Source of the DNA: Cellulosimicrobium protaetiae
Lineage (GTDB): Bacteria > Actinomycetota > Actinomycetes > Actinomycetales > Cellulomonadaceae
Reading direction: 5' to 3'
Length of the DNA: 64,000 nucleotides
NCBI RefSeq assembly: GCF_009708005.2
Contig: NZ_CP052757.1
Span: 3,720,001 to 3,784,000, forward strand
Positions 1 to 64,000 of the stretch are shown here, one piece after another (the stretch's first letter is position 1; every line of letters begins with the position of its first letter). A program made the translations under genes and the position numbers. The notes beneath the pieces were generated by a model. That model searched no databases. It was given only the letters and a program-made list of their open reading frames with translations, and was not told the DNA's origin.

Positions 1-107
1 TCGAGGCCGTGGCCGACGCCGTCCGCACGGCGTTCGAGCGCGAGGGCCTCGGTGCGCCCGGCTTCCTCCTCGCGACGCCGTCCGCGCCGGCCGAGCGCGT
101 CGCCTGA
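1..107 (+). CDS. galK: Galactokinase, C-terminal fragment (partial)
   Basis: Only the last 34 codons and a TGA stop are in the window, in the frame that begins at base 3. The tail reads as an AVRTAFEREG helix followed by a LLATPSAPAERV strand. This matches the usual end of bacterial galactokinases, which phosphorylate galactose to galactose-1-phosphate in the Leloir pathway. In the family a Gly-Ala-Arg ending is common; here it is Ala-Glu-Arg. The catalytic and ATP-binding regions lie outside the window, so the assignment rests on a short C-terminal match. A long hairpin follows the stop and separates it from the convergent exonuclease gene. Confidence 0.55.
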   Translation, partial: EAVADAVRTAFEREGLGAPGFLLATPSAPAERVA

Positions 108-126
108 CCCGAGCAGACACCACACG

Positions 127-189
127 CCGCCGAACACGACATGAGGGTCGTCATGCGGCATCTCACGACCCTCATGTCGTGCTCGGCGG
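127..189. terminator. Long bidirectional hairpin between convergent galK and xthA
   Basis: Arms 127-151 and 165-189 pair over 25 bp with one mismatch around a 13-nt loop. The stem includes the motif ACGACATGAGGGTCGT, richer in A+T than the neighbouring DNA. It lies between two convergent genes, so it can end transcripts from either side. No T-run follows. Confidence 0.7.
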
Positions 190-201
190 GGGCGGAACGG
201 C

Positions 202-1005
202 TCAGATGTCGTAGGTGATCACGAGGGGGGCGTGGTCGCTCCAGCGCTCGTCGTGCGACGGCGCGCGGTCGACCTCGACCTTGACCGCGCGCTCGGCGAG
301 CGACGGCGTGGCGAGCTGGTAGTCGATGCGCCAGCCGGAGTCGTTGTCGAACGCGCGGCCCCGCCACGACCACCAGGTGAACGGGCCGGGGCCCTCGCCG
401 CCGTGGACGCGGCCGAGGTCGACGAGACCGACCTGGTCGAGCCAGGTGTCGACGTAGGCGCGCTCCTCCGGGAGGAAGCCGGCGCTCTTGAGGTTGCCCT
501 TCCAGTTCTTGATGTCGACGTTGCGGTGGGCGATGTTGAGGTCGCCCGCGAGCACGACCTTCTCCCCCGTGGCCGCGAGCTCGCGCAGCCGGGCGGTGAC
601 CTTCTCGAGGTAGGCGTACTTCGCGACCATCGTCTCGGGCTGGCTCACGGTGCCGGAGTGGATGTACGCCGAGACCACCGTGACGCGGCCGCCGTCGGGC
701 AGCTCGAGGTCTGCCTCGACCCAGCGGCCCGTGTCGACGGGCGGCTCCGGCTCGCCGGCACCCAGCCCGACGCGCACGGCGGAGACGGGGAGCCGCGACG
801 CGACCGCGACGCCCGCCCGGCCCTTGACGTCGCACGCCTGGTGCGCGACGTGCCACCCGTCGAGGAGGTCGTTGACGACCGAGTCGGGCGCTCGGACCTC
901 CTGGAGCAGCAGGACGTCGGGCGTCCGGGACGCGATCCAGGCGTCCATCCCGCGGCGGTACGCGGCGCGGATCCCGTTGACGTTGGCGGTGGCGATGGTG
1001 AGCAA
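202..1005 (-). CDS. xthA: Exodeoxyribonuclease III
   Basis: A 267-residue endonuclease/exonuclease/phosphatase-fold enzyme that repairs abasic sites and trims 3' ends in double-stranded DNA. Visible family motifs are ANVNG near residues 7-11, LLLQE with the metal-binding Glu at 36, GDLNIAH in the middle, and the C-terminal SDHAPL containing the catalytic Asp-His. The length fits the family at about 260-270. The frame is open to 1086, but the TTG at 1003-1005 is preferred: a GGGAGGA ribosome site lies 9 nt upstream, and the product then begins directly with the first beta strand (LTIATANVNG). The upstream codons would add 27 residues of Arg/Pro-rich, non-conserved sequence. Confidence 0.9.
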   Translation of the reverse strand: MLTIATANVNGIRAAYRRGMDAWIASRTPDVLLLQEVRAPDSVVNDLLDGWHVAHQACDVKGRAGVAVASRLPVSAVRVGLGAGEPEPPVDTGRWVEADLELPDGGRVTVVSAYIHSGTVSQPETMVAKYAYLEKVTARLRELAATGEKVVLAGDLNIAHRNVDIKNWKGNLKSAGFLPEERAYVDTWLDQVGLVDLGRVHGGEGPGPFTWWSWRGRAFDNDSGWRIDYQLATPSLAERAVKVEVDRAPSHDERWSDHAPLVITYDI

Positions 1006-1107
1006 GTGGGCTCGTCCTCCCTCGGTGACGGTCGCGCGCGGCCGCCAGGACGGTCGCGGCACGCCGGCCATCCCATCACACGCCACCGACAGGACGGGTC
1101 CCCGGCG

Positions 1108-2538
1108 TCACGCAGGAGGCGTGGTCTCGCTCACGCTCAGGGGGGCGACGCGGGCGGGCCTGAACGCGCCGGCGAGGACCGCCGACACAGCGGCGAGCAC
1201 GGCGAGGACGACGAACCCGAGCCGGAGGTGGTGGGCGGTCGCGAACACGCCCGTGAGCACGCCGCCGAGCACAGCGCCCGCGTAGGTGAAGACGTTGAGG
1301 CGCGCGACCGCGCGGTCCGTGACCGTCGCGACGACCACGGCGGGAGGCTCGACCGGTGCCGCGCCCGTCTCCGCGTCGACGAGCACGTCCTCGACGACAC
1401 CGTCCCCGACCGCGTCCTCGACGCGCCCGCCCGAGGCCGCGGCCTCGGCGCCCACCGAGACCGCCGCGACCGCCTCGCGGGCGCGGTCCCCGATCGCCGA
1501 GAACGCGAGCGGCGCGACGACCCCGAGCCCGAGCCCGGTCGCCGCCAGCCCGAGCACGGCGACCGGCCAGGCGGGAGCCACGGCCACCGCGACGAACCCG
1601 AGGGCGCCGAGCGTGCCTCCCAGCCGCACGACCCGCACCCGGCCGAGTCGCTCGACGAGACCGTCCCCGACGAGCCGCGACACGATGAGCGCCGCCTGGT
1701 AGGCCGCGTACCCGAGGGGCGCGGCCACCGCGCTCGCCGCGAGGACGTCGCGCAGGAACGTCGCGCTCCAGCTCGAGACGGCCGAGTCCGCGACAGGGAA
1801 CGCGAGCATCCCCGCGCCGAGCAGCGCGATCGTCCCCCCGGCCACCCACGCGGTCCCGGGCAGGGCCAGGCGTCGGGCGTCATCCGTCGGCCCGGCCGGC
1901 TCCGGACCCGGCCGTTCCCCACTCGGCAGCTCTGCGGCCGACGCCGCCGCACCCGACGCCGCCGCGCCCGGGTGCGCGGCCGCGCGGGCCGCCGAGCCGC
2001 CGTCGGGAAGCCGCAGCGCGAGCAAGACGGCGCCCGCGGCCACGAGCAGCGCGACGAGCGGGAGCGCGACCGGCTGGCCGAGCGCGACGAGCGCGCTGCC
2101 CGACACGGCGAGCGCACCGAGCACTCCCCCGGCCGCGTTGGCCGCGTAGAACGACGCGAGCAGGCTGCGGCCGTGCGCGCGCTCGACGTCGATCCCGAGC
2201 ATGTTCATCGCGGCGTCGACCGCGCCGAGCGCGAGCCCGTACAACCCGATCGCCACGAAGAAGGCGGGCCAGGACGGCGCGAGCCCGATGCCGGCGACCG
2301 CGAGGGCGGCGAGCAGCAGGCCGCCCACCACCACGGCGCGCGCACCGCGAACAGCGGCGACGACGCCGGACAGCGCGCTGCCCAGCCCGGCGAGGACGCA
2401 CACGCCCAGCACCACGAGCGTGACGACGTCGTCCCCCATGCCGAGCCGGTCCTTGTACCCGGGGATGCTCGTCAGCACCACGGCGAACCCGAAGCCCTGC
2501 ACGGCGTACGCCGCCGTCGTCGCGATGCGCTCCGTCAC
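1108..2538 (-). CDS. MFS permease
   Basis: A 476-residue integral membrane protein with 12 or so hydrophobic segments in two halves, separated near residues 185-235 by an Ala/Pro/Glu-rich cytoplasmic loop. Small, Gly-rich helices and the SLLASFYAANAAGG segment fit the major facilitator superfamily; members with this look are often annotated as sugar or drug transporters. The substrate cannot be read from the sequence. It follows folD on the same strand with a gap of about 120 bases and may be a separate unit. The ATG at 2538 begins just before the first membrane helix. The MFS call is firm; specificity is unknown. Confidence 0.8.
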   Translation of the reverse strand: MTERIATTAAYAVQGFGFAVVLTSIPGYKDRLGMGDDVVTLVVLGVCVLAGLGSALSGVVAAVRGARAVVVGGLLLAALAVAGIGLAPSWPAFFVAIGLYGLALGAVDAAMNMLGIDVERAHGRSLLASFYAANAAGGVLGALAVSGSALVALGQPVALPLVALLVAAGAVLLALRLPDGGSAARAAAHPGAAASGAAASAAELPSGERPGPEPAGPTDDARRLALPGTAWVAGGTIALLGAGMLAFPVADSAVSSWSATFLRDVLAASAVAAPLGYAAYQAALIVSRLVGDGLVERLGRVRVVRLGGTLGALGFVAVAVAPAWPVAVLGLAATGLGLGVVAPLAFSAIGDRAREAVAAVSVGAEAAASGGRVEDAVGDGVVEDVLVDAETGAAPVEPPAVVVATVTDRAVARLNVFTYAGAVLGGVLTGVFATAHHLRLGFVVLAVLAAVSAVLAGAFRPARVAPLSVSETTPPA

Positions 2539-2658
2539 CCGCGCAGACTAGCGCTCACGCGTCGTGCTCGGTCCGCGGCACGGCGGTGAGGTCGACGGAC
2601 GGACGGCGCGCAGAAGGTGAGATGCCGAAGGAGGGTGGGGTGGCGCCCGTTCCTCGGA

Positions 2659-3540
2659 TCAGGCGGAGGCGCGCTCCGCCGCGTCGACGACGTTCGCGAG
2701 GAGCATCGCGCGCGTCATGGGCCCGACCCCGCCGGGGTTCGGCGAGATCCAGCCCGCGACCTCGGCGACGTCGGGCGCGGCGTCCCCGACGACCCGGCTC
2801 TTGCCGGTCTCCGGGTCGACCTCGCGCGAGACGCCGACGTCGATGACGACGGCGCCCGGCTTGACCATGTCGCGCGTGACGATGCCCTGCACGCCCGCGG
2901 CCGCGACGACGACGTCGGCGCGGCGCACGAGCTCGGCGAGGTCCGTCGTCCCGGTGTGCGTGAGCGTCACGGTCGCGTTGACGGCGCGGCGCGTGAGCAG
3001 CAGGCCGATCGAGCGGCCGACGGTCACGCCGCGCCCCACGACCACGACCTCCTTGCCCGCGAGGGAGATCCCGTGCCGCTCGATGAGCTCGATGATCCCG
3101 CGCGGCGTGCACGGCAGCGGCGACGTGACCTCCTCGTTGACGCGGAGGACGAGGCGGCCGAGGTTCGTCGGGTGCAGCCCGTCCGCGTCCTTGGCCGGGT
3201 CGATGAGCTCGAGCACGCGGTTGGTGTCGATGCCCTTCGGGAGCGGCAGCTGCACGATGTACCCCGTGCAGGCCGGGTCCTCGTTGAGGCGGCGGACGGC
3301 GGCCTCGATCTCTTCCTGCGTCGCGTCGCCGGGCAGGTCCTCGCGGATCGACGACAGCCCGACCTCGGCGCAGTCGCGGTGCTTGCCCGCGACGTACCAC
3401 TGCGAGCCCGGGTCGTCGCCGACCAGGAGCGTGCCCAGCCCGGGCACGACGCCCTTCCCGGCGAGGACCGCGAGGCGTTCCTTGAGCTCGGACTTGATGG
3501 CGGCGGCAGTCGCCTTGCCGTCCAGGATCTGTGCGGTCAT
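2659..3540 (-). CDS. folD: Bifunctional methylenetetrahydrofolate dehydrogenase / cyclohydrolase
   Basis: A 293-residue cytosolic enzyme that interconverts 5,10-methylene-THF, 5,10-methenyl-THF and 10-formyl-THF, using NADP. Family marks include the Tyr and Lys of the [11 protein letters not shown] segment (catalytic YxxxK), DGLHPTNLG in the folate site, and [14 protein letters not shown] forming the dinucleotide-binding loop. The length is typical. The ATG at 3540 follows an AGGAGACCCAC ribosome site. It lies downstream of glyA on the same strand, a natural one-carbon pair, but a 26-bp perfect hairpin separates them, so folD may be only partly co-transcribed with glyA. Confidence 0.95.
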
Positions 3541-3574
3541 GTGGGTCTCCTCGTGGGTCTGACGGGGCCGGAGA

Positions 3575-3643
3575 GACCGCTGAGTGCGGGGTATTCGTCG
3601 CGGTTCCGGTCGGCCGGCGACGAATACCCCGCACTCAGCGGTC
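3575..3643. terminator. 26-bp perfect hairpin after glyA
   Basis: Arms 3575-3600 and 3618-3643 are perfectly complementary over 26 bp; the 17-nt loop can form a short CCGG/CCGG stem. It starts 9 nt after the glyA stop codon and lies upstream of folD on the same strand. The stem contains CGCTGAGTGC and an AT-richer GGGGTATTCGTCG segment. The decamer CGCTGAGTGC recurs in the hairpin at 60,291-60,354. Confidence 0.75.
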
Positions 3644-3652
3644 GGGGTCGAC

Positions 3653-4942
3653 CTACTGGGACAGGCCCGGGTAGAGGGGGAAGTCGGCCGTGAGCTTGCG
3701 CACGCGGGCGCGCAGCGCGTCCACGTCCGACGCTGCGCCGGCCTTGAGGGTCGCGGCGATGACCTCGGCGACCTCGGTGAACTCGGCGTCGCCGAAGCCG
3801 CGGGTCGCGAGCGCGGGCGTGCCGATGCGCAGGCCGGACGTGACGCGCGGCGGGCGCGGGTCGAACGGCACCGCGTTGCGGTTCACGGTGATGCCGACCT
3901 CGTGCAGGAGGTCCTCGGCCTGCTGGCCGTCGAGCGCGGAGTGGCGCAGGTCGACGAGCACGAGGTGGACGTCGGTGCCGCCCGTGAGGACGGAGACACC
4001 GGCCTCGGCCACGTCGGCCTGGGCGAGGCGGTCGGCGATGATGCTCGCGCCGCGCAGCGTGCGCTCCTGGCGGTCGCGGAAGTCGTCCGAGCCCGCGATC
4101 TTGAACGACACGGCCTTGGCGGCGACGACGTGCATGAGCGGGCCGCCCTGCTGGCCCGGGAACACGGCGGAGTCGATCTTCTTGGCGTACTCCTCCTTGC
4201 TCAGGATGAAGCCGGAGCGCGGGCCGCCGATCGTCTTGTGCACCGTGGAGGACACGACGTCCGCGTACGGCACCGGGGACGGGTGCAGGCCCGCGGCCAC
4301 GAGGCCCGCGAAGTGCGCCATGTCCACCCAGAGCTTCGCGCCGACCTCGTCCGCGATCTCGCGGAACGCCGCGAAGTCGAGATGGCGGGGGTACGCGGAC
4401 CAGCCGCCGATGATGACGTCGGGGCGCGTCTCGAGCGCCTGCTTGCGGACCTCGTCCATCTCGATGCGGTAGGACTGCGGGTCCACGCCGTACGCGGAGA
4501 CGTCGTAGAGCTTGCCGGAGAAGTTGATCTTCATGCCGTGCGTGAGGTGGCCGCCGTGGGCCAGCTCCAGGCCGAGGATCTTGTCGCCCTTGTTGATGAG
4601 CGCGTGCAGCACGGCGGCGTTGGCCGTGGCGCCCGAGTGCGGCTGGACGTTGGCGTGCTCGGCACCGAACAGGTCCTTGGCGCGGGCGATCGCGAGGTTC
4701 TCCGCGACGTCGACCTGCTCGCAGCCGCCGTAGTAGCGGCGGCCCGGGTAGCCCTCGGCGTACTTGTTGGTGAGCACGGAGCCCTGCGCCTGCAGGACGG
4801 CGCGCGGGACGAAGTTCTCGGACGCGATCATCTCGAGGGTGTCGCGCTGGCGCGCGAGCTCCCCGTCGAGGACGGCCGCGATCTCGGGGTCGAGCTCGGC
4901 GAGCGGGGTGTCGAGGACGTTGTCGGCTGGCTGGGCGCTCAT
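3653..4942 (-). CDS. glyA: Serine hydroxymethyltransferase
   Basis: A 429-residue PLP enzyme that converts serine plus THF to glycine plus 5,10-methylene-THF. Diagnostic segments are [47 protein letters not shown], and [12 protein letters not shown], which contains the PLP-binding Lys. The length fits bacterial GlyA. The frame is open to 5107, but the ATG at 4942 is the true start: a GGAGGAG ribosome site sits 5 nt upstream, and the earlier bases form a ZTP riboswitch rather than protein. Expression is therefore expected to rise when ZTP accumulates, that is, when 10-formyl-THF is short. Confidence 0.96.
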
Positions 4943-5029
4943 GGCGTCTCCTCCGCGGGTGCTTGGCAGTGTGTCGTCGGTGGTCACGTTCCCGGCTCGC
5001 CGGGTACGCCCCACCAGGGGGTGACCCGG

Positions 5030-5132
5030 GGCCCAGGCGAACGACCCGTCGTCTGCACAGCGTGTCGCTCCCCGGTGGTGATCCACCCTGCCCGGGCGGA
5101 GTTCCACCGGGCGGCGCCAGTCGCGACGCGTC
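5030..5132 (-). ncRNA. ZTP (pfl) riboswitch upstream of glyA
   Basis: On the minus strand the leader carries the conserved blocks of the ZTP riboswitch in order: CGCGACTGGCG (5115-5126), then a hairpin closing with CCACCGGGGAGCG, a variable linker, and CGCCTGGGC (5031-5039). It ends about 90 nt before the glyA start codon. The class is known in front of glyA, folD and purH and senses ZMP/ZTP, purine intermediates that build up when 10-formyl-THF is limiting. The assignment is by motif recognition; a covariance-model search would settle it. Confidence 0.88.
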
Positions 5133-5165
5133 GATCCTAGCGCACGGCCCGCGGGCGGTGCCGGG

Positions 5166-5684
5166 CTACTCCTGCCCGACGGCGTCGGACGCGTTGCGGG
5201 CCTCGGCCTCGCCGAGGATGCGGCGCAGGTAGGTGTAGGTGAGGTCGCCGGCGGCCTTGTCGTACTGCTCCTCGTAGCCGTGCTTGGTGTACATGGCGAG
5301 GTTCTGCTTGGAGTCCTTGCCCGTGAAGACCCAGATCTCCGTGGTCTGCTCCGGGAGGTACGGCAGCACCTCGAGGAGCATCTGCGTCCCGATGCCGCGG
5401 CCCTGCATGTCCGGTGCGACCGCGAGCCGGCCGAGCGTCGCCTTGCTGTCCTCGATCTCGACGCGGACCGAGCCCACGAGGCGAGGCCCGAGCCACGCGC
5501 CGATCGTCACGACGTCCTCGCGCGCGAGGTCGTCGCGCAGCTCGTGGAGGGTCTGGGTCAGCGGGGGGATGTTGGGGTCCTGGTAGAGCTGCGCCTCGGT
5601 GACGAACGCCGCCCGCCGCAGGGTCAGGAGCTCACCGGCCTCGGCGTCGTCGACGAGGCGGGTCGTGATCTGCGCGTCGTTCAT
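5166..5684 (-). CDS. GNAT family N-acetyltransferase
   Basis: A 172-residue protein with the GNAT fold. The acetyl-CoA loop is seen in [20 protein letters not shown] (Q/R-x-x-G-x-G), followed by the IWVFTG and [12 protein letters not shown] segments typical of the C-terminal half. The acceptor substrate is not evident; relatives range from antibiotic and polyamine acetylases to protein acetylases. The ATG at 5684 precedes a short polar leader. The gene stands divergent to purU with about 107 bases between starts and is upstream of, but separate from, the riboswitch-controlled glyA. Confidence 0.85.
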
Positions 5685-5791
5685 GAAGACATCGTGTCAG
5701 ACATCGCGCGGCGCGACCGCGCGTGTCCGGGTGATGTCAGGCCGCCGGACGGCGGCCTCGTCACCGCCCGGACGCGGCTACCCTCTGAGGG

Positions 5792-6712
5792 GTGTCCACG
5801 ACAGATCCCCGTGGCGCCGACGTCCCCGACACCTCGGCGCTCCGCACCGCGCAGCCCCCGACCGGCGACCCCACGCACTGGGTCCTCACGCTCTCGTGCC
5901 CGGACGGGCCGGGGATCGTGCACGCCGTCGCCGGGGCCCTCGCGCGGCTCGGCGGCAACATCACGGAGTCGCAGCAGTTCGGCGACCCGCTCTCGGGGCT
6001 GTTCTTCATGCGCGTGCAGGTCACGGCGGCCGCGGAGCGCGCCGAGCTGGAGCGCGCGGTCGAGGAGGTCGCGGCCCGGTTCGCCATGACGTGGCAGCTC
6101 GACGTCGTCGGGCGCCGCATCCGCACGCTGCTCATGGTCTCCAAGGCACCGCACTGCCTCGTCGACCTGCTGTACCGCGAGCGCTCCCAGGGCATGCCCA
6201 TCGAGGTCGTCGGCGTCGTCGGCAACCACCGCGACCTCGAGGACATCGCGACGTTCTACGGCAAGCCGTTCCACCACGTGCCCGTCACGCGCGACACCAA
6301 GGCCGACGCCGAGGCGCGGCTGCGCGGGCTCGTCGACGAGCTCGACGTCGAGCTCGTCGTCCTCGCGCGCTACATGCAGATCCTGTCGGACGAGCTGTGC
6401 CGCGAGATGCCCGGGCGCATCATCAACATCCACCACTCGTTCCTGCCGAGCTTCAAGGGCGCGCGCCCGTACGCCCAGGCGCACGACCGCGGCGTCAAGC
6501 TCATCGGCGCGACGTCGCACTACGTGACGGGCGACCTCGACGAGGGCCCGATCATCGAGCAGGACGTCGAGCGCGTCGACCACTCGCGCCGCGTCGAGGA
6601 CCTCGTCGCGATCGGCGAGGACGTCGAGCGCCAGACGCTCGCGCGCGCCGTGCGCTGGCACGCGGAGCACCGTGTGCTCCTCGACGGGCACCGCACCGTC
6701 GTCTTCCGCTGA
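5792..6712 (+). CDS. purU: Formyltetrahydrofolate deformylase
   Basis: A 306-residue cytosolic enzyme that hydrolyses 10-formyl-THF to formate and THF, balancing one-carbon pools. The N-terminal ACT domain starts at HWVLTLSCPDGPGIVHAVAG (about residues 29-110). The formyltransferase-like catalytic domain carries NIHHSFLPSFKGA and the GATSHYVTGDLDEGPIIEQ active-site strand. About 25 residues precede the ACT domain. The GTG at 5792 is chosen because TACCCT (5779-5784) lies 7 nt upstream and no ribosome site is present, suggesting a leaderless transcript. It fits functionally with nearby glyA and folD. A hairpin follows the stop. Confidence 0.93.
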   Translation: MSTTDPRGADVPDTSALRTAQPPTGDPTHWVLTLSCPDGPGIVHAVAGALARLGGNITESQQFGDPLSGLFFMRVQVTAAAERAELERAVEEVAARFAMTWQLDVVGRRIRTLLMVSKAPHCLVDLLYRERSQGMPIEVVGVVGNHRDLEDIATFYGKPFHHVPVTRDTKADAEARLRGLVDELDVELVVLARYMQILSDELCREMPGRIINIHHSFLPSFKGARPYAQAHDRGVKLIGATSHYVTGDLDEGPIIEQDVERVDHSRRVEDLVAIGEDVERQTLARAVRWHAEHRVLLDGHRTVVFR

Positions 6713-6758
6713 GCCGCGGCTCTCGCCCGCTCCCGGCGCCGGCAACGCCCCCTGCACG

Positions 6759-6802
6759 ACGGCGGCCCCCGCCACGTCCGAGGACGTGACGGGGGCCGTC
6801 GT
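6759..6802. terminator. Hairpin between convergent purU and chvE-type gene
   Basis: Arms 6759-6779 and 6782-6802 pair over about 21 bp with two mismatches, giving a compact GC-rich stem with a very short loop around CGAG. It lies between convergent genes and probably acts in both directions. Confidence 0.75.
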
Positions 6803-6853
6803 GCGGCCGCGTGCCGGTACGCCGCCGCCTCCCGGTCGCTCAGAGCGAACGGG

Positions 6854-7963
6854 TCACTTGGTGAGCTCCTCGAGGGTGGGGTCACCCGCGTAGACCTCGG
6901 CCGCGTTCTCCTGCGTGACGATGACCGGCTCGAGGAGGAAGGCCGGGACGACCTTGACGCCGTTGTCGTAGGACTCGGTGTCGTTGATCTCCGGCTCCTC
7001 GCCCGCCTGGAGCGCCTTCACCGCGTTGATCGACTCCTCGACGAGCTTGCGCGTGTCCTTGTAGATCGTCGAGTACTGCTCACCCGCGACGATCGACTTG
7101 ACCGACTCGACCTCGGAGTCCTGGCCGGTGATGACCGGGGTCTCCTTGCCGGCCTGCTTGGCCGACGTGAGCGCCGCGCGGGCGAGCGTGTCGTTCGGTG
7201 ACAGGACGCCGTCGAGCTCCTTGTCGGAGTAGCTGCCCGACAGCACGGTGTCCATGCGCTTCTGCGCGTTCTCGGCCTTCCAGCCCTGCGTCGACACCTG
7301 CTCGAACGAGGTCTGGCCGGACGGGATGACGAGCGTGCCGTCCTCGATCTTCGGGTCGAGCACGCTCATGGCGCCCTCGAAGAACGGCGTCGAGTTCGCG
7401 TCGTCGGACGAGCCGGCGATGAGCTCGATGTTGTACGGGCCCTCGCCCTTGCGCTCGGCGAGGCCCTGGAGCAGCGCCTCGCCCTGGAGCACGCCGACCT
7501 GGAAGTTGTCGAACGCGATGTACTCGTCGACGGCGTCCGTGTTCTTCACGAGACGGTCGTAGGCGATGACGGTCGCGCCGTTGTCCTTGGCGTTCTTGAG
7601 CTGGCTGCCGAGCTGCGACCCGTCGACGGCGCCGACGATGATGACCTTCGCGCCCTGCTCGACCATGGCGTCGATCTGGCTCTGCTGCTCCGAGACGCCG
7701 CCGTTGGCGAACTGCACGATCGGCTTGAAGCCGGCCTCGGTCAGGCCGTCGTTGAACAGCTGCTCGGCGAGCACCCAGTTCTCCGACGTCTTCTGCGGGA
7801 GGGCGACACCGATGGTCGCGCCCTCCTCGAAGCCGGCCGCCGCGGACTCGCCGCCGGTCGTCTCGCCGCCACCGGACTCGCCCCCGCGGTCGGAGGAGCA
7901 GCCGCTGAGCACGAGCGCGCTCGCGGCGGTGAGCGCCAGGAGCGTCGTGGTGAGCTTCTTCAT
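6854..7963 (-). CDS. chvE: Sugar ABC transporter substrate-binding lipoprotein, ChvE type
   Basis: A 369-residue periplasmic-binding-protein-fold lipoprotein. The N-terminus is a lipoprotein signal (MKKLTTTLLALTAASALVLS then GC), with a Gly/Ser/Glu-rich linker before the mature domain that starts at ATIGVALPQKTSENWVLAEQ. The two-lobe family 4/BMP-like sugar-binding fold matches ChvE and other multiple-monosaccharide binding proteins (KVIIVGAVDGSQ, VIAYDRLVKNTD, GVLSPNDTLARAAL, ITGQDSE). It would deliver monosaccharides such as xylose, arabinose or galactose to the permease encoded just upstream. The ATG at 7963 is chosen because it begins the signal peptide. The exact sugar cannot be read from sequence. 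Confidence 0.88.
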   Translation of the reverse strand: MKKLTTTLLALTAASALVLSGCSSDRGGESGGGETTGGESAAAGFEEGATIGVALPQKTSENWVLAEQLFNDGLTEAGFKPIVQFANGGVSEQQSQIDAMVEQGAKVIIVGAVDGSQLGSQLKNAKDNGATVIAYDRLVKNTDAVDEYIAFDNFQVGVLQGEALLQGLAERKGEGPYNIELIAGSSDDANSTPFFEGAMSVLDPKIEDGTLVIPSGQTSFEQVSTQGWKAENAQKRMDTVLSGSYSDKELDGVLSPNDTLARAALTSAKQAGKETPVITGQDSEVESVKSIVAGEQYSTIYKDTRKLVEESINAVKALQAGEEPEINDTESYDNGVKVVPAFLLEPVIVTQENAAEVYAGDPTLEELTK

Positions 7964-8045
7964 GGGTACCACTTTCTTGTCGGGCATCCGTCGTCGGATG
8001 CGGTCAGGGGTCGTGCGGTGGGTGGGACGTGATTGATCGGTCAGG

Positions 8046-9335
8046 TCAGCCCTTGGCGGCGGTGGCCCCGGCCTCGACCGGGACCTCGGGCTGGAGGTCG
8101 TCGGCGCCCGTGACGGCACCCGTGCCCTTGTCGCGCCGCGACGGGAAGATCAGCGCGATGATCGACGGCCGACCCTGCACCTTGTTGTAGACGTCGAACG
8201 CGACGGCGGCGAGCAGCACGAGGCCCTTGATGATCTGGGTCAGGTCGGAACCGACGCCCATGAGCTGGAGACCGTTGTTGAGGACGGCCATGACGAGGCC
8301 ACCGATGACCGAGCCGACGACGGTGCCCACGCCGCCGGAGACCGCGGCCCCGCCGATGAAGACCGCCGCGATCGCGTCGAGCTCCCACATGTTGCCGTCG
8401 AACGGGCCGGAGGCCGTCGAGCGGCCGATGAAGATCATCCCGGCCAGCGACGCGAGGATGGACATGTTCATCATGACGAAGAAGTTGGTGCGCTTGATGT
8501 TCACGCCGGACAGCGCCGCCGCCGCCCGGTTGCCGCCCACCGCGTAGACGTGGCGACCGGTGATGGTCCGCGACGCCACGAACTGGTAGACGACGACGAG
8601 GAGCACCAGGACGAGCGCGGGGACCGGGAACGACGTGCCGACACGGCCCGAGCCGTAGAGGTACGTGAGGTAGGCGATCACGGCGCTGAAGAGCACGACG
8701 CGGGTCACGGCGACCGAGGTCGGGACCGGCTCGGCGCCGAGCTTGCGGGCGCTCGCGCGGCGGCGGAGCTCGGACCACACGACGAACGCGATCGCGACGA
8801 TCCCGAGCAGCAGCGTCGAGTTGTTGAGGCCCGTGTTCGGCCCCCACTCGGGCAGGTAGCCGCCGCCGAGCGTCTGGAGCTCCTGCGGGACGGGAACGGT
8901 GTTCGAGTCGCCGATGAACTGGTTGAGGCCGCGGAAGAGCATCATGCCGGCGAGGGTGGTGATGAACCCGGGGATACCGACGTAGGCGACCCAGAACCCC
9001 TGCCACGCGCCGATGATCGCCCCCACGCTCAGCCCGAGCAGGATGCCGAGCCACCACGGGATGCCCCAGTCGCGGATCGCGAGGGCCACGATGATGCCGG
9101 TCACCGCGGCCACCGACCCCACGGACAGGTCGATGTGGCCCGCGATGATCACGAGGACCATGCCGATGGCGAGGATGAGGATGTAGGAGTTGCCGTTGAG
9201 CAGGTTCTGCGCGTTGCTCGGCGTGAGGACCCGCCCGCCCGTGGCGACCTGGAAGAAGATGATCAGGGCGAGGAGCGCGAAGAGCATGCCGAACTGGCGC
9301 GCTCCCCCGCTCAGCAGCTGCTTGATGGACGACAT
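8046..9335 (-). CDS. mmsB: Monosaccharide ABC transporter permease
   Basis: A 429-residue inner-membrane permease of the CUT2 (ribose/xylose) class with about ten transmembrane helices. It has the conserved IAGHIDLSVGSVAAVTGII segment and the cytoplasmic ATPase-contacting region around ALSGVNIKRTNFFVMMNMS. The C-terminus has a charged tail ending in a Glu/Ala/Lys-rich stretch. It lies between the ATPase and binding-protein genes, all on the minus strand, forming a three-gene import operon. GTG/ATG choice is clear: ATG at 9335 is preceded by AGAAGGAACC. The permease is longer than ribose-type RbsC proteins (about 320), as expected for the MmsB/GguB branch. Confidence 0.9.
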   Translation of the reverse strand: MSSIKQLLSGGARQFGMLFALLALIIFFQVATGGRVLTPSNAQNLLNGNSYILILAIGMVLVIIAGHIDLSVGSVAAVTGIIVALAIRDWGIPWWLGILLGLSVGAIIGAWQGFWVAYVGIPGFITTLAGMMLFRGLNQFIGDSNTVPVPQELQTLGGGYLPEWGPNTGLNNSTLLLGIVAIAFVVWSELRRRASARKLGAEPVPTSVAVTRVVLFSAVIAYLTYLYGSGRVGTSFPVPALVLVLLVVVYQFVASRTITGRHVYAVGGNRAAAALSGVNIKRTNFFVMMNMSILASLAGMIFIGRSTASGPFDGNMWELDAIAAVFIGGAAVSGGVGTVVGSVIGGLVMAVLNNGLQLMGVGSDLTQIIKGLVLLAAVAFDVYNKVQGRPSIIALIFPSRRDKGTGAVTGADDLQPEVPVEAGATAAKG

Positions 9336-9387
9336 CGTCGGTGGTTCCTTCTCGGTTGCGATGCGGTGGCTGGTTGGGGGGACGCGC

Positions 9388-10947
9388 TCAGGCGGCCGCG
9401 TCGGAGGGTGCGTCGCCGGGCGTCCCGGTCATGAGGCGCATGAGCCCCTCCTGGGTCGCCTCCGACCCGGGGACCTCGCCCGTGATCCGCCCCTCGAAGA
9501 CGGTGTAGATGCGGTCGCACAGGCCGAGGAGCTCGGGCAGCTCGGACGAGATGACCACCACGCCGCGGCCCGCGTCGGCGAGCTTCTGGACCAGGCCGTA
9601 GATCTCGTACTTGGCGCCCACGTCGATGCCGCGCGTCGGCTCGTCGAGGATGAGGAGCTCCGGCTCGGTGTACATCCACTTGGCGAGCAGGACCTTCTGC
9701 TGGTTGCCGCCCGAGAGCTTGGCGACACCCTCGTGCACGCTCGGCGCCTTGATGGAGAACGCCTTGCGGTACGACTCGGCCGCGACGAACGCCGCGTCCT
9801 GGTCGATGACGCCCGCCTTCGCGATGCGCGGCAGGTTCGCCGCCTGGATCGTGCCGAGGATCGTGTCGAGCAGGTTCAGCCCCAGCGCCTTGCGGTCCTC
9901 GGGGACGTAGGCGATCCGGTTCTCGATGGCCGAGAGCACCGTGGGCATGGACACCTCGCGACCGTCGATGCGCACGACGCCGGACTTGTAGCGCCCGTAC
10001 GACCGCCCGAAGAGCGACCGCGCGAGCTCGGTGCGGCCGGCGCCCATGATCCCGGCGAAACCGACGATCTCGCCGCGGCGGACGTGGAACGTCGAGCCCT
10101 TGCACACGTAGCGGCCCGGCACCTCGGGGTGCTCCACGGTCCAGCCCTCGACCTCGAAGAAGGTCTCGCCGATGGACGGCGTGTGCGCCGGGAAGCGCGA
10201 CTCGAGCGAGCGGCCGACCATGCCGCGGATGATGCGGTCCTCGTCGACGGCGTCGCCCTGGACGTCGAGGGTCTCGATCGAGCGACCGTCGCGGATGATC
10301 GTGATCGAGTCGGCGACCTCCTCGATCTCGTTGAGCTTGTGGGAGATCATGATGCTCGTCAGCCCCTTGGACCGCAGGCCGCGCAGCAGGTCGAGCAGGT
10401 GCTCGGAGTCCTCCTCGTTGAGCGCGGACGTCGGCTCGTCGAGGATGAGCAGGCGCACGTCCTTGGCGAGGGCGCGGGCGATCTCGACGAGCTGCTGCTT
10501 GCCGACGCCGATGCTCTTGATCTGGGCGTCGGGCGACTCCTGGAGGCCGACGCGCGCCATGAGCTCCTCGGCGCGCTGGCGGGCCGCGCCCCAGTCGATG
10601 CCGAACGCACCCTTGACCTCGTTGCCGAGGAAGATGTTCTCGGTGATCGAGAGCTCGGGGATGAGGGCGAGCTCCTGGTGGATGATGACGATCCCCGCGT
10701 GCTCGCTCGACCGGATGTCCTTGAACTGGACCTCCGCGCCGTCGTAGTAGATGTCGCCCGAGTAGGTCCCGTGCGGGTACACGCCCGAGAGCACCTTCAT
10801 GAGCGTCGACTTGCCGGCGCCGTTCTCCCCGCAGATCGCGTGGATCTCCCCCGCACGGACGCGCAGGTTCACGTCGTCGAGGGCGCGCACGCCCGGGAAC
10901 TCCTTGGTGATGCCCCGCATCTCGAGGATCACGCGGTCGTCCGTCAT
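9388..10947 (-). CDS. mmsA: Monosaccharide ABC transporter ATP-binding protein (two NBDs)
   Basis: A 519-residue tandem ATPase of the CUT2 family that powers sugar uptake through MmsB. The first nucleotide-binding domain has GENGAGKS (Walker A, near residue 38), VGKQQLVEIARALA as a signature variant, and LLILDEPTSAL (Walker B). The second has a degenerate Walker A (GIMGAGRTE), a good LSGGNQQKVLLAKW signature and LLILDEPTRGIDVG. This asymmetry is normal for the family. The ATG at 10947 is preferred over the upstream frame start because AGGAGGAGGT lies just before it and the product begins at the first strand (VILEMRGITKEF). It is the first gene of the operon. Confidence 0.92.
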   Translation of the reverse strand: MTDDRVILEMRGITKEFPGVRALDDVNLRVRAGEIHAICGENGAGKSTLMKVLSGVYPHGTYSGDIYYDGAEVQFKDIRSSEHAGIVIIHQELALIPELSITENIFLGNEVKGAFGIDWGAARQRAEELMARVGLQESPDAQIKSIGVGKQQLVEIARALAKDVRLLILDEPTSALNEEDSEHLLDLLRGLRSKGLTSIMISHKLNEIEEVADSITIIRDGRSIETLDVQGDAVDEDRIIRGMVGRSLESRFPAHTPSIGETFFEVEGWTVEHPEVPGRYVCKGSTFHVRRGEIVGFAGIMGAGRTELARSLFGRSYGRYKSGVVRIDGREVSMPTVLSAIENRIAYVPEDRKALGLNLLDTILGTIQAANLPRIAKAGVIDQDAAFVAAESYRKAFSIKAPSVHEGVAKLSGGNQQKVLLAKWMYTEPELLILDEPTRGIDVGAKYEIYGLVQKLADAGRGVVVISSELPELLGLCDRIYTVFEGRITGEVPGSEATQEGLMRLMTGTPGDAPSDAAA

Positions 10948-11361
10948 CGGACCTCCTCCTGCCGAGGACAGCTCGCGGCGCACCGACGCGCCGCGGACCC
11001 GGACACCCTCAGCGCCGTCCGAGCGGGCCTGACGTTATGCCGGTCACGTTCTTGGCGTCAACTCCTGAACGCAAGGATCGACAGAACCGTGACCAAACAG
11101 CGACCTTGGTCCCATGACAGCGCAGACATATGCCCCACGATGTGAGCGCAAACACGCGGGAACGCTCCCAAGCGGTCACGATCTGAAGACGTGAGAGCGC
11201 TCCAACCGACTGTCGCAAACCGCTCCCGAGCATTCGTGGGTGCCGCGCCCAGTCTTCCCACGCGGGCAGGAGGAGGATGCGGCGGTCCCGGTCGGAGAGC
11301 GCGCGTCAGAGCGTCGTCAGGGGCGGTGTCCGTCTGCTCGACGGAGGCGCCGACCTGTGAC
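10948..11361. promoter_or_regulatory. 413-base control region upstream of mmsA
   Basis: There is no convincing gene here. On the minus strand a promoter-like pair TTGACG (11056-11061) and TAACGT (11032-11037), 18 bp apart, could start the mmsA transcript about 80 nt before its ATG. Farther upstream lie several LacI-family-like boxes, listed separately. The last 150 bases before the GNAT gene show nothing recognisable. Confidence 0.6.
11139..11231. promoter_or_regulatory. Cluster of LacI-family operator-like boxes
   Basis: Four related sequences lie within 93 bases: TGTGAGCGCAAACA (11141-11154), GGGAACGCTCCC (11158-11169), TGAGAGCGCTCCAA (11192-11205) and AAACCGCTCCCGAG (11217-11230). The second and third resemble TGGGAGCGCTCCCA, the CebR/CelR operator of actinobacteria; the first resembles the general LacI/GalR half-site pattern. 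They sit 80-170 bases upstream of the putative -35 of mmsA. The regulator is not encoded in the window. Confidence 0.55.
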
Positions 11362-11853
11362 TCAGCGAGGCGGGAGCGGGCGCTTGAAGCCCTCGTGCGA
11401 CTGCTCGTAACCGAGCGACCGGTAGAACCGGTGGGCGTCGGCCCGCTGCTTGTCGGACGTGAGCTGGGCGAGCGCGCACCCGCGCTCCTCACCCCACGCG
11501 TGGGCCCACGTCATCATGGCGCGCCCGACGCCCTGCCCACGGAGTCGACGGTCGACGCGGACCGCCTCGACGAGGAGGCGCGACGCGCCGCGCCGGGAGA
11601 TCCCCGGGATCACGGTGAGCTGCATCGTGCCGACGACCTCGCCGTCGAGCTCGACGACGACCAGCTCGTTCTGCGGGTCCGCGTCGATCGCGGCGAACGC
11701 CGCCTCGTGCTCGGGACCGACCTCCCCCGTGCGGGCGCGCGCGATGGCGTCGTCCGCGATGAGCGCGACGACGCGGGGCAGGTCGGCGGCGACGGCCGGA
11801 CGGAACACGAGACCCGCCGTCGGGGGGACGGCGGGCTGGGGCGCGGTGGTCAC
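11362..11853 (-). CDS. GNAT family N-acetyltransferase
   Basis: A 163-residue GNAT enzyme. It has a FRPAVAADLPRVVALIADD first helix region, the VGTMQLTVIPGISRRGASRL beta strands, and the acetyl-CoA loop RLRGQGVGRAMM, followed by GCALAQLTSDKQRADAHRFYRSLGYEQSHEGFK. The ending resembles enzymes that acetylate small amines or aminoglycosides, but the acceptor is not known. The GTG at 11853 is chosen: TACGGT (11862-11867 on the minus strand) is 8 nt upstream, suggesting a leaderless message. The longer open frame runs into a repeat-rich spacer and encodes repeat-derived peptide, so it is not used. Confidence 0.82.
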   Translation of the reverse strand: MTTAPQPAVPPTAGLVFRPAVAADLPRVVALIADDAIARARTGEVGPEHEAAFAAIDADPQNELVVVELDGEVVGTMQLTVIPGISRRGASRLLVEAVRVDRRLRGQGVGRAMMTWAHAWGEERGCALAQLTSDKQRADAHRFYRSLGYEQSHEGFKRPLPPR

Positions 11854-11899
11854 GGCTCGCGACCGTAGCACCCGGTCGTCTCGCGGGAAGAACCCGACT

Positions 11900-11987
11900 C
11901 CGCCGGGGTAGAACCGGGGTAGGCCGAGGTAGAACCCTGGTGAGGACCAAGGTTCTACCTCGGCGGACCAGGGTTCTACCTCGGCGG
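11900..11987 (-). repeat. Inverted pair of about 21-bp tandem repeats; giant hairpin after the amylase-pullulanase gene
   Basis: Reading on the minus strand, two copies of a CCGAGGTAGAACCCTGG-type unit (arm 11946-11987) are followed, after a 4-nt loop, by two inverted copies (arm 11900-11941). The 42-nt arms pair with about six mismatches. The array starts 5 nt after the stop codon of the amylase-pullulanase gene. The same unit recurs at 36,828-36,932 and 37,547-37,630. It may act as a terminator or protect the 3' end of the long upstream message. Confidence 0.8.
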
Positions 11988-11992
11988 TCGGC

Positions 11993-18184
<6,192 letters not shown>

Positions 18185-18312
18185 GAGGACTCCCTCGTCC
18201 GGTGGCTGGTGCGGGGCCGCAGGCATGAGCTGGCACGAACCGGTGGACGCGGACGACGGCGACCGACAGCGGGCGACGTCGACCGCGGCTTCTCAGCGTA
18301 CGGCTGAGCCGA

Positions 18313-18342
18313 ACTGTACTGCTTGCAGAAAGTTGCAGCAAG
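18313..18342 (-). promoter_or_regulatory. Promoter and MalR-like operator of the amylase-pullulanase gene
   Basis: On the minus strand TTGCTG (18336-18341) and TACAGT (18313-18318) are 17 bp apart, a good -35/-10 pair. Covering the -35 and spacer is an imperfect palindrome at 18322-18342 with outer half-sites CTTGC and GCAAG and an internal TGCAA. This resembles MalR/AglR operators (CTTGCAG repeats) of actinobacterial maltose and starch genes. Repression relieved by maltodextrin is a reasonable inference. Confidence 0.7.
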
Positions 18343-18391
18343 AGTCAGAAACCGGTCCGGCGCCCGCCGCCTCACCGCCCCCAGACGACGG

Positions 18392-18447
18392 CGAACCCGG
18401 GGCCGCCCCCCACGGAACACGTCCGGTGAGGAGGGACCCCGGGTTCG
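18392..18447. terminator. Hairpin after the fused ABC exporter gene
   Basis: Arms 18392-18402 and 18437-18447 (CGAACCCGGGG and its complement) pair perfectly over 11 bp around a 34-nt loop that can pair internally. It starts about 15 nt past the stop codon of the exporter gene on the minus strand. Confidence 0.55.
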
Positions 18448-18462
18448 ACCGGGAGCGGGAGA

Positions 18463-21400
18463 TCAGCCCGCGAGGTGCCCCCACCGTGGCGCCAGGTCGC
18501 GCCACGGCCCGACCTCGGCAACACGGCCCTCGTCGAGCACGACCACGCGGTCCGCCCGCGCGAGCGCGGCCCGCTTCGACGTCGCGCCGATGACCGTGGT
18601 CCCCCGCTCCCGGAGCGACGTCCACAGCTCGATCTCGGTCGCCGCGTCGAGCGCGCTCGAGACGTCGTCGGCGAGGAGGAGCTCGGCGTCGGTCGCGAGC
18701 GCCCGCGCGAGCGCGAGGCGCTGGACCTGCCCTCCCGACAACCGGACGCCGCGGTGGCCCACGAGCGCCTCGTGGCCGCCTGCCTCGACGACGTCGCGCT
18801 CCAGGCGCGCGGCCGCGACCGGGCCGTGGACGTCGCGCTCGTGCCCGAGCCGCACGTTGTCCGCGAACGACCCCGACAGCACGCGCGGGACCTGCGCCAC
18901 GTGGGCGACCTGTCCCGGACGCAGGAACGTCTGTGCGTCGACGACGTCGGTCCCGTTCCACCGGATGTCGCCCGTGTGCTCCATGAGTCCCGAGAGGGCC
19001 GAGAGCAGGCTGGACTTGCCCGCCCCGACCTGCCCGAGCAGCAGGACGAGCTCGCCGCGGCGCACCGCGAGGTCCACGCCCTGGACGCCGATCGTGCCGT
19101 CGTCGTGCAGCGCGGTGACGTCGACCAGGTCGAGCCGCTCGAGCGGCCGACGCGGTCCCGGGTCGGGTACGGGCGCCTCCCCCGTGAGGAGGTCGACGCC
19201 GGGCGGCAGGTCCATGAGGTCCGTCCCGGCGGCGAACCGGCTCGTGGCACGCTGCCACGAACGCGTGCCGGGCGCCTCCGTCACGACCGCCCCCGCGACC
19301 ACGCCGAACCAGCCGAAGCCGGTCACCGCGTTGGCGACCAGGAGCGCGGTCGCGAGGTCCCACGTCCCGGTGAGCAGCCCGGCCCAGGCCGCGACGACGC
19401 CGAGCTGGATCATGACGAGCGGGACACCGTCGAGCGCGGCCTGCACCCGGTGCTCGAAGACGGCGGCCCGCACCCGGCCCGCGTCGACGTCTCGCAGGTG
19501 CGCGTGCACCTGGGGGGTCCGCGCCGCGAGCTTGACGGTACGCGCCGAGTCGAGCGCCGAGACCAGCGCGCGCCCGAACCGGGCGCGCGCCGCCGACGAC
19601 CGCGTGGCCGAGCGTCCGGCGATCGGGCGCCCGAGCGCGGACGCCGCCGCAGACACGACCATCACGGCCAGCAGCACCGCGCCCGCGAGCCACGACCCGC
19701 TGAGCAGCGCCGTGACCCCGGCGATGACGAGGCCGTTGACGAAGTCGACCCAGCGGTCCGCGTACCGGACGAAGCGGTCGGCGTCCATGGCGCGCGCGAC
19801 CACCTCGCCCGGGGGCGTCGCCGTGAGACGGTGCTGGCGCGTCTGGCCCGCCATGACGGCCATGCGCACGCGCAGCAGCACCTCGATCCACCAGCGGGGG
19901 TAGACGTAGAGCGCCCACGCGAGACACAGCGGCGCGACGACGAGGAGCACGGCGAGCGGGACGAGCTGCTGCGCGGGGAAGCCGTCGTCGAGGTCCTGCA
20001 CCGCGCGGCCCCAGAGGAAGCCCGTCACCGCGCCCTGCGCCGAGACGAGGCTCGCCACGAGGAACAGCACGGCGCCCACGACGCCCCACGCGGGGCGCAC
20101 GAAGAGGGCGTGCAGCACGCCGCGCGCGAGGCTCGGGCCGTCGCCCGGGTCGTCGAGGACCGGGGGCTCACCCCGCCGGCGACGACCGCCGACGGCCTCC
20201 GCAGCGCGGTCCGGCTCCGGGGCGGAGCTCGGAGCCGGGGCGTCGACGCCGTCGGGTGCACCCGGACCCTCAGGGCCGCCGGCCCCGTCGAGCAGGTCCT
20301 CGCCGCCTCCGTCGGGGCGCGGGCCGCCGGCACCCGTCGCAGCCCCCTCGGCGACGCTGGCCGCCAGGAGGTCGCGGTACGGACCCGCGACGCGCGCGAG
20401 CGCCGCCCGCTCTCCCTGCTGCACGACCCGGCCGTGGTCGAGCACGGCGAGGAGCCCCGCGCGCTCGATCGTCGTGAGACGGTGCGCGACGAGCACGCCC
20501 GTGCGCCCCGCGAGCAGCCGCTCCGAGGCCGCGACGACGCGCGCCTCGGTGAGCGGGTCCATGCGCGCCGTCGCCTCGTCGAGCACGACGACCTGCACGT
20601 CGCGGACCAGCAGCCGCGCGAAGGCGACGAGCTGCTCCTCCCCTGCCGAGAGCGACGTCCCGCCCGGACCGAGCAACGTCTCGAGGCCGTCCGGGAGCCC
20701 CGCGACCCAGTCGTCGAGCCGGAGCTCGCGCACGGCGGCCTCGACGTCCTCGCGCGGCACGTCGGCGAAGAGCGCGACGTTCTCGGCGAGCGTCCCCGCG
20801 AGGATCTCGGTGCGCTGCGTCACGACGCCCACCGCGGCGCGCAGCGCCTGGAGGTCGAGGTCGCGCACGTCGACCCCGCCCACGAGCACGGTGCCGCGCG
20901 GCGGCTCGACCGCGCGCGACAGCAGCGACGCCAGGGTCGACTTGCCCGACCCCGTCCGCCCGACGAGCGCGACCGTCTCGCCCGCGGGCACCCGCAGGCT
21001 CACGCCGTCGAGCGCGAACGTGCCCTCGGCGTAGGAGAAGTGGAGGTCGCGCAGCTCGATCCCGACCGGCCCGGCGGGCAGCGTGCGCCCGCCCGTCGGC
21101 TCGGGCTCGACCGCGAGCATCTGCCGGATGCGCGTGAGCGCCCCGATGCCCTCCTGGATGTCCGGGAGGTGGTGGACCAGGTTGTCCACCTGCCCGACGA
21201 ACATCGCCGTCACGAGGAACAGGGTGACGAGACGGTCGACGCCGAGGTCGCCGTCCGCGGCGAGCGCGGCGCCCGCGACGGCGACGCCGGCGAGCAGCGA
21301 CGCGAGCACGAGGCCCGCTCGCCGGAGCATGCGCGACTCGACGACGAGCACGGCCTCGAACTTCCGGTGCACGGCGGCCGAGCGCTCGGCGAGGCGCCGC

Positions 21401-22116
21401 ACCGCGAACGACTGGCCGAGGCTCGTGCGCAGGTCGTCGCGCGCGGCGACCGACTCCTCGAACGCCGCGGCGTGGTCCGTCCAGGCCGCCTCCTCGATCA
21501 CCTTGCGGCGCGCGATCTCCCCGAGCATGGGCCGCACGATCACGGCGGCCAGGGCGCCGAGCACCGGGAAAAGGATCCAGGCGGGCCACCACGTGAGGCC
21601 TGCGACGACCCACATCGGCAGGACGCCGACGACGGTGCGCCCCGCGCCCCAGAGCTGACGGCGCACGAGCGTGCCCACCGCGTGCGTGTCGTCGTCGACA
21701 CGGTCGAGCACCTCGCCGACCGCCTGCTCCGTGAGCGTGGCGAGCGGCTGGTGCAGGGCCGCCGTGAGCAGGTCGCCGCGCAGTCGGCCCTCGGCCCGGT
21801 CCACGACCCCGGCCCACACGACCTGGCCCGCCGTGTCGAGCAGGGCGGCACCGACGACGCACAGCGCGAGGAGCTGGAGCGTCGCCGTCGTCGGGTCGTC
21901 CGCGAGCCAGCCCGCGATGACGGTCCCGAGCGCGGCACCGACCGCACCGAGCGTGAGCGCGGCGAGCGCGACGACGGCCAGCGGCCCGCGCAGCCGCCGC
22001 CAGTCCAAGCGACGGGCGGGGTCGACGGGTGCGCGCGACGCACCCGCCGCCGGGGTGGGGTTCGGGGTGGCCGGGGGGTTCGGGGGCTGCTCGGTCGGCA
22101 GGGTGGCGTCGATCAT
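18463..22116 (-). CDS. Full-length fused ABC exporter (TMD-NBD-TMD-NBD)
   Basis: A 1,217-residue protein joining two ABC half-transporters. Half one has six membrane segments (about 45-330), Walker A GRTGSGKS near 390, signature LSAGEEQ near 489 in place of LSGGQ, and [12 protein letters not shown] near 509. A 90-residue Gly/Pro/Asp-rich linker (about 600-690) leads to half two: six membrane segments, Walker [10 protein letters not shown] near 1032, intact LSGGQVQ near 1127, and [12 protein letters not shown] with Asp where the catalytic Glu is expected. Such fused exporters move lipids, peptides or drugs; the cargo is unknown. The altered signature and Walker B suggest unequal ATP sites. TAGGGT lies 9 nt before the ATG, so the message is nearly leaderless. 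Confidence 0.88.
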
Positions 22117-22276
22117 GGCCCGACGACCCTACGGCGCCGCACCACCGCGGGCGCAGCGATTTTCCGCCCGGTCACCCGCCCCCGAACGCCCCGCACCGAC
22201 GCTCCCGTCCGGCCCCCGGAGCGTCCCCGGTCCCGCGGTCCGGACCGTGCCTCGGACCGCGCGACCGGAGCCAGGC

Positions 22277-24966
<2,690 letters not shown>

Positions 24967-26055
24967 ATGTCCCAGGACACCACCGCTCCCGGCGCACCGG
25001 AGGGCACCGTCGACGACACGCGGCCCGTGCCGACCGAGGCCGTCGCCGTCGTCCAGCCCAGCCTCCTCGCGCGCCTCGGCGCCGAGGTCTTCGGCACGTT
25101 CTTCCTCGTCCTCGCGATCGTGGGTGTGGCGCTCTACGCGTTCGTCAGCCAGCAGAACGCCCTCGCCGTCGGTCTCGCCGGCGGCATCGCCGTGATCGCG
25201 GGCGCCGCTGCCGTGGGCAACGTGTCGGGCGGCCACTTCAACCCGGCCGTGACGCTCGGTGCCGCGGTCGGCGGACGGACCGCGTGGCGCGACGTCCTGC
25301 CCTACTGGGTCGCCCAGCTCGTCGGTGCGCTCCTCGCCGGCCTCGTCCTCATGTCCACCGTCCCGACGTCGCTCCCCGCCCTCGTCGGGCAGGAGACCCG
25401 GAACGGCATGTTCGTGGCGACCGCCAACGGGTACGGGAGCTTCTCCTCGCTCTCGACCGCGTCGCAGGGCGGCACCGAGTTCGGCCTCCTCGCCGCGCTG
25501 CTCATCGAGACGATCGTGACGGCCGTGTTCGTCGGCGTGATCCTCGGCGTCACCGACAAGCGCGCGAGCGTCCAGTACGCGCCGGTCGTCATCGGCTTCA
25601 CGCTCACCGCGCTCATCCTCGTCGCCGCGCCGATCACCAACGCGTCGCTCAACCCGGCCCGCTCGATGGCCTCGGCGGTCTTCGCCGGCGACGGCGACCT
25701 GTGGAAGCAGCAGTGGGTCTTCTGGGTCGCGCCGCTGCTCGGCGCCGCGATCGCCGGCCTGTTCTACCGCGCGTTCGCGTTCGCGCCGAAGCAGGACGAC
25801 CTCCTCGGTGAGGACCAGGTCGTCTCGCTGACCGGGGCCGAGGCCCCGGCGTACTCCGCCGCGGCCGGCGCCGTCGGTGCGGGCGCCGTCGGTGCGGGTG
25901 CCGTCGCGGCCGTCGTCGAGGAGGAGGTCGTCGTCACGGACGAGAACGGCGACGTCGTCGCGGTCGAGGAGGTCGTCGAGGTCGTCGAGGTGGACGAGCC
26001 CGAGGCACCCGCGGCGGACGACGCCACCGGCACGGACGAGGCTCCCAAGGCCTGA
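24967..26055 (+). CDS. MIP family aquaporin with acidic C-terminal tail
   Basis: A 362-residue membrane channel. It has six transmembrane helices and both hallmark half-helices: SGGHFNPAVTLG and NASLNPARSM with their NPA motifs. The Phe/His/Arg-type narrow pore suggests a water-selective AqpZ-like channel rather than a glycerol facilitator, though selectivity is only inferred. After helix six, about 90 residues form a tail of Ala/Gly repeats (AVGAGAVGAGAV) and Glu/Val/Asp stretches (EEVVEVVEVDEPE), unusual for the family and likely cytoplasmic. ATG 24967 is preferred over ATG 24961 because AGGA lies 5 nt upstream. A strong hairpin follows the stop. Confidence 0.9.
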   Translation: MSQDTTAPGAPEGTVDDTRPVPTEAVAVVQPSLLARLGAEVFGTFFLVLAIVGVALYAFVSQQNALAVGLAGGIAVIAGAAAVGNVSGGHFNPAVTLGAAVGGRTAWRDVLPYWVAQLVGALLAGLVLMSTVPTSLPALVGQETRNGMFVATANGYGSFSSLSTASQGGTEFGLLAALLIETIVTAVFVGVILGVTDKRASVQYAPVVIGFTLTALILVAAPITNASLNPARSMASAVFAGDGDLWKQQWVFWVAPLLGAAIAGLFYRAFAFAPKQDDLLGEDQVVSLTGAEAPAYSAAAGAVGAGAVGAGAVAAVVEEEVVVTDENGDVVAVEEVVEVVEVDEPEAPAADDATGTDEAPKA

Positions 26056-26066
26056 CGCCCCACGCC

Positions 26067-26104
26067 CGGCGGGCCCGGACCGCGACCGCGGTCCGGGCCC
26101 GCCG
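26067..26104. terminator. Bidirectional hairpin between aquaporin and DUF3017 genes
   Basis: Arms 26067-26084 and 26087-26104 are perfectly complementary over 18 bp, leaving an effective loop of four bases. It sits between two convergent genes, 12 bases after the aquaporin stop. Confidence 0.85.
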
Positions 26105-26119
26105 TCGTCTACCGCGAGA

Positions 26120-26548
26120 TCAGATCTCGCCCTGGTCGAGGCTCAGTGCGAGGAACGCCATGACGGCGGCGGGTGCGAGGAAGAAGAAGACGTCGAGCCC
26201 GCGCGAGCGGACGGTGATCCCGACGGGGCCGGGGCCGGGGATGACGGCGCGGCACACGCCGGCCACGGCGAGCAGCGCGGCGAGAGTGAAGCAGCCGGCG
26301 CGCGCACCGACGAGCACCGCGACGAGCGTCGAGACCGCGACGCCCGCGAGCACGAGCCACATCGCCGGCTGGCGCGCCGGGGCGAGGCTCGCGGGTGGTT
26401 CGGGGACCGGGGGCTGTGCCTCGTCGTCGGGCCGCGCCCCTGCGGAGGGCTCACCGTCTCCCGGCTCGTCGTCGACGTGGTGCCACGTCGGCACGAGCGT
26501 CGTCGGCGGCCGGTGCCGCGTCCCTCCGTCCGCGGTGACGTCGGTCAC
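26120..26548 (-). CDS. DUF3017 domain membrane protein
   Basis: A 142-residue protein with about 60 polar, Pro/Asp-rich residues at the N-terminus, then three membrane helices (MWLVLAGVAVSTLVAVL, CFTLAALLAVAGVCRAV, FFFLAPAAVMAFLALSL). The VRSRGLDVFFFLA turn is typical of DUF3017, a small actinobacterial family of unknown function. In streptomycetes such genes lie beside folD, purH and mdh; here folD and mdh are in the same 25 kb but not adjacent. The GTG start at 26548 is supported by an AAGGTG site about 6 nt upstream. No catalytic residues can be seen. Confidence 0.75.
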   Translation of the reverse strand: MTDVTADGGTRHRPPTTLVPTWHHVDDEPGDGEPSAGARPDDEAQPPVPEPPASLAPARQPAMWLVLAGVAVSTLVAVLVGARAGCFTLAALLAVAGVCRAVIPGPGPVGITVRSRGLDVFFFLAPAAVMAFLALSLDQGEI

Positions 26549-26602
26549 GCTGCTGCACCTTCCACGTCCGGAAGCCTACCGTCGTGGCCTAGCGTGACGT
26601 GC

Positions 26603-27997
26603 ATGTCGTCCGCCGAGCCGCCGGTCCTCCCACCGCCCCCCGCGCACCGCGCCGCTCCTCCCACGGGCGTCCCGGGTCCGCCCGCGTCGGTGGTCGTCGT
26701 CGGCGCGGGGCTCGCCGGCGCGCAGACGGTAGGCGCGCTCCGCCGTCGGGGCTACGCCGGTCGGGTCACGGTCCTCGGCGCCGAGGGAGTTCCTCCCTAC
26801 GACCGGCCGCCGTTGTCGAAGGAGCTCCTGAGCCGCCCGAGCCCCGCATGGCTCGCCGACGACCTGGGCGTGGACGTCGAGGACCTGGCGGACGAGGTCC
26901 GCCTCCAGGACCCGGCCGTGCAGCTGGTGCGACGCCGGGCGTCCGATGGTGGCGCGTGGGAGGTCACGACCGCGTCGGGCGACCGCCTGACCGCCGACTC
27001 CGTCGTGCTCGCGGTCGGGTCCGCGCCGGTCCGGCCCGACGGCTGGGAACAGGCCACGCTCCTGCACACCGCGCAGGACGCCGCGGCCCTGCGCGCAGCG
27101 CTGCACCCGGGGCTTCGCCTCGTGATCGTCGGCGCCGGATGGATCGGGGCCGAGCTGGCCGGCGTCGCCGTCCGCGCGGGTGCGCACGTCACGGTCCTCG
27201 AGGCCGCGGACGCACCGTTGCGCCGCCAGCTCGGACCGGTCGTCGGCGCGCACCTCTCGCCGTGGTACGCGGCCGTCGGCGCCGAGCTCGTGACCGGCGT
27301 CGCGGTCGCGCAGGTGCGGCCGGACGGCGTCCGGCTCGCCGACGGTCGCGAGCTGTCGGCCGACCTCGTGCTCGCCGCCGTGGGCGCCCGCCCCGCGACG
27401 GACTGGCTCGACGGCGCGGTCCCGCGCGACCCGCGCGGCAGCATCCCCGTGGACACCACCGGCGCGGTACCGGGCCTGGACGGGCTCTGGGCCGTGGGCG
27501 ACTGCGCGACGCGCGAGCACCCGCTGCTCGGCGCAGTCCCCGGCGGTCACTGGTCCGCCGCGCTCCACGACCCCGACGCGACGGTCGCCGCGCTGCTCGG
27601 CGACGACGAGGTCGGAACGGGCCACGCGCCCTACGTGTTCTCCCAGCAGCTCGGGCACGACCTCGCCCTGTTCGGCGTGCCCGCCGAGGGCGACATCGTG
27701 CTGTTCCGCGGCGACCCGACGGGCGGCGCGACCGGCCACGACGGCTGGGCCGCGTTCTACCTCGCCCCGGGCGCGCACTCCGGCTCCACCTCGGGCGACG
27801 GCACGACGGCGGACGGCAGCCCGGCTGCGGACGGCGGCCCCGAGCACCGGTCCATCGAGGTCCGGGCGGTCCTGCTCGTCGACTCGCCACGCGACGTCGG
27901 CCCGGTCCGCAAGGCGATGAACCGCACCGGCCGTCTCCGCGTCAACCTCGACGCCGCGCTCGACCCGACCCGCCGCCTCCGCGACGCCCTGGCCTGA
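26603..27997 (+). CDS. FAD-dependent NAD(P)/ferredoxin-type reductase
   Basis: A 464-residue flavoprotein of the ferredoxin/rubredoxin reductase family. An N-terminal Pro-rich stretch is followed by the FAD-binding VVVVGAGLAGAQTVGALRR motif, PPYDRPPLSKELL, a second dinucleotide fold (LVIVGAGWIGAELAG) for NAD(P)H, and the FAD-binding GLDGLWAVGDCA. The reductase C-terminal domain follows (YVFSQQLGHDLALFG), with a Gly/Ser/Asp-rich insertion near residues 394-415. It probably passes electrons from NAD(P)H to a ferredoxin or P450 partner not seen here. The ATG at 26603 is preferred: TAGCGT lies 7 nt upstream, suggesting a leaderless message. Confidence 0.87.
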   Translation: MSSAEPPVLPPPPAHRAAPPTGVPGPPASVVVVGAGLAGAQTVGALRRRGYAGRVTVLGAEGVPPYDRPPLSKELLSRPSPAWLADDLGVDVEDLADEVRLQDPAVQLVRRRASDGGAWEVTTASGDRLTADSVVLAVGSAPVRPDGWEQATLLHTAQDAAALRAALHPGLRLVIVGAGWIGAELAGVAVRAGAHVTVLEAADAPLRRQLGPVVGAHLSPWYAAVGAELVTGVAVAQVRPDGVRLADGRELSADLVLAAVGARPATDWLDGAVPRDPRGSIPVDTTGAVPGLDGLWAVGDCATREHPLLGAVPGGHWSAALHDPDATVAALLGDDEVGTGHAPYVFSQQLGHDLALFGVPAEGDIVLFRGDPTGGATGHDGWAAFYLAPGAHSGSTSGDGTTADGSPAADGGPEHRSIEVRAVLLVDSPRDVGPVRKAMNRTGRLRVNLDAALDPTRRLRDALA

Positions 27998-28016
27998 GCC
28001 CGCCGCGAGGCCGGTT

Positions 28017-28251
28017 GACCGCGGTGAACCGGTCGCAGGGCCAGCCGACCCCGTGACGAGCCGGGCACGAGGCGGGCCGACCCCGTGGCGAGCCGGTCAC
28101 GAAGCCAGCCGACCCGTGGCGAGCCGGTCACGAAGCCAGCCGACCCGTGGCGAGCCGGTCACGAAGCCAGCCGACCCGTGGCGACCCGGTCACGAAGCCA
28201 GCCGACCCCGTGACGAACCGGTCGCGATGCGAGCCGGTCACGAGGCGAGCC
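28017..28251 (+). repeat. 31-bp tandem repeat array
   Basis: About seven head-to-tail units of 30-32 bp, each beginning GACCC(C)GTGGCGAGCC and ending GGTCACGAAGCCAGCC. Clear unit starts are at 28047, 28079, 28111, 28142, 28173 and 28204; the copies at 28111 and 28142 are identical, and outer ones are more diverged. Each unit is itself made of two related 15-16 bp halves. There are no spacers, so it is not a CRISPR array. Confidence 0.9.
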
Positions 28252-28257
28252 GAGAGC

Positions 28258-28362
28258 GCGGGCCGAGGGACGGGGCTGCGCGCGGTCGTGGCGGGCCTGG
28301 CGGGAGCGCTGAGGAACGAGGCGCGGATGGTAGACCGCGCGCAGCCCCGTCCCTCGGCCCGC
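28258..28362 (+). ncRNA. Core-and-arms structured element, copy 1
   Basis: Perfect 30-bp arms (28,258-28,287 and 28,333-28,362) enclose a 45-nt core. The core reads GTGGCGGGCCTGGCGGGAGC, then a GCGCT/GGCGC mini-stem that shares its first GC with this block, around loop GAGGAACGA, then GCGGATGGTA. The core is nearly identical to cores at 36,989-37,034 (opposite strand) and 47,853-47,901, while the arms are unrelated in sequence. GTC before and GAC after the core are constant. The inner mini-stem varies with compensation between copies, which points to a folded RNA or single-stranded DNA. Called ncRNA for lack of a better type; transcription is not shown. Confidence 0.65.
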
Positions 28363-28401
28363 CCCGACCAGACCAGACCGGAATCTGACCGGGATTCCCG
28401 G

Positions 28402-30084
28402 TCAGTGCGCGAAGTGGCGCGTCCCCGTGAAGTACATCGTCACGCCCGCCGCCTGCGCCGCCTCGATCACCTCGGCGTCGCGGATCGACCCGCCCGGCGC
28501 GACGACGGCACGCACGCCCGCGTCGAGGAGGATCTGCAGGCCGTCGGCGAAGGGGAAGAACGCGTCGGACGCCGCGACGGCGCCGCGCGCCCGCTCCTGC
28601 CCGTCGGCGAGGGTGTTGGCGCGCTCGACCGCGAGGCGGCACGAGTCCACGCGGTTGACCTGTCCCATCCCGACGCCGACGGCGGCGCCGTCGTGCGCGA
28701 GGAGGATCGCGTTGGACTTCGCGGCACGGATCGCGCGCCACGCGAACGCGAGGTCGGCGAGCGTCGCGTCGTCGGCGGCCTCGCCGGTGACGAGGTTCCA
28801 GTGCTGCGGGTCGTCGCCGCCCGTGACCTGGCCCTCGGTGTCCGTCACGACGGCGTCGACCCGGTCCACGCTCTGCACGAGCAGCCCGCCGCTGATCGGC
28901 CGTGTCTCGACGGCCGCCGCGGGCGGGGCGTCGACGACGAGGAGGCGGATGTTCTTCTTCGCCCGGAGGATCTCCAGCGCCTCGGGCTCGAAGCCGGGCG
29001 CCACGACGACCTCGGTGAACACGGGCGCGATCTGCTCGGCGGCAGCCTTGGTGACGACGCCGTTGGCCGCGATGACGCCGCCGTAGGCCGAGACGGGGTC
29101 GGTCGCGTGGGCCCGGGCGTGGGCGTCGGCGACGTCGGTGCCGACCGCGATGCCGCACGGGTTCGCGTGCTTGATGATCGCCACGGCCGGCGCGGTGTGG
29201 TCGTGCGCGGCGCGCCACGCGGCGTCGGCGTCGACGTAGTTGTTGTAGCTCATGGCCTTGCCGTGGAGCTGCGTGGCCTGGGCGAGGCCGTTCCGGCCGT
29301 CGCCGTTCGTGTACAGCGCGGCGCGCTGGTGCGGGTTCTCGCCGTAGCGCAGTACGTCGGCGCGGTCCCACGTCGCACCGATCCAGGCCGGGAAGCCCGT
29401 GCTCACGGTCTCGCCGTCGGCCGGGACCGCGTCCGTGGGCGCCACGACGTTCCCCATCCAGGACGCGACCGCGACGTCGTACGTCGCGGTGTGCACGAAC
29501 GCGGCGGCCGCGAGCGCCTTGCGCTGCGCGTAGGTGAAACCGCCCGCCTGCACGGCCGCCACGACGTCGTCGTACCGGGCCGGGTCGACGACGACGGCGA
29601 CGCTCGGGTGGTTCTTCGCGGCCGCGCGGACCATCGAGGGCCCGCCGATGTCGATCTGCTCGACGACCTCGTCCGGCCCCGCACCCGACGCGACGGTCGC
29701 GGCGAACGGGTAGAGGTTGACGACGACGAGCTCGAACGGCGCGATGCCGAGCTCGTCGAGCTGCGCGAGGTGGTCGGCCTTGCGCGAGTCCGCGAGGATC
29801 CCGGCGTGCACGCGCGGGTGGAGCGTCTTGACCCGGCCCTCGAGGCACTCGGGGAACCCGGTGAGGTCCTCGACCTTCGTCACGGGGACGCCCGCACCCG
29901 CGATCGTCGACGCGGTGGAGCCGGTGGAGACGAGCTCGACGCCCGCGGCGTGGAGCGCGGTGGCGAGCTCGACGAGGCCGGTCTTGTCGTAGACGCTCAG
30001 GAGCGCGCGCCGCACGGGACGCTGCGCGTCGTCGGCGAGCTGGACGTCGGGGGCGGCAGGCACGTGCGGGGCCGGGTGGGACAT
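28402..30084 (-). CDS. purH: Bifunctional AICAR transformylase / IMP cyclohydrolase
   Basis: A 560-residue enzyme of the last two steps of purine synthesis, using 10-formyl-THF to formylate AICAR and then closing the ring to IMP. The N-terminal cyclohydrolase domain has [30 protein letters not shown] and [15 protein letters not shown]. The transformylase domain has [11 protein letters not shown] with the catalytic Lys-His, and ends [15 protein letters not shown] and TGTRHFAH. A 40-residue extension precedes the domain. The ATG at 30084 has GAGGAG about 10 nt upstream. A ZTP riboswitch in the leader senses the phosphorylated form of its own substrate, AICAR (ZMP/ZTP), so induction by substrate build-up is expected. 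Confidence 0.95.
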
Positions 30085-30151
30085 GACGAGGGGCTCCTCT
30101 GGGTCGCGGTCGCGGTCCGGCGGCGTGCCGGTACCGTGTGGCTGAACCCAG

Positions 30152-30232
30152 GCGCCCAGGCGGTCGACGCACCAGCAGGTTGGTCCGGTCGCTCCCCGGT
30201 GGTCGTTCCCACCCTCGCCAGTCGCGGCCGTC
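30152..30232 (-). ncRNA. ZTP (pfl) riboswitch upstream of purH
   Basis: On the minus strand the leader shows GCGACTGGCG (30,215-30,224), a hairpin closing with CCACCGGGGAGCGACC, a linker, and CGCCTGGGC (30,154-30,162). These are the same ordered blocks as in the glyA leader. The 5' part abuts the stop codon of the upstream MFS gene. Downstream, CTGGGTT and ACCCAG could pair close to the purH ribosome site, a possible expression platform. Confidence 0.88.
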
Positions 30233-30239
30233 GCCCAGT

Positions 30240-31658
30240 CTACCGGTCCGCCCCGGACGGCCCGGGCTCGTCCGCCGCGATGCCCGACGCGGCGAGGGCG
30301 GCGGCGTCGTCGGCCCAGGTGTCGGGCGTGCCGACCCGCCAGAGGGACCGGACCGTGCTGAGGACCGCGACCGTGACGACGAGGAGCCCCGCGAGCACCG
30401 CGAGCGCGGACCCGAGCCCGAACCGGTCGAGGAGACCGCTGCCGACGAGCGGGACGAGAGGTCCCGCGGCGAGACCGGTGAGCCCGAGCACGGACGACAG
30501 CCTGCCCTGGAGCTGCGGCGGGGTGACCGCCGCGGCGTAGCCCGAGAGGCCCGCGTTCACCGCAGGGACGAGCAGGAGCGCGAGCGGCAGCACCACGAGG
30601 TAGGCGGCGTACGACTCCAGCACCGCCATGACGACGGCCCCTGCCGCGAGCACCCCGAGGGCCGCGACGACGAGCGCACCCGCGCGGACCCGGGCGACGA
30701 GCCGGGGCGCGAGGACCGCGCCGACGAGCACGCCCACGCCGACCGCGAGGTCGACGAGCCCGATGAGGACGGGCGCCGTGCCGGTGCGCACCAGCTCGAG
30801 GTTGATCCCGACCATGAGCCCGCCGAACGCGACGTTGATGACGACGAACAGGCCGAGCAGCGCGCGGAACAACGGCACGGACCACACGAACCGGAGCCCC
30901 TCGCGCAGCGCCTCCGCGGGGCGGGTCGCGCGCGCCGCGGCGACGTCGCCGTTGAGCGGCTCGCGCACGAACCAGGTGCAGACGGCGGTGGCGAGGTGCC
31001 CGATCGCTGCCCCGGCGAGCGGGACGGCGTGCGCGACGGCGTACAGCACCCCGCCGAGGGGCCCCGCGAGGAGGCTCGCGACGGCGTCCCGTCCCTGCAC
31101 GGCCGCGAGCGCCGTCGGCAGCTGGGGCACGGGAACGACCGAGCGGAAGGCTCCGCTCGTGGCCGGGTCGACGAGGGCCCCCACCACCGAGGCGCCGAAG
31201 AGCACGGCCGCGAGGTGCCAGGCGGTGAGCGACCCGAGTCCTGCGGCGAGCGCGACGGTCGCCCACAGCGCCGCGCCGACGCTCGCGGACACGACGATGA
31301 GCCGACGCCGGTCGACCCGGTCCGCGACGACGCCGGCCGGGAGCGTCGCGAGGAGCGCCCCGAGCTGGCCGACGGCCGCGACCACGCCCGCCTGCACGAC
31401 CGACCCCGTGATCCCGTAGGCGACGAGCGGCACGGCGAAGAGTGCGACGCCCGCCCCGAGCGACTCCGCGGTCATCCCCGTCATGAGCAGCATGTACGAC
31501 CGGTTGCGCAGGAGCGACGGCGGGACCGCACCGCCGGGGGCGGCACCCGGCATGACGGCGTCCGGCACGACGGCGGCGGGCGTGGCGGGGTCTGCGGCCG
31601 TCGACGACGGGCCGGTGGGCGGGTGGTCCTCGACCGAGGCGGCAGGCGGGTTCGTCAT
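30240..31658 (-). CDS. MFS transporter, DHA-type exporter
   Basis: A 472-residue membrane protein. About 50 polar N-terminal residues precede 12 membrane helices. The [20 protein letters not shown] segment is the classic MFS loop 2-3 motif, and the [11 protein letters not shown] and [23 protein letters not shown] segments match enterobactin-exporter-like and macrolide-efflux-like MFS proteins. The cargo is unknown. It is divergent from an ArsR-type regulator with palindromic sites between them, so the pair probably forms a substrate-responsive efflux module. TAGGTT (31,665-31,670, minus strand) lies 6 nt before the ATG, suggesting a leaderless transcript. Confidence 0.85.
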
Positions 31659-31664
31659 GGCACG

Positions 31665-31754
31665 AACCTAGGTGCGCAACTCCTGTTGCGCAATAGGTGT
31701 TGCGCACTTTCTTCTGCGCACCACCGCGTGCACGGCCCCGGGCGTTGCTAGCCT
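31665..31754. promoter_or_regulatory. Divergent promoter-operator region of the MFS / ArsR pair
   Basis: A perfect palindrome TGCGCAAC-TCCT-GTTGCGCA lies at 31,673-31,692, with a further GTTGCGCA at 31,699-31,706 and CTGCGCA at 31,713-31,719. It adjoins TAGGTT (31,665-31,670), the -10 of the MFS gene. The ArsR gene has its own TAGCCT at 31,749-31,754. The arrangement suggests that the regulator represses the exporter and perhaps itself. Confidence 0.7.
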
Positions 31755-31760
31755 CGGCCT

Positions 31761-32408
31761 GTGCTCGAGACCTTCCGCGTCCAGGACCCCGCGGCGCTGC
31801 GGGCGATCGCGCACCCGCTGCGCCAACGCATCCTCGTGGAGCTCGCCGTGCTCGGGCACGCGCGCGCCGCCGACCTCGCCCAGGCGACCGGAGAGCCCGC
31901 GAACTCCGTGAGCTTCCACCTCCGGGTGCTCGCCAAGGCCGGGATGATCGTCGAGGCGCCCGAGCACGCGCGCGACCGCCGCGACCGGGTGTGGAAGAAC
32001 GTGGCCGAGAGCTACGCCGTGGAGCCCGGGACGCCCGACGCCGTGCGCCACGTGGTGCGCCCCGCCCTGGCCTGGGCGGAGGAGACGTTCCGGCGCGGCA
32101 GCGCGACCGGGGCTCGGGACGACCGGATCCTCGCCCTCAGCACGCTCGTGCTCACGGCCGAGCAGGCCGCGACGATGTCCCGCGAGCTCGCGGAGCTGCT
32201 CGAGCGCTGGACCGCGCGCTCGCTCGAGGAGGGGCGCGCCGCGCCCCAGGAGCGTCGCGAGACCTACCAGGCCCTCGCCGTGCTCGCGCCCCGCGACCTC
32301 CCCCCGGCGGACGACGCCCGGGTGGGCGAGGGCACGACGGCACCACGTCCCACGGCTCCGCGCCGCGCGGAGTCGACGTCGGAGTCGGAGTCGGAGTCGG
32401 AGTCCTAG
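31761..32408 (+). CDS. ArsR/HTH_20-type winged-helix regulator
   Basis: A 215-residue predicted repressor. The N-terminal winged helix runs over about residues 10-80 ([47 protein letters not shown]), and a helical region follows. No metal-binding Cys pair is present, so a metal sensor is unlikely. The C-terminus is low-complexity and ends in a SESESESES run encoded by five GAGTCG units. The GTG start lies 6 nt after TAGCCT, suggesting a leaderless transcript. Its TAG stop overlaps the stop of the convergent purN gene by three bases. It is the likely regulator of the divergent MFS exporter. Confidence 0.82.
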
Positions 32409-33046
32409 CCCAGCAGCGCCCGGCGGCCCTCGACGCGCAGCCCCTCGCGCGCGACCCGGCCGACCGTCTCGACGAGCAGCGCGCGCTCCGCGACCTTGAT
32501 GCGCTCGTGGAGCGACGACTCGTCGTCGCCGTCCTCGACCGGCACCGCGACCTGGGCGATGATCGGCCCGGTGTCGACCCCGTCGTCGACCACGTGGACC
32601 GTGCACCCCGTGACGCGCACGCCGTAGGCGAGCGCGTCCCGCACGCCGTGGGCGCCCGGGAAGGACGGCAGGAGCGCGGGGTGCGTGTTGATCGTGCGCC
32701 CCGCGAAGCGCCCGACGAACGCCGGGCCGAGGATGCGCATGAAGCCTGCGAGGACCACGAGGTCGGGCCGGAAGACGTCGACCGCCTGCGCGACCGCCTC
32801 GTTCCACGCGGCCCGGTCGTCGAAGTCGCCCGGGGCCACGACGACGGCGGCGATCCCGGCCTCGCGGGCGAGGTCGAGGCCGCCGGCGTCCGCCTTGTCC
32901 GACACGACGCCGACGACGCGTGCGCCGTACGCGGCGTCGTCGTGCGCGGCGAGGATCGCGGCGAGGTTGGAGCCGGCGCCCGAGACGAGGACGACGACAC
33001 GGGCGGCGGAGGTGGACTCGACGGGGTGGCCGGACGGCGTCTGCAC
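32405..33046 (-). CDS. purN: Phosphoribosylglycinamide formyltransferase (GAR transformylase)
   Basis: A 213-residue cytosolic enzyme that transfers the formyl group of 10-formyl-THF to GAR in purine synthesis. The VVLVSGAGSNLAAIL loop, VGVVSDK, AGFMRILGPAFV, NTHPALLPSFPGAHGVRDAL (catalytic Asn-His) and TVHVVDDGVDTGPII with the catalytic Asp are all visible. The GTG at 33046 is preferred, with GCAGGAGC about 4 nt upstream; the longer open frame encodes a Pro/Gly-rich peptide antisense to the next gene. No ZTP riboswitch is visible in its leader, in contrast to purH. Purine synthesis is thus split into separately regulated units here. Confidence 0.94.
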   Translation of the reverse strand: MQTPSGHPVESTSAARVVVLVSGAGSNLAAILAAHDDAAYGARVVGVVSDKADAGGLDLAREAGIAAVVVAPGDFDDRAAWNEAVAQAVDVFRPDLVVLAGFMRILGPAFVGRFAGRTINTHPALLPSFPGAHGVRDALAYGVRVTGCTVHVVDDGVDTGPIIAQVAVPVEDGDDESSLHERIKVAERALLVETVGRVAREGLRVEGRRALLG

Positions 33047-33217
33047 GGTGCTCCTGCGGGGTTCGGGGGTGGCCCGGGTGCGGGCTCGGTGGCTGCGGCG
33101 TGGTGCCGCGATGAGCTTCTGCGGCACCTCGGCGGGACGGGGCGGACGCCCTCCCGGGCACCCGGTCTCCGATGGGAGAATGTACCGCGAGCCGCCCGAC
33201 CGACCGAGGAGCTGCCC

Positions 33218-33856
33218 GTGGGCAACCCGTACGCACCGCCCCGTCCCGACGCGCCGCAGCAGCCCCGACCCGAGCCGCAGCAGCCGCCGCAGGAGGGCGC
33301 GCGTCCGGACGCGCCGGTCCCGCCCCCGCCGGACGTCCCCCCGTCGGGCACGACCCCGCCCCCGGGACCGCCCGGGACCGGGTGGCCCGCGCCCCTCGTC
33401 ACCGACCCGCAGGCCGACCGCCGCCCGGCCCCGAACGAGCCGCCCGAGCCCGACCCGGAGCTCGCGCGGGCCGCGACGCGGCGGGTGCTCCACTTCGGGC
33501 TCCTGCTGCTCGCCGTGATCGTCGTGAGCACCATGCCGTTCCCGTGGCAGGCCGTGAGCCTCGCGCTCGCCGTCGGGGCGATCGTCGTGGGCATCCGGGC
33601 GCTGCTCGCCGTCTGGCGCGCACGCGTGCGCGGTGCGCTCGTCCCCGCACTGGGCATCGGCGTGGGCCTCTCGGCGATGCTCGCGCTGCAGATGGTCTCG
33701 ACGCTCGTCACGTGGGACGTCGCGCTGGCGCACCAGCAGTGCCTCGACGGCGCGATCACGGTCTCCGCGGAGAAGCGCTGCGACGTCGAGCGGACGCAGG
33801 CGCTCGAGGAGACGTTCGCCCGGTGGTTCCCCACGCCGGCCCCCGCGTCGTCCTGA
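33218..33856 (+). CDS. Proline-rich membrane protein of unknown function
   Basis: A 212-residue protein. The first 90 residues are Pro/Gln/Asp-rich and disordered-looking (APPRPDAPQQPRPEPQQPPQ). Three hydrophobic helices follow (HFGLLLLAVIVVSTMPF, AVSLALAVGAIVVGIRALLAV, ALVPALGIGVGLSAMLAL), and the C-terminal 50 residues are hydrophilic with two Cys residues (CLDGAITVSAEKRC). The GTG at 33218 has GAGGAG 6 nt upstream. Similar small membrane proteins occur widely in actinobacteria without a known role. It is divergent from purN with about 170 bases between starts. Confidence 0.72.
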   Translation: MGNPYAPPRPDAPQQPRPEPQQPPQEGARPDAPVPPPPDVPPSGTTPPPGPPGTGWPAPLVTDPQADRRPAPNEPPEPDPELARAATRRVLHFGLLLLAVIVVSTMPFPWQAVSLALAVGAIVVGIRALLAVWRARVRGALVPALGIGVGLSAMLALQMVSTLVTWDVALAHQQCLDGAITVSAEKRCDVERTQALEETFARWFPTPAPASS

Positions 33857-33929
33857 CCCGTCCGACGCCGCGCGGCACCCGGTGAGACTCCGTCACCCGC
33901 TCGTGACATCGAGTCTCTAAGGTGTGCCC

Positions 33930-35270
33930 ATGACGACCGCGACCGTGTCCCCCCGGCCCGGCGCCGACGAGCGCCTCGCCCGGCTCATCCGGATCCCGAC
34001 GGTGTCCGCCGAGCTGGAGCAGCGCGGGCTCGCGCCCTTCGACGAGCTCGTCGACCTCCTGAGCGAGCTGTACCCCCTCGTCCACGAGCACCTCGAGCGC
34101 GAGCGCATCACCGACCTCGGGCTGCTCTACCGCTGGCGGGGGCGATCCGACGAGGCACCGGTCGTGCTCATGGCGCACTACGACGTCGTCCCGGTCGACG
34201 AGAGCGACGACTGGACCTACCCACCCTTCGAGGGGCGCGTCGCCGACGGCTGGGTGCACGGGCGCGGTGCGCTCGACGACAAGGGGCCGCTCGTCGTCGT
34301 GCTCGAGGCGGTCGAGAACCTGCTCGCGGCGGGCTTCACGCCCGCGCGCGACGTCTACCTGTCGTTCGGGGGCAACGAGGAGTCGCACGGCGCGGCCGCC
34401 GCCGCGATCGCGGCGACGCTGCACGAGCGGGGCGTGATCCCATGGCTCGTGCTCGACGAGGGCGGGGCGGTCACGGACTCCCCGCTCCCCCTCGTCCCCG
34501 GGAGCGCCGCGATGATCGGCGTCGGCGAGAAGGGCGTGCTCACGCTGCGCCTCACCGCGCGCGGCGAGGGCGGCCACGCCTCCGCCCCGCCCACGACGAC
34601 AGCGGTCCGGCGGGTCGCGCGCGCCGTCGAGCGCCTCGGTCCGCGCACCTTCCCCGCGCGCACGCCCGTCGCGATCTCGCGCATGCTCCGCCTGTTCTCC
34701 GACCGCGCGACCGGACCGGCCCGCACCGCGCTGCGCGCCCTGGCCGCCGCCCCTCCCGTGTCGGCGCAGACCTTCGCCGCGATGGGCGGCGAGGCCGCCG
34801 CGATCGTCCGCACGACCGTCGCGCCCACGATGCTCTCCGGCGGCACGGCCGCGAACGTGCTGCCGTCGCAGGCGTCCGCGACCGTCAACCTGCGGATCGC
34901 GCTCGGCGAGACCGTCGCGGGCACCGTCGAGCGCGTGCGTCGGCGCGTGGACGACCCGCAGGTCGAGATCGAGGTCGTCGAGGGCAGCGAGCCCTCGCCC
35001 GAGTCCCCCGTCGACGACGAGCGGTTCGCCCTCCTCGCCGCGTGCGTCGGCGTCTCGCACCCCGACGCGCTGCCCGCCCCGTACATCACGATGCAGGCGA
35101 CCGACGCGCGGCACTTCCACCGGTTCGCGCCCGCGGTCTACCGGTTCGCGCCGCTCGCGATGTCCGCCGAGCTGCGCGCGACCATCCACGGCGTCGACGA
35201 GCGCGTCGAGGTCGCCGAGCTCGAGCGGGGCGAGCGGTTCCACCGGGCCCTCCTCGAGCGGCTACCCTGA
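33930..35270 (+). CDS. M20/M25/M40 family metallopeptidase
   Basis: A 446-residue cytosolic zinc peptidase or amidohydrolase. Metal-ligand and catalytic motifs are in order: VVLMAHYDVVPVD with the first His and Asp, GRGALDDKGPL with the bridging Asp, GGNEESHG with the catalytic Glu pair, and a C-terminal ATIHGVDERV His. The dimerisation domain lies between (GKGVLTLRLTARGEGGHAS). Relatives cleave dipeptides, carnosine-like substrates or acylated amino acids; the true substrate is uncertain. The ATG at 33930 is chosen over 33924: TAAGGT (33,918-33,923) is 6 nt upstream, suggesting a leaderless transcript. Confidence 0.88.
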   Translation: MTTATVSPRPGADERLARLIRIPTVSAELEQRGLAPFDELVDLLSELYPLVHEHLERERITDLGLLYRWRGRSDEAPVVLMAHYDVVPVDESDDWTYPPFEGRVADGWVHGRGALDDKGPLVVVLEAVENLLAAGFTPARDVYLSFGGNEESHGAAAAAIAATLHERGVIPWLVLDEGGAVTDSPLPLVPGSAAMIGVGEKGVLTLRLTARGEGGHASAPPTTTAVRRVARAVERLGPRTFPARTPVAISRMLRLFSDRATGPARTALRALAAAPPVSAQTFAAMGGEAAAIVRTTVAPTMLSGGTAANVLPSQASATVNLRIALGETVAGTVERVRRRVDDPQVEIEVVEGSEPSPESPVDDERFALLAACVGVSHPDALPAPYITMQATDARHFHRFAPAVYRFAPLAMSAELRATIHGVDERVEVAELERGERFHRALLERLP

Positions 35271-35329
35271 CGCTCCCCCACCTCCGGGGCGCGCGACGAC
35301 GCGCGCCTCCCCACGCAGAAGGAGCAGCG

Positions 35330-36820
35330 ATGGCTCGCTCGCTCACCGGGCGCCTCGCGGGTTCTACCCTCGCCGGCGTCGTCGGGTTCCTCGCCTTCGT
35401 CGAGCTGACGAGCGGCGTCCTCCAGGGCTACTACACGCCGATGCTCACGGACATCGCGCGGCACCTCGGCGTGCACGACGCCGACGTGAACTGGCTCGAG
35501 GGCTCCCAACTCATGCTGTCGGCCCTCGTCGTGCCCGCGCTGGCGAAGCTCGGCGACATGGTCGGGCACCGCCGCATCCTCCTGTGGTCGACTGCGGTCA
35601 CCGCGGCCGCGTCGCTCGTCCTGCCGTTCACGGACTCGTTCGCGGTGTTCCTCGTCGCGTGGGCCGTGCAGGGGTTCTACGTCGTGTGGCTGCCGCTGGA
35701 GATCGCGCTCGTGTGGTCGCGCGCGCGGCGCCTGGCGAACCCGGCCGCCGTCACCGCGCGGGCCGCGGGCATCCTCGTCGCGGCGCTCGAGACCGGCGCG
35801 ATCCTCGGCGCGCTCGCGGGCGGTGCGCTGGTCGACGCGCTGCCGCTGCGGGTCGTCCTCCTGGTGCCCACGCTGCTCGTGGTGGTGTGCTTCGTCGTCG
35901 TGCTCCTGGGGGTGAAGGAGTCGCCCGACCCTGCGGGCGGGCGCTTCGACACCGTCGGCCTCGTGCTCGTCTCGCTCGCGCTCCTCGCGCTCACGGGCGG
36001 CCTCAGCCTGCTGCGCCTCGAGGGAGTGGTCGCGTTCGCGCCGTGGGCGCTCGTGGTGCTCGGCGTCGCGCTGCTGTGGCCGTTCGCCCGGTGGGAGCTG
36101 CGCCAGGACGACCCGCTCGTCGACGTGCGCATGTTCCGCTCCCCCACGCTCGGCCCGGTGTTCCTCACGGCCGGCCTGTTCGGCGTCTCCGTGCTCGGCG
36201 CCCAGGCACCGCTGTCCACGTTCGCCCGCACCGACCCCGCCGAGCACGGGTACGGGCTCGGCACGACCGGCTTCCAGACGTCCCTCCTCATCGGCGTCTA
36301 CCTGGTCGGCATGATCGTCGGCGCGCTCTCCTACCCCCGCGTCGCCCGCCGCGCGACGCCGCGCCTCACCCTGGTCGGTGCGTCCACCCTCGTGGGCGTG
36401 GGCTTCCTGCTCTTCCTGCCGTTCCACGGGACGTACGCGAACGTGCTCACCAACATGGTCGTCGTCGGACTCGGCTCCGGCGCGCTCGTCGCCGCGCTGC
36501 CTGCCGCAGCGGCCGCCGCCGCACCCCCGACGCTCACCGGCGTCGCGACCGGCCTCACGAACTCCGTCAAGACCGTCGGCGGGGCGATCGCGTCGTGCGT
36601 CTTCGGCATCGCGCTCGCCGGTGCCGCGCTCCAGGGCGGCGCGACCGAGAGCACGGCAGGATCGTTCGGCGGGTACGTCACCGTCTGGGTCGTGTGCGGC
36701 ACGACGGCGCTCGTCGCCGCCGTCCTCCTCCTCGCCGTCGTCCCGCGCCAGGCCTTCACCGACCCCGCCGCCACGGCCCCCACCGAGGGCACCCCCACGG
36801 TCCCCACCCCGACCGCCTGA
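35330..36820 (+). CDS. MFS transporter, DHA2-like
   Basis: A 496-residue membrane protein with about 14 hydrophobic segments. It has LAKLGDMVGHRRILLWSTAV (MFS motif A), a central loop FARWELRQDDPLVDVRMFRSPTLG typical of the DHA2/EmrB drug-resistance group, and a Pro/Thr-rich tail. The substrate is unknown. The ATG at 35330 has AGAAGGAG about 6 nt upstream. It lies 59 bases after the peptidase gene and may be cotranscribed. Its stop codon is followed within 8 nt by a run of about 21-bp repeats. Confidence 0.84.
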   Translation: MARSLTGRLAGSTLAGVVGFLAFVELTSGVLQGYYTPMLTDIARHLGVHDADVNWLEGSQLMLSALVVPALAKLGDMVGHRRILLWSTAVTAAASLVLPFTDSFAVFLVAWAVQGFYVVWLPLEIALVWSRARRLANPAAVTARAAGILVAALETGAILGALAGGALVDALPLRVVLLVPTLLVVVCFVVVLLGVKESPDPAGGRFDTVGLVLVSLALLALTGGLSLLRLEGVVAFAPWALVVLGVALLWPFARWELRQDDPLVDVRMFRSPTLGPVFLTAGLFGVSVLGAQAPLSTFARTDPAEHGYGLGTTGFQTSLLIGVYLVGMIVGALSYPRVARRATPRLTLVGASTLVGVGFLLFLPFHGTYANVLTNMVVVGLGSGALVAALPAAAAAAAPPTLTGVATGLTNSVKTVGGAIASCVFGIALAGAALQGGATESTAGSFGGYVTVWVVCGTTALVAAVLLLAVVPRQAFTDPAATAPTEGTPTVPTPTA

Positions 36821-36827
36821 CACCCGC

Positions 36828-36932
36828 CGAGACAGAACCCTCGTTCGGCCGAAGGAGAACCTGGTCGCGCGAGATAGAACCCTGGTCGGCCGAAGTAGAA
36901 CCGCGGTCACGCGAGGTAGAACGCTGGTTCTT
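36828..36932 (+). repeat. Five about 21-bp tandem repeats after the MFS gene
   Basis: Units of 20-22 bp start at 36828, 36850, 36870, 36891 and 36912, each close to CGAGGTAGAACCCTGG followed by TCGGC or TCACG. The array begins 8 nt after the TGA of the upstream gene and reads in the gene's sense direction. Same family as 11,900-11,987 and 37,547-37,630. Confidence 0.85.
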
Positions 36933-36961
36933 GTGCTCGACGGCGTGTGGTTGCGTTGGGT

Positions 36962-37061
36962 GGTCGGGGTGGGTGGTGGTGCCGCGTCTACCATCCGCCG
37001 CTCGTTCCTCGCGGCTCCCGCCAGGCCCAGCCACGACGCGGCACCACCACCCACCCCGACC
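36962..37061 (-). ncRNA. Core-and-arms structured element, copy 2
   Basis: Perfect 27-bp arms (36,962-36,988 and 37,035-37,061) enclose a 46-nt core read on the minus strand. It matches copy 1 and copy 3: GTGGCTGGGCCTGGCGGGAG, mini-stem GCCGC/GCGGC around GAGGAACGA, and GCGGATGGTA. The arms, rich in GGTGGTGGT, share nothing with those of the other copies apart from the constant GTC/GAC next to the core. It lies between convergent genes, flanked by 21-bp repeats. Confidence 0.65.
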
Positions 37062-37405
37062 TGCTCCGTCGCGCCCTCGGCGTCGCTCACCCGGGCGACC
37101 GCCCGCGGTGTCGGTCGTGCGATCCAGGTCGCCGTCGCCGCATCCGGAATCGGCACGACACCTGGCCCCACCGCCCCGGACCGTGTCCCGCACCGCCGCA
37201 CCGCCGCGCCGCAGCTGGGGATCGTGGGTGGCGTCGCGGTCGCGACGCGACCTGGTCGTCGCGACTTCGCGCCGAGTCGTCGCGCCATCACGCCGAACAG
37301 GTGGTCTGGGTTCGTCCTGTCTGCCTGACGAGCCACGGTCGCCTGTTCGGCCTGCCACGATCGCCTGGTCGGCCGCCGCCGTGCCATGGCGGGATGACGG
37401 CCGAG

Positions 37406-37518
37406 CGGTGGGGGTGGGCTCGGATGCGAAGGGGCGTCAGAGCGGCGCTCCTCAGACCCACGGCCGAGGGACCGGGGTGATGGCGCCGCAGCCCCGAGCA
37501 CCGAGGCCGCCCCCACCG
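37406..37518. repeat. Imperfect large inverted repeat
   Basis: Arms 37,406-37,423 and 37,501-37,518 pair at 16 of 18 positions. Further pairing is possible inside (GGGGC and GCGGCGC blocks), leaving a central loop of about 34 nt. The core motif of the other structured elements is absent. It could be a decayed relative or simply a terminator of the DUF6350 gene. Confidence 0.45.
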
Positions 37519-37546
37519 CGGACCCGACCCCGCGGGTCCGAGACCC

Positions 37547-37630
37547 GACCAGGGTTCTACCTCGGCAGACCAGAGTTCTACCTCGCGCGACCACGGTTCT
37601 GCCTCGCGCGACCAGAGTTCTACCTCGGCG
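37547..37630 (-). repeat. Four 21-bp tandem repeats overlapping the DUF6350 stop codon
   Basis: Four exact 21-bp steps start at 37547, 37568, 37589 and 37610. On the minus strand each reads close to CGAGGTAGAACTCTGGTC. The unit nearest the gene contains the TAG stop (37,620-37,622) and encodes the last residues of DUF6350, so the repeat has grown into, or supplied, the gene end. Same family and same gene-relative orientation as the other two arrays. Confidence 0.85.
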
Positions 37631-38903
37631 GTCGGGCCTCGTCGTCGAGGGGGTCGGCGTGGCGGCGGCCCAGGACGTCGAGCCGTGCCCAGAGGATCGC
37701 GAGCGCGGCACCGCCGCCGATCTCGGCCGCGGCGAGCGCGCCGACGACGAGCGCGTCGGCTCCGACGACCTCGAGCCGCCCGGGCCCGACCGCTCCGCCG
37801 GCGAGCCAGCTCACGAGCCCGACGAGCAGCCCCGCGCCCACCGCGACCCCGGCGACGGCGAGGCCGACGTCGAGCCACCGGACGTCGTCGTCCGGGTGCG
37901 TGCGGGTCACGTCGCGCAGGCGGCGCCACACGAACGTCCCTGCCACGACGCCGAACGCGACGACGACGGCCGGCACCCAGGGGGTCAGGGAGTTGGTCCA
38001 GTCGTCGCCGGGCAGGGCACCGAGCATCGGGATCGCCGGCAGGGCGCCGGGCTCCGAGCCGGTCGGGGCGAACGCGCTGCCCTCGCCGACGGCGAACCCG
38101 GGACCGACGAGCCACGCCCCCGCCCAGGCCACGAGGTTCGGGAGGACGGCGAGCTGCGCGAGCGCGAGGACGATCCCGCCGACGGTCCCGGGGACGAGGC
38201 CCGCGACGATGTCGCCCGACGTCGCGCGCCCGGCGACGAGCCAGGCCCCGACGACGACCGCGGAGGCGCCCGCCAGCAGGCTCGTGCCCAGCAGGCCGCC
38301 GCGCAGGCCCAGCCGCACCGACGGCGGGAGCCACCGGTCGAGCCGCTGTGTGAGGTCGCCGACGAACGGCGCGTCCGGCCGCGCGAGGATCCCGGCCCCG
38401 AGGCCGAGACCGCCGACGACGGCGCCCCCGACGACGGCGACGCCGAGGCCCCACAGGGGGGTCGACCCGGCGAGCAGGGCGACGCCCAGCGTCGCGAGCG
38501 CGTAGGTCACGGTGCCCGCGACCCACGCGGACGTCGTCGTGTGCGCGGAGCGGCGCGCGGACGCGAAGCAGCAGAACAGCGCGAGCGCGGTGAGCCCGAG
38601 CGGGACGAGCGTGACGGTCGTGCCGCTCGCGACGAGGGGGACCCCGTGGCCGAGGAGCCAGAAGCCCGCCGCGATCGTCACGGACTGTCCCCACCCACCG
38701 CCCTCTGACGTCCCCGTCGAGGACGCGAGGAAGGCCACGACCCCGGGCAGCACGACGACCGCGAGGGAGAGCGCGAGCGCCTGGAGCGCGGCGAGCACGC
38801 CCGACGGTCCGCGCCGGACCACGACCGGTGCGGGGGCCGGGCTGCCGTCCACGGTGCGCGTGCGCGCACCACGCGTCGTGCTGGTGGTGCTCATGGTGCC
38901 CAT
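37620..38903 (-). CDS. DUF6350 family multi-pass membrane protein
   Basis: A 427-residue integral membrane protein with about 11 hydrophobic helices rich in Gly, Ala and Val. A cytoplasmic N-terminus of about 30 Thr/Arg-rich residues precedes the first helix, and a charged C-terminus ends in EARPPR, the last residues being encoded by a tandem-repeat unit. The length, helix pattern and usual actinobacterial location beside sucCD and purN support the DUF6350 assignment; here sucD lies 2 kb away and purN 5 kb. No function is known. ATG 38903 is used; an in-frame ATG at 38894 is a credible alternative. Confidence 0.75.
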   Translation of the reverse strand: MGTMSTTSTTRGARTRTVDGSPAPAPVVVRRGPSGVLAALQALALSLAVVVLPGVVAFLASSTGTSEGGGWGQSVTIAAGFWLLGHGVPLVASGTTVTLVPLGLTALALFCCFASARRSAHTTTSAWVAGTVTYALATLGVALLAGSTPLWGLGVAVVGGAVVGGLGLGAGILARPDAPFVGDLTQRLDRWLPPSVRLGLRGGLLGTSLLAGASAVVVGAWLVAGRATSGDIVAGLVPGTVGGIVLALAQLAVLPNLVAWAGAWLVGPGFAVGEGSAFAPTGSEPGALPAIPMLGALPGDDWTNSLTPWVPAVVVAFGVVAGTFVWRRLRDVTRTHPDDDVRWLDVGLAVAGVAVGAGLLVGLVSWLAGGAVGPGRLEVVGADALVVGALAAAEIGGGAALAILWARLDVLGRRHADPLDDEARPPR

Positions 38904-38975
38904 CGTCGTCGATCGAGTGGTCGGTACGTGGCATTCGCCCCGGCGCGCCAGCCTACCCGCGCCTACGATCGGTCC

Positions 38976-39821
38976 ATGACGACGTCGCCCGCCCCGACCG
39001 CGTTCGTGCTCGGGGGTGGCGGGGTGCGCGGTGCGGTCCAGATCGGCATGCTGCGAGCCCTCCTGGAGCGGGGCATCGCGCCGGACCTCGTCGTCGGCAC
39101 GTCGATCGGCGCGATCAACGGGGCGGCCCTCGCCGCTGACCCGACGCTCGCCGTCGTCCCCCGTCTCGAGTCCGCCTGGTCCTCACCCGCCGCGGCGCAG
39201 GTCTACGGCGAGGCCTGGTACCGGCAGGTGCGCCGCCTCGCGACGACACGCACCCACCTCGCCAGCCCGGCGCCTCTGCGCGCGCTCCTGCGCCAGGTGC
39301 TGGGCGCGCGCGCGACGTTCGCCGACCTCGACGTGCCGCTCGTCGTCGCCGCGGCGTCGATCGAGCGAGCGGCGGAGCGCTGGTTCAGCGAGGGCCCGCT
39401 CGTGGACGCCGTGCTCGCGTCGGCGTCCGTCCCCGGCGCGCTCCCGCCGACGCGCATCGGGGACGAGCACTACGTCGACGGCGGGGTGGTCTCCTCCATC
39501 CCGCTGGGCGAGGCGGTACGACGCGGCGCGCGCACGGTCTGGGTGCTCCAGGTCGGGCGGATCGAGGAGCCGCTACGACCCCCGCGGACCGCGGTCGAGG
39601 TCGCGAAGGTGACGTTCGAGATCGCCCGGCGGCACCGATTCGCCCGCGAGCTCGCCGAGGTGCCCGACGACGTGACCGTCCACGTCCTGCCCAGCGGCGG
39701 GCCGCTGCCCGGTGACGACCGGCTCTCCTCGTCGCGCCGCCTCGACACGACCCGTGCCCGCGCGTCGTCGTCGTACGCCGCGTCCCGCCGCTACCTGGAG
39801 GACCTGGGGGGCGACGCGTGA
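38976..39821 (+). CDS. Patatin-like phospholipase
   Basis: A 281-residue serine lipase of the patatin fold. The oxyanion loop GGGGVRGAVQIG near residues 13-24, the nucleophile elbow GTSIG near residue 43 and the catalytic DGG (YVDGGVV) form the expected Ser-Asp dyad. The length fits small bacterial RssA-type proteins. It probably hydrolyses acyl chains from phospholipids. ATG 38976 is preferred because TACGAT (38,964-38,969) lies 6 nt upstream, suggesting a leaderless transcript. Its stop overlaps the start of an acyltransferase gene by four bases (GTGA), so deacylation and reacylation of lipids may be coupled. Confidence 0.9.
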   Translation: MTTSPAPTAFVLGGGGVRGAVQIGMLRALLERGIAPDLVVGTSIGAINGAALAADPTLAVVPRLESAWSSPAAAQVYGEAWYRQVRRLATTRTHLASPAPLRALLRQVLGARATFADLDVPLVVAAASIERAAERWFSEGPLVDAVLASASVPGALPPTRIGDEHYVDGGVVSSIPLGEAVRRGARTVWVLQVGRIEEPLRPPRTAVEVAKVTFEIARRHRFARELAEVPDDVTVHVLPSGGPLPGDDRLSSSRRLDTTRARASSSYAASRRYLEDLGGDA

Positions 39822-40885
39822 ACGTCGCTCCCCCACCACGGTGGGTCCGCCGGCTGCTCCTCGCGCCGGCCGTCGTCGTCCTGGCGGTGCTGCTCGTCCC
39901 GACGAGCCTCATGCTCGTGCTCCTCGTAGGCGGGATCGTGAGCTGGGCGCTGCCCGGGAGGCTCCGGGCGCCGCGCGTGCTGTGGCTGGTGAGCTTCTAC
40001 GTCGTGTGGGACGCCGTCGCGCTGGTCGCGCTGTTCGGGCTCTGGGTGGGGTCGGGGTTCGGGTGGGCGCTGGACCGTCCGGGCTTCCGGCGCGCGCACG
40101 TCCGGCTCGCGGGCGCGATGCTGTCGGTGCTGTTCTGGCAGGTGCGCTGGACGCTCCGGCTGCAGATCGACGCCGACCTGAGCGAGGCGGGCGGTCTGGA
40201 CGGCGCCCCGATGCTCGTCGTGAGCCGGCACGCGGGGCCCGGGGACTCGTTCGTCCTCATGGACCGGATCCTCAACACGGCGCGGCGCGAGCCCCGGGTC
40301 GTGCTCAAGGACACGCTGCAGTGGGACCCGGCGATCGACGTGCTGCTGCACCGGATCCCGTCGTACTTCGTCGTGCCGCGCTCGCGCCGGCGGCCGGGGG
40401 CGCCCACCGGCACCGAGGCCGTGACCGCGCTCGCGACCGGTCTCGCGCCGGACTCCGCGGTGCTGCTGTTCCCCGAGGGCGGGAACGTCACCCCGCGGCG
40501 GCGTGACGCGCGCATCGCCGCCCTCCGGGCCGCGGGCGAGGACGACCTCGCCGAGCTCGCCGTCACGATGCCGCACGTCATGGCGCCGCACGTGGGCGGC
40601 TTCCTCGCCGCGCTCGACGCGACCCCGACGACGGGCGTCGCGGTCGTGGCGCACACGGGTCTCGAGCGCCTGGTCGCCCCGCGGGACATCTGGCGCGAGC
40701 TGCCGATGGACAAGCGCCTGACGCTCAAGGTGTGGTCCACGCCCCGCGCGGACCTGCCGAGCGGCGACGAGGAGCGTGCCGCGTGGCTCTACGCCCAGTG
40801 GGTCCGGCTCGACGCGTGGCTCGCCGCCGCCGGCGCTCCCACCGCGTCGCCGGCGCGGCCCGGGCGACGCGGACCCACCCCCTGA
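39818..40885 (+). CDS. Membrane acyltransferase, PlsC/LPLAT type
   Basis: A 355-residue protein with two or three N-terminal membrane helices (residues about 12-75), followed by an acyltransferase domain. The catalytic HX4D motif is seen in SRHAGPGDSF, and the acyl-acceptor motif in LLFPEGGNVTPRRR. It likely transfers fatty acyl groups to lysophospholipid or glycerol-phosphate. The GTG start overlaps the patatin stop, a tight translational coupling. The Ala/Pro/Gly-rich tail is non-conserved. A strong bidirectional hairpin follows. Confidence 0.86.
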   Translation: MNVAPPPRWVRRLLLAPAVVVLAVLLVPTSLMLVLLVGGIVSWALPGRLRAPRVLWLVSFYVVWDAVALVALFGLWVGSGFGWALDRPGFRRAHVRLAGAMLSVLFWQVRWTLRLQIDADLSEAGGLDGAPMLVVSRHAGPGDSFVLMDRILNTARREPRVVLKDTLQWDPAIDVLLHRIPSYFVVPRSRRRPGAPTGTEAVTALATGLAPDSAVLLFPEGGNVTPRRRDARIAALRAAGEDDLAELAVTMPHVMAPHVGGFLAALDATPTTGVAVVAHTGLERLVAPRDIWRELPMDKRLTLKVWSTPRADLPSGDEERAAWLYAQWVRLDAWLAAAGAPTASPARPGRRGPTP

Positions 40886-40896
40886 GGGGTGCACGC

Positions 40897-40936
40897 ACGA
40901 CGCCCCGCGGCCGGAGGTCCGGCCGCGGGGCGTCGT
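40897..40936. terminator. Bidirectional hairpin between acyltransferase and sucD
   Basis: Arms 40,897-40,914 and 40,919-40,936 are perfectly complementary over 18 bp with an AGGT loop. It lies between the convergent genes, 12 bases past the acyltransferase stop and 35 bases past the sucD stop. Confidence 0.9.
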
Positions 40937-40970
40937 CGGTGCTCGAGGCACCGTGGTCGTGCACCCTGGG

Positions 40971-41861
<891 letters not shown>

Positions 41862-41898
41862 GGTGTTCTCTGTCTCAGCTTTCCGCGTCTTCGGGCGA

Positions 41899-43068
41899 TC
41901 AGGCGTTGGCCAGCTCGGCAGCCTTGTCGGCGCCGCCGTCCATGGTCTCGGCGAGCGTCACGAGCGGGTGGTTCGCCTCGCGCAGGATCGCGCGGCCGAG
42001 GTCCACGTTGTTGCCGTCGAGGCGCACGACGAGCGGCTTGGAGGCCTCGTCGCCGAGGATCTCGAGCGCGCCGACGATGCCCTTGGCGACCTCGTCGCAC
42101 GCGGTGATGCCGCCGAAGACGTTGACGAACACCGACTTGACCTGCGGGTCGTTGAGGATGACGTCGAGGCCGTTCGCCATGACCTGCGCGTTGGCGCCGC
42201 CGCCGATGTCGAGGAAGTTGGCCGGCTTCACGCCGCCGTGCGCCTCACCGGCGTACGCGACGACGTCGAGCGTGCTCATGACGAGCCCCGCCCCGTTGCC
42301 GATGATGCCGACCTCGCCGTCGAGCTTGACGTAGTTGAGGCCGTTCGCCTTGGCCTTGGCCTCGAGCGGGTCGGTCGACTCCTTGTCCTCCAGCGCCTCG
42401 TGGTCCGGGTGACGGACCTCCGACGCGTTGTCGTCGAGCGTGACCTTGCCGTCGAGCGCGATGATCGACCCGTCCTCGGTGCGGACGAGCGGGTTCACCT
42501 CGACGAGCGTCGCGTCCTCCGCCGTGAAGACGGTCCAGAGCTTCCGGATGACCGCCGCGACCGGGGCCTTGAGCTCCTCGGCGAAGCCCGCGGTGTCGAC
42601 GATCTCCTGCGCCTTGGCCTCGTCGATCCCCACGATCGGGTCGACGGCGACCTTGGCGAGCGCCTCGGGGCGCTCGACCGCGAGCTGCTCGATCTCCATG
42701 CCGCCCTCGACGGAGCACATCGCGAGGTAGTTGCGGTTCGACCGGTCCAGCAGCACCGAGAAGTAGAACTCCTCGGCGATCTTGGCGCCCTGGGCGACCA
42801 TGACGCGGTGGACCGTGTGGCCCTTGATGTCCATGCCGAGGATCTCGGACGCCTTCTCGGCGGTCTCCTCGGGCGAGTGGGCGAGCTTGACGCCGCCGGC
42901 CTTGCCGCGGCCGCCGGTCTTCACCTGGGCCTTGACGACGACGGTCCCGCCGCCGAGCTTCTCTGCGCCTGCGCGAGCCTCGTCGGGCGTCGTCGCGACG
43001 ACCCCGCCCAGCACGGGCACGCCGTGCTTCTCGAAGATGTCACGCGCCTGGTATTCGAACAGGTCCAC
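41899..43068 (-). CDS. sucC: Succinyl-CoA synthetase beta subunit
   Basis: A 389-residue ATP-grasp subunit. It has the [20 protein letters not shown]-terminus, [20 protein letters not shown] in the nucleotide site, [43 protein letters not shown] and [16 protein letters not shown]. The GTG at 43068 is chosen because GGAAGGA lies 9 nt upstream and the conserved N-terminus begins there. The open frame extends 13 codons further without conservation. A palindromic motif shared with icd lies about 50 bases before this start. Confidence 0.96.
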
Positions 43069-43111
43069 CCTGCTGCGTCCTTCCGTCTGATGCGCCGTGT
43101 GCGGCATGACC

Positions 43112-43146
43112 GATGTCTCGACATCAAGACATCCCCGTACAGGGTA
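43112..43146 (-). promoter_or_regulatory. sucC promoter with palindromic TCA-gene motif
   Basis: TCTCGACATCAAGA (43,116-43,129) matches the icd-upstream motif at 13 of 14 bases. Here it is nested in a larger inverted repeat with arms GATGTCT (43,112-43,118) and AGACATC (43,127-43,133). On the minus strand TACCCT lies just upstream of it (43,141-43,146), placing the motif at about the transcription start, where a repressor could block initiation. Confidence 0.6.
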
Positions 43147-43243
43147 GCCCGGGAAGGCGGGGGCTCCTATCGCTCGGTGGCACCCGACGGCGGCCGCCGC
43201 GTGTTCCGTTGGTCACGCGGCGTCCTGCGCGGGCGGTGCGCGG

Positions 43244-44824
43244 TCAGTCCGCGACCGGCACGTCCACGAACCGCACCGGCGTGCTGCCGTCCGAGACGGT
43301 CGTCGAGCCGTCGGGCACGTCGACGACGACGGTGCCGGCCCCCGTGTCCGGCCAGACGACCGTCACCCGGGACGTGACGCCCGGGTTCAGCGAGCCGACC
43401 TGCAGGTCCGCGAGGACGTTGCGCTCGTTGAGGTCGTAGAACGTGGGCTCCACGAGGTAGTCGACCGGGTAGACGCGCACGCCGCCGTCGAGCAGGGTGA
43501 CGTTGCTCGCGCCCAGGAACCCGCTGCCGAGGTCGCCGCGCCCGTCGCGGACGGACCCGAGCACGCTCACGAACGTCGCGTAGTCCGTCCCGTCGTTGCG
43601 CACGTCGAGGGTTCCGACGAGATAGCCGCCCGCACGACGCACCTCGACGAGCTCGACGTGCAGGTCCTGGACCGCGCCGACCGAGTCGAGGTGCTCGAGC
43701 GTCGCACCCCCGAGCCCTTCGACGGTCGGCCCCGCTGCCGGCACGGCGTCGCCGTCCGTCGACCCCTCGGCGACGACGGGCTCGTCGGCCGCGGTGAACT
43801 CCACCGTGACCCGGCGGTTGAGAGCGCGTGCCTCGTCGGTGAGCTCGGCCGTGACCGGCTCGCGCTCGCCGCGCCCCTCGACGCGCACGTCGAACCGACC
43901 GAGGTCCGCGACCTGCCCCAGCCGGTCTGCCACGGCTCGCGCGCGGCGCTCCGACAGGTCCTGGTTCGCGGCGTCGTCACCCACGTCGTCCGTGTGCCCG
44001 GCGACCACGAGCTCGCCGTCCGCCGCGAGCGCGAGCTCGCGCGCCACGGCCTCGAGCGCGGTGTCCGCCTCCGGGCCGAGGTCGGCGGAGTCGACCGCGA
44101 AGAGCACGTCGGAGCTGACGTTGACGCTCACCTTCTCGCCGGTGTCACGCGTGCGGACGGCGTCGTCGGCCGTGGCGCTGTACGTCTCGAGGACGGCGGT
44201 CGGCGCCACGACGTCGTCGACCCCGGACGGCGCGAGGTCGGCCACCGGCACCGTGAGCCCGTCGGCGTCGGCAGCAGCCACCACCGGGATCTCCTCGACG
44301 AGACCGAGGGACGGGACGAGGACCGCGGTGGTCGGCGTGGTCGGCGCGTCGAACGCGACGAAGCCCACGACCGGCTCACGGCCCGGCGCGATCATGTACT
44401 GGTCGCCCAGCTCGGCGAGAGCCTTCCCGGAGACCGACCGCGCCGCCTCTCGGACGACACCGGAGTCGAGGTCGACCAGCCGCACCCCGTCGAACGAGTC
44501 GTCGTAGTCCGAGATCGCCCGGTTCCCGAACACGTTCCCGGCCAGCAACGAGCCCTCGCCGCCGATCGCCCCGAGCTCGACGCGCAGGACGGCGAGGTCC
44601 CCGTCGACGACCAGGGGACCGACCGTGCCCTCGATGTCGAGCCCGAGGACGTTGCCCTGGACCGCGACGGGTGTCGGGTCGGTGGAGAGCGTCGGCGGCG
44701 CGGAGGTCGCCTGACCCGGGCCGGGATCCGGCGCGTCGGCGCCGCAGCCCGCAAGGGTCAGGGCCACTCCCGCCAGGAGGACGGGCGCGACGCCCGCCCT
44801 TCGCGTCCGGTTCCGCTGGTGCAT
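43244..44824 (-). CDS. OmpA-domain lipoprotein
   Basis: A 526-residue secreted lipoprotein. The signal reads RAGVAPVLLAGVALTLAG followed by the lipobox Cys. Residues about 35-225 form a beta-rich domain of unknown type. An OmpA-like peptidoglycan-binding domain follows (about 230-350), with VLFAVDSADLGPEADTALE, VVAGHTDDVGDDAANQDLSERRA and the NRRVTVEF end. A further C-terminal beta domain follows (about 375-526). It probably tethers an extracellular module to peptidoglycan. ATG 44824 is preferred, with GGGGGAG 6 nt upstream. No neighbour suggests a specific role. Confidence 0.85.
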   Translation of the reverse strand: MHQRNRTRRAGVAPVLLAGVALTLAGCGADAPDPGPGQATSAPPTLSTDPTPVAVQGNVLGLDIEGTVGPLVVDGDLAVLRVELGAIGGEGSLLAGNVFGNRAISDYDDSFDGVRLVDLDSGVVREAARSVSGKALAELGDQYMIAPGREPVVGFVAFDAPTTPTTAVLVPSLGLVEEIPVVAAADADGLTVPVADLAPSGVDDVVAPTAVLETYSATADDAVRTRDTGEKVSVNVSSDVLFAVDSADLGPEADTALEAVARELALAADGELVVAGHTDDVGDDAANQDLSERRARAVADRLGQVADLGRFDVRVEGRGEREPVTAELTDEARALNRRVTVEFTAADEPVVAEGSTDGDAVPAAGPTVEGLGGATLEHLDSVGAVQDLHVELVEVRRAGGYLVGTLDVRNDGTDYATFVSVLGSVRDGRGDLGSGFLGASNVTLLDGGVRVYPVDYLVEPTFYDLNERNVLADLQVGSLNPGVTSRVTVVWPDTGAGTVVVDVPDGSTTVSDGSTPVRFVDVPVAD

Positions 44825-44932
44825 CGTGCGCTCCCCCGTCGATCGTCGTCTGACCCGCGGACGACTCGACCCCCGCGCGGCGGCCCCGACACTAGCCGAC
44901 ACGGGGACGCCTCTCCGAGCCGACCAAGAACG

Positions 44933-44976
44933 TCAACCTCTATTGACAGTCTGCGCGTCGTCAACCTAGATTGACA
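44933..44976 (+). promoter_or_regulatory. Promoter with two identical-type operators for the HTH/Clp-N operon
   Basis: Two copies of GTCAACCTNNATTGACA lie at about 44,933-44,949 and 44,960-44,976, each a palindrome with TCAA/TTGA ends. They overlap the -35 TTGACA (44,943-44,948) and the -10 TAGATT (44,967-44,972), which are 18 bp apart. The -10 is 7 nt before the ATG, so the transcript is probably leaderless. Autoregulation by the downstream HTH protein is a reasonable inference. Confidence 0.75.
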
Positions 44977-44979
44977 TCC

Positions 44980-45201
44980 ATGGAACCCGTCGACATGGAC
45001 GCCGCGAGCAGCACCGACCCCGACACGGGGCTGCGCGCCGTGCGGTCGCTGCGCGTGCTCGCCGAGCGCCTCGAGGCGCTCCAGGTCGAGCACGCCCGGT
45101 CGCTCGGCTGGTCGTGGCAGGAGATCGCCGACCGCCTCGGAGTCTCCCGCCAGGCCGTGCACAAGAAGTACGGGGCGTCCCGCACCACCAGGAGGTCATG
45201 A
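44980..45201 (+). CDS. Small helix-turn-helix protein
   Basis: A 73-residue DNA-binding protein. A helix with LRVLAERLEALQVEHARSLGW is followed by SWQEIADRLGVSRQAVHKKY, a clear helix-turn-helix of the sigma-70 region 4 / AsnC type. The ATG at 44980 is used; a TTG at 44971 overlaps the -10 box and is unlikely. Its stop is 1 nt before the start of the Clp-N protein, with AGGAGGTC spanning the junction. It probably regulates this operon through the two operators in its promoter. Confidence 0.82.
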   Translation: MEPVDMDAASSTDPDTGLRAVRSLRVLAERLEALQVEHARSLGWSWQEIADRLGVSRQAVHKKYGASRTTRRS

Positions 45202-45202
45202 C

Positions 45203-45778
45203 ATGTTCGAACGCTTCGCCGCCGACGCCCGCGACACGGTGGTCGGCGCCCAGGAGGTCGCTCGCTCCCGCGAGGACGACGCCATCGACGCCGTGCACCT
45301 GCTCCTCTCCCTCGCCCGCCAGGAGGGCGGCGCGGGCGCGGCCGCGCTCGCGGCGGCCGGGGTCGACGGCGCCGGGCTCGAGCGCCACGTCGACGCCGCG
45401 CGCCGGCACGACACGCTCGACGGCCCCGCCCTCGCGGCGCTCGGGATCGACCTCGACGAGATCCGCGCGCGCACCGACGTCGTCTTCGGCCCTGGGGCGC
45501 TCGACCGCGCGGGCGACGGGGAGCGCGCCCGCGGTCGGCGCAACCGCCGGTCCCACATCCCGTTCACGCCCGAGGCGAAGAAGACGCTCGAGCTCTCGCT
45601 GCGCGAGGCGGTGCACGAGGGGTCGCGCACCATCGACTCGGGCCACGTCCTCGCGGCGGTCGCGCGGGCGAAGGGTTCGACGGCGCACCGCGCGCTGGTC
45701 GACGCGCTCGCCGAGGCGGGCTCCGACGTCGCGGGCCTGCGCGCCGCGCTCGCGGCACGGCAGCGCCGGGCCTCCTGA
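45203..45778 (+). CDS. Clp N-terminal-domain protein without ATPase
   Basis: A 191-residue protein containing two Clp-N-like helical repeats: MFERFAADARDTVVGAQEVA with DDAIDAVHLLLSLARQ (about residues 1-75), and IPFTPEAKKTLELSLREAVHEG with IDSGHVLAAVARAKG (about 115-180). There is no AAA+ domain, Walker motif or ClpP-binding loop, so it cannot unfold proteins by itself. Such stand-alone proteins may bind substrates for ClpC or act as antitoxin-like or adaptor proteins, but this is unproven. It is translationally coupled to the small HTH gene. Confidence 0.85.
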   Translation: MFERFAADARDTVVGAQEVARSREDDAIDAVHLLLSLARQEGGAGAAALAAAGVDGAGLERHVDAARRHDTLDGPALAALGIDLDEIRARTDVVFGPGALDRAGDGERARGRRNRRSHIPFTPEAKKTLELSLREAVHEGSRTIDSGHVLAAVARAKGSTAHRALVDALAEAGSDVAGLRAALAARQRRAS

Positions 45779-45797
45779 ACCGTCCGGCCGGGCACGC

Positions 45798-46025
45798 TCA
45801 GCGGGGCCGGAGCACCAGCAGGTCGCCGATCTCGCACCCCAGCGCGTCGCAGACGGCGGTGAGGGTGGAGAAGCGGACGGCGCGCGCCCGGTCGTTCTTG
45901 AGCACCGAGAGGTTGACGACGGTCACCCCCACCAGCTCCGCGAGCCGGCTCAGCGTCATGCCGCGCTCCTCGAGCAGCTCGTCGAGCCGGCAGTGCACGC
46001 GCCCGGGGTCCTCCTCGGGCGGCAT
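45798..46025 (-). CDS. Cro/CI-type helix-turn-helix regulator
   Basis: A 75-residue DNA-binding protein of the small XRE type (YozG-like): RLDELLEERGMTLSRLAELVGVTVVNLSVLKNDRARAVRFSTLTAVCDALGCEIGDLL. The whole protein is the HTH domain. It overlaps the stop of the upstream DUF2975 gene by one base (TGATG), so the two are coupled. This pairing of an XRE regulator with a DUF2975 membrane protein is common in Gram-positive bacteria. It probably binds the AACGATANTATCGTT palindrome before the operon. Confidence 0.87.
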   Translation of the reverse strand: MPPEEDPGRVHCRLDELLEERGMTLSRLAELVGVTVVNLSVLKNDRARAVRFSTLTAVCDALGCEIGDLLVLRPR

Positions 46026-46657
46026 CAGACCAGACCCTCGGTGTCGCGCTGGAGCCGCTCCCCGACACGCATCGCGCCGGCCACGGCCCCCAGCGCGATC
46101 GCGACGAGCAGCAGCCCGAGCGGGAACGCCGTCACGAAGACCGTGCCGCTCCCTGGGTCACCCCCGCCGAGCGCGGACCGCGCGGCACCGCCGACGACGA
46201 CCGAGGCGCCGACCTGCACGAGCCACGCCACGAGGGTGGCGAGGCACGCGACGAGCACGAGGCGCGTGGTCGCGGCCGTGAACGCCAGCCCCCGCACCAC
46301 GCGGCGGCAGAACAGCGCGAGGCACACCGCCGTGACGGCGAAGGCGGTGGGCATCGCCACCGCCTCGACGAGCGCCGCGGCCCGCGCCAAGCCGGCCAGG
46401 TGGGGGACGTCGACGACCACGGATCCAGCCGTCGCGGTCACGTCGGCGCCGCCGGGGCCGAGGGGCGCGCGGACGACCTCGTCGCCGGTCAGCTCGACCC
46501 GGACGGGGACCGGCCCGTCGCCGAGGAGCTCGGCGACACGCCGCACCATGACGACGGCCGCACCGACGACCACGGCCGCCGCGACGAGCATGGTGACGAC
46601 GACGTCCGACCGGTCGAGCTCGACGAGCGAGAAGCGCTTGCGGGGTTCGGTGGGCAC
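46025..46657 (-). CDS. DUF2975 family membrane protein
   Basis: A 210-residue membrane protein with four hydrophobic helices (VVVTMLVAAAVVVGAAVVMV, ALVEAVAMPTAFAVTAVCLALF, LVLVACLATLVAWLVQVGASV, VFVTAFPLGLLLVAIALGAVAG). A beta-rich loop of about 60 residues sits between the first two. The layout and coupling to a YozG-like XRE protein fit DUF2975. Function is unknown. It is the first gene of a two-gene minus-strand operon with GGGAGG about 7 nt before the ATG and a palindromic AT-rich control region upstream. Confidence 0.8.
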   Translation of the reverse strand: MPTEPRKRFSLVELDRSDVVVTMLVAAAVVVGAAVVMVRRVAELLGDGPVPVRVELTGDEVVRAPLGPGGADVTATAGSVVVDVPHLAGLARAAALVEAVAMPTAFAVTAVCLALFCRRVVRGLAFTAATTRLVLVACLATLVAWLVQVGASVVVGGAARSALGGGDPGSGTVFVTAFPLGLLLVAIALGAVAGAMRVGERLQRDTEGLV

Positions 46658-46682
46658 GGGATCCTCCCTGGGACTGCGCCAT

Positions 46683-46735
46683 GCATATCGGAGAGCGATA
46701 ACAACGACAAACGATACTATCGTTTTTCGATATGC
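46683..46735 (-). promoter_or_regulatory. Nested palindromic operators of the DUF2975/XRE operon
   Basis: A perfect palindrome AACGATA-C-TATCGTT lies at 46,710-46,724. A second pair, GCATATCG (46,683-46,690) and CGATATGC (46,728-46,735), brackets the region. The whole stretch is AT-rich in contrast to its surroundings. It likely binds the XRE protein encoded by the second gene of the operon. Confidence 0.7.
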
Positions 46736-46880
46736 GCCACGAAGTCGTCGAACGGTGTCCCGGAGCGTCGGCAGCGCGACGACGCGTCACGGCGACTCCC
46801 ACCTCAGGTGGACGCCGGGTCTCCGGGGACCGGACGACGGGGGGACGCCGTCGGTGACGCCACTCCCTAGCGTGGTCGCC

Positions 46881-47573
46881 ATGCCCCGACCCGACCTCCG
46901 TCCGGGGCGCGCCGCCGTCGACCTCGCAGCGCGCCCGACACCGACCACGACCAGCGGCCACCGGACGGGTCGGACCGTGCTGCGCGCCGTCGTCGTCCTC
47001 GTCGCGAGCCTGGTGCTCGGCGGCACGACGTCGTACGCGCAAGGACTCCTGCCCGACGCCGCGGCGCCCTTCGCCAACTCGGCGAGCGGGTGGACCGTGC
47101 TCACCGCCCTCCTCGTCGCCTGGCACGCGGGCGACCCCCGCGCCCGGACGTGGCACGCAGCGGTGCTGGGCGCCGCGAGCTTCGTCCTGCTCGTCCTCGG
47201 CTACACCGTCGCCGCCGACCTGCGCGGGTTCTTCTACGACCCGGTGCTGTTCGGGGTCGTCGGCGTGGTGGTCGGCCCGTTCGTCGGGGTCGCGGCGGCG
47301 TGGTTGCGGCGCACCGGTGTGCACGCCGCCCTCGGCACGGCGTTGCTCGCGGGCGTCGGTCTCGGCGAGTGCGTCTACGGGCTCACGACGGTCGTCGAGA
47401 CGACGGGCGCCACCTACTGGGTCGCGATCGGCGTCGTCGCGCTCGTCCTGCTCGCCGCCATGCTCGCGCGCCGCGTCCGCGGCGCCGTGCCCGCCACGAT
47501 CGCCGTCACGGGCACCGCCGTCGTCGCGGCCGCGTTCGTCCTCGCCTACCGAGCCCTGGGCACGATCGGCTAG
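46881..47573 (+). CDS. DUF6518 family membrane protein
   Basis: A 230-residue membrane protein with about six or seven helices after an N-terminal polar stretch of about 30 residues. The GTTSYAQGLLPDAAAPFANSASGWTVLTALLVA region and LRGFFYDPVLFGVVGVVVGPFVGVAAAWLR are typical of DUF6518. No catalytic residues are evident and the function is unknown. TAGCGT (46,868-46,873) lies 7 nt before the ATG, so the message is probably leaderless. It is divergent from the DUF2975 operon and convergent with pcrA. Confidence 0.75.
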   Translation: MPRPDLRPGRAAVDLAARPTPTTTSGHRTGRTVLRAVVVLVASLVLGGTTSYAQGLLPDAAAPFANSASGWTVLTALLVAWHAGDPRARTWHAAVLGAASFVLLVLGYTVAADLRGFFYDPVLFGVVGVVVGPFVGVAAAWLRRTGVHAALGTALLAGVGLGECVYGLTTVVETTGATYWVAIGVVALVLLAAMLARRVRGAVPATIAVTGTAVVAAAFVLAYRALGTIG

Positions 47574-47594
47574 CCCTCAGCTCCCCCGGACCAC

Positions 47595-50381
47595 TCAGAG
47601 CTTTGTCACGGGCGAGTAGCGCAGCAGGAGACGCTTGGTCCCGTCGGCCCCGAAGTCGATCTTCGCGACGGCGTTCGGCCCGGCGCCCTCGAGCGCGACG
47701 ACCGTCCCGAGCCCGTACGCGTCGTGCGTCACCTTGTCCCCCACCGCGAGGTTCGGCACGTCCCCGTCGGCCCGCGGCGTCGCGGACCCGAACTTCGCCC
47801 CACCGGTAGGCGAGCCGAACGCGGCGCGGGCAGGGGCCGACGACGACGGGTCGTGGCGGGCCTGGCGGGAGCGGCCCGAGGAACGAGGGCCGCGGAGGGT
47901 AGACCCGTCGTCGTCGGCCCCGGACCGCGCCCCCGACCACGACCCGGACCCCGACCGCGACCCAGACCAGGAGCCGGAGCCGGAGCCGCGACCCCACACG
48001 GACCCGCCCGCGCGCAGGGTCGCCATCGACGACTCGCGCCGCCGCCAGTCCCACAGCTCCTCGGGGATCTCCTCGAGGAACCGACTCGGCGGGAACTCGT
48101 TCGCCATGCCCCACGCGGACCGCACCGCGGACCGCGACACGTAGAGCCGCTCGCGCGCGCGGGTGATGCCCACGTAGGCGAGGCGGCGCTCCTCGGCGAG
48201 CTCGGCGTCGTCGTGCAGGGATCGCATGTGCGGGAACGTCCCGTCCTCCATGCCGGTGAGGAAGACGACGGGGAACTCGAGACCCTTGGCCGTGTGGAGC
48301 GTCATGAGCGTGACGACGCCCGGGTCCTCCTTCTCCTCGCCCTCCGCTTCGTCGTCCGCGTCGTCCGCGGGGATCTGGTCGGCGTCGGCGACGAGCGAGA
48401 CACGCTCGAGGAAGTCGGACAGCGTGCCCTCGGGGTCCAGCTCGGTGAACTCCGTCGCGACGGCGTGCAGCTCGGCGAGGTTCTCGACACGCGTCGCGTC
48501 CTGCGGGTCGTCGCTCGCGCGCAGCTCGGCGAGGTAACCCGTGCGGTCGAGCACGGCACCGAGGATGTCCGACGGCGTCGCGCCGGAGTCCGCGAGCTCG
48601 CGCAGGCCGGTCATGAGCTCGACGAACGCGCGCAGCGGGTTGAGCGTGCGGTTGGTGAGGCCGGGGATCTCGTCGATGCGGGCGAGCGCCGCGCCGAACG
48701 AGATCCGCTCGCGGTCCGCGAGCGCCGCGACCGCGCCCTCGGCCCGGTCCCCGAGCCCGCGCTTGGGGGTGTTGAGCACGCGGCGCAGGTTGACGTCGTC
48801 GTCGAGGTTGTCGATCGCGCGCAGGTACGCCACGGCGTCCTTGACCTCGCGGCGCTCGTAGAAGCGCGTGCCGCCGACGACCTTGTAGGGCAGGCCGACG
48901 CGGATGAGCACCTCTTCCAGCGCGCGGGACTGGGCGTTGGTCCGGTAGAACACGGCGACGTCGCCGGGGCGCACGCCGTCGGAGTCGCCGAGGCGGTCGA
49001 TCTCCTCCGCGACGAACCGCGCCTCCTCGTGCTCGTTGTCCGCGACGTAGCCGATGACCTTCGCGCCCGCGCCCGAGTCGGTCCACAGCCGCTTGGGCTT
49101 GCGGTCGGGGTTGCGCGAGATGACGGCGTTGGCCGCGGAGAGGATGTTCTGGGTCGAGCGGTAGTTCTGCTCGAGCAGGATGGTGCGCGCGTCGGGGTAG
49201 TCGGCCTCGAACTCGAGGATGTTGCGGATCGTCGCGCCGCGGAACGCGTAGATCGACTGGTCGGCGTCGCCGACGACCGTGAGCTCCGCGGGGTCGAGCG
49301 CGGGGACCTGCGCCGCGCCCGTCCCGCTCGTCGCGGCGTCGGTCGCGGCGGAGTCCTCGCCGACGCCCGCGAGCTCGCGCACGAGCACGTACTGCGCGTG
49401 GTTGGTGTCCTGGTACTCGTCGACGAGCACGTGCCGGAACCGGCGGCGGTAGTGCTCCGCGACGGCCGGGAACGCCTGGAGCAGGTTGACCGTCGTCATG
49501 ATGATGTCGTCGAAGTCGAGCGCGCTCGCCGCGACGAGCCGCGCCTGGTAGCGCGTGTAGACGTCGGCGAGCACCTGGTCGAACTCGGGCACGCTCGCGC
49601 CGTGCTGGCCGCCGCGCGCCGCGAGCCCGTCGTCGGTCGCGTGCGCTCCCGAGTCGCGCGCGTAGGTCTCGGGGTCGACGAGCTCGTTCTTGAGGTCCGA
49701 GATCTTGTTGGCGAGCGAGCGGGCCGGGTACTTCTTGGGGTCGAGGTCCAGCTCGCGCGTGACGAGCGTGATCAGGCGCTGCGAGTCCGCGGCGTCGTAG
49801 ATCGAGAAGCTCGACCGCAGCCCGAGCGTCTTGGCCTCGCGCCGCAGGATGCGCACGCACGCCGAGTGGAACGTCGAGACCCACATGTTCCGCGCGCCCG
49901 GCCCCACGAGCGTCTCGACGCGCTCGCGCATCTCCGCCGCAGCCTTGTTGGTGAACGTGATCGCGAGGATCTGCCCGGCGTTGGACCGGCGCGTGGCGAG
50001 CAGGTACGCGATGCGGTGCGTGAGCACGCGCGTCTTGCCCGACCCCGCACCCGCCACGATGAGCAGCGGCCCGCCCGCGTGCACGACGGCCTCGCGCTGC
50101 TGCGGGTTGAGCCCGTCGAGCAGCGCCTCGGGATCGAGGTGGGCGTACCGGCCGCGACGCTCGCCCGGCACCGAGCCCGACGACGCGCTGTCGCCTCCCG
50201 TCCCCGCCCCGCCCTGGGCGCCGTCCCCGGCGGGCGACCCCGCGCCGTCGGGCACGGCCGGGTCGTCGGTCCAGCGCGGGGCGGTCCGCGGGAGGCGGGA
50301 CTCGCCGCCGTGGTCGACGCGCGGGCCGTCGAACAGCGTGTCGAGGCCGGGCAGCGGGAGGTTCTCGAAGAGCGAAGCCAT
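47595..50381 (-). CDS. pcrA: ATP-dependent DNA helicase PcrA/UvrD
   Basis: A 928-residue superfamily 1A helicase for repair and removal of replication blocks. In order: LNPQQREAVVHAGGPLLIVA, Walker A AGAGSGKTRVLTHR, AITFTNKAAAEMRERV, STFHSACVRILRR, LVDEYQDTNHAQ (Walker B), VVGDADQSIYAFRGAT, EQNYRSTQNIL, MTLHTAKGLEFPVVFL and EERRLAYVGITRARERLYVS. An 85-residue polar N-terminal extension precedes the core. The C-terminal linker (about 785-855) is Gly/Ser/Trp/Arg-rich and contains residues 817-853 encoded by a core-and-arms element. A tudor-like RNA-polymerase-binding tail ends the protein (VGDKVTHDAYGLGTVVALEG). TAGGCT lies 9 nt before the ATG. Confidence 0.95.
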   Translation of the reverse strand: MASLFENLPLPGLDTLFDGPRVDHGGESRLPRTAPRWTDDPAVPDGAGSPAGDGAQGGAGTGGDSASSGSVPGERRGRYAHLDPEALLDGLNPQQREAVVHAGGPLLIVAGAGSGKTRVLTHRIAYLLATRRSNAGQILAITFTNKAAAEMRERVETLVGPGARNMWVSTFHSACVRILRREAKTLGLRSSFSIYDAADSQRLITLVTRELDLDPKKYPARSLANKISDLKNELVDPETYARDSGAHATDDGLAARGGQHGASVPEFDQVLADVYTRYQARLVAASALDFDDIIMTTVNLLQAFPAVAEHYRRRFRHVLVDEYQDTNHAQYVLVRELAGVGEDSAATDAATSGTGAAQVPALDPAELTVVGDADQSIYAFRGATIRNILEFEADYPDARTILLEQNYRSTQNILSAANAVISRNPDRKPKRLWTDSGAGAKVIGYVADNEHEEARFVAEEIDRLGDSDGVRPGDVAVFYRTNAQSRALEEVLIRVGLPYKVVGGTRFYERREVKDAVAYLRAIDNLDDDVNLRRVLNTPKRGLGDRAEGAVAALADRERISFGAALARIDEIPGLTNRTLNPLRAFVELMTGLRELADSGATPSDILGAVLDRTGYLAELRASDDPQDATRVENLAELHAVATEFTELDPEGTLSDFLERVSLVADADQIPADDADDEAEGEEKEDPGVVTLMTLHTAKGLEFPVVFLTGMEDGTFPHMRSLHDDAELAEERRLAYVGITRARERLYVSRSAVRSAWGMANEFPPSRFLEEIPEELWDWRRRESSMATLRAGGSVWGRGSGSGSWSGSRSGSGSWSGARSGADDDGSTLRGPRSSGRSRQARHDPSSSAPARAAFGSPTGGAKFGSATPRADGDVPNLAVGDKVTHDAYGLGTVVALEGAGPNAVAKIDFGADGTKRLLLRYSPVTKL
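47823..47931 (+). ncRNA. Core-and-arms structured element, copy 3, inside pcrA
   Basis: Perfect 20-bp arms (47,833-47,852 and 47,902-47,921), extended by 7 bp beyond a 3x3 internal mismatch, enclose a 49-nt core. The core has GTGGCGGGCCTGGCGGGAGC, a 7-bp mini-stem GCGGCCC/GGGCCGC (its first GC shared with the block) around GAGGAACGA, then GCGGAGGGTA. The element is antisense to pcrA and keeps its reading frame, adding about 36 residues (DDDGSTLRG...) to a flexible linker. Its arms do not resemble those of copies 1 and 2. Confidence 0.68.
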
Positions 50382-50503
50382 AGCCCCTCCAGCCTAGGCG
50401 CCCGCACCCACACCCGATGCCGCGCTCGCCGATGAGTCGTGCCGTCGACGACGGTCTCCCCCATGACGACCGCAGCACCCGCCGCACCCCAAGGAGACAC
50501 ACC

Positions 50504-50884
50504 ATGGCGACGACCCACCTCACCGGCGTGCACACCGTCGCGGTCCCGGTCACCGACCAGGACCACGCGCTGGAGTTCTACACGGGGACGCTCGGGTTCG
50601 AGGTCCGCATGGACGGCGAGCTCCAGGAAGGGTTCCGTTGGGTCGAGGTCGCTCCCCCGGGCGCCGCGACGTCCGTCGCGCTCGTCGCGGCCGGCGACGG
50701 CTTCCCCGCGGGGGTCGACACGGGCGTGCGCCTCACGACCTCGGACGCGGCCGCCGACCACGCGGCGCTCACCGACGCCGGTGCGGACACCGGCGAGCTC
50801 CTGCGCTGGGAGGGCGTCCCGCCGATGTTCTCGCTGCGCGACGTCGACGGGAACACGCTCTACGTCATGGAGCTGCCGGGCTGA
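50504..50884 (+). CDS. VOC family protein (glyoxalase/bleomycin-resistance fold)
   Basis: A 126-residue protein with one vicinal-oxygen-chelate fold: GVHTVAVPVTDQDHALEFYTGTLGFEVRMD at the start and PPMFSLRDVDGNTLYVMEL at the end, with the metal-type His near residue 10 and Glu near residue 123. Such proteins include lyases, dioxygenases and binding proteins for small toxins; the role is not known. The ATG at 50504 has AAGGAG about 8 nt upstream. It is divergent from pcrA. Confidence 0.85.
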   Translation: MATTHLTGVHTVAVPVTDQDHALEFYTGTLGFEVRMDGELQEGFRWVEVAPPGAATSVALVAAGDGFPAGVDTGVRLTTSDAAADHAALTDAGADTGELLRWEGVPPMFSLRDVDGNTLYVMELPG

Positions 50885-50905
50885 CCGGTCCGCTCTCGGG
50901 CAGGC

Positions 50906-51397
50906 TCAGGTGATCGCGAGCCCGACGCCCCAGGTGGCCGCCGCGAGCAGGCCACCGAGCAGCTGGACAAGGATCGTGATGCCGGTCGCCTGCATCGCGG
51001 CGACCGTCGCGCGCCAGGCGGCGCGACGGTCGCGGCGGCGCAGGAGCTCCGCGACGAACACCGCGAGCACGAACCCGATGAACAGGCCGATCACGGGGAT
51101 GACGAAGAAGCCGACGACGCCGGCGATCCCGCCCCAGACGAGGGTCGACCACGGGACGTCGGCGCGGCGCATGTGCCGTCCCGCCAGCACGTACTGCGCC
51201 ACCTCGGCCGCGACCACGAGCACCGCGGCCACGGCGAAGACGACCCACGCCGCGGTACCGCCCGTGAGGATCGCCCAGACGAGGATCGCGCCGAGCACGA
51301 GCACGTTCCCGGGCAGGATCTGCACGACGATCCCGACCAGCCCGACAAGGATCGCCAGCCCGACGAGGACCTCTCCGCCCATGCTCACGGCGCCCAC
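50906..51397 (-). CDS. DUF456 family membrane protein
   Basis: A 163-residue membrane protein with four or five helices: VLVGLAILVGLVGIVVQILPGNVLVLGAILVWAIL, then AAWVVFAVAAVLVVAAEV, and GIAGVVGFFVIPVIGLFIGFVLAVFVAELLR. The ILPGN turn and the IPVIGLFIG stretch are typical of DUF456. Function is unknown. The GTG at 51397 is used; an in-frame ATG at 51382 is an alternative. It is convergent with the VOC gene, with only 21 bases between stops. Confidence 0.8.
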   Translation of the reverse strand: MGAVSMGGEVLVGLAILVGLVGIVVQILPGNVLVLGAILVWAILTGGTAAWVVFAVAAVLVVAAEVAQYVLAGRHMRRADVPWSTLVWGGIAGVVGFFVIPVIGLFIGFVLAVFVAELLRRRDRRAAWRATVAAMQATGITILVQLLGGLLAAATWGVGLAIT

Positions 51398-51410
51398 CTT
51401 CGCACAGGGC

Positions 51411-51472
51411 GCCGAGAAGTGACCATCCGCCCCGGAGACGGACGACTCGGGGGCGGGGAGACACTTCTCGGC
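51411..51472. terminator. Hairpin between the hydrolase and DUF456 genes
   Basis: Arms GCCGAGAAGTG (51,411-51,421) and its complement (51,462-51,472) pair perfectly. An inner stem CCGCCCC/GGGGCGG (51,427-51,433 and 51,450-51,456) extends it. It begins about 9 nt past the hydrolase stop on the minus strand. Confidence 0.7.
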
Positions 51473-51481
51473 AGCCTGTCC

Positions 51482-52288
51482 TCACCCGCCGGGAGCGAGA
51501 GGCACGAGTGCGGGGTGCGGGACGCCGTCGAGCACCCAGGTGCGGATCATGGCGCTGAAGAGGTCCGGGTCTTCCGCGCTCCACTGGTGGTGCATCCCCG
51601 GCGCCAGGCGCACGACGGCGTCCGGGACCCGGCGTGCGATCGTCGCGAGCGCACCGCGCGCCGGGCGCAGGTCGCGCGACCCGGCGACCGCGAGCACCCG
51701 CGCCCCGGTGGTCTCCAGGCCCTCCGGCCAGGCGCCGCCGTACTGCTCGGCGACCTGCCGTTCCATGTTGGTCCGCCGGATGGCCAGCCCGGTACGCACG
51801 AACACGTCGTGCGCTTCCCGGGGGAGGCGGAGTGCGTACGCCTGTCCCCGCCAGTACCAGCGCCGGTCCCACACCCGCAGCTGCGCCCGGCCGATGGCGC
51901 CCAGGATCCCGGGCACGCCGTCCACCACGGCGCCGGAGGCGAGGACGGACGTCGCGAGCGCAGGGTGCCGCGCTGCGAGCCGGAGAGCGACGAGCCCGCC
52001 CAGCGAGAGACCGACGACGTGCACCTCGCGCTCGGCCGCGAGCGGTGCCAGCCACGCCGCGAGGTCGTCGGCCGTCGCGTCGAACGAGTGCCAGTCCGCA
52101 GCGGCTCGCGTGCCGTAGCCGGGGAGGTCAGGGGTCCAGACGTCGAGGTCGTCGAGCGCCTCGACCTGCGGCTCCCACATCCAGGAGGCGACGCTCCCGC
52201 CGTGGAGCAGGACGACGGACGCCCGCTCGGTCCCCGGCACCCCCTCGCGCCGGCTCGGGTGGTGCACGACGGCGTCCGGCACGGTCAC
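51482..52288 (-). CDS. Alpha/beta hydrolase
   Basis: A 268-residue serine hydrolase. It has VVLLHGGSVASWMWEPQVEAL (oxyanion region), the nucleophile elbow VGLSLGGLVAL, LAVAGSRDLRPA carrying the acid, and the C-terminal GMHHQWSAEDPDLF with the catalytic His. The substrate is unknown. The GTG at 52288 overlaps the PadR stop by four bases (GTGA), with GAGGTG upstream, so the hydrolase is translationally coupled to the regulator. Together they probably form a small inducible detoxification or ester-hydrolysis unit. Confidence 0.86.
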   Translation of the reverse strand: MTVPDAVVHHPSRREGVPGTERASVVLLHGGSVASWMWEPQVEALDDLDVWTPDLPGYGTRAAADWHSFDATADDLAAWLAPLAAEREVHVVGLSLGGLVALRLAARHPALATSVLASGAVVDGVPGILGAIGRAQLRVWDRRWYWRGQAYALRLPREAHDVFVRTGLAIRRTNMERQVAEQYGGAWPEGLETTGARVLAVAGSRDLRPARGALATIARRVPDAVVRLAPGMHHQWSAEDPDLFSAMIRTWVLDGVPHPALVPLAPGG

Positions 52289-52845
52289 GGGAGCACCTCG
52301 CCCTCGGTCGCGTCGAGCCACGCGAGCTCCGTCCGGGCGTGGACGAGCCCGTGGCGCAGGGTCGCGAGCCGGAGAGCGAGCCCTCGGGTGTCCCGGACGC
52401 GGTCGGCGTCGGCCCCTCCGCCGGCGAGGACGGACGCCACCCGCTCCTCCTCCGCGGTCAGCGTGGCGATCGTCTCCTCAGCCAGCGCGCGGCGGGTCGC
52501 GAGGAGCGTCGCGAGTCCGTCGTCGTCGAGCTGGTCGGCGAAGAAGAGCCGGCCGAGGAAGGGCTCGCGGGAGTCCTCCGGCTCGAGCGGCGAGGCGAGC
52601 CAGTCGCGCAGCGCCGCGCGGCCGGCGTCGGTGATCGTGTGGACCTTGCGGTCGGGATAGCTCTCCTGGGGCACGACCTCGACCTCCGCGAGGCCGGCGT
52701 CCACGATCGCGGCGAGCGTGCGGTAGAGCTGCGAGCGGTCGGCCGCCCAGAAGTGGCGCACGGACGAGTCGAACGCGCGCTTGAGGTCGTAGCCGGTCAT
52801 GGGCTGGAGGGTGAGCAGGCCGAGCACGAGATATCGAAGGACCAT
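52285..52845 (-). CDS. PadR family transcriptional regulator
   Basis: A 186-residue regulator. The winged helix is VLRYLVLGLLTLQPMTGYDLKRAFDSSVRHFWAADRSQLYRTLAAIVDAGLAEVEVV (about residues 1-70), followed by KVHTITDAGRAALRDWL and a C-terminal helical dimerisation domain typical of the PadR-s2/Vir group. The ATG at 52845 lies within a repeated GGACCATGCGACTA sequence that probably serves as its own operator. It heads a two-gene unit with the hydrolase. Confidence 0.9.
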   Translation of the reverse strand: MVLRYLVLGLLTLQPMTGYDLKRAFDSSVRHFWAADRSQLYRTLAAIVDAGLAEVEVVPQESYPDRKVHTITDAGRAALRDWLASPLEPEDSREPFLGRLFFADQLDDDGLATLLATRRALAEETIATLTAEEERVASVLAGGGADADRVRDTRGLALRLATLRHGLVHARTELAWLDATEGEVLP

Positions 52846-52868
52846 GCGACTAGTGGACCATGCGACTA
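52839..52868 (-). promoter_or_regulatory. Direct-repeat operator over the PadR start codon
   Basis: GGACCATGCGACTA occurs twice, at 52,839-52,852 and 52,855-52,868. The second copy lies in the likely promoter and the first covers the ATG. The 16-bp spacing of the two copies is compatible with PadR dimer binding. Autorepression is inferred. Confidence 0.6.
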
Positions 52869-52901
52869 CTCTGGACGCAAGGGTTCAACCCGGACACGGC
52901 A

Positions 52902-52969
52902 CGAGGTCGGCAACGGCGGGCGAGATCGGCAACCGGGAGTGCCGATCTCGCCCGCCGCTGCCGACCTCG
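52902..52969. terminator. 30-bp hairpin after the small membrane protein gene
   Basis: Arms 52,902-52,931 and 52,940-52,969 pair over 30 bp with one mismatch around an 8-nt loop. It begins 23 bases past the stop of the 124-residue membrane protein gene (minus strand) and lies upstream of the PadR promoter. Confidence 0.8.
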
Positions 52970-52991
52970 CGAGGAAGCCGGCCGCCGGGCG

Positions 52992-53366
52992 TCAGTTCCA
53001 GAAGACCGCGACGAGGATGTTCACGAGGGTCAGGCCGCCGATGGCGTGCTTGACGCCCGGGGCCACGGCGCCGTCGGCCGCCTTGGTCGCCTGACGCTTG
53101 GCGACGAACGCGAGCACGGCGATGACGAGAGCGACGACCAGCTTGACGCCGATCTTGGCCATGTCCGGGCCGCCGCTGGCCCAGTCCTTCCAGACCGACG
53201 CCTCGCCGATGCCCACCATGGCGACCCCTGCGACGAGCGCGGTGAGCGCGCCGTGGAAGACACCCTTGTAGAGGCCCGGCGAGCGCAGGGACGCGAGGTA
53301 GCCGCCGAGGACGATGGCCCACCCGATGAAGTGCAGCGCGACGAAGACGTTGTAGAGGAACTCCAT
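52992..53366 (-). CDS. Small integral membrane protein of unknown function
   Basis: A 124-residue protein with four membrane helices: FLYNVFVALHFIGWAIVLGGYLASL, GVFHGALTALVAGVAMVGIG, IGVKLVVALVIAVLAFVAKR and HAIGGLTLVNILVAVFWN. Conserved His residues in helices one and two (ALHFIGW and FHGAL) recall small heme-binding or DUF-type four-helix proteins, but no function can be assigned. It is a monocistronic minus-strand gene with its own strong hairpin terminator, divergent from the sulfur operon. Confidence 0.7.
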   Translation of the reverse strand: MEFLYNVFVALHFIGWAIVLGGYLASLRSPGLYKGVFHGALTALVAGVAMVGIGEASVWKDWASGGPDMAKIGVKLVVALVIAVLAFVAKRQATKAADGAVAPGVKHAIGGLTLVNILVAVFWN

Positions 53367-53473
53367 GCCGCCATCCTATTTGCTGACGCGCGTGTCGTGA
53401 AAGTTTGCACAAGGTGAGATACGCCCGGTTCTCGCGTCGAGCGCGCCGCCCGGACCCCGCCGCGCGTCAGGCC

Positions 53474-53503
53474 TGGACAAACCAGACTGAATCAGTCTAG
53501 TAT
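53474..53503 (+). promoter_or_regulatory. Promoter with perfect palindromic operator, sulfur operon
   Basis: TGGACA (53,474-53,479) and TAGTAT (53,498-53,503) are 18 bp apart. The spacer holds AGACTGA-A-TCAGTCT (53,484-53,498), a palindrome with perfect 7-bp arms that reaches the -10. A repressor bound here would block the polymerase. The sequence style recalls Rrf2/CymR-type sites, but the regulator is not in the window. Confidence 0.7.
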
Positions 53504-53568
53504 TTCCGGTTTCCCACGATACGGACGAGGGGTGTCCACGGCGCTGGACCGCCGCTATCGTTCTGCGC

Positions 53569-53655
53569 ATGACCACGGCAGCCCGCACCCTCCTCGTGAC
53601 CTCGCGTCACGGGATGCCGGCGTGCGCGCACACGTGTCTCAGCTGTTGTCGCTGA
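53569..53655 (+). CDS. Leaderless Cys-rich leader peptide (attenuator uORF)
   Basis: A 28-codon open frame: MTTAARTLLVTSRHG followed by MPACAHTCLSCCR and a stop. Four of the last ten residues are Cys, including a terminal CC pair just before the stop. TATCGT (53,556-53,561) lies 7 nt before the ATG and there is no ribosome site, so it should be translated from a leaderless mRNA. Leaderless polycysteine short ORFs that attenuate sulfur-assimilation genes are known from mycobacteria. By analogy, ribosome stalling when Cys-tRNA is scarce would change folding of the downstream leader (hairpin 53,710-53,740) and raise nirA-cysHDN expression. The peptide itself probably has no function. Confidence 0.75.
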   Translation: MTTAARTLLVTSRHGMPACAHTCLSCCR

Positions 53656-53709
53656 ACCGCGCCCGACTCAGCGCGAGCCCGCACGCTCGCCCCTCTCCCC
53701 GGAGAACCC

Positions 53710-53740
53710 CTGAGAACCGGCGCGCGCCGTCGGTCCTCAG
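53710..53740 (+). promoter_or_regulatory. Leader hairpin between the Cys peptide and nirA
   Basis: Arms CTGAGAACCG (53,710-53,719) and CGGTCCTCAG (53,731-53,740) pair at 9 of 10 positions, with an inner GCGCGC loop. It lies 55 bases after the leader peptide stop and 69 bases before the nirA start. It may be the attenuator stem; other pairings in this GC-rich leader are possible. Confidence 0.45.
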
Positions 53741-53809
53741 CCACTCGCACCCTCGCTGAGCGCTCGCCGTCGCGCGTCCCCGCCCCCGACGAGGACACGA
53801 GGAACCCCG

Positions 53810-55570
53810 ATGACGCAGGCCACGACTGCGCCTGACACCACCCCCGCAGGGCCGGAGCGCCCCGCGCGGCCGGCGCGGGCCACGGGAGAGCGCCCCGCGC
53901 GCCCGGCCCGGGCGGCCCGCCCGAACGGCCAGTGGAAGGTGGACGGCACCGAGCCGCTCAACGCGAACGAGAAGTGGAAGCAGGAGGACGGCGGCCTCTC
54001 CGTCCGCGAGCGGATCGAGACGATCTACGCGCGCGAGGGCTTCGACTCCATCACGGGCGACGACCTGCACGGGCGTTTCCGCTGGTGGGGCCTGTACACC
54101 CAGCGCAAGCCCGGGATCGACGGCGGCAAGACGGCGACACTCGAGCCGCACGAGCTCGAGGACAAGTTCTTCATGCTCCGCGTCCGCATCGACGGCGGGG
54201 CGCTCACGACCGAGCAGCTGCGCGTCATCGCGGGCATCTCGACGGAGTTCGGCCGCGACTCCGCCGACATCACCGACCGCCAGAACATCCAGCTCCACTG
54301 GGTCGAGGTCGAGAACGTCCCGGAGATCTGGCGCCGCCTGGAGGCCGTCGGTCTCCAGACCACGGAGGCGTGCGGCGACGTCCCGCGCGTCGTGCTCGGC
54401 AGCCCGGTCGCGGGGATCGCCGCCGACGAGCTCATCGACATCGGCCCGGCCGTCGCGGGGATCACCGAGAAGTACATCGGCGTCCCCGAGCTCGCGAACC
54501 TCCCGCGCAAGTTCAAGACCGCGCTCACGGGTCACCCGAGCCAGGACGTCGTGCACGAGATCAACGACGTCGCGTTCGTGGCGCACCGCCACCCCGAGCT
54601 CGGCGTCGGGTTCGACCTGTGGGTCGGCGGCGGGCTGTCCGCGAACCCGCGCCTCGGCGAGCGCCTCGGGGCGTTCGTCACCGAGGAGCAGGTGCCCGAC
54701 GTCTGGCACGGCGTCGTGCAGATCTTCCGCGACTACGGCTACCGCCGCCTGCGCAACAAGGCCCGCCTGAAGTTCCTACTCGCCGACTGGGGACCGGAGA
54801 AGTTCCGCGAGGTCCTCGAGACCGAGTACCTCGGGTACGCGCTGCCCGACGGCCCGCCCGCCCCCAAGCCGCCGGTCCCCGGCGACCACGTGGGCGTGCA
54901 CAAGCAGAAGGACGGGCTCAACTACATCGGCGCGGCACCCTACGTGGGGCGCGTGTCCGGGACGATCCTCGCCAACGTCGCCGACCTCGCCGAGTCCGTC
55001 GGCTCGCACCGCGTGCGCCTCACGCCGCACCAGAAGCTGCTCGTGCTCGACGTCCCGGACGAGCACGTCGAGCACGTCGTCTCGACGCTCAAGGCCAACG
55101 GGCTCGACGCCGCCCCGAGCCCGTTCCGCCGCAGCACCATCGCGTGCACGGGCATCGAGTACTGCAAGCTCGCCATCGTCGACACCAAGGACACCGCCAG
55201 CTCCACGATCGACGAGCTCGAGAAGCGGCTCGGCGACCTTTCCCAGATGAAGCCGCTGTCGCTGCACGTCAACGGCTGCCCCAACTCGTGCGCGCGCATC
55301 CAGACGGCGGACATCGGCCTCAAGGGTCAGCTCGTCATGGACGACGACGGCGAGCAGGTACCGGGGTTCCAGGTCCACCTGGGCGGCGGGCTCGCGTCGG
55401 ACGACCGGGAGCTCGCCGGCCTGGGCCGCACCGTGCGCGGCCTCAAGGTCACCGCGAGCGACCTGCCCGACTACGTCGAGCGCGTCGTCCGACGGTACGA
55501 GGCCGACAAGGACGGGACCGAGACGTTCGCCCAGTGGGCGCACCGGGCCGACGAGGAGGCGCTCCAGTGA
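53810..55570 (+). CDS. nirA: Ferredoxin-dependent sulfite (nitrite) reductase
   Basis: A 586-residue siroheme / 4Fe-4S enzyme that reduces sulfite to sulfide with six electrons from ferredoxin. The cluster and siroheme ligands are in ACTGIEYCKLA and NGCPNSCAR. The two-fold repeated ferrodoxin-like domains are visible at DKFFMLRVRIDGGALTTEQL and RVSGTILANVADLAESVGSHRVRLTPHQKL. A 40-residue N-terminal stretch contains two RPARPARA repeats and is not part of the fold. Family members are called nitrite or sulfite reductase; placement before cysH, cysD and cysN makes sulfite the likely substrate. ATG 53810 has GAGGA 7 nt upstream. Confidence 0.93.
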   Translation: MTQATTAPDTTPAGPERPARPARATGERPARPARAARPNGQWKVDGTEPLNANEKWKQEDGGLSVRERIETIYAREGFDSITGDDLHGRFRWWGLYTQRKPGIDGGKTATLEPHELEDKFFMLRVRIDGGALTTEQLRVIAGISTEFGRDSADITDRQNIQLHWVEVENVPEIWRRLEAVGLQTTEACGDVPRVVLGSPVAGIAADELIDIGPAVAGITEKYIGVPELANLPRKFKTALTGHPSQDVVHEINDVAFVAHRHPELGVGFDLWVGGGLSANPRLGERLGAFVTEEQVPDVWHGVVQIFRDYGYRRLRNKARLKFLLADWGPEKFREVLETEYLGYALPDGPPAPKPPVPGDHVGVHKQKDGLNYIGAAPYVGRVSGTILANVADLAESVGSHRVRLTPHQKLLVLDVPDEHVEHVVSTLKANGLDAAPSPFRRSTIACTGIEYCKLAIVDTKDTASSTIDELEKRLGDLSQMKPLSLHVNGCPNSCARIQTADIGLKGQLVMDDDGEQVPGFQVHLGGGLASDDRELAGLGRTVRGLKVTASDLPDYVERVVRRYEADKDGTETFAQWAHRADEEALQ

Positions 55571-56460
55571 GCGAGGACCAGGGCGCGACGACCACCACCG
55601 CCGGCACCCCGTCGTCGGGCACCGCCGACCCGCTGGCCGCGCTGCGCGCCGCGGCGCGGGCGAAGGCCGAGCAACGCGAGAGCGCGAAGGCGGCGCACCA
55701 CGCGGAGCGCGAGCGCCACGGCCGGCCGAAGCGGTCGCTCGACGAGCTGCGCGAGATCGCGCGGCGCGGCGAGGAGCTGCTGCACGGCGACGGCACGCCG
55801 GGCGTCGAGGGTGCCACGCGTCCGGAGGCGACGGCCGAGGAGGTCATCGCCTGGGCGGCACGCGAGTTCGGGACGTCCGTCGCGGTCGCGTGCTCCATGG
55901 CCGACGCCGTGCTCCCCCACGTCGTGGCGGCGCAGGTCCCCTGGGTCGACGTCCTGTTCCTCGACACGGGCTACCACTTCGCCGAGACGGTCGGGACGCG
56001 CGACGCCGTCGAGCAGCAGATGGACGTGACGATCGTCGACGTCCGGCCCGAGCTCACGGTCGCCCAGCAGGACGCGGCGCACGGCAAGGACCTGTTCGGT
56101 CGCGACCCGGCGCTGTGCTGCCAGATGCGCAAGGTCGAGCCGCTGCACCGCACGCTCGCGGGCTACGAGGTGTGGGTCACGGGCGTGCGCCGCGACGAGG
56201 CGCCGACCCGGACGAGCACCCCGCTCGTGACCTTCGACGAGAAGAACGGGCTCGTGAAGATCAACCCGCTCGCGGCCTGGTCGTTCGACGACCTGCTCGC
56301 GTACGCCGCGCGGCACCAGGTGATCCTCAACCCCCTGCTCAACGACGGCTACCCGTCGATCGGCTGCCAGCCGTGCACCCGGCGCGTCGCGCCGGGCGAG
56401 GACCCGAGGGCCGGCCGCTGGGCGGGGCTCGACAAGACAGAGTGCGGACTCCACGTATGA
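55567..56460 (+). CDS. cysH: Adenylyl-sulfate (APS) reductase, CysH type
   Basis: A 297-residue thioredoxin-dependent reductase making sulfite from APS. The PAPS-reductase fold is seen in SVAVACSMADAVLPHVVA, LFLDTGYHFAETVGTRD and WVTGVRRDEAPTR. The paired Cys motifs CCQMRKVEPL and GCQPCTR are those of the 4Fe-4S APS-reductase class, and the C-terminus carries the catalytic Cys in TECGLHV. A 70-residue charged N-terminal extension precedes the domain. The GTG start overlaps the nirA stop (GTGA). The absence of an APS kinase domain downstream agrees with direct use of APS. Confidence 0.93.
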   Translation: MSEDQGATTTTAGTPSSGTADPLAALRAAARAKAEQRESAKAAHHAERERHGRPKRSLDELREIARRGEELLHGDGTPGVEGATRPEATAEEVIAWAAREFGTSVAVACSMADAVLPHVVAAQVPWVDVLFLDTGYHFAETVGTRDAVEQQMDVTIVDVRPELTVAQQDAAHGKDLFGRDPALCCQMRKVEPLHRTLAGYEVWVTGVRRDEAPTRTSTPLVTFDEKNGLVKINPLAAWSFDDLLAYAARHQVILNPLLNDGYPSIGCQPCTRRVAPGEDPRAGRWAGLDKTECGLHV

Positions 56461-56468
56461 GGACGGGC

Positions 56469-57479
56469 ATGACGACCATCGACCTGACGACCGACGCACC
56501 GGGCTCCCCCGCCGGTGCTCCCGCCGGCGCCTCCGCAGAGGCTGCGCCGGCCCCCGCCACGGCGCTGCCGGGCGGGCGCCGCCTCGCGCAGCTCGACGCG
56601 CTCGAGAGCGAGGGCATCCACATCATCCGCGAGGTCGTCGCCGAGTTCGAGCGGCCCGTGCTGCTGTTCAGCGGCGGCAAGGACTCCGTGGTGATGCTGC
56701 ACCTCGCGGTCAAGGCGTTCGCGCCCGGCCCGGTGCCGTTCCCCGTGCTCCACGTGGACACGGGCCACAACTTCCCGGAGGTGCTCGCCTACCGCGACGC
56801 GACCGCGCAGCGCCTCGGCCTGCGGCTCGAGGTCGCCAGCGTGCAGGACTACCTCGACGACGGCCGCCTGCGCGAGCGCGCCGACGGGACGCGCAACCCC
56901 CTGCAGACGCAGCCGCTGCTCGACGCGATCTCGGGCCACCGGTTCGACGCCGTGTTCGGGGGTGGCCGTCGCGACGAGGAGAAGGCGCGCGCCAAGGAGC
57001 GCGTGTTCTCGCTGCGCGACGAGTTCGGTCAGTGGGACCCGCGCAACCAGCGCCCGGAGCTGTGGAACCTCTACAACGGGCGCCACCGGCCGGGCGAGCA
57101 CGTCCGCGTGTTCCCGCTGTCGAACTGGACCGAGCTCGACGTGTGGCGCTACATCGCACGCGAGCGCATCGAGCTCCCCGAGCTCTACTACGCGCACGAC
57201 CGCGAGGTGTTCGACCGCGACGGGATGCTGCTCGCCGTCGGGCCGTACTCGGAGCCCCGCACGGACGCCGAGGCCGCGTCCCTGCGGACGGAGAGGGTGC
57301 GCTATCGCACCGTCGGCGACATGTCGTGCACCGGCGCCGTGCGCTCCGACGCGACGGGCGTCGAGGACGTCATCGCGGAGGTCGCCGCGACCCGCATCAC
57401 CGAGCGCGGCGCGACCCGCGCCGACGACCGCCTCTCCGAGGCCGCGATGGAAGACCGCAAGAAGGAGGGGTACTTCTGA
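56469..57479 (+). CDS. cysD: Sulfate adenylyltransferase small subunit
   Basis: A 336-residue ATP sulfurylase subunit that adenylates sulfate to APS. It has LLFSGGKDSVVMLHLA (PP-loop), FPVLHVDTGHNFPEVLAYRD, DAVFGGGRRDEEKARAKERVFS, EHVRVFPLSNWTELDVWRYI and a C-terminal EAAMEDRKKEGYF that contacts CysN. About 35 low-complexity residues (Ala/Pro/Gly) precede the first helix. ATG 56469 is used, with GAGG 6 nt upstream; ATG 56457 overlapping the cysH stop is an alternative. It partners with the CysN GTPase encoded directly downstream. Confidence 0.95.
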   Translation: MTTIDLTTDAPGSPAGAPAGASAEAAPAPATALPGGRRLAQLDALESEGIHIIREVVAEFERPVLLFSGGKDSVVMLHLAVKAFAPGPVPFPVLHVDTGHNFPEVLAYRDATAQRLGLRLEVASVQDYLDDGRLRERADGTRNPLQTQPLLDAISGHRFDAVFGGGRRDEEKARAKERVFSLRDEFGQWDPRNQRPELWNLYNGRHRPGEHVRVFPLSNWTELDVWRYIARERIELPELYYAHDREVFDRDGMLLAVGPYSEPRTDAEAASLRTERVRYRTVGDMSCTGAVRSDATGVEDVIAEVAATRITERGATRADDRLSEAAMEDRKKEGYF

Positions 57480-58861
57480 TGGGCACCCAGACCAGCACCG
57501 TCGCCGAGGGCGCGACCCTGCCGCTCGACGACGCGCGGCGCGGCACGCTGCTGCGCCTCGCGACGGCGGGTTCCGTCGACGACGGCAAGTCCACGCTCGT
57601 GGGCCGCCTGCTCTTCGACTCGAAGTCCGTCCTCGCCGACCAGCTCGACGCCGTCGAGCGCGTCTCGCGCGACCGCGGGCTCGAGACCGCCGACCTCGCG
57701 CTGCTCACCGACGGCCTGCGGGCCGAGCGTGAGCAGGGCATCACGATCGACGTCGCGTACCGGTACTTCGCGACGGCGCGCCGCTCGTTCATCCTCGCCG
57801 ACTGCCCCGGGCACGTGCAGTACACGCGGAACACGGTGACCGGGGCGTCGACGGCGGACGTCGTCGTGCTGCTCATCGACGCGCGCAAGGGCCTGCTGGA
57901 GCAGACGCGCCGCCACCTCGCGGTCGCGAGCCTCCTGCGCGTGCCGCACGTGGTCGTCGCGGTCAACAAGATCGACCTCGTCGACTACAGCGAGGCCCGG
58001 TACGAGGAGCTCGCGGCGGACATCCGCGCGGCCGCGACGTCGCTCGGCGTCGGCGACGTGCACACGATCCCGGTCTCCGCGCTCGTGGGCGACAACGTGG
58101 TGGACCGGGCGAGCGTCAACACGCCCTGGTACGACGGCCCGAGCCTGCTCGAGCTCCTCGAGGAGCTCCCGACGGGCGACGACCCGGAGGCCGAGGCGTT
58201 CCGCTTCCCCGTGCAGGTTGTCATCCGCCCCCAGGCCGCCGCCGAGGAGCGCTACCGCGACTACCGCGGGTACGCCGGCCAGGTGGCGTCGGGCGTGGTG
58301 ACGGTCGGGGACGAGGTCGTGGTGCTGCCGTCCGGCCGCCGGACGACCGTCGTCGGGATCGACACGGCCGACTCGCTCGCGTCCGGCGAGGAGCTCACGG
58401 AGGCGTTCGCCCCGCAGTCCGTGACGATCCGCCTCGCGGACGACGTGGACGTCGCGCGCGGCGACCTCATCGCCTCCGCTGCCGAGGCCCCCGAGGTCAC
58501 GCAGGACGTCGAGGGCACCGTCGCGTGGCTCAGCGACCGCCCGCTCCTGCCCGGCGCCCGCGTGCTGCTCAAGCACACGACGCGCACCGTGCAGGCCGTC
58601 GTGCGCGACGTCGTCGGGCGGCTCGACCTCGACACCGCCGAGCTCGAGCCCGCCGAGCGCCTCGACCTCAACGACATCGGTCGCGTGACGCTGCGGCTCG
58701 CGTCGCCCGTCGCCGCCGAGGAGTACGTCGTCGCCCGGCGCACGGGCGCGTTCCTGCTCGTCGACGGCCAGGACGGCGGCACGCTCGCCGCCGGCATGGT
58801 CGGCGACGCGCTCGCCGCCGCGCGCCGCCCGGCGTCCCGGCCCGGCTCGTACGCGATCTAG
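57479..58861 (+). CDS. cysN: Sulfate adenylyltransferase GTPase subunit
   Basis: A 460-residue EF-Tu-like GTPase that drives the ATP sulfurylase reaction with CysD. GTP-binding motifs are GSVDDGKSTLVGRLL (G1), REQGITIDVAYRYF (G2), ADCPGHVQYTRNTVTGAS (G3) and VAVNKIDLVD (G4). The C-terminal beta-barrel domains follow. The protein ends at about the normal CysN length, with no fused CysC (APS kinase) domain. It overlaps the cysD stop by one base (TGATG), with AGGAGGGG upstream, so translation is coupled. Confidence 0.95.
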   Translation: MGTQTSTVAEGATLPLDDARRGTLLRLATAGSVDDGKSTLVGRLLFDSKSVLADQLDAVERVSRDRGLETADLALLTDGLRAEREQGITIDVAYRYFATARRSFILADCPGHVQYTRNTVTGASTADVVVLLIDARKGLLEQTRRHLAVASLLRVPHVVVAVNKIDLVDYSEARYEELAADIRAAATSLGVGDVHTIPVSALVGDNVVDRASVNTPWYDGPSLLELLEELPTGDDPEAEAFRFPVQVVIRPQAAAEERYRDYRGYAGQVASGVVTVGDEVVVLPSGRRTTVVGIDTADSLASGEELTEAFAPQSVTIRLADDVDVARGDLIASAAEAPEVTQDVEGTVAWLSDRPLLPGARVLLKHTTRTVQAVVRDVVGRLDLDTAELEPAERLDLNDIGRVTLRLASPVAAEEYVVARRTGAFLLVDGQDGGTLAAGMVGDALAAARRPASRPGSYAI

Positions 58862-58871
58862 GCTGGCAACC

Positions 58872-60296
58872 GTGACCGCACCCGAGCACGAGACGTACCC
58901 CCTGGGCCTGCGTCTCGACGGCCGCCGGACCGTCGTGGTCGGCGGTGGCCCCGTCGCGGCGCGCCGCACGCGCGGGCTCCTCGACGCGGGCGCCGTCGTT
59001 TCGGTCGTCGCGCCGTTCGTGTGCGAGGACCTCGCAGAGCTGCTCGCGGCCCACGGGACCGAGGACGCCGGAGGCGCCCACGGGCACGCGGTCGCGCCCC
59101 GGGACCGCGGCGCGCGGCTGTCGTGGGTGCGGCGCGACTACCTCACGGGCGACCTCGACGGCGCGTGGCTCGTCCACACCGCGACCGGCGACCCGCACGT
59201 GGACGCCGAGGTCGCGGCCGACGCCGAGGCCGACCGGGTCTTCTGCGTCGCCGCGGGTGACGCCGACCTCGCGACCGCGTGGGTGCCCGCCGTGGCGCGT
59301 ACGCGCGTCCCGAGCACGGCTCCGGGTGACGTTGCGGGCGGTCCGGCTCGCGACGACTCGCTCCGCCAGGCCGCAGAGGTCACGGTGTCGGTCAACGCGG
59401 GCCGGGACCCACGGCGCGCCCAGCGCGTGCGCGACGCCGTCGCCGCCCTGCTCGAGACGGGCGAGCTGCCGCTCCGCGCCGTGCGCGCGCCCGGCGTCGC
59501 CTCGTCGGGCGCCGACGAGCAGCTGGGCGGCCTGCCGCTCGCCGGTGCCGTCACGGCACCGCTCGTGCGCCCGGTGGGGTCGGTCGCCCTCGTCGGGGGC
59601 GGGCCCGGCGACACGGGGCTGATCTCGGTGCGCGGGCGACGCCTGCTCGCGGAGGCGGACGTCGTCGTGGTCGACCGGCTCGGGCCACGCGGCCTGCTCG
59701 CCGAGCTCGGCGACGACGTCGAGGTCGTGGACGTCGGCAAGACGCCGGGGCACCACCCGGTGCCGCAGGCGGAGATCAACCGGATCCTCGTGCACCACGC
59801 CCTCGTCGGGCGGCGGGTCGTGCGCCTCAAGGGTGGCGACCCGTACGTGTTCGGCCGCGGCGGCGAGGAGCTCGACGCGTGCCGCGAGCACGGCATCCCG
59901 GTGGAGGTCGTGCCGGGCGTGACGAGCGCCGTCTCCGTCCCCGCAGCCGCAGGCATCCCCGTGACGCACCGCGGCCTGTCCCGCGGTTTCACCGTGCTCA
60001 CCGGGCACGAGGACGTCGGCAAGGTCCCGGCGGCGAGCGACCACACGGTCGTCCTGCTCATGGGCGTCTCGCGGCTCGCGGAGACGGCGGACGCGCTCGT
60101 CGCGCAGGGCCGCTCGCCCGAGACGCCCGTCGCGGTCGTCGAGGACGGCTACGGCCCGCGCCAGCGGACGACGGTCGGCACCCTCGCGACCATCGCCGAC
60201 CGCGCCCGCGAGGCGGGCGTCCGCCCCCCGGCGGTCACGGTCGTGGGCGACGTCGTCACCCTCTCCCCCGCCTGGCCGACCCCCGCCCCTCGCTGA
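58872..60296 (+). CDS. cysG: Siroheme synthase (CysG: dehydrogenase/chelatase-like plus uroporphyrinogen-III methyltransferase)
   Basis: A 474-residue fused enzyme. The N-terminal domain (about 1-215) is precorrin-2 dehydrogenase-like: LRLDGRRTVVVGGGPVAARRTRGLLDAGAVVSVVAP. It has a roughly 25-residue insertion rich in Gly/Ala/His after residue 60 and a weakly conserved second half. The C-terminal methyltransferase (about 230-474) is well conserved: VALVGGGPGDTGLISVRG, GHHPVPQAEIN, RLKGGDPYVFGRGGEELDA and GVTSAVSVPAAAGIPVTHRG. It supplies siroheme for NirA. TAGGCT, partly made of the cysN stop codon, lies 7 nt before the GTG, suggesting an extra internal, leaderless promoter. Confidence 0.9.
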   Translation: MTAPEHETYPLGLRLDGRRTVVVGGGPVAARRTRGLLDAGAVVSVVAPFVCEDLAELLAAHGTEDAGGAHGHAVAPRDRGARLSWVRRDYLTGDLDGAWLVHTATGDPHVDAEVAADAEADRVFCVAAGDADLATAWVPAVARTRVPSTAPGDVAGGPARDDSLRQAAEVTVSVNAGRDPRRAQRVRDAVAALLETGELPLRAVRAPGVASSGADEQLGGLPLAGAVTAPLVRPVGSVALVGGGPGDTGLISVRGRRLLAEADVVVVDRLGPRGLLAELGDDVEVVDVGKTPGHHPVPQAEINRILVHHALVGRRVVRLKGGDPYVFGRGGEELDACREHGIPVEVVPGVTSAVSVPAAAGIPVTHRGLSRGFTVLTGHEDVGKVPAASDHTVVLLMGVSRLAETADALVAQGRSPETPVAVVEDGYGPRQRTTVGTLATIADRAREAGVRPPAVTVVGDVVTLSPAWPTPAPR

Positions 60297-60354
60297 GTGC
60301 ATGAAATAGTCGCCCTCGAATCGGTTCGAGGACGACTATTTCATGCACTCAGCG
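60291..60354. terminator. Long bidirectional hairpin containing the cysG stop codon
   Basis: Arms 60,291-60,312 and 60,333-60,354 are perfectly complementary over 22 bp. An inner CCTCGAA/TTCGAGG stem continues them past one mismatch to a TCGG loop, giving about 30 bp in all. The left arm contains the cysG TGA. The right arm ends 1 base before the response-regulator stop. The stem is AT-rich (ATGAAATAG) for this genome and shares CGCTGAGTGC with the glyA hairpin. Confidence 0.88.
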
Positions 60355-60355
60355 G

Positions 60356-61054
60356 TCAGAGGAGGCGGCGCTGGGCCGCCCAGCGGGTGAGCTCGTGACG
60401 GGACGAGAGCTGGAGCTTGCGCAGGACCGCGGAGACGTGGGTCTCGACCGTCTTGATCGAGATGAACAGCTCGGACGCGACCTCGCGGTAGGTGTAGCCG
60501 CGTGCGATGAGGCGCATGACCTCCTGCTCGCGGGCCGAGAGCCGGTCGAGCTCGTCGTCGCGCACCGCGACGTCGCCCGCGCCCGTGCCGAACGCGTCGA
60601 GCACGAACCCGGCGAGGCGCGGCGAGAACACCGCGTCGCCCCCCGCGACCTGCCCGACGGCCGCCGACAGGTCCGGCCCGGAGATCGCCTTGGTCACGTA
60701 CCCGCGCGCCCCGGCGCGGATGACCGCGACGACGTCCTCCGCGGCGTCGGACACCGACAGCGCGAGGAACCGCACGTCGCCGAGCACATCGGCGCAGCGC
60801 TGGATGACCTCGGCGCCGCCGCCCCCGTTCCCGCCGGGCAGGTGCACGTCGAGCAGCACGACCGGGGGCCGCAGCTCGTGCACGCGCGCGACCGCGGACT
60901 CGACGTCGTCCGCCTCCCCCACCACGGCGACGAGCGCCGGGTCGAGGCTCGCGCGCACGCCCGCCCGGAACATGTGGTGGTCGTCGACGAGCACCACCGG
61001 GACGGGGCCGGTCGCTGGGACGCCGTCGGCGGGCGTGCTGGGGATGGTCGTCAC
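60356..61054 (-). CDS. NarL/LuxR-family response regulator
   Basis: A 232-residue two-component regulator. The receiver domain (about 18-140) has VVLVDDHHMFRAGVRASL with the acidic pocket, LLDVHLPGG with the phospho-accepting Asp, LALSVSD and KAISGPDL. The C-terminal LuxR HTH (about 165-232) reads LSAREQEVMRLIARGYTYREVASELFISIKTVETHVSAVLRKL. The receiver contains an extra Gly stretch (GGNGGGGAEV). The GTG at 61054 overlaps the stop of the sensor kinase by four bases, so the two are coupled and form a cognate pair. Confidence 0.92.
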   Translation of the reverse strand: MTTIPSTPADGVPATGPVPVVLVDDHHMFRAGVRASLDPALVAVVGEADDVESAVARVHELRPPVVLLDVHLPGGNGGGGAEVIQRCADVLGDVRFLALSVSDAAEDVVAVIRAGARGYVTKAISGPDLSAAVGQVAGGDAVFSPRLAGFVLDAFGTGAGDVAVRDDELDRLSAREQEVMRLIARGYTYREVASELFISIKTVETHVSAVLRKLQLSSRHELTRWAAQRRLL

Positions 61055-62490
61055 GGGTCCTCCTGGTTCGACGGGGCGCTCGACGGGGTGCCCGACGGCG
61101 GGCGGGCGGGCTCGGGCTCTCCCGTCACGGCCCGTGGCACGCGCAACCGTACCTCCGTGCCCCACCCCGGCCTGCTGATGATCTCGGCCTTGCCGCCGCG
61201 GCGCTGGACGCGCCCGAGGATCGACTCCCGGACGCCGAACCGGTCGGGCGCGACGTCGTCCATGTCGAAGCCGTCCCCGCGGTCGCGCACGAAGACCTCG
61301 ACGGCCGCGTCGCTCACCTCGAGGTAGACCGAGTACGGCGGCCCGCCGTGCGCGACGGCGTTGACGAGCGCCTCCCGCGTCGCCTGGAGCAGCGCCGCGG
61401 TCTCCTGGGTGGGGGTGCAGTCGCCCACCACGACGACGTCCACGACGACCGGTCCCGGGTCGGGCTCGGCGCCGCCCGGCACGCCGGCACCGGGAGCCCC
61501 GATGGGCTCGGCCCGTCGGCCGACACGCCCGTCCTCGATCTCCGCGACGAGCCCGCGCAGCTCGGCGGCGAGCGACGTCCCCGGCGAGGGGCGGTCGTCG
61601 TACAGCCACTCGCGCAGCTCGCGCTCCTGGGCGCGCGCGAGGCGCGCGACCGTGTCGGAGTCCGACGCGCGGGCGCGGATGAGCGCGAGCGTCTGGAGGA
61701 CCGAGTCGTGCAGGTGCGCGGCGATGTCGGCGCGCTCGGCCTCCCGGGCGCGCGCGGCACGCTCGTCCCCGAGCTCGCGGACCAGCTTGAGCCACCACGG
61801 GGCGAGCACGATCGCGACGCCGCCGAGGACCGCGACCGCCGCGACCGCCGCGCGGACGATCTGGGTGGGCCGCGCGTCCTGCCCCACGAGGAGGACGATG
61901 CCCACGAGCACGAGCACGACGCCGCCCGCGATGCGGAGGACCCCGGCGGGCGTGCGCCCGCCGGCCCGCGTGAGCAGGCGGCCGCGCTCGACGGCGTCGA
62001 GCTGGCTCCACGCGAGCGCCGCGCCCGCGAGCGCGATGAGGACGGGGATCACCCACGACACCTCGACGTCGATGCCGGTGCGCAGCGCGACGAGCAGGGC
62101 GGCGCCGCCCAGCAGGACGACGCCGATCGCGACGTCGCGCACGGGGAGCCGGCGCACGCTGCCCTGCAGCCGCGGCGCGAGGCGCGACAGCGACGCCGGG
62201 CGCTGCTCGTCGCGCGCCGCGGCCGGGTCGCCGGACGGCACCGTGAGCCACCAGAACACGTAGAGCGCGACACCGGCACCGCCCGCGAGCCCGAGGAACG
62301 CCATCACGAGGCGCACGACCCCGACGCCCACGCCCAGGTGCGCCGCGAGCCCCGCGCACACGCCGGCGACCCAGCGGCCGCGCTCGGGGCGGCGCAGCGG
62401 CAGGTCACGCGGGCGGGCACCGGGCCGGGCACCGCGACCGGTGCCGCTCGGTGCGCCGGGCCGCGGGCCGGGGCGTGCAGGAGTGGTCAC
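61051..62490 (-). CDS. PspC-fused sensor histidine kinase
   Basis: A 479-residue membrane kinase. The N-terminus carries a PspC domain (about 30-90; GRWVAGVCAGLAAHLGVGVGVVRLVMAFLGLAGG), followed by three or four more membrane helices (about 120-235). The HisKA_3-type dimerisation helix (ADIAAHLHDSVLQTLALIRARA, with the phospho-His in HLHDS) and an ATPase domain (ATREALVNAVAHGG, VFVRDRGDGFDMDDV, and a GGKAEIISRPGWGTEVRL end) complete it. An Ala/Pro-rich loop interrupts the ATPase region. Such fusions in actinobacteria are linked to envelope stress. It is divergent from another PspC-domain gene. GTG start at 62490. Confidence 0.9.
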   Translation of the reverse strand: MTTPARPGPRPGAPSGTGRGARPGARPRDLPLRRPERGRWVAGVCAGLAAHLGVGVGVVRLVMAFLGLAGGAGVALYVFWWLTVPSGDPAAARDEQRPASLSRLAPRLQGSVRRLPVRDVAIGVVLLGGAALLVALRTGIDVEVSWVIPVLIALAGAALAWSQLDAVERGRLLTRAGGRTPAGVLRIAGGVVLVLVGIVLLVGQDARPTQIVRAAVAAVAVLGGVAIVLAPWWLKLVRELGDERAARAREAERADIAAHLHDSVLQTLALIRARASDSDTVARLARAQERELREWLYDDRPSPGTSLAAELRGLVAEIEDGRVGRRAEPIGAPGAGVPGGAEPDPGPVVVDVVVVGDCTPTQETAALLQATREALVNAVAHGGPPYSVYLEVSDAAVEVFVRDRGDGFDMDDVAPDRFGVRESILGRVQRRGGKAEIISRPGWGTEVRLRVPRAVTGEPEPARPPSGTPSSAPSNQEDP

Positions 62491-62626
62491 CCCCCGATCG
62501 TCACACGTCCCGGGCGCTCGGAGCGCCCCCGGACGGGGAAACCAGGGTCGCGCAGCGACCCGTTCAGGGTCGGGTCAGGGTGGCACCCGATACCGGCGAG
62601 GCGGCTCCGGGACCAGCATGGTGGTC

Positions 62627-64000
62627 ATGAGCACTCCCGACCTTCCCGGACCCGGCCCCCAGCCCGGGCCCTCCGGCGGCGCCGCCAACACGCCCGGCGC
62701 CCAGCCGGGCACCGTCCCTCCAGGGCCGGGCGGCCCCGACCCCGCGTGGACCGGGCCCTCCGGCCCGACCGATCCCGGGCAGGGTCCGCCGCAGGGCCCT
62801 CCCCAGGGTTCGCCGCAGGGCCCGGGCGCGACCCGCCCGAACGGCACCGACGGGTTCTTCGACGCCGTCCGCCGTGTCGGCATCTACCGTGCGGACGACC
62901 GGTGGATCGGTGGTGTCGCGTCCGGCGTCGCCGAGCGGTTCGGGATCGACCCGCTCATCGTGCGCGGTCTGCTGTTCGTGACGTTCTTCCTGTCCGGTGC
63001 CGGGCTCGTCCTGTACGGCGCGGCGTGGGCCCTGCTGCCGGAGCGGCGCGACGGGCGCATCCACCTGCAGGAGGCGTTCCGCGGCAACGTCGACGTCGCG
63101 CTGCTCGGCGCGGCCGCGTTCGTCGTCGTGGGCTTCTCCTGGGGCGGCGGCTGGTGGTCGTGGTGGGACGCGCTCCACCTGGGGTGGCTGACAGGTCTGT
63201 TCTGGGTCGCGGCGTTCGTCACCGTGGCCGTCGTCGTGGCCTCGGCTCTCACGCAGCGCGGCCCCCGGGGCACCCAGGGCGCGCCGCCGCCGGCGCCGCC
63301 GTGGCCCGGAGGTCCCGGCGCCCCGGGCGCCGGTGGTCCCGGGACGCCCGGGTACGGCCCGACCGGACCCGGGTACGGTCCGACCGGGCCGGGGAACCCT
63401 CCCGGCTCTCCCGGTGGCGGCCCCGCACCGACCGACGCCCCGTGGGGCACCCCCGGGACGCCGTCGGGCGCCGCGCCCACCGGCCCCCAGGACCGCGTCA
63501 CCTGGTCCGCCGAGGCCGGCCCCTACACGTCGGCCGCGCCGGGCGTGACCGCGCCCGTCCCCCCGTACGCCTCGGGCGCACCGCTCGGCCCGACGGCGCC
63601 CCGCGCCCCGCAGGCCGGAGCACCGCGTGTCCACCAGGGACGGCAGAACCCGTCCGCGCCGCGGCCGCCACAGCCCCCGCAGGCTCCCCGGCCGCCGAAG
63701 CCCCCGCGCACCCGGGGGCCGGGAGCGACCACGACCGGCATCGTGGTCGGGCTGAGCCTCCTGCTCGGCGCGTTCCTGCTCGTCGTCGAGCGCCAGGGCG
63801 AGCTCCCCTGGCCCGTCTTCCTCACCTGGGCGGGCCTGTCCGGCATCCTCGCCGGCCTCGCGATCGTCGTCAGCGGCCTGCGCGGGCGGACGAGCGGCGG
63901 CCTCGGCTGGCTGGCCGTGCTCCTGCTCGTCGTCGCGCTCCCCGCATCCGCGTGGCGGTCCGCACCCTTCACCTTCTTCCTCGACGACTCGGTACGGACC
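62627..64000 (+). CDS. PspC domain membrane protein (3' end beyond window)
   Basis: An open frame of 458 codons that runs off the right end of the window without a stop. Residues 1-80 are Pro/Gly/Gln-rich. A PspC domain follows (VRRVGIYRADDRWIGGVASGVAERFGIDPLIVRGLLFV, near 81-145). A second membrane pair (ALLGAAAFVVVGFSWGGGWW and TGLFWVAAFVTVAVVVASAL) comes next, then about 170 Pro/Gly-rich residues with GYGPTGP repeats, and further helices (TGIVVGLSLLLGAFLLVV and on). The start may be ATG 62627 or ATG 62618. It is divergent from the PspC-kinase gene, so the two probably respond to the same envelope stress. The antisense frame at 62,564-63,634 is a shadow. Confidence 0.85.
   Translation, partial: MSTPDLPGPGPQPGPSGGAANTPGAQPGTVPPGPGGPDPAWTGPSGPTDPGQGPPQGPPQGSPQGPGATRPNGTDGFFDAVRRVGIYRADDRWIGGVASGVAERFGIDPLIVRGLLFVTFFLSGAGLVLYGAAWALLPERRDGRIHLQEAFRGNVDVALLGAAAFVVVGFSWGGGWWSWWDALHLGWLTGLFWVAAFVTVAVVVASALTQRGPRGTQGAPPPAPPWPGGPGAPGAGGPGTPGYGPTGPGYGPTGPGNPPGSPGGGPAPTDAPWGTPGTPSGAAPTGPQDRVTWSAEAGPYTSAAPGVTAPVPPYASGAPLGPTAPRAPQAGAPRVHQGRQNPSAPRPPQPPQAPRPPKPPRTRGPGATTTGIVVGLSLLLGAFLLVVERQGELPWPVFLTWAGLSGILAGLAIVVSGLRGRTSGGLGWLAVLLLVVALPASAWRSAPFTFFLDDSVRT

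Follow-up and report, generated by a model that had tools for sequence, protein, structure and literature searches.

A dispersed, apparently mobile hairpin element of Actinomycetales with a conserved core and freely varying paired arms

Three copies of a structured element in the analysed window

The window, a stretch of 64,000 nucleotides from Cellulosimicrobium protaetiae (contig NZ_CP052757.1), carries three copies of a hairpin element. As an earlier note had located them, they share a core of 45-49 nt between arms that pair without a mismatch over 30, 27 and 20 bp. Copy 1 lies on the plus strand. Its left arm (28258..28287, 30 nt) pairs by Watson-Crick rules at 30 of 30 positions with the complementary right arm (28333..28362, 30 nt), and the 45-nt core (28288..28332) consists of an 18-nt 5' strand of an internal loop, a 5-bp mini-stem (GCGCT/GGCGC) closed by the 9-nt loop GAGGAACGA, and an 8-nt 3' strand, GGATGGTA. 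A 5' leader (28244..28257, plus strand; GGCGAGCCGAGA...) precedes the left arm and fits the family motif GGYGAS. Copy 2 lies on the minus strand, with its right arm (27 nt, GACGCGGCACCACCACCCACCCCGACC) at 36962..36988, its core at 36989..37034 and its left arm (27 nt) at 37035..37061; the sequence GGTGAG is found approximately 25-30 nt farther out. Copy 3 (plus strand) is composed of a left arm of 20 nt (47833..47852), a core of 49 nt (47853..47901) and a right arm of 20 nt (47902..47921) that pair at 20 of 20 positions. It runs antisense within the frame of pcrA, which occupies 47595-50381 on the minus strand, in the linker ahead of the PcrA tudor domain.

The core is indeed common to the three copies, though its wording in the earlier note needs correction, since copy 2 has one added base (GTGGCTGGGCC...) and copy 3 has GCGGAGGGTA in place of GCGGATGGTA. 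With at most 3 mismatches allowed, the window contains the 20-mer GTGGCGGGCCTGGCGGGAGC two times, where shuffled sequences are expected to give 0.06 occurrences. The 9-mer loop by itself is weak evidence, as its three occurrences in the window are equalled in 3 of 100 shuffles. The arms had been considered unrelated between copies; this is true of copies 1 and 3, but copy 2 carries the arm of an amplified subfamily to which 23 of 41 other copies examined in the same genome belong. RNA folding of copy 1 gives z-scores of -6.2 for the plus and -5.6 for the minus strand, both driven by the arms, and the predicted apex is not the same as the covarying mini-stem described below.

Other repeats are found around these copies. 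The gap beside copy 1 (28020-28250) is filled by imperfect tandem repeats (GAGCCGGTCACGAAGCCAGCCGACCC), none of which was seen by eye in 420 bases of 16 relatives. Arrays of 20-22 bp tandem repeats (CGAGGTAGAACC...) lie on both sides of copy 2 (36828-36923, plus strand; 37553-37627, minus strand), and related repeats adjoin many other copies of the amplified subfamily. A second dispersed structured repeat, CTCGGTGCTCGGGGCTG...GACGCCCCTTCGCATCCGAG between arms of the GGTGGGGGTGG/CCACCCCCACC type, is present at 37419-37505 (minus strand); it has 21 distinct copies among the loci examined and is frequently near the amplified subfamily.

Architecture of the family

The architecture was surveyed in 199 copies collected after removal of exact duplicates, of copies near locus ends and of those with a pairing score below 6. 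The plus-strand core reads GTGGCGGGYCTGGCGGGA, mini-stem, GAGGVACGA, mini-stem, GGATGGTA, with a purine-rich internal loop of 18/8 nt. The mini-stem has 4-7 bp in 186 of the 199 copies, the 13 with unequal sides being left out of this count. Including its loops, the helix around the core is 25-33 positions long in 104 of 123 distinct copies when searched up to 36 positions, and 10 of the 103 copies whose inner arms are good show a GGA/GGA loop at helix positions 20-22. The motif GGYGAS precedes the left arm in 75 of the 123 distinct copies (shuffle mean 14.9, maximum 23) and is missing by pattern in the other 48; downstream it is found 28 times, and on the opposite strand 16 and 20 times. The letters of the helix are free while their pairing is kept.

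Two roles of the core were considered and dropped. A peptide encoded in the core is contradicted by the mini-stem, the length of which varies by single base pairs, so that any frame through the core would shift. A CsrA sponge, suggested by the AGGA in the loop, fits poorly with loop changes to GAGGGACGA and GAGGCACGA. Separately, one copy (L167; 7070-7150, minus strand) has mismatched left and right arms. Its right arm is the one found in the L023 copy, which gives it the look of a product of recombination between two copies inside the core.

Arms and mini-stem covary

The mini-stem had been reported to covary, and the larger set bears this out for mini-stem and arms alike, far above shuffled and slid controls. 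In 24 gap-free copies, restricted to those with 5 bp in the mini-stem and 18 nt in the loop strand and including the chimera L167, the family-wide covariation score is 0.603, whereas shuffles give 0.115 +/- 0.017 and slides no more than 0.110; 98.9% of cells are paired, and both sides have changed in 18 of 23 pairs. Arms in the 199-copy set were defined by pairing; this alignment and the count of distinct arms that follows use fixed positions. A single register holds 147 of the 199 copies, 79 of them with distinct arms, and at positions 1-18 of these 79 the arms are 95.7% Watson-Crick paired, compared with 59.2% after random exchange of right arms between copies. Covariation is also seen at one orthologous site (L018, beside yebC, assigned by Pfam), aligned from 12 of 14 copies (L365 and L330 were left out, L330 having one mini-stem mismatch). 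Its nine distinct rows are 99.1% paired, both sides have changed in 11 of 27 pairs, and the score is 0.404 versus 0.114.

The mispairs are not symmetric. G·T exceeds A·C by 19 to 7 in distinct arms and by 8 to 2 in mini-stems, 27 to 9 when pooled (p=0.004, an indicative value as the copies are related), and by 52 to 22 in a larger, less independent set. DNA correction acting alone would give the two in equal numbers, so this excess suggests that folding probably takes place on the strand as written. The proposal of a folded RNA under selection, read more broadly as a folded strand, is therefore supported by the covariation in the family and at the orthologous site and by the G·T excess.

Family size and distribution

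A covariance model built from ten copies finds 58 copies in the genome of the window at E<=0.01. The core pattern, with up to two mismatches, has 41 matches there, compared with 6 for the reversed pattern. With the same model, copies were recovered from 16 of 16 other Cellulosimicrobium genomes, with 12-79 matches each. The search that gave these, scoring at most 86 candidate places per genome, was positive in 21 of 59 genomes; a sample of the order (17 places per genome) was positive in 19 of 297, both counts including the genome of the window, which was alone positive among 396 genomes in a sample of the phylum (12 places per genome). Because few places were scored and the filters were strict in the order and phylum searches, weak or sparse copies can escape these counts. 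A pattern scan of named genomes gave at least 120 matching stretches, and the matches listed include Cellulosimicrobium, Luteimicrobium, Isoptericola, Oerskovia, Antribacter, Pseudactinotalea and Actinomyces, one Jatrophihabitans MAG and a few others. The family therefore extends beyond the genus; outside Cellulosimicrobium its occurrence is sporadic.

Viral contigs gave no match to the exact pattern, and plasmids and phages gave no match either; carriage by a plasmid or phage was accordingly dropped. At the gathering cut-off of Rfam release 15, none of the window copies and none of eight loci of relatives has a match. The window itself gives two ZTP riboswitches elsewhere (RF01750; 5024-5134 and 30147-30235, both minus strand), and E-value scans return sub-cut-off matches only, mostly to miRNA families. 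In the open-access literature, which leaves most subscription papers outside its scope, no title or abstract start was recognised as describing the family.

Shared arms and empty sites

Several groups of copies have the same arms at unrelated loci. One arm 12-mer is common to 27 of the 199 collected copies. For the genome of the window, arms of 41 of the 58 copies were aligned together with copy 2; 23 of the 41 form the amplified subfamily and 18 have other arms. Smaller groups are composed of the pcrA unit with L244/L245, of L025/L050/L126/L166, of L011/L194 and, in Luteimicrobium, of L146/L170/L205. L011 and L194 have the same arms but a different mini-stem and loop, indicating that core and arms can separate.

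Occupancy was compared at 10 of 11 anchored sites (L023 was left out), and for L002, L031 and L032 the comparison covered a subset of the genomes. The purH site has the element in none of 16 other genomes, the L002 site in none of three, and the sites of L009, L026, L029 and L030 in none of five each; the left flank of L332 failed to align at the L026 site. Filled orthologous sites were observed for L012 (1 of 5), L015 (11 of 15), L018 (13 of 15), L031 (8 of 15) and L032 (2 of 3), and the copy-2 site is filled in 4 of 15 loci, its own included. The matches at the L009 site, which represent a neighbouring copy, and that of L363, which lies elsewhere, are excluded from these counts. Two relatives (L337 and L321) have lost the core and keep a plain hairpin in its place. 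A separate family of hairpins, CGAGCACGAC...GTCGTGCTCG with a variable inner stem, was noticed at L290, L295-L298, L310, L315, L316, L323, L333-L335 and L338, in sister-species gaps where the window genome carries the element described here.

The same arms at unrelated loci, together with empty sites in sister species, indicate that the element appears to be mobile and that its arms would travel along with it. None of the comparisons showed a precise insertion into an empty site that was identical in all other respects, the compared intergenic regions mostly differing as wholes, and boundaries compared by eye gave no clear target duplications or terminal repeats.

Orthologous sites also give some insight into how arms change. 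At L018, L031 and L012, core and inner arm point to descent, while the outer arms differ blockwise and still pair. At flank identities of approximately 85-97%, such blockwise change exceeds single compensations and is poorly explained by one-by-one compensation, so that correction directed by the hairpin may contribute, as may the replacement of one copy by a different one. For L015, a pair of opposite elements of which one or the other was lost fits better. Inversion of the core between the arms, considered for ligD, was dropped, as L347 and L358 point to neighbouring opposite elements and differential loss, though they do not prove it.

Copies in coding frames and at gene ends

The element is present in pcrA of 15 of 17 species, with frames open; part of the core appears to be deleted in G007, and in G012 no remnant was seen. 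In ligD (Pfam), both frame and core could be identified at 11 loci; at all 11 the core falls within an open frame, in the sense of the gene in 7 and antisense in 4 (L345, without the motif, is not counted). Copies in open pcrA and ligD frames imply that termination is not an obligatory function, and they speak against strong termination at these sites.

Based on gene calls made from frame composition only, 88 non-orthologous loci divide into 43 intergenic, 25 unclear and 20 in called frames, several of which are probably false. The 43 intergenic loci comprise 16 convergent, 15 minus-tandem, 8 plus-tandem and 4 divergent gaps, and control gaps in the same loci are, by length, 22.7% convergent and 7.7% divergent. 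The excess in convergent gaps is modest and divergent gaps are not depleted. One gene end, that of a ribonucleotide reductase gene, carries the element in Cellulosimicrobium, Luteimicrobium and two further genera, and this site is without the element in 5 of 5 close sisters.

Discussion

Relation to known repeats

The earlier note held that ordinary REPs do not look like this, which is correct for size and core; dispersal and opposite-strand pairs, by contrast, are REP/MITE-like, and one such pair approximately 440 bp apart occurs in G000 (the window genome), G011 and G016. As described in PMC3733652, REP/RAYT palindromes of the GTAG and CGTC families are, like this element, dispersed stem-loops with many copies per genome, dimers, complementary stem variation, G·T pairs and a conserved unpaired tag. 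The same source gives GTAG-family stems of 6-13 bp with mostly short loops and a link to tyrosine transposases. In contrast, the present helix has approximately 25-33 positions and the core 45-49 nt; GGTAG sits on the 3' side of the core and a terminal GTAG/CGTC tag is absent. Furthermore, Y1_Tnp (PF01797) was found in none of 25 genomes, of which 17 match the covariance model and 8 do not (a control was positive in 5 of 14 known genomes), and a REP/RAYT system proper was therefore rejected.

The element also resembles MITEs, the Rickettsia palindromic elements in particular (PMC10969869), in being approximately 100-150 bp long and non-coding and in lying both in frame within proteins and between genes. 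Like MITEs, it occupies unrelated loci while orthologous sites in relatives are empty; no clear terminal repeats or target duplications were seen at boundaries judged by eye, no parent transposase was found and, unlike fixed transposon ends, the arm letters are free. Integron attC sites (PMC2727003) are recognised as a folded single strand by structure despite little sequence conservation. In the present element, on the other hand, what stays fixed is a large core at the apex, gene cassettes seem, by impression, to be absent, and no integron integrase (TIGR02249) exceeds the curated cut-off in the same 25 genomes, although all 25, like 14 of 14 controls, have matches below that threshold; an attC/IntI system was rejected on this last ground. 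A recurrent neighbour gene as mobiliser was rejected as well, since the clusters looked at among the 25 largest represent orthologous loci.

In Actinobacteria, long GC-rich hairpin terminators lacking a U-tract lie between convergent genes. The present element differs from these in its fixed core, its dispersal and its occurrence inside translated genes. Collectively, the family is real, apparently mobile and conserved in structure; it is REP/MITE-like in action, and the features tested show membership of neither group.

Alternative explanations

We consider, with moderate confidence, that the family represents a non-autonomous mobile element dispersed in Actinomycetales, approximately 110-130 bp long, REP/MITE-like in behaviour and recognised by its folded architecture. 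A different possibility, which we find unlikely, is a 3' structured RNA used by the host as a bidirectional terminator or mRNA stabiliser and copied incidentally, with host selection keeping the fold. The share of convergent gaps (16 of 43 loci against 22.7% of control length), the other long perfect hairpins of sister species in several of the same gaps and the recurrence at the reductase gene end in four genera are in line with it. However, copies within open pcrA (15 of 17 species) and ligD (11 loci) frames must be transcribed and translated through, the gene orientation is mixed (15 minus-tandem, 8 plus-tandem), and several sites, including that of the reductase (5 of 5), are empty in close sisters. 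Copy 1 also has no T-run after its stem, in a scan of 27900-28500 that accepts loops of 3-8 only. Quite unlikely, in our estimate, is a dedicated plus-strand RNA (a ribozyme, a protein-binding or another trans-acting RNA) dispersed as a selfish RNA-based element. The large conserved purine-rich internal loop and the hairpin loop, the G·T bias on one strand and the directional leader would suit such an RNA, but copies lie both ways round in genes, Rfam has no match at the gathering cut-off, and the 600 bases around copy 1 contain no promoter-like site as judged by a sigma-70 pattern only.

Two further explanations concern the arms. If palindrome correction at the DNA level, by template switching in the hairpin, rather than selection, mainly kept the arms complementary, the blockwise and almost perfectly paired differences between orthologous arms at L018 (yebC), L031 and L012 would be expected; the conserved unpaired core and the covarying mini-stem would not, and a symmetric process leaves the excess of G·T over A·C unexplained. 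Moreover, the decayed L232 and L235 are uncorrected and the arms of chimera L167 do not match. We therefore regard correction as the main cause as highly improbable, although it may act additionally. The earlier note had also suggested a mobile core that inverts and duplicates its target. The mobility appears justified, and the 18 of 41 own copies with arms outside the amplified subfamily could be read in favour of insertion of a bare core with inverse duplication of its target. Nevertheless, such a duplication is contradicted and hardly credible, as the same arms stand at unrelated loci, arm length is kept, the leader lies outside the arms, and element-free sites show, by eye, no trace of arm sequence.

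Proposed recognition and significance

For the preferred reading, a mobile element recognised by its fold, we propose that a protein supplied in trans would recognise the folded plus strand via the core. This strand could be single-stranded DNA at replication, or RNA, and the arms would serve as a structural handle. Such recognition would leave loops conserved and arm letters free, would favour G·T over A·C and a directional leader, and would let copies be tolerated between genes and in coding linkers. Where copies lie between convergent genes, they can probably serve in place of the long hairpins of sister species, as a by-product. We put forward only tentatively, as a rather unlikely case, that the family represents a new mobile non-coding class recognised by architecture and moved by a hitherto unknown actinobacterial enzyme unrelated to RAYT and integron integrases. 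Its folded plus strand would be either RNA, possibly with an activity of its own, or ssDNA; the core at its apex would be conserved, and its arms would be measured by length and free in sequence.

Repeats are usually known by their sequence. Here, pairing, length and core are kept and most letters are free. Compensatory mutants occur naturally by the dozen in each genome, and close species differ in which sites are filled. The movement of a structure-recognised element, and the possible recruitment of hairpins between genes from such elements, thereby become directly testable.
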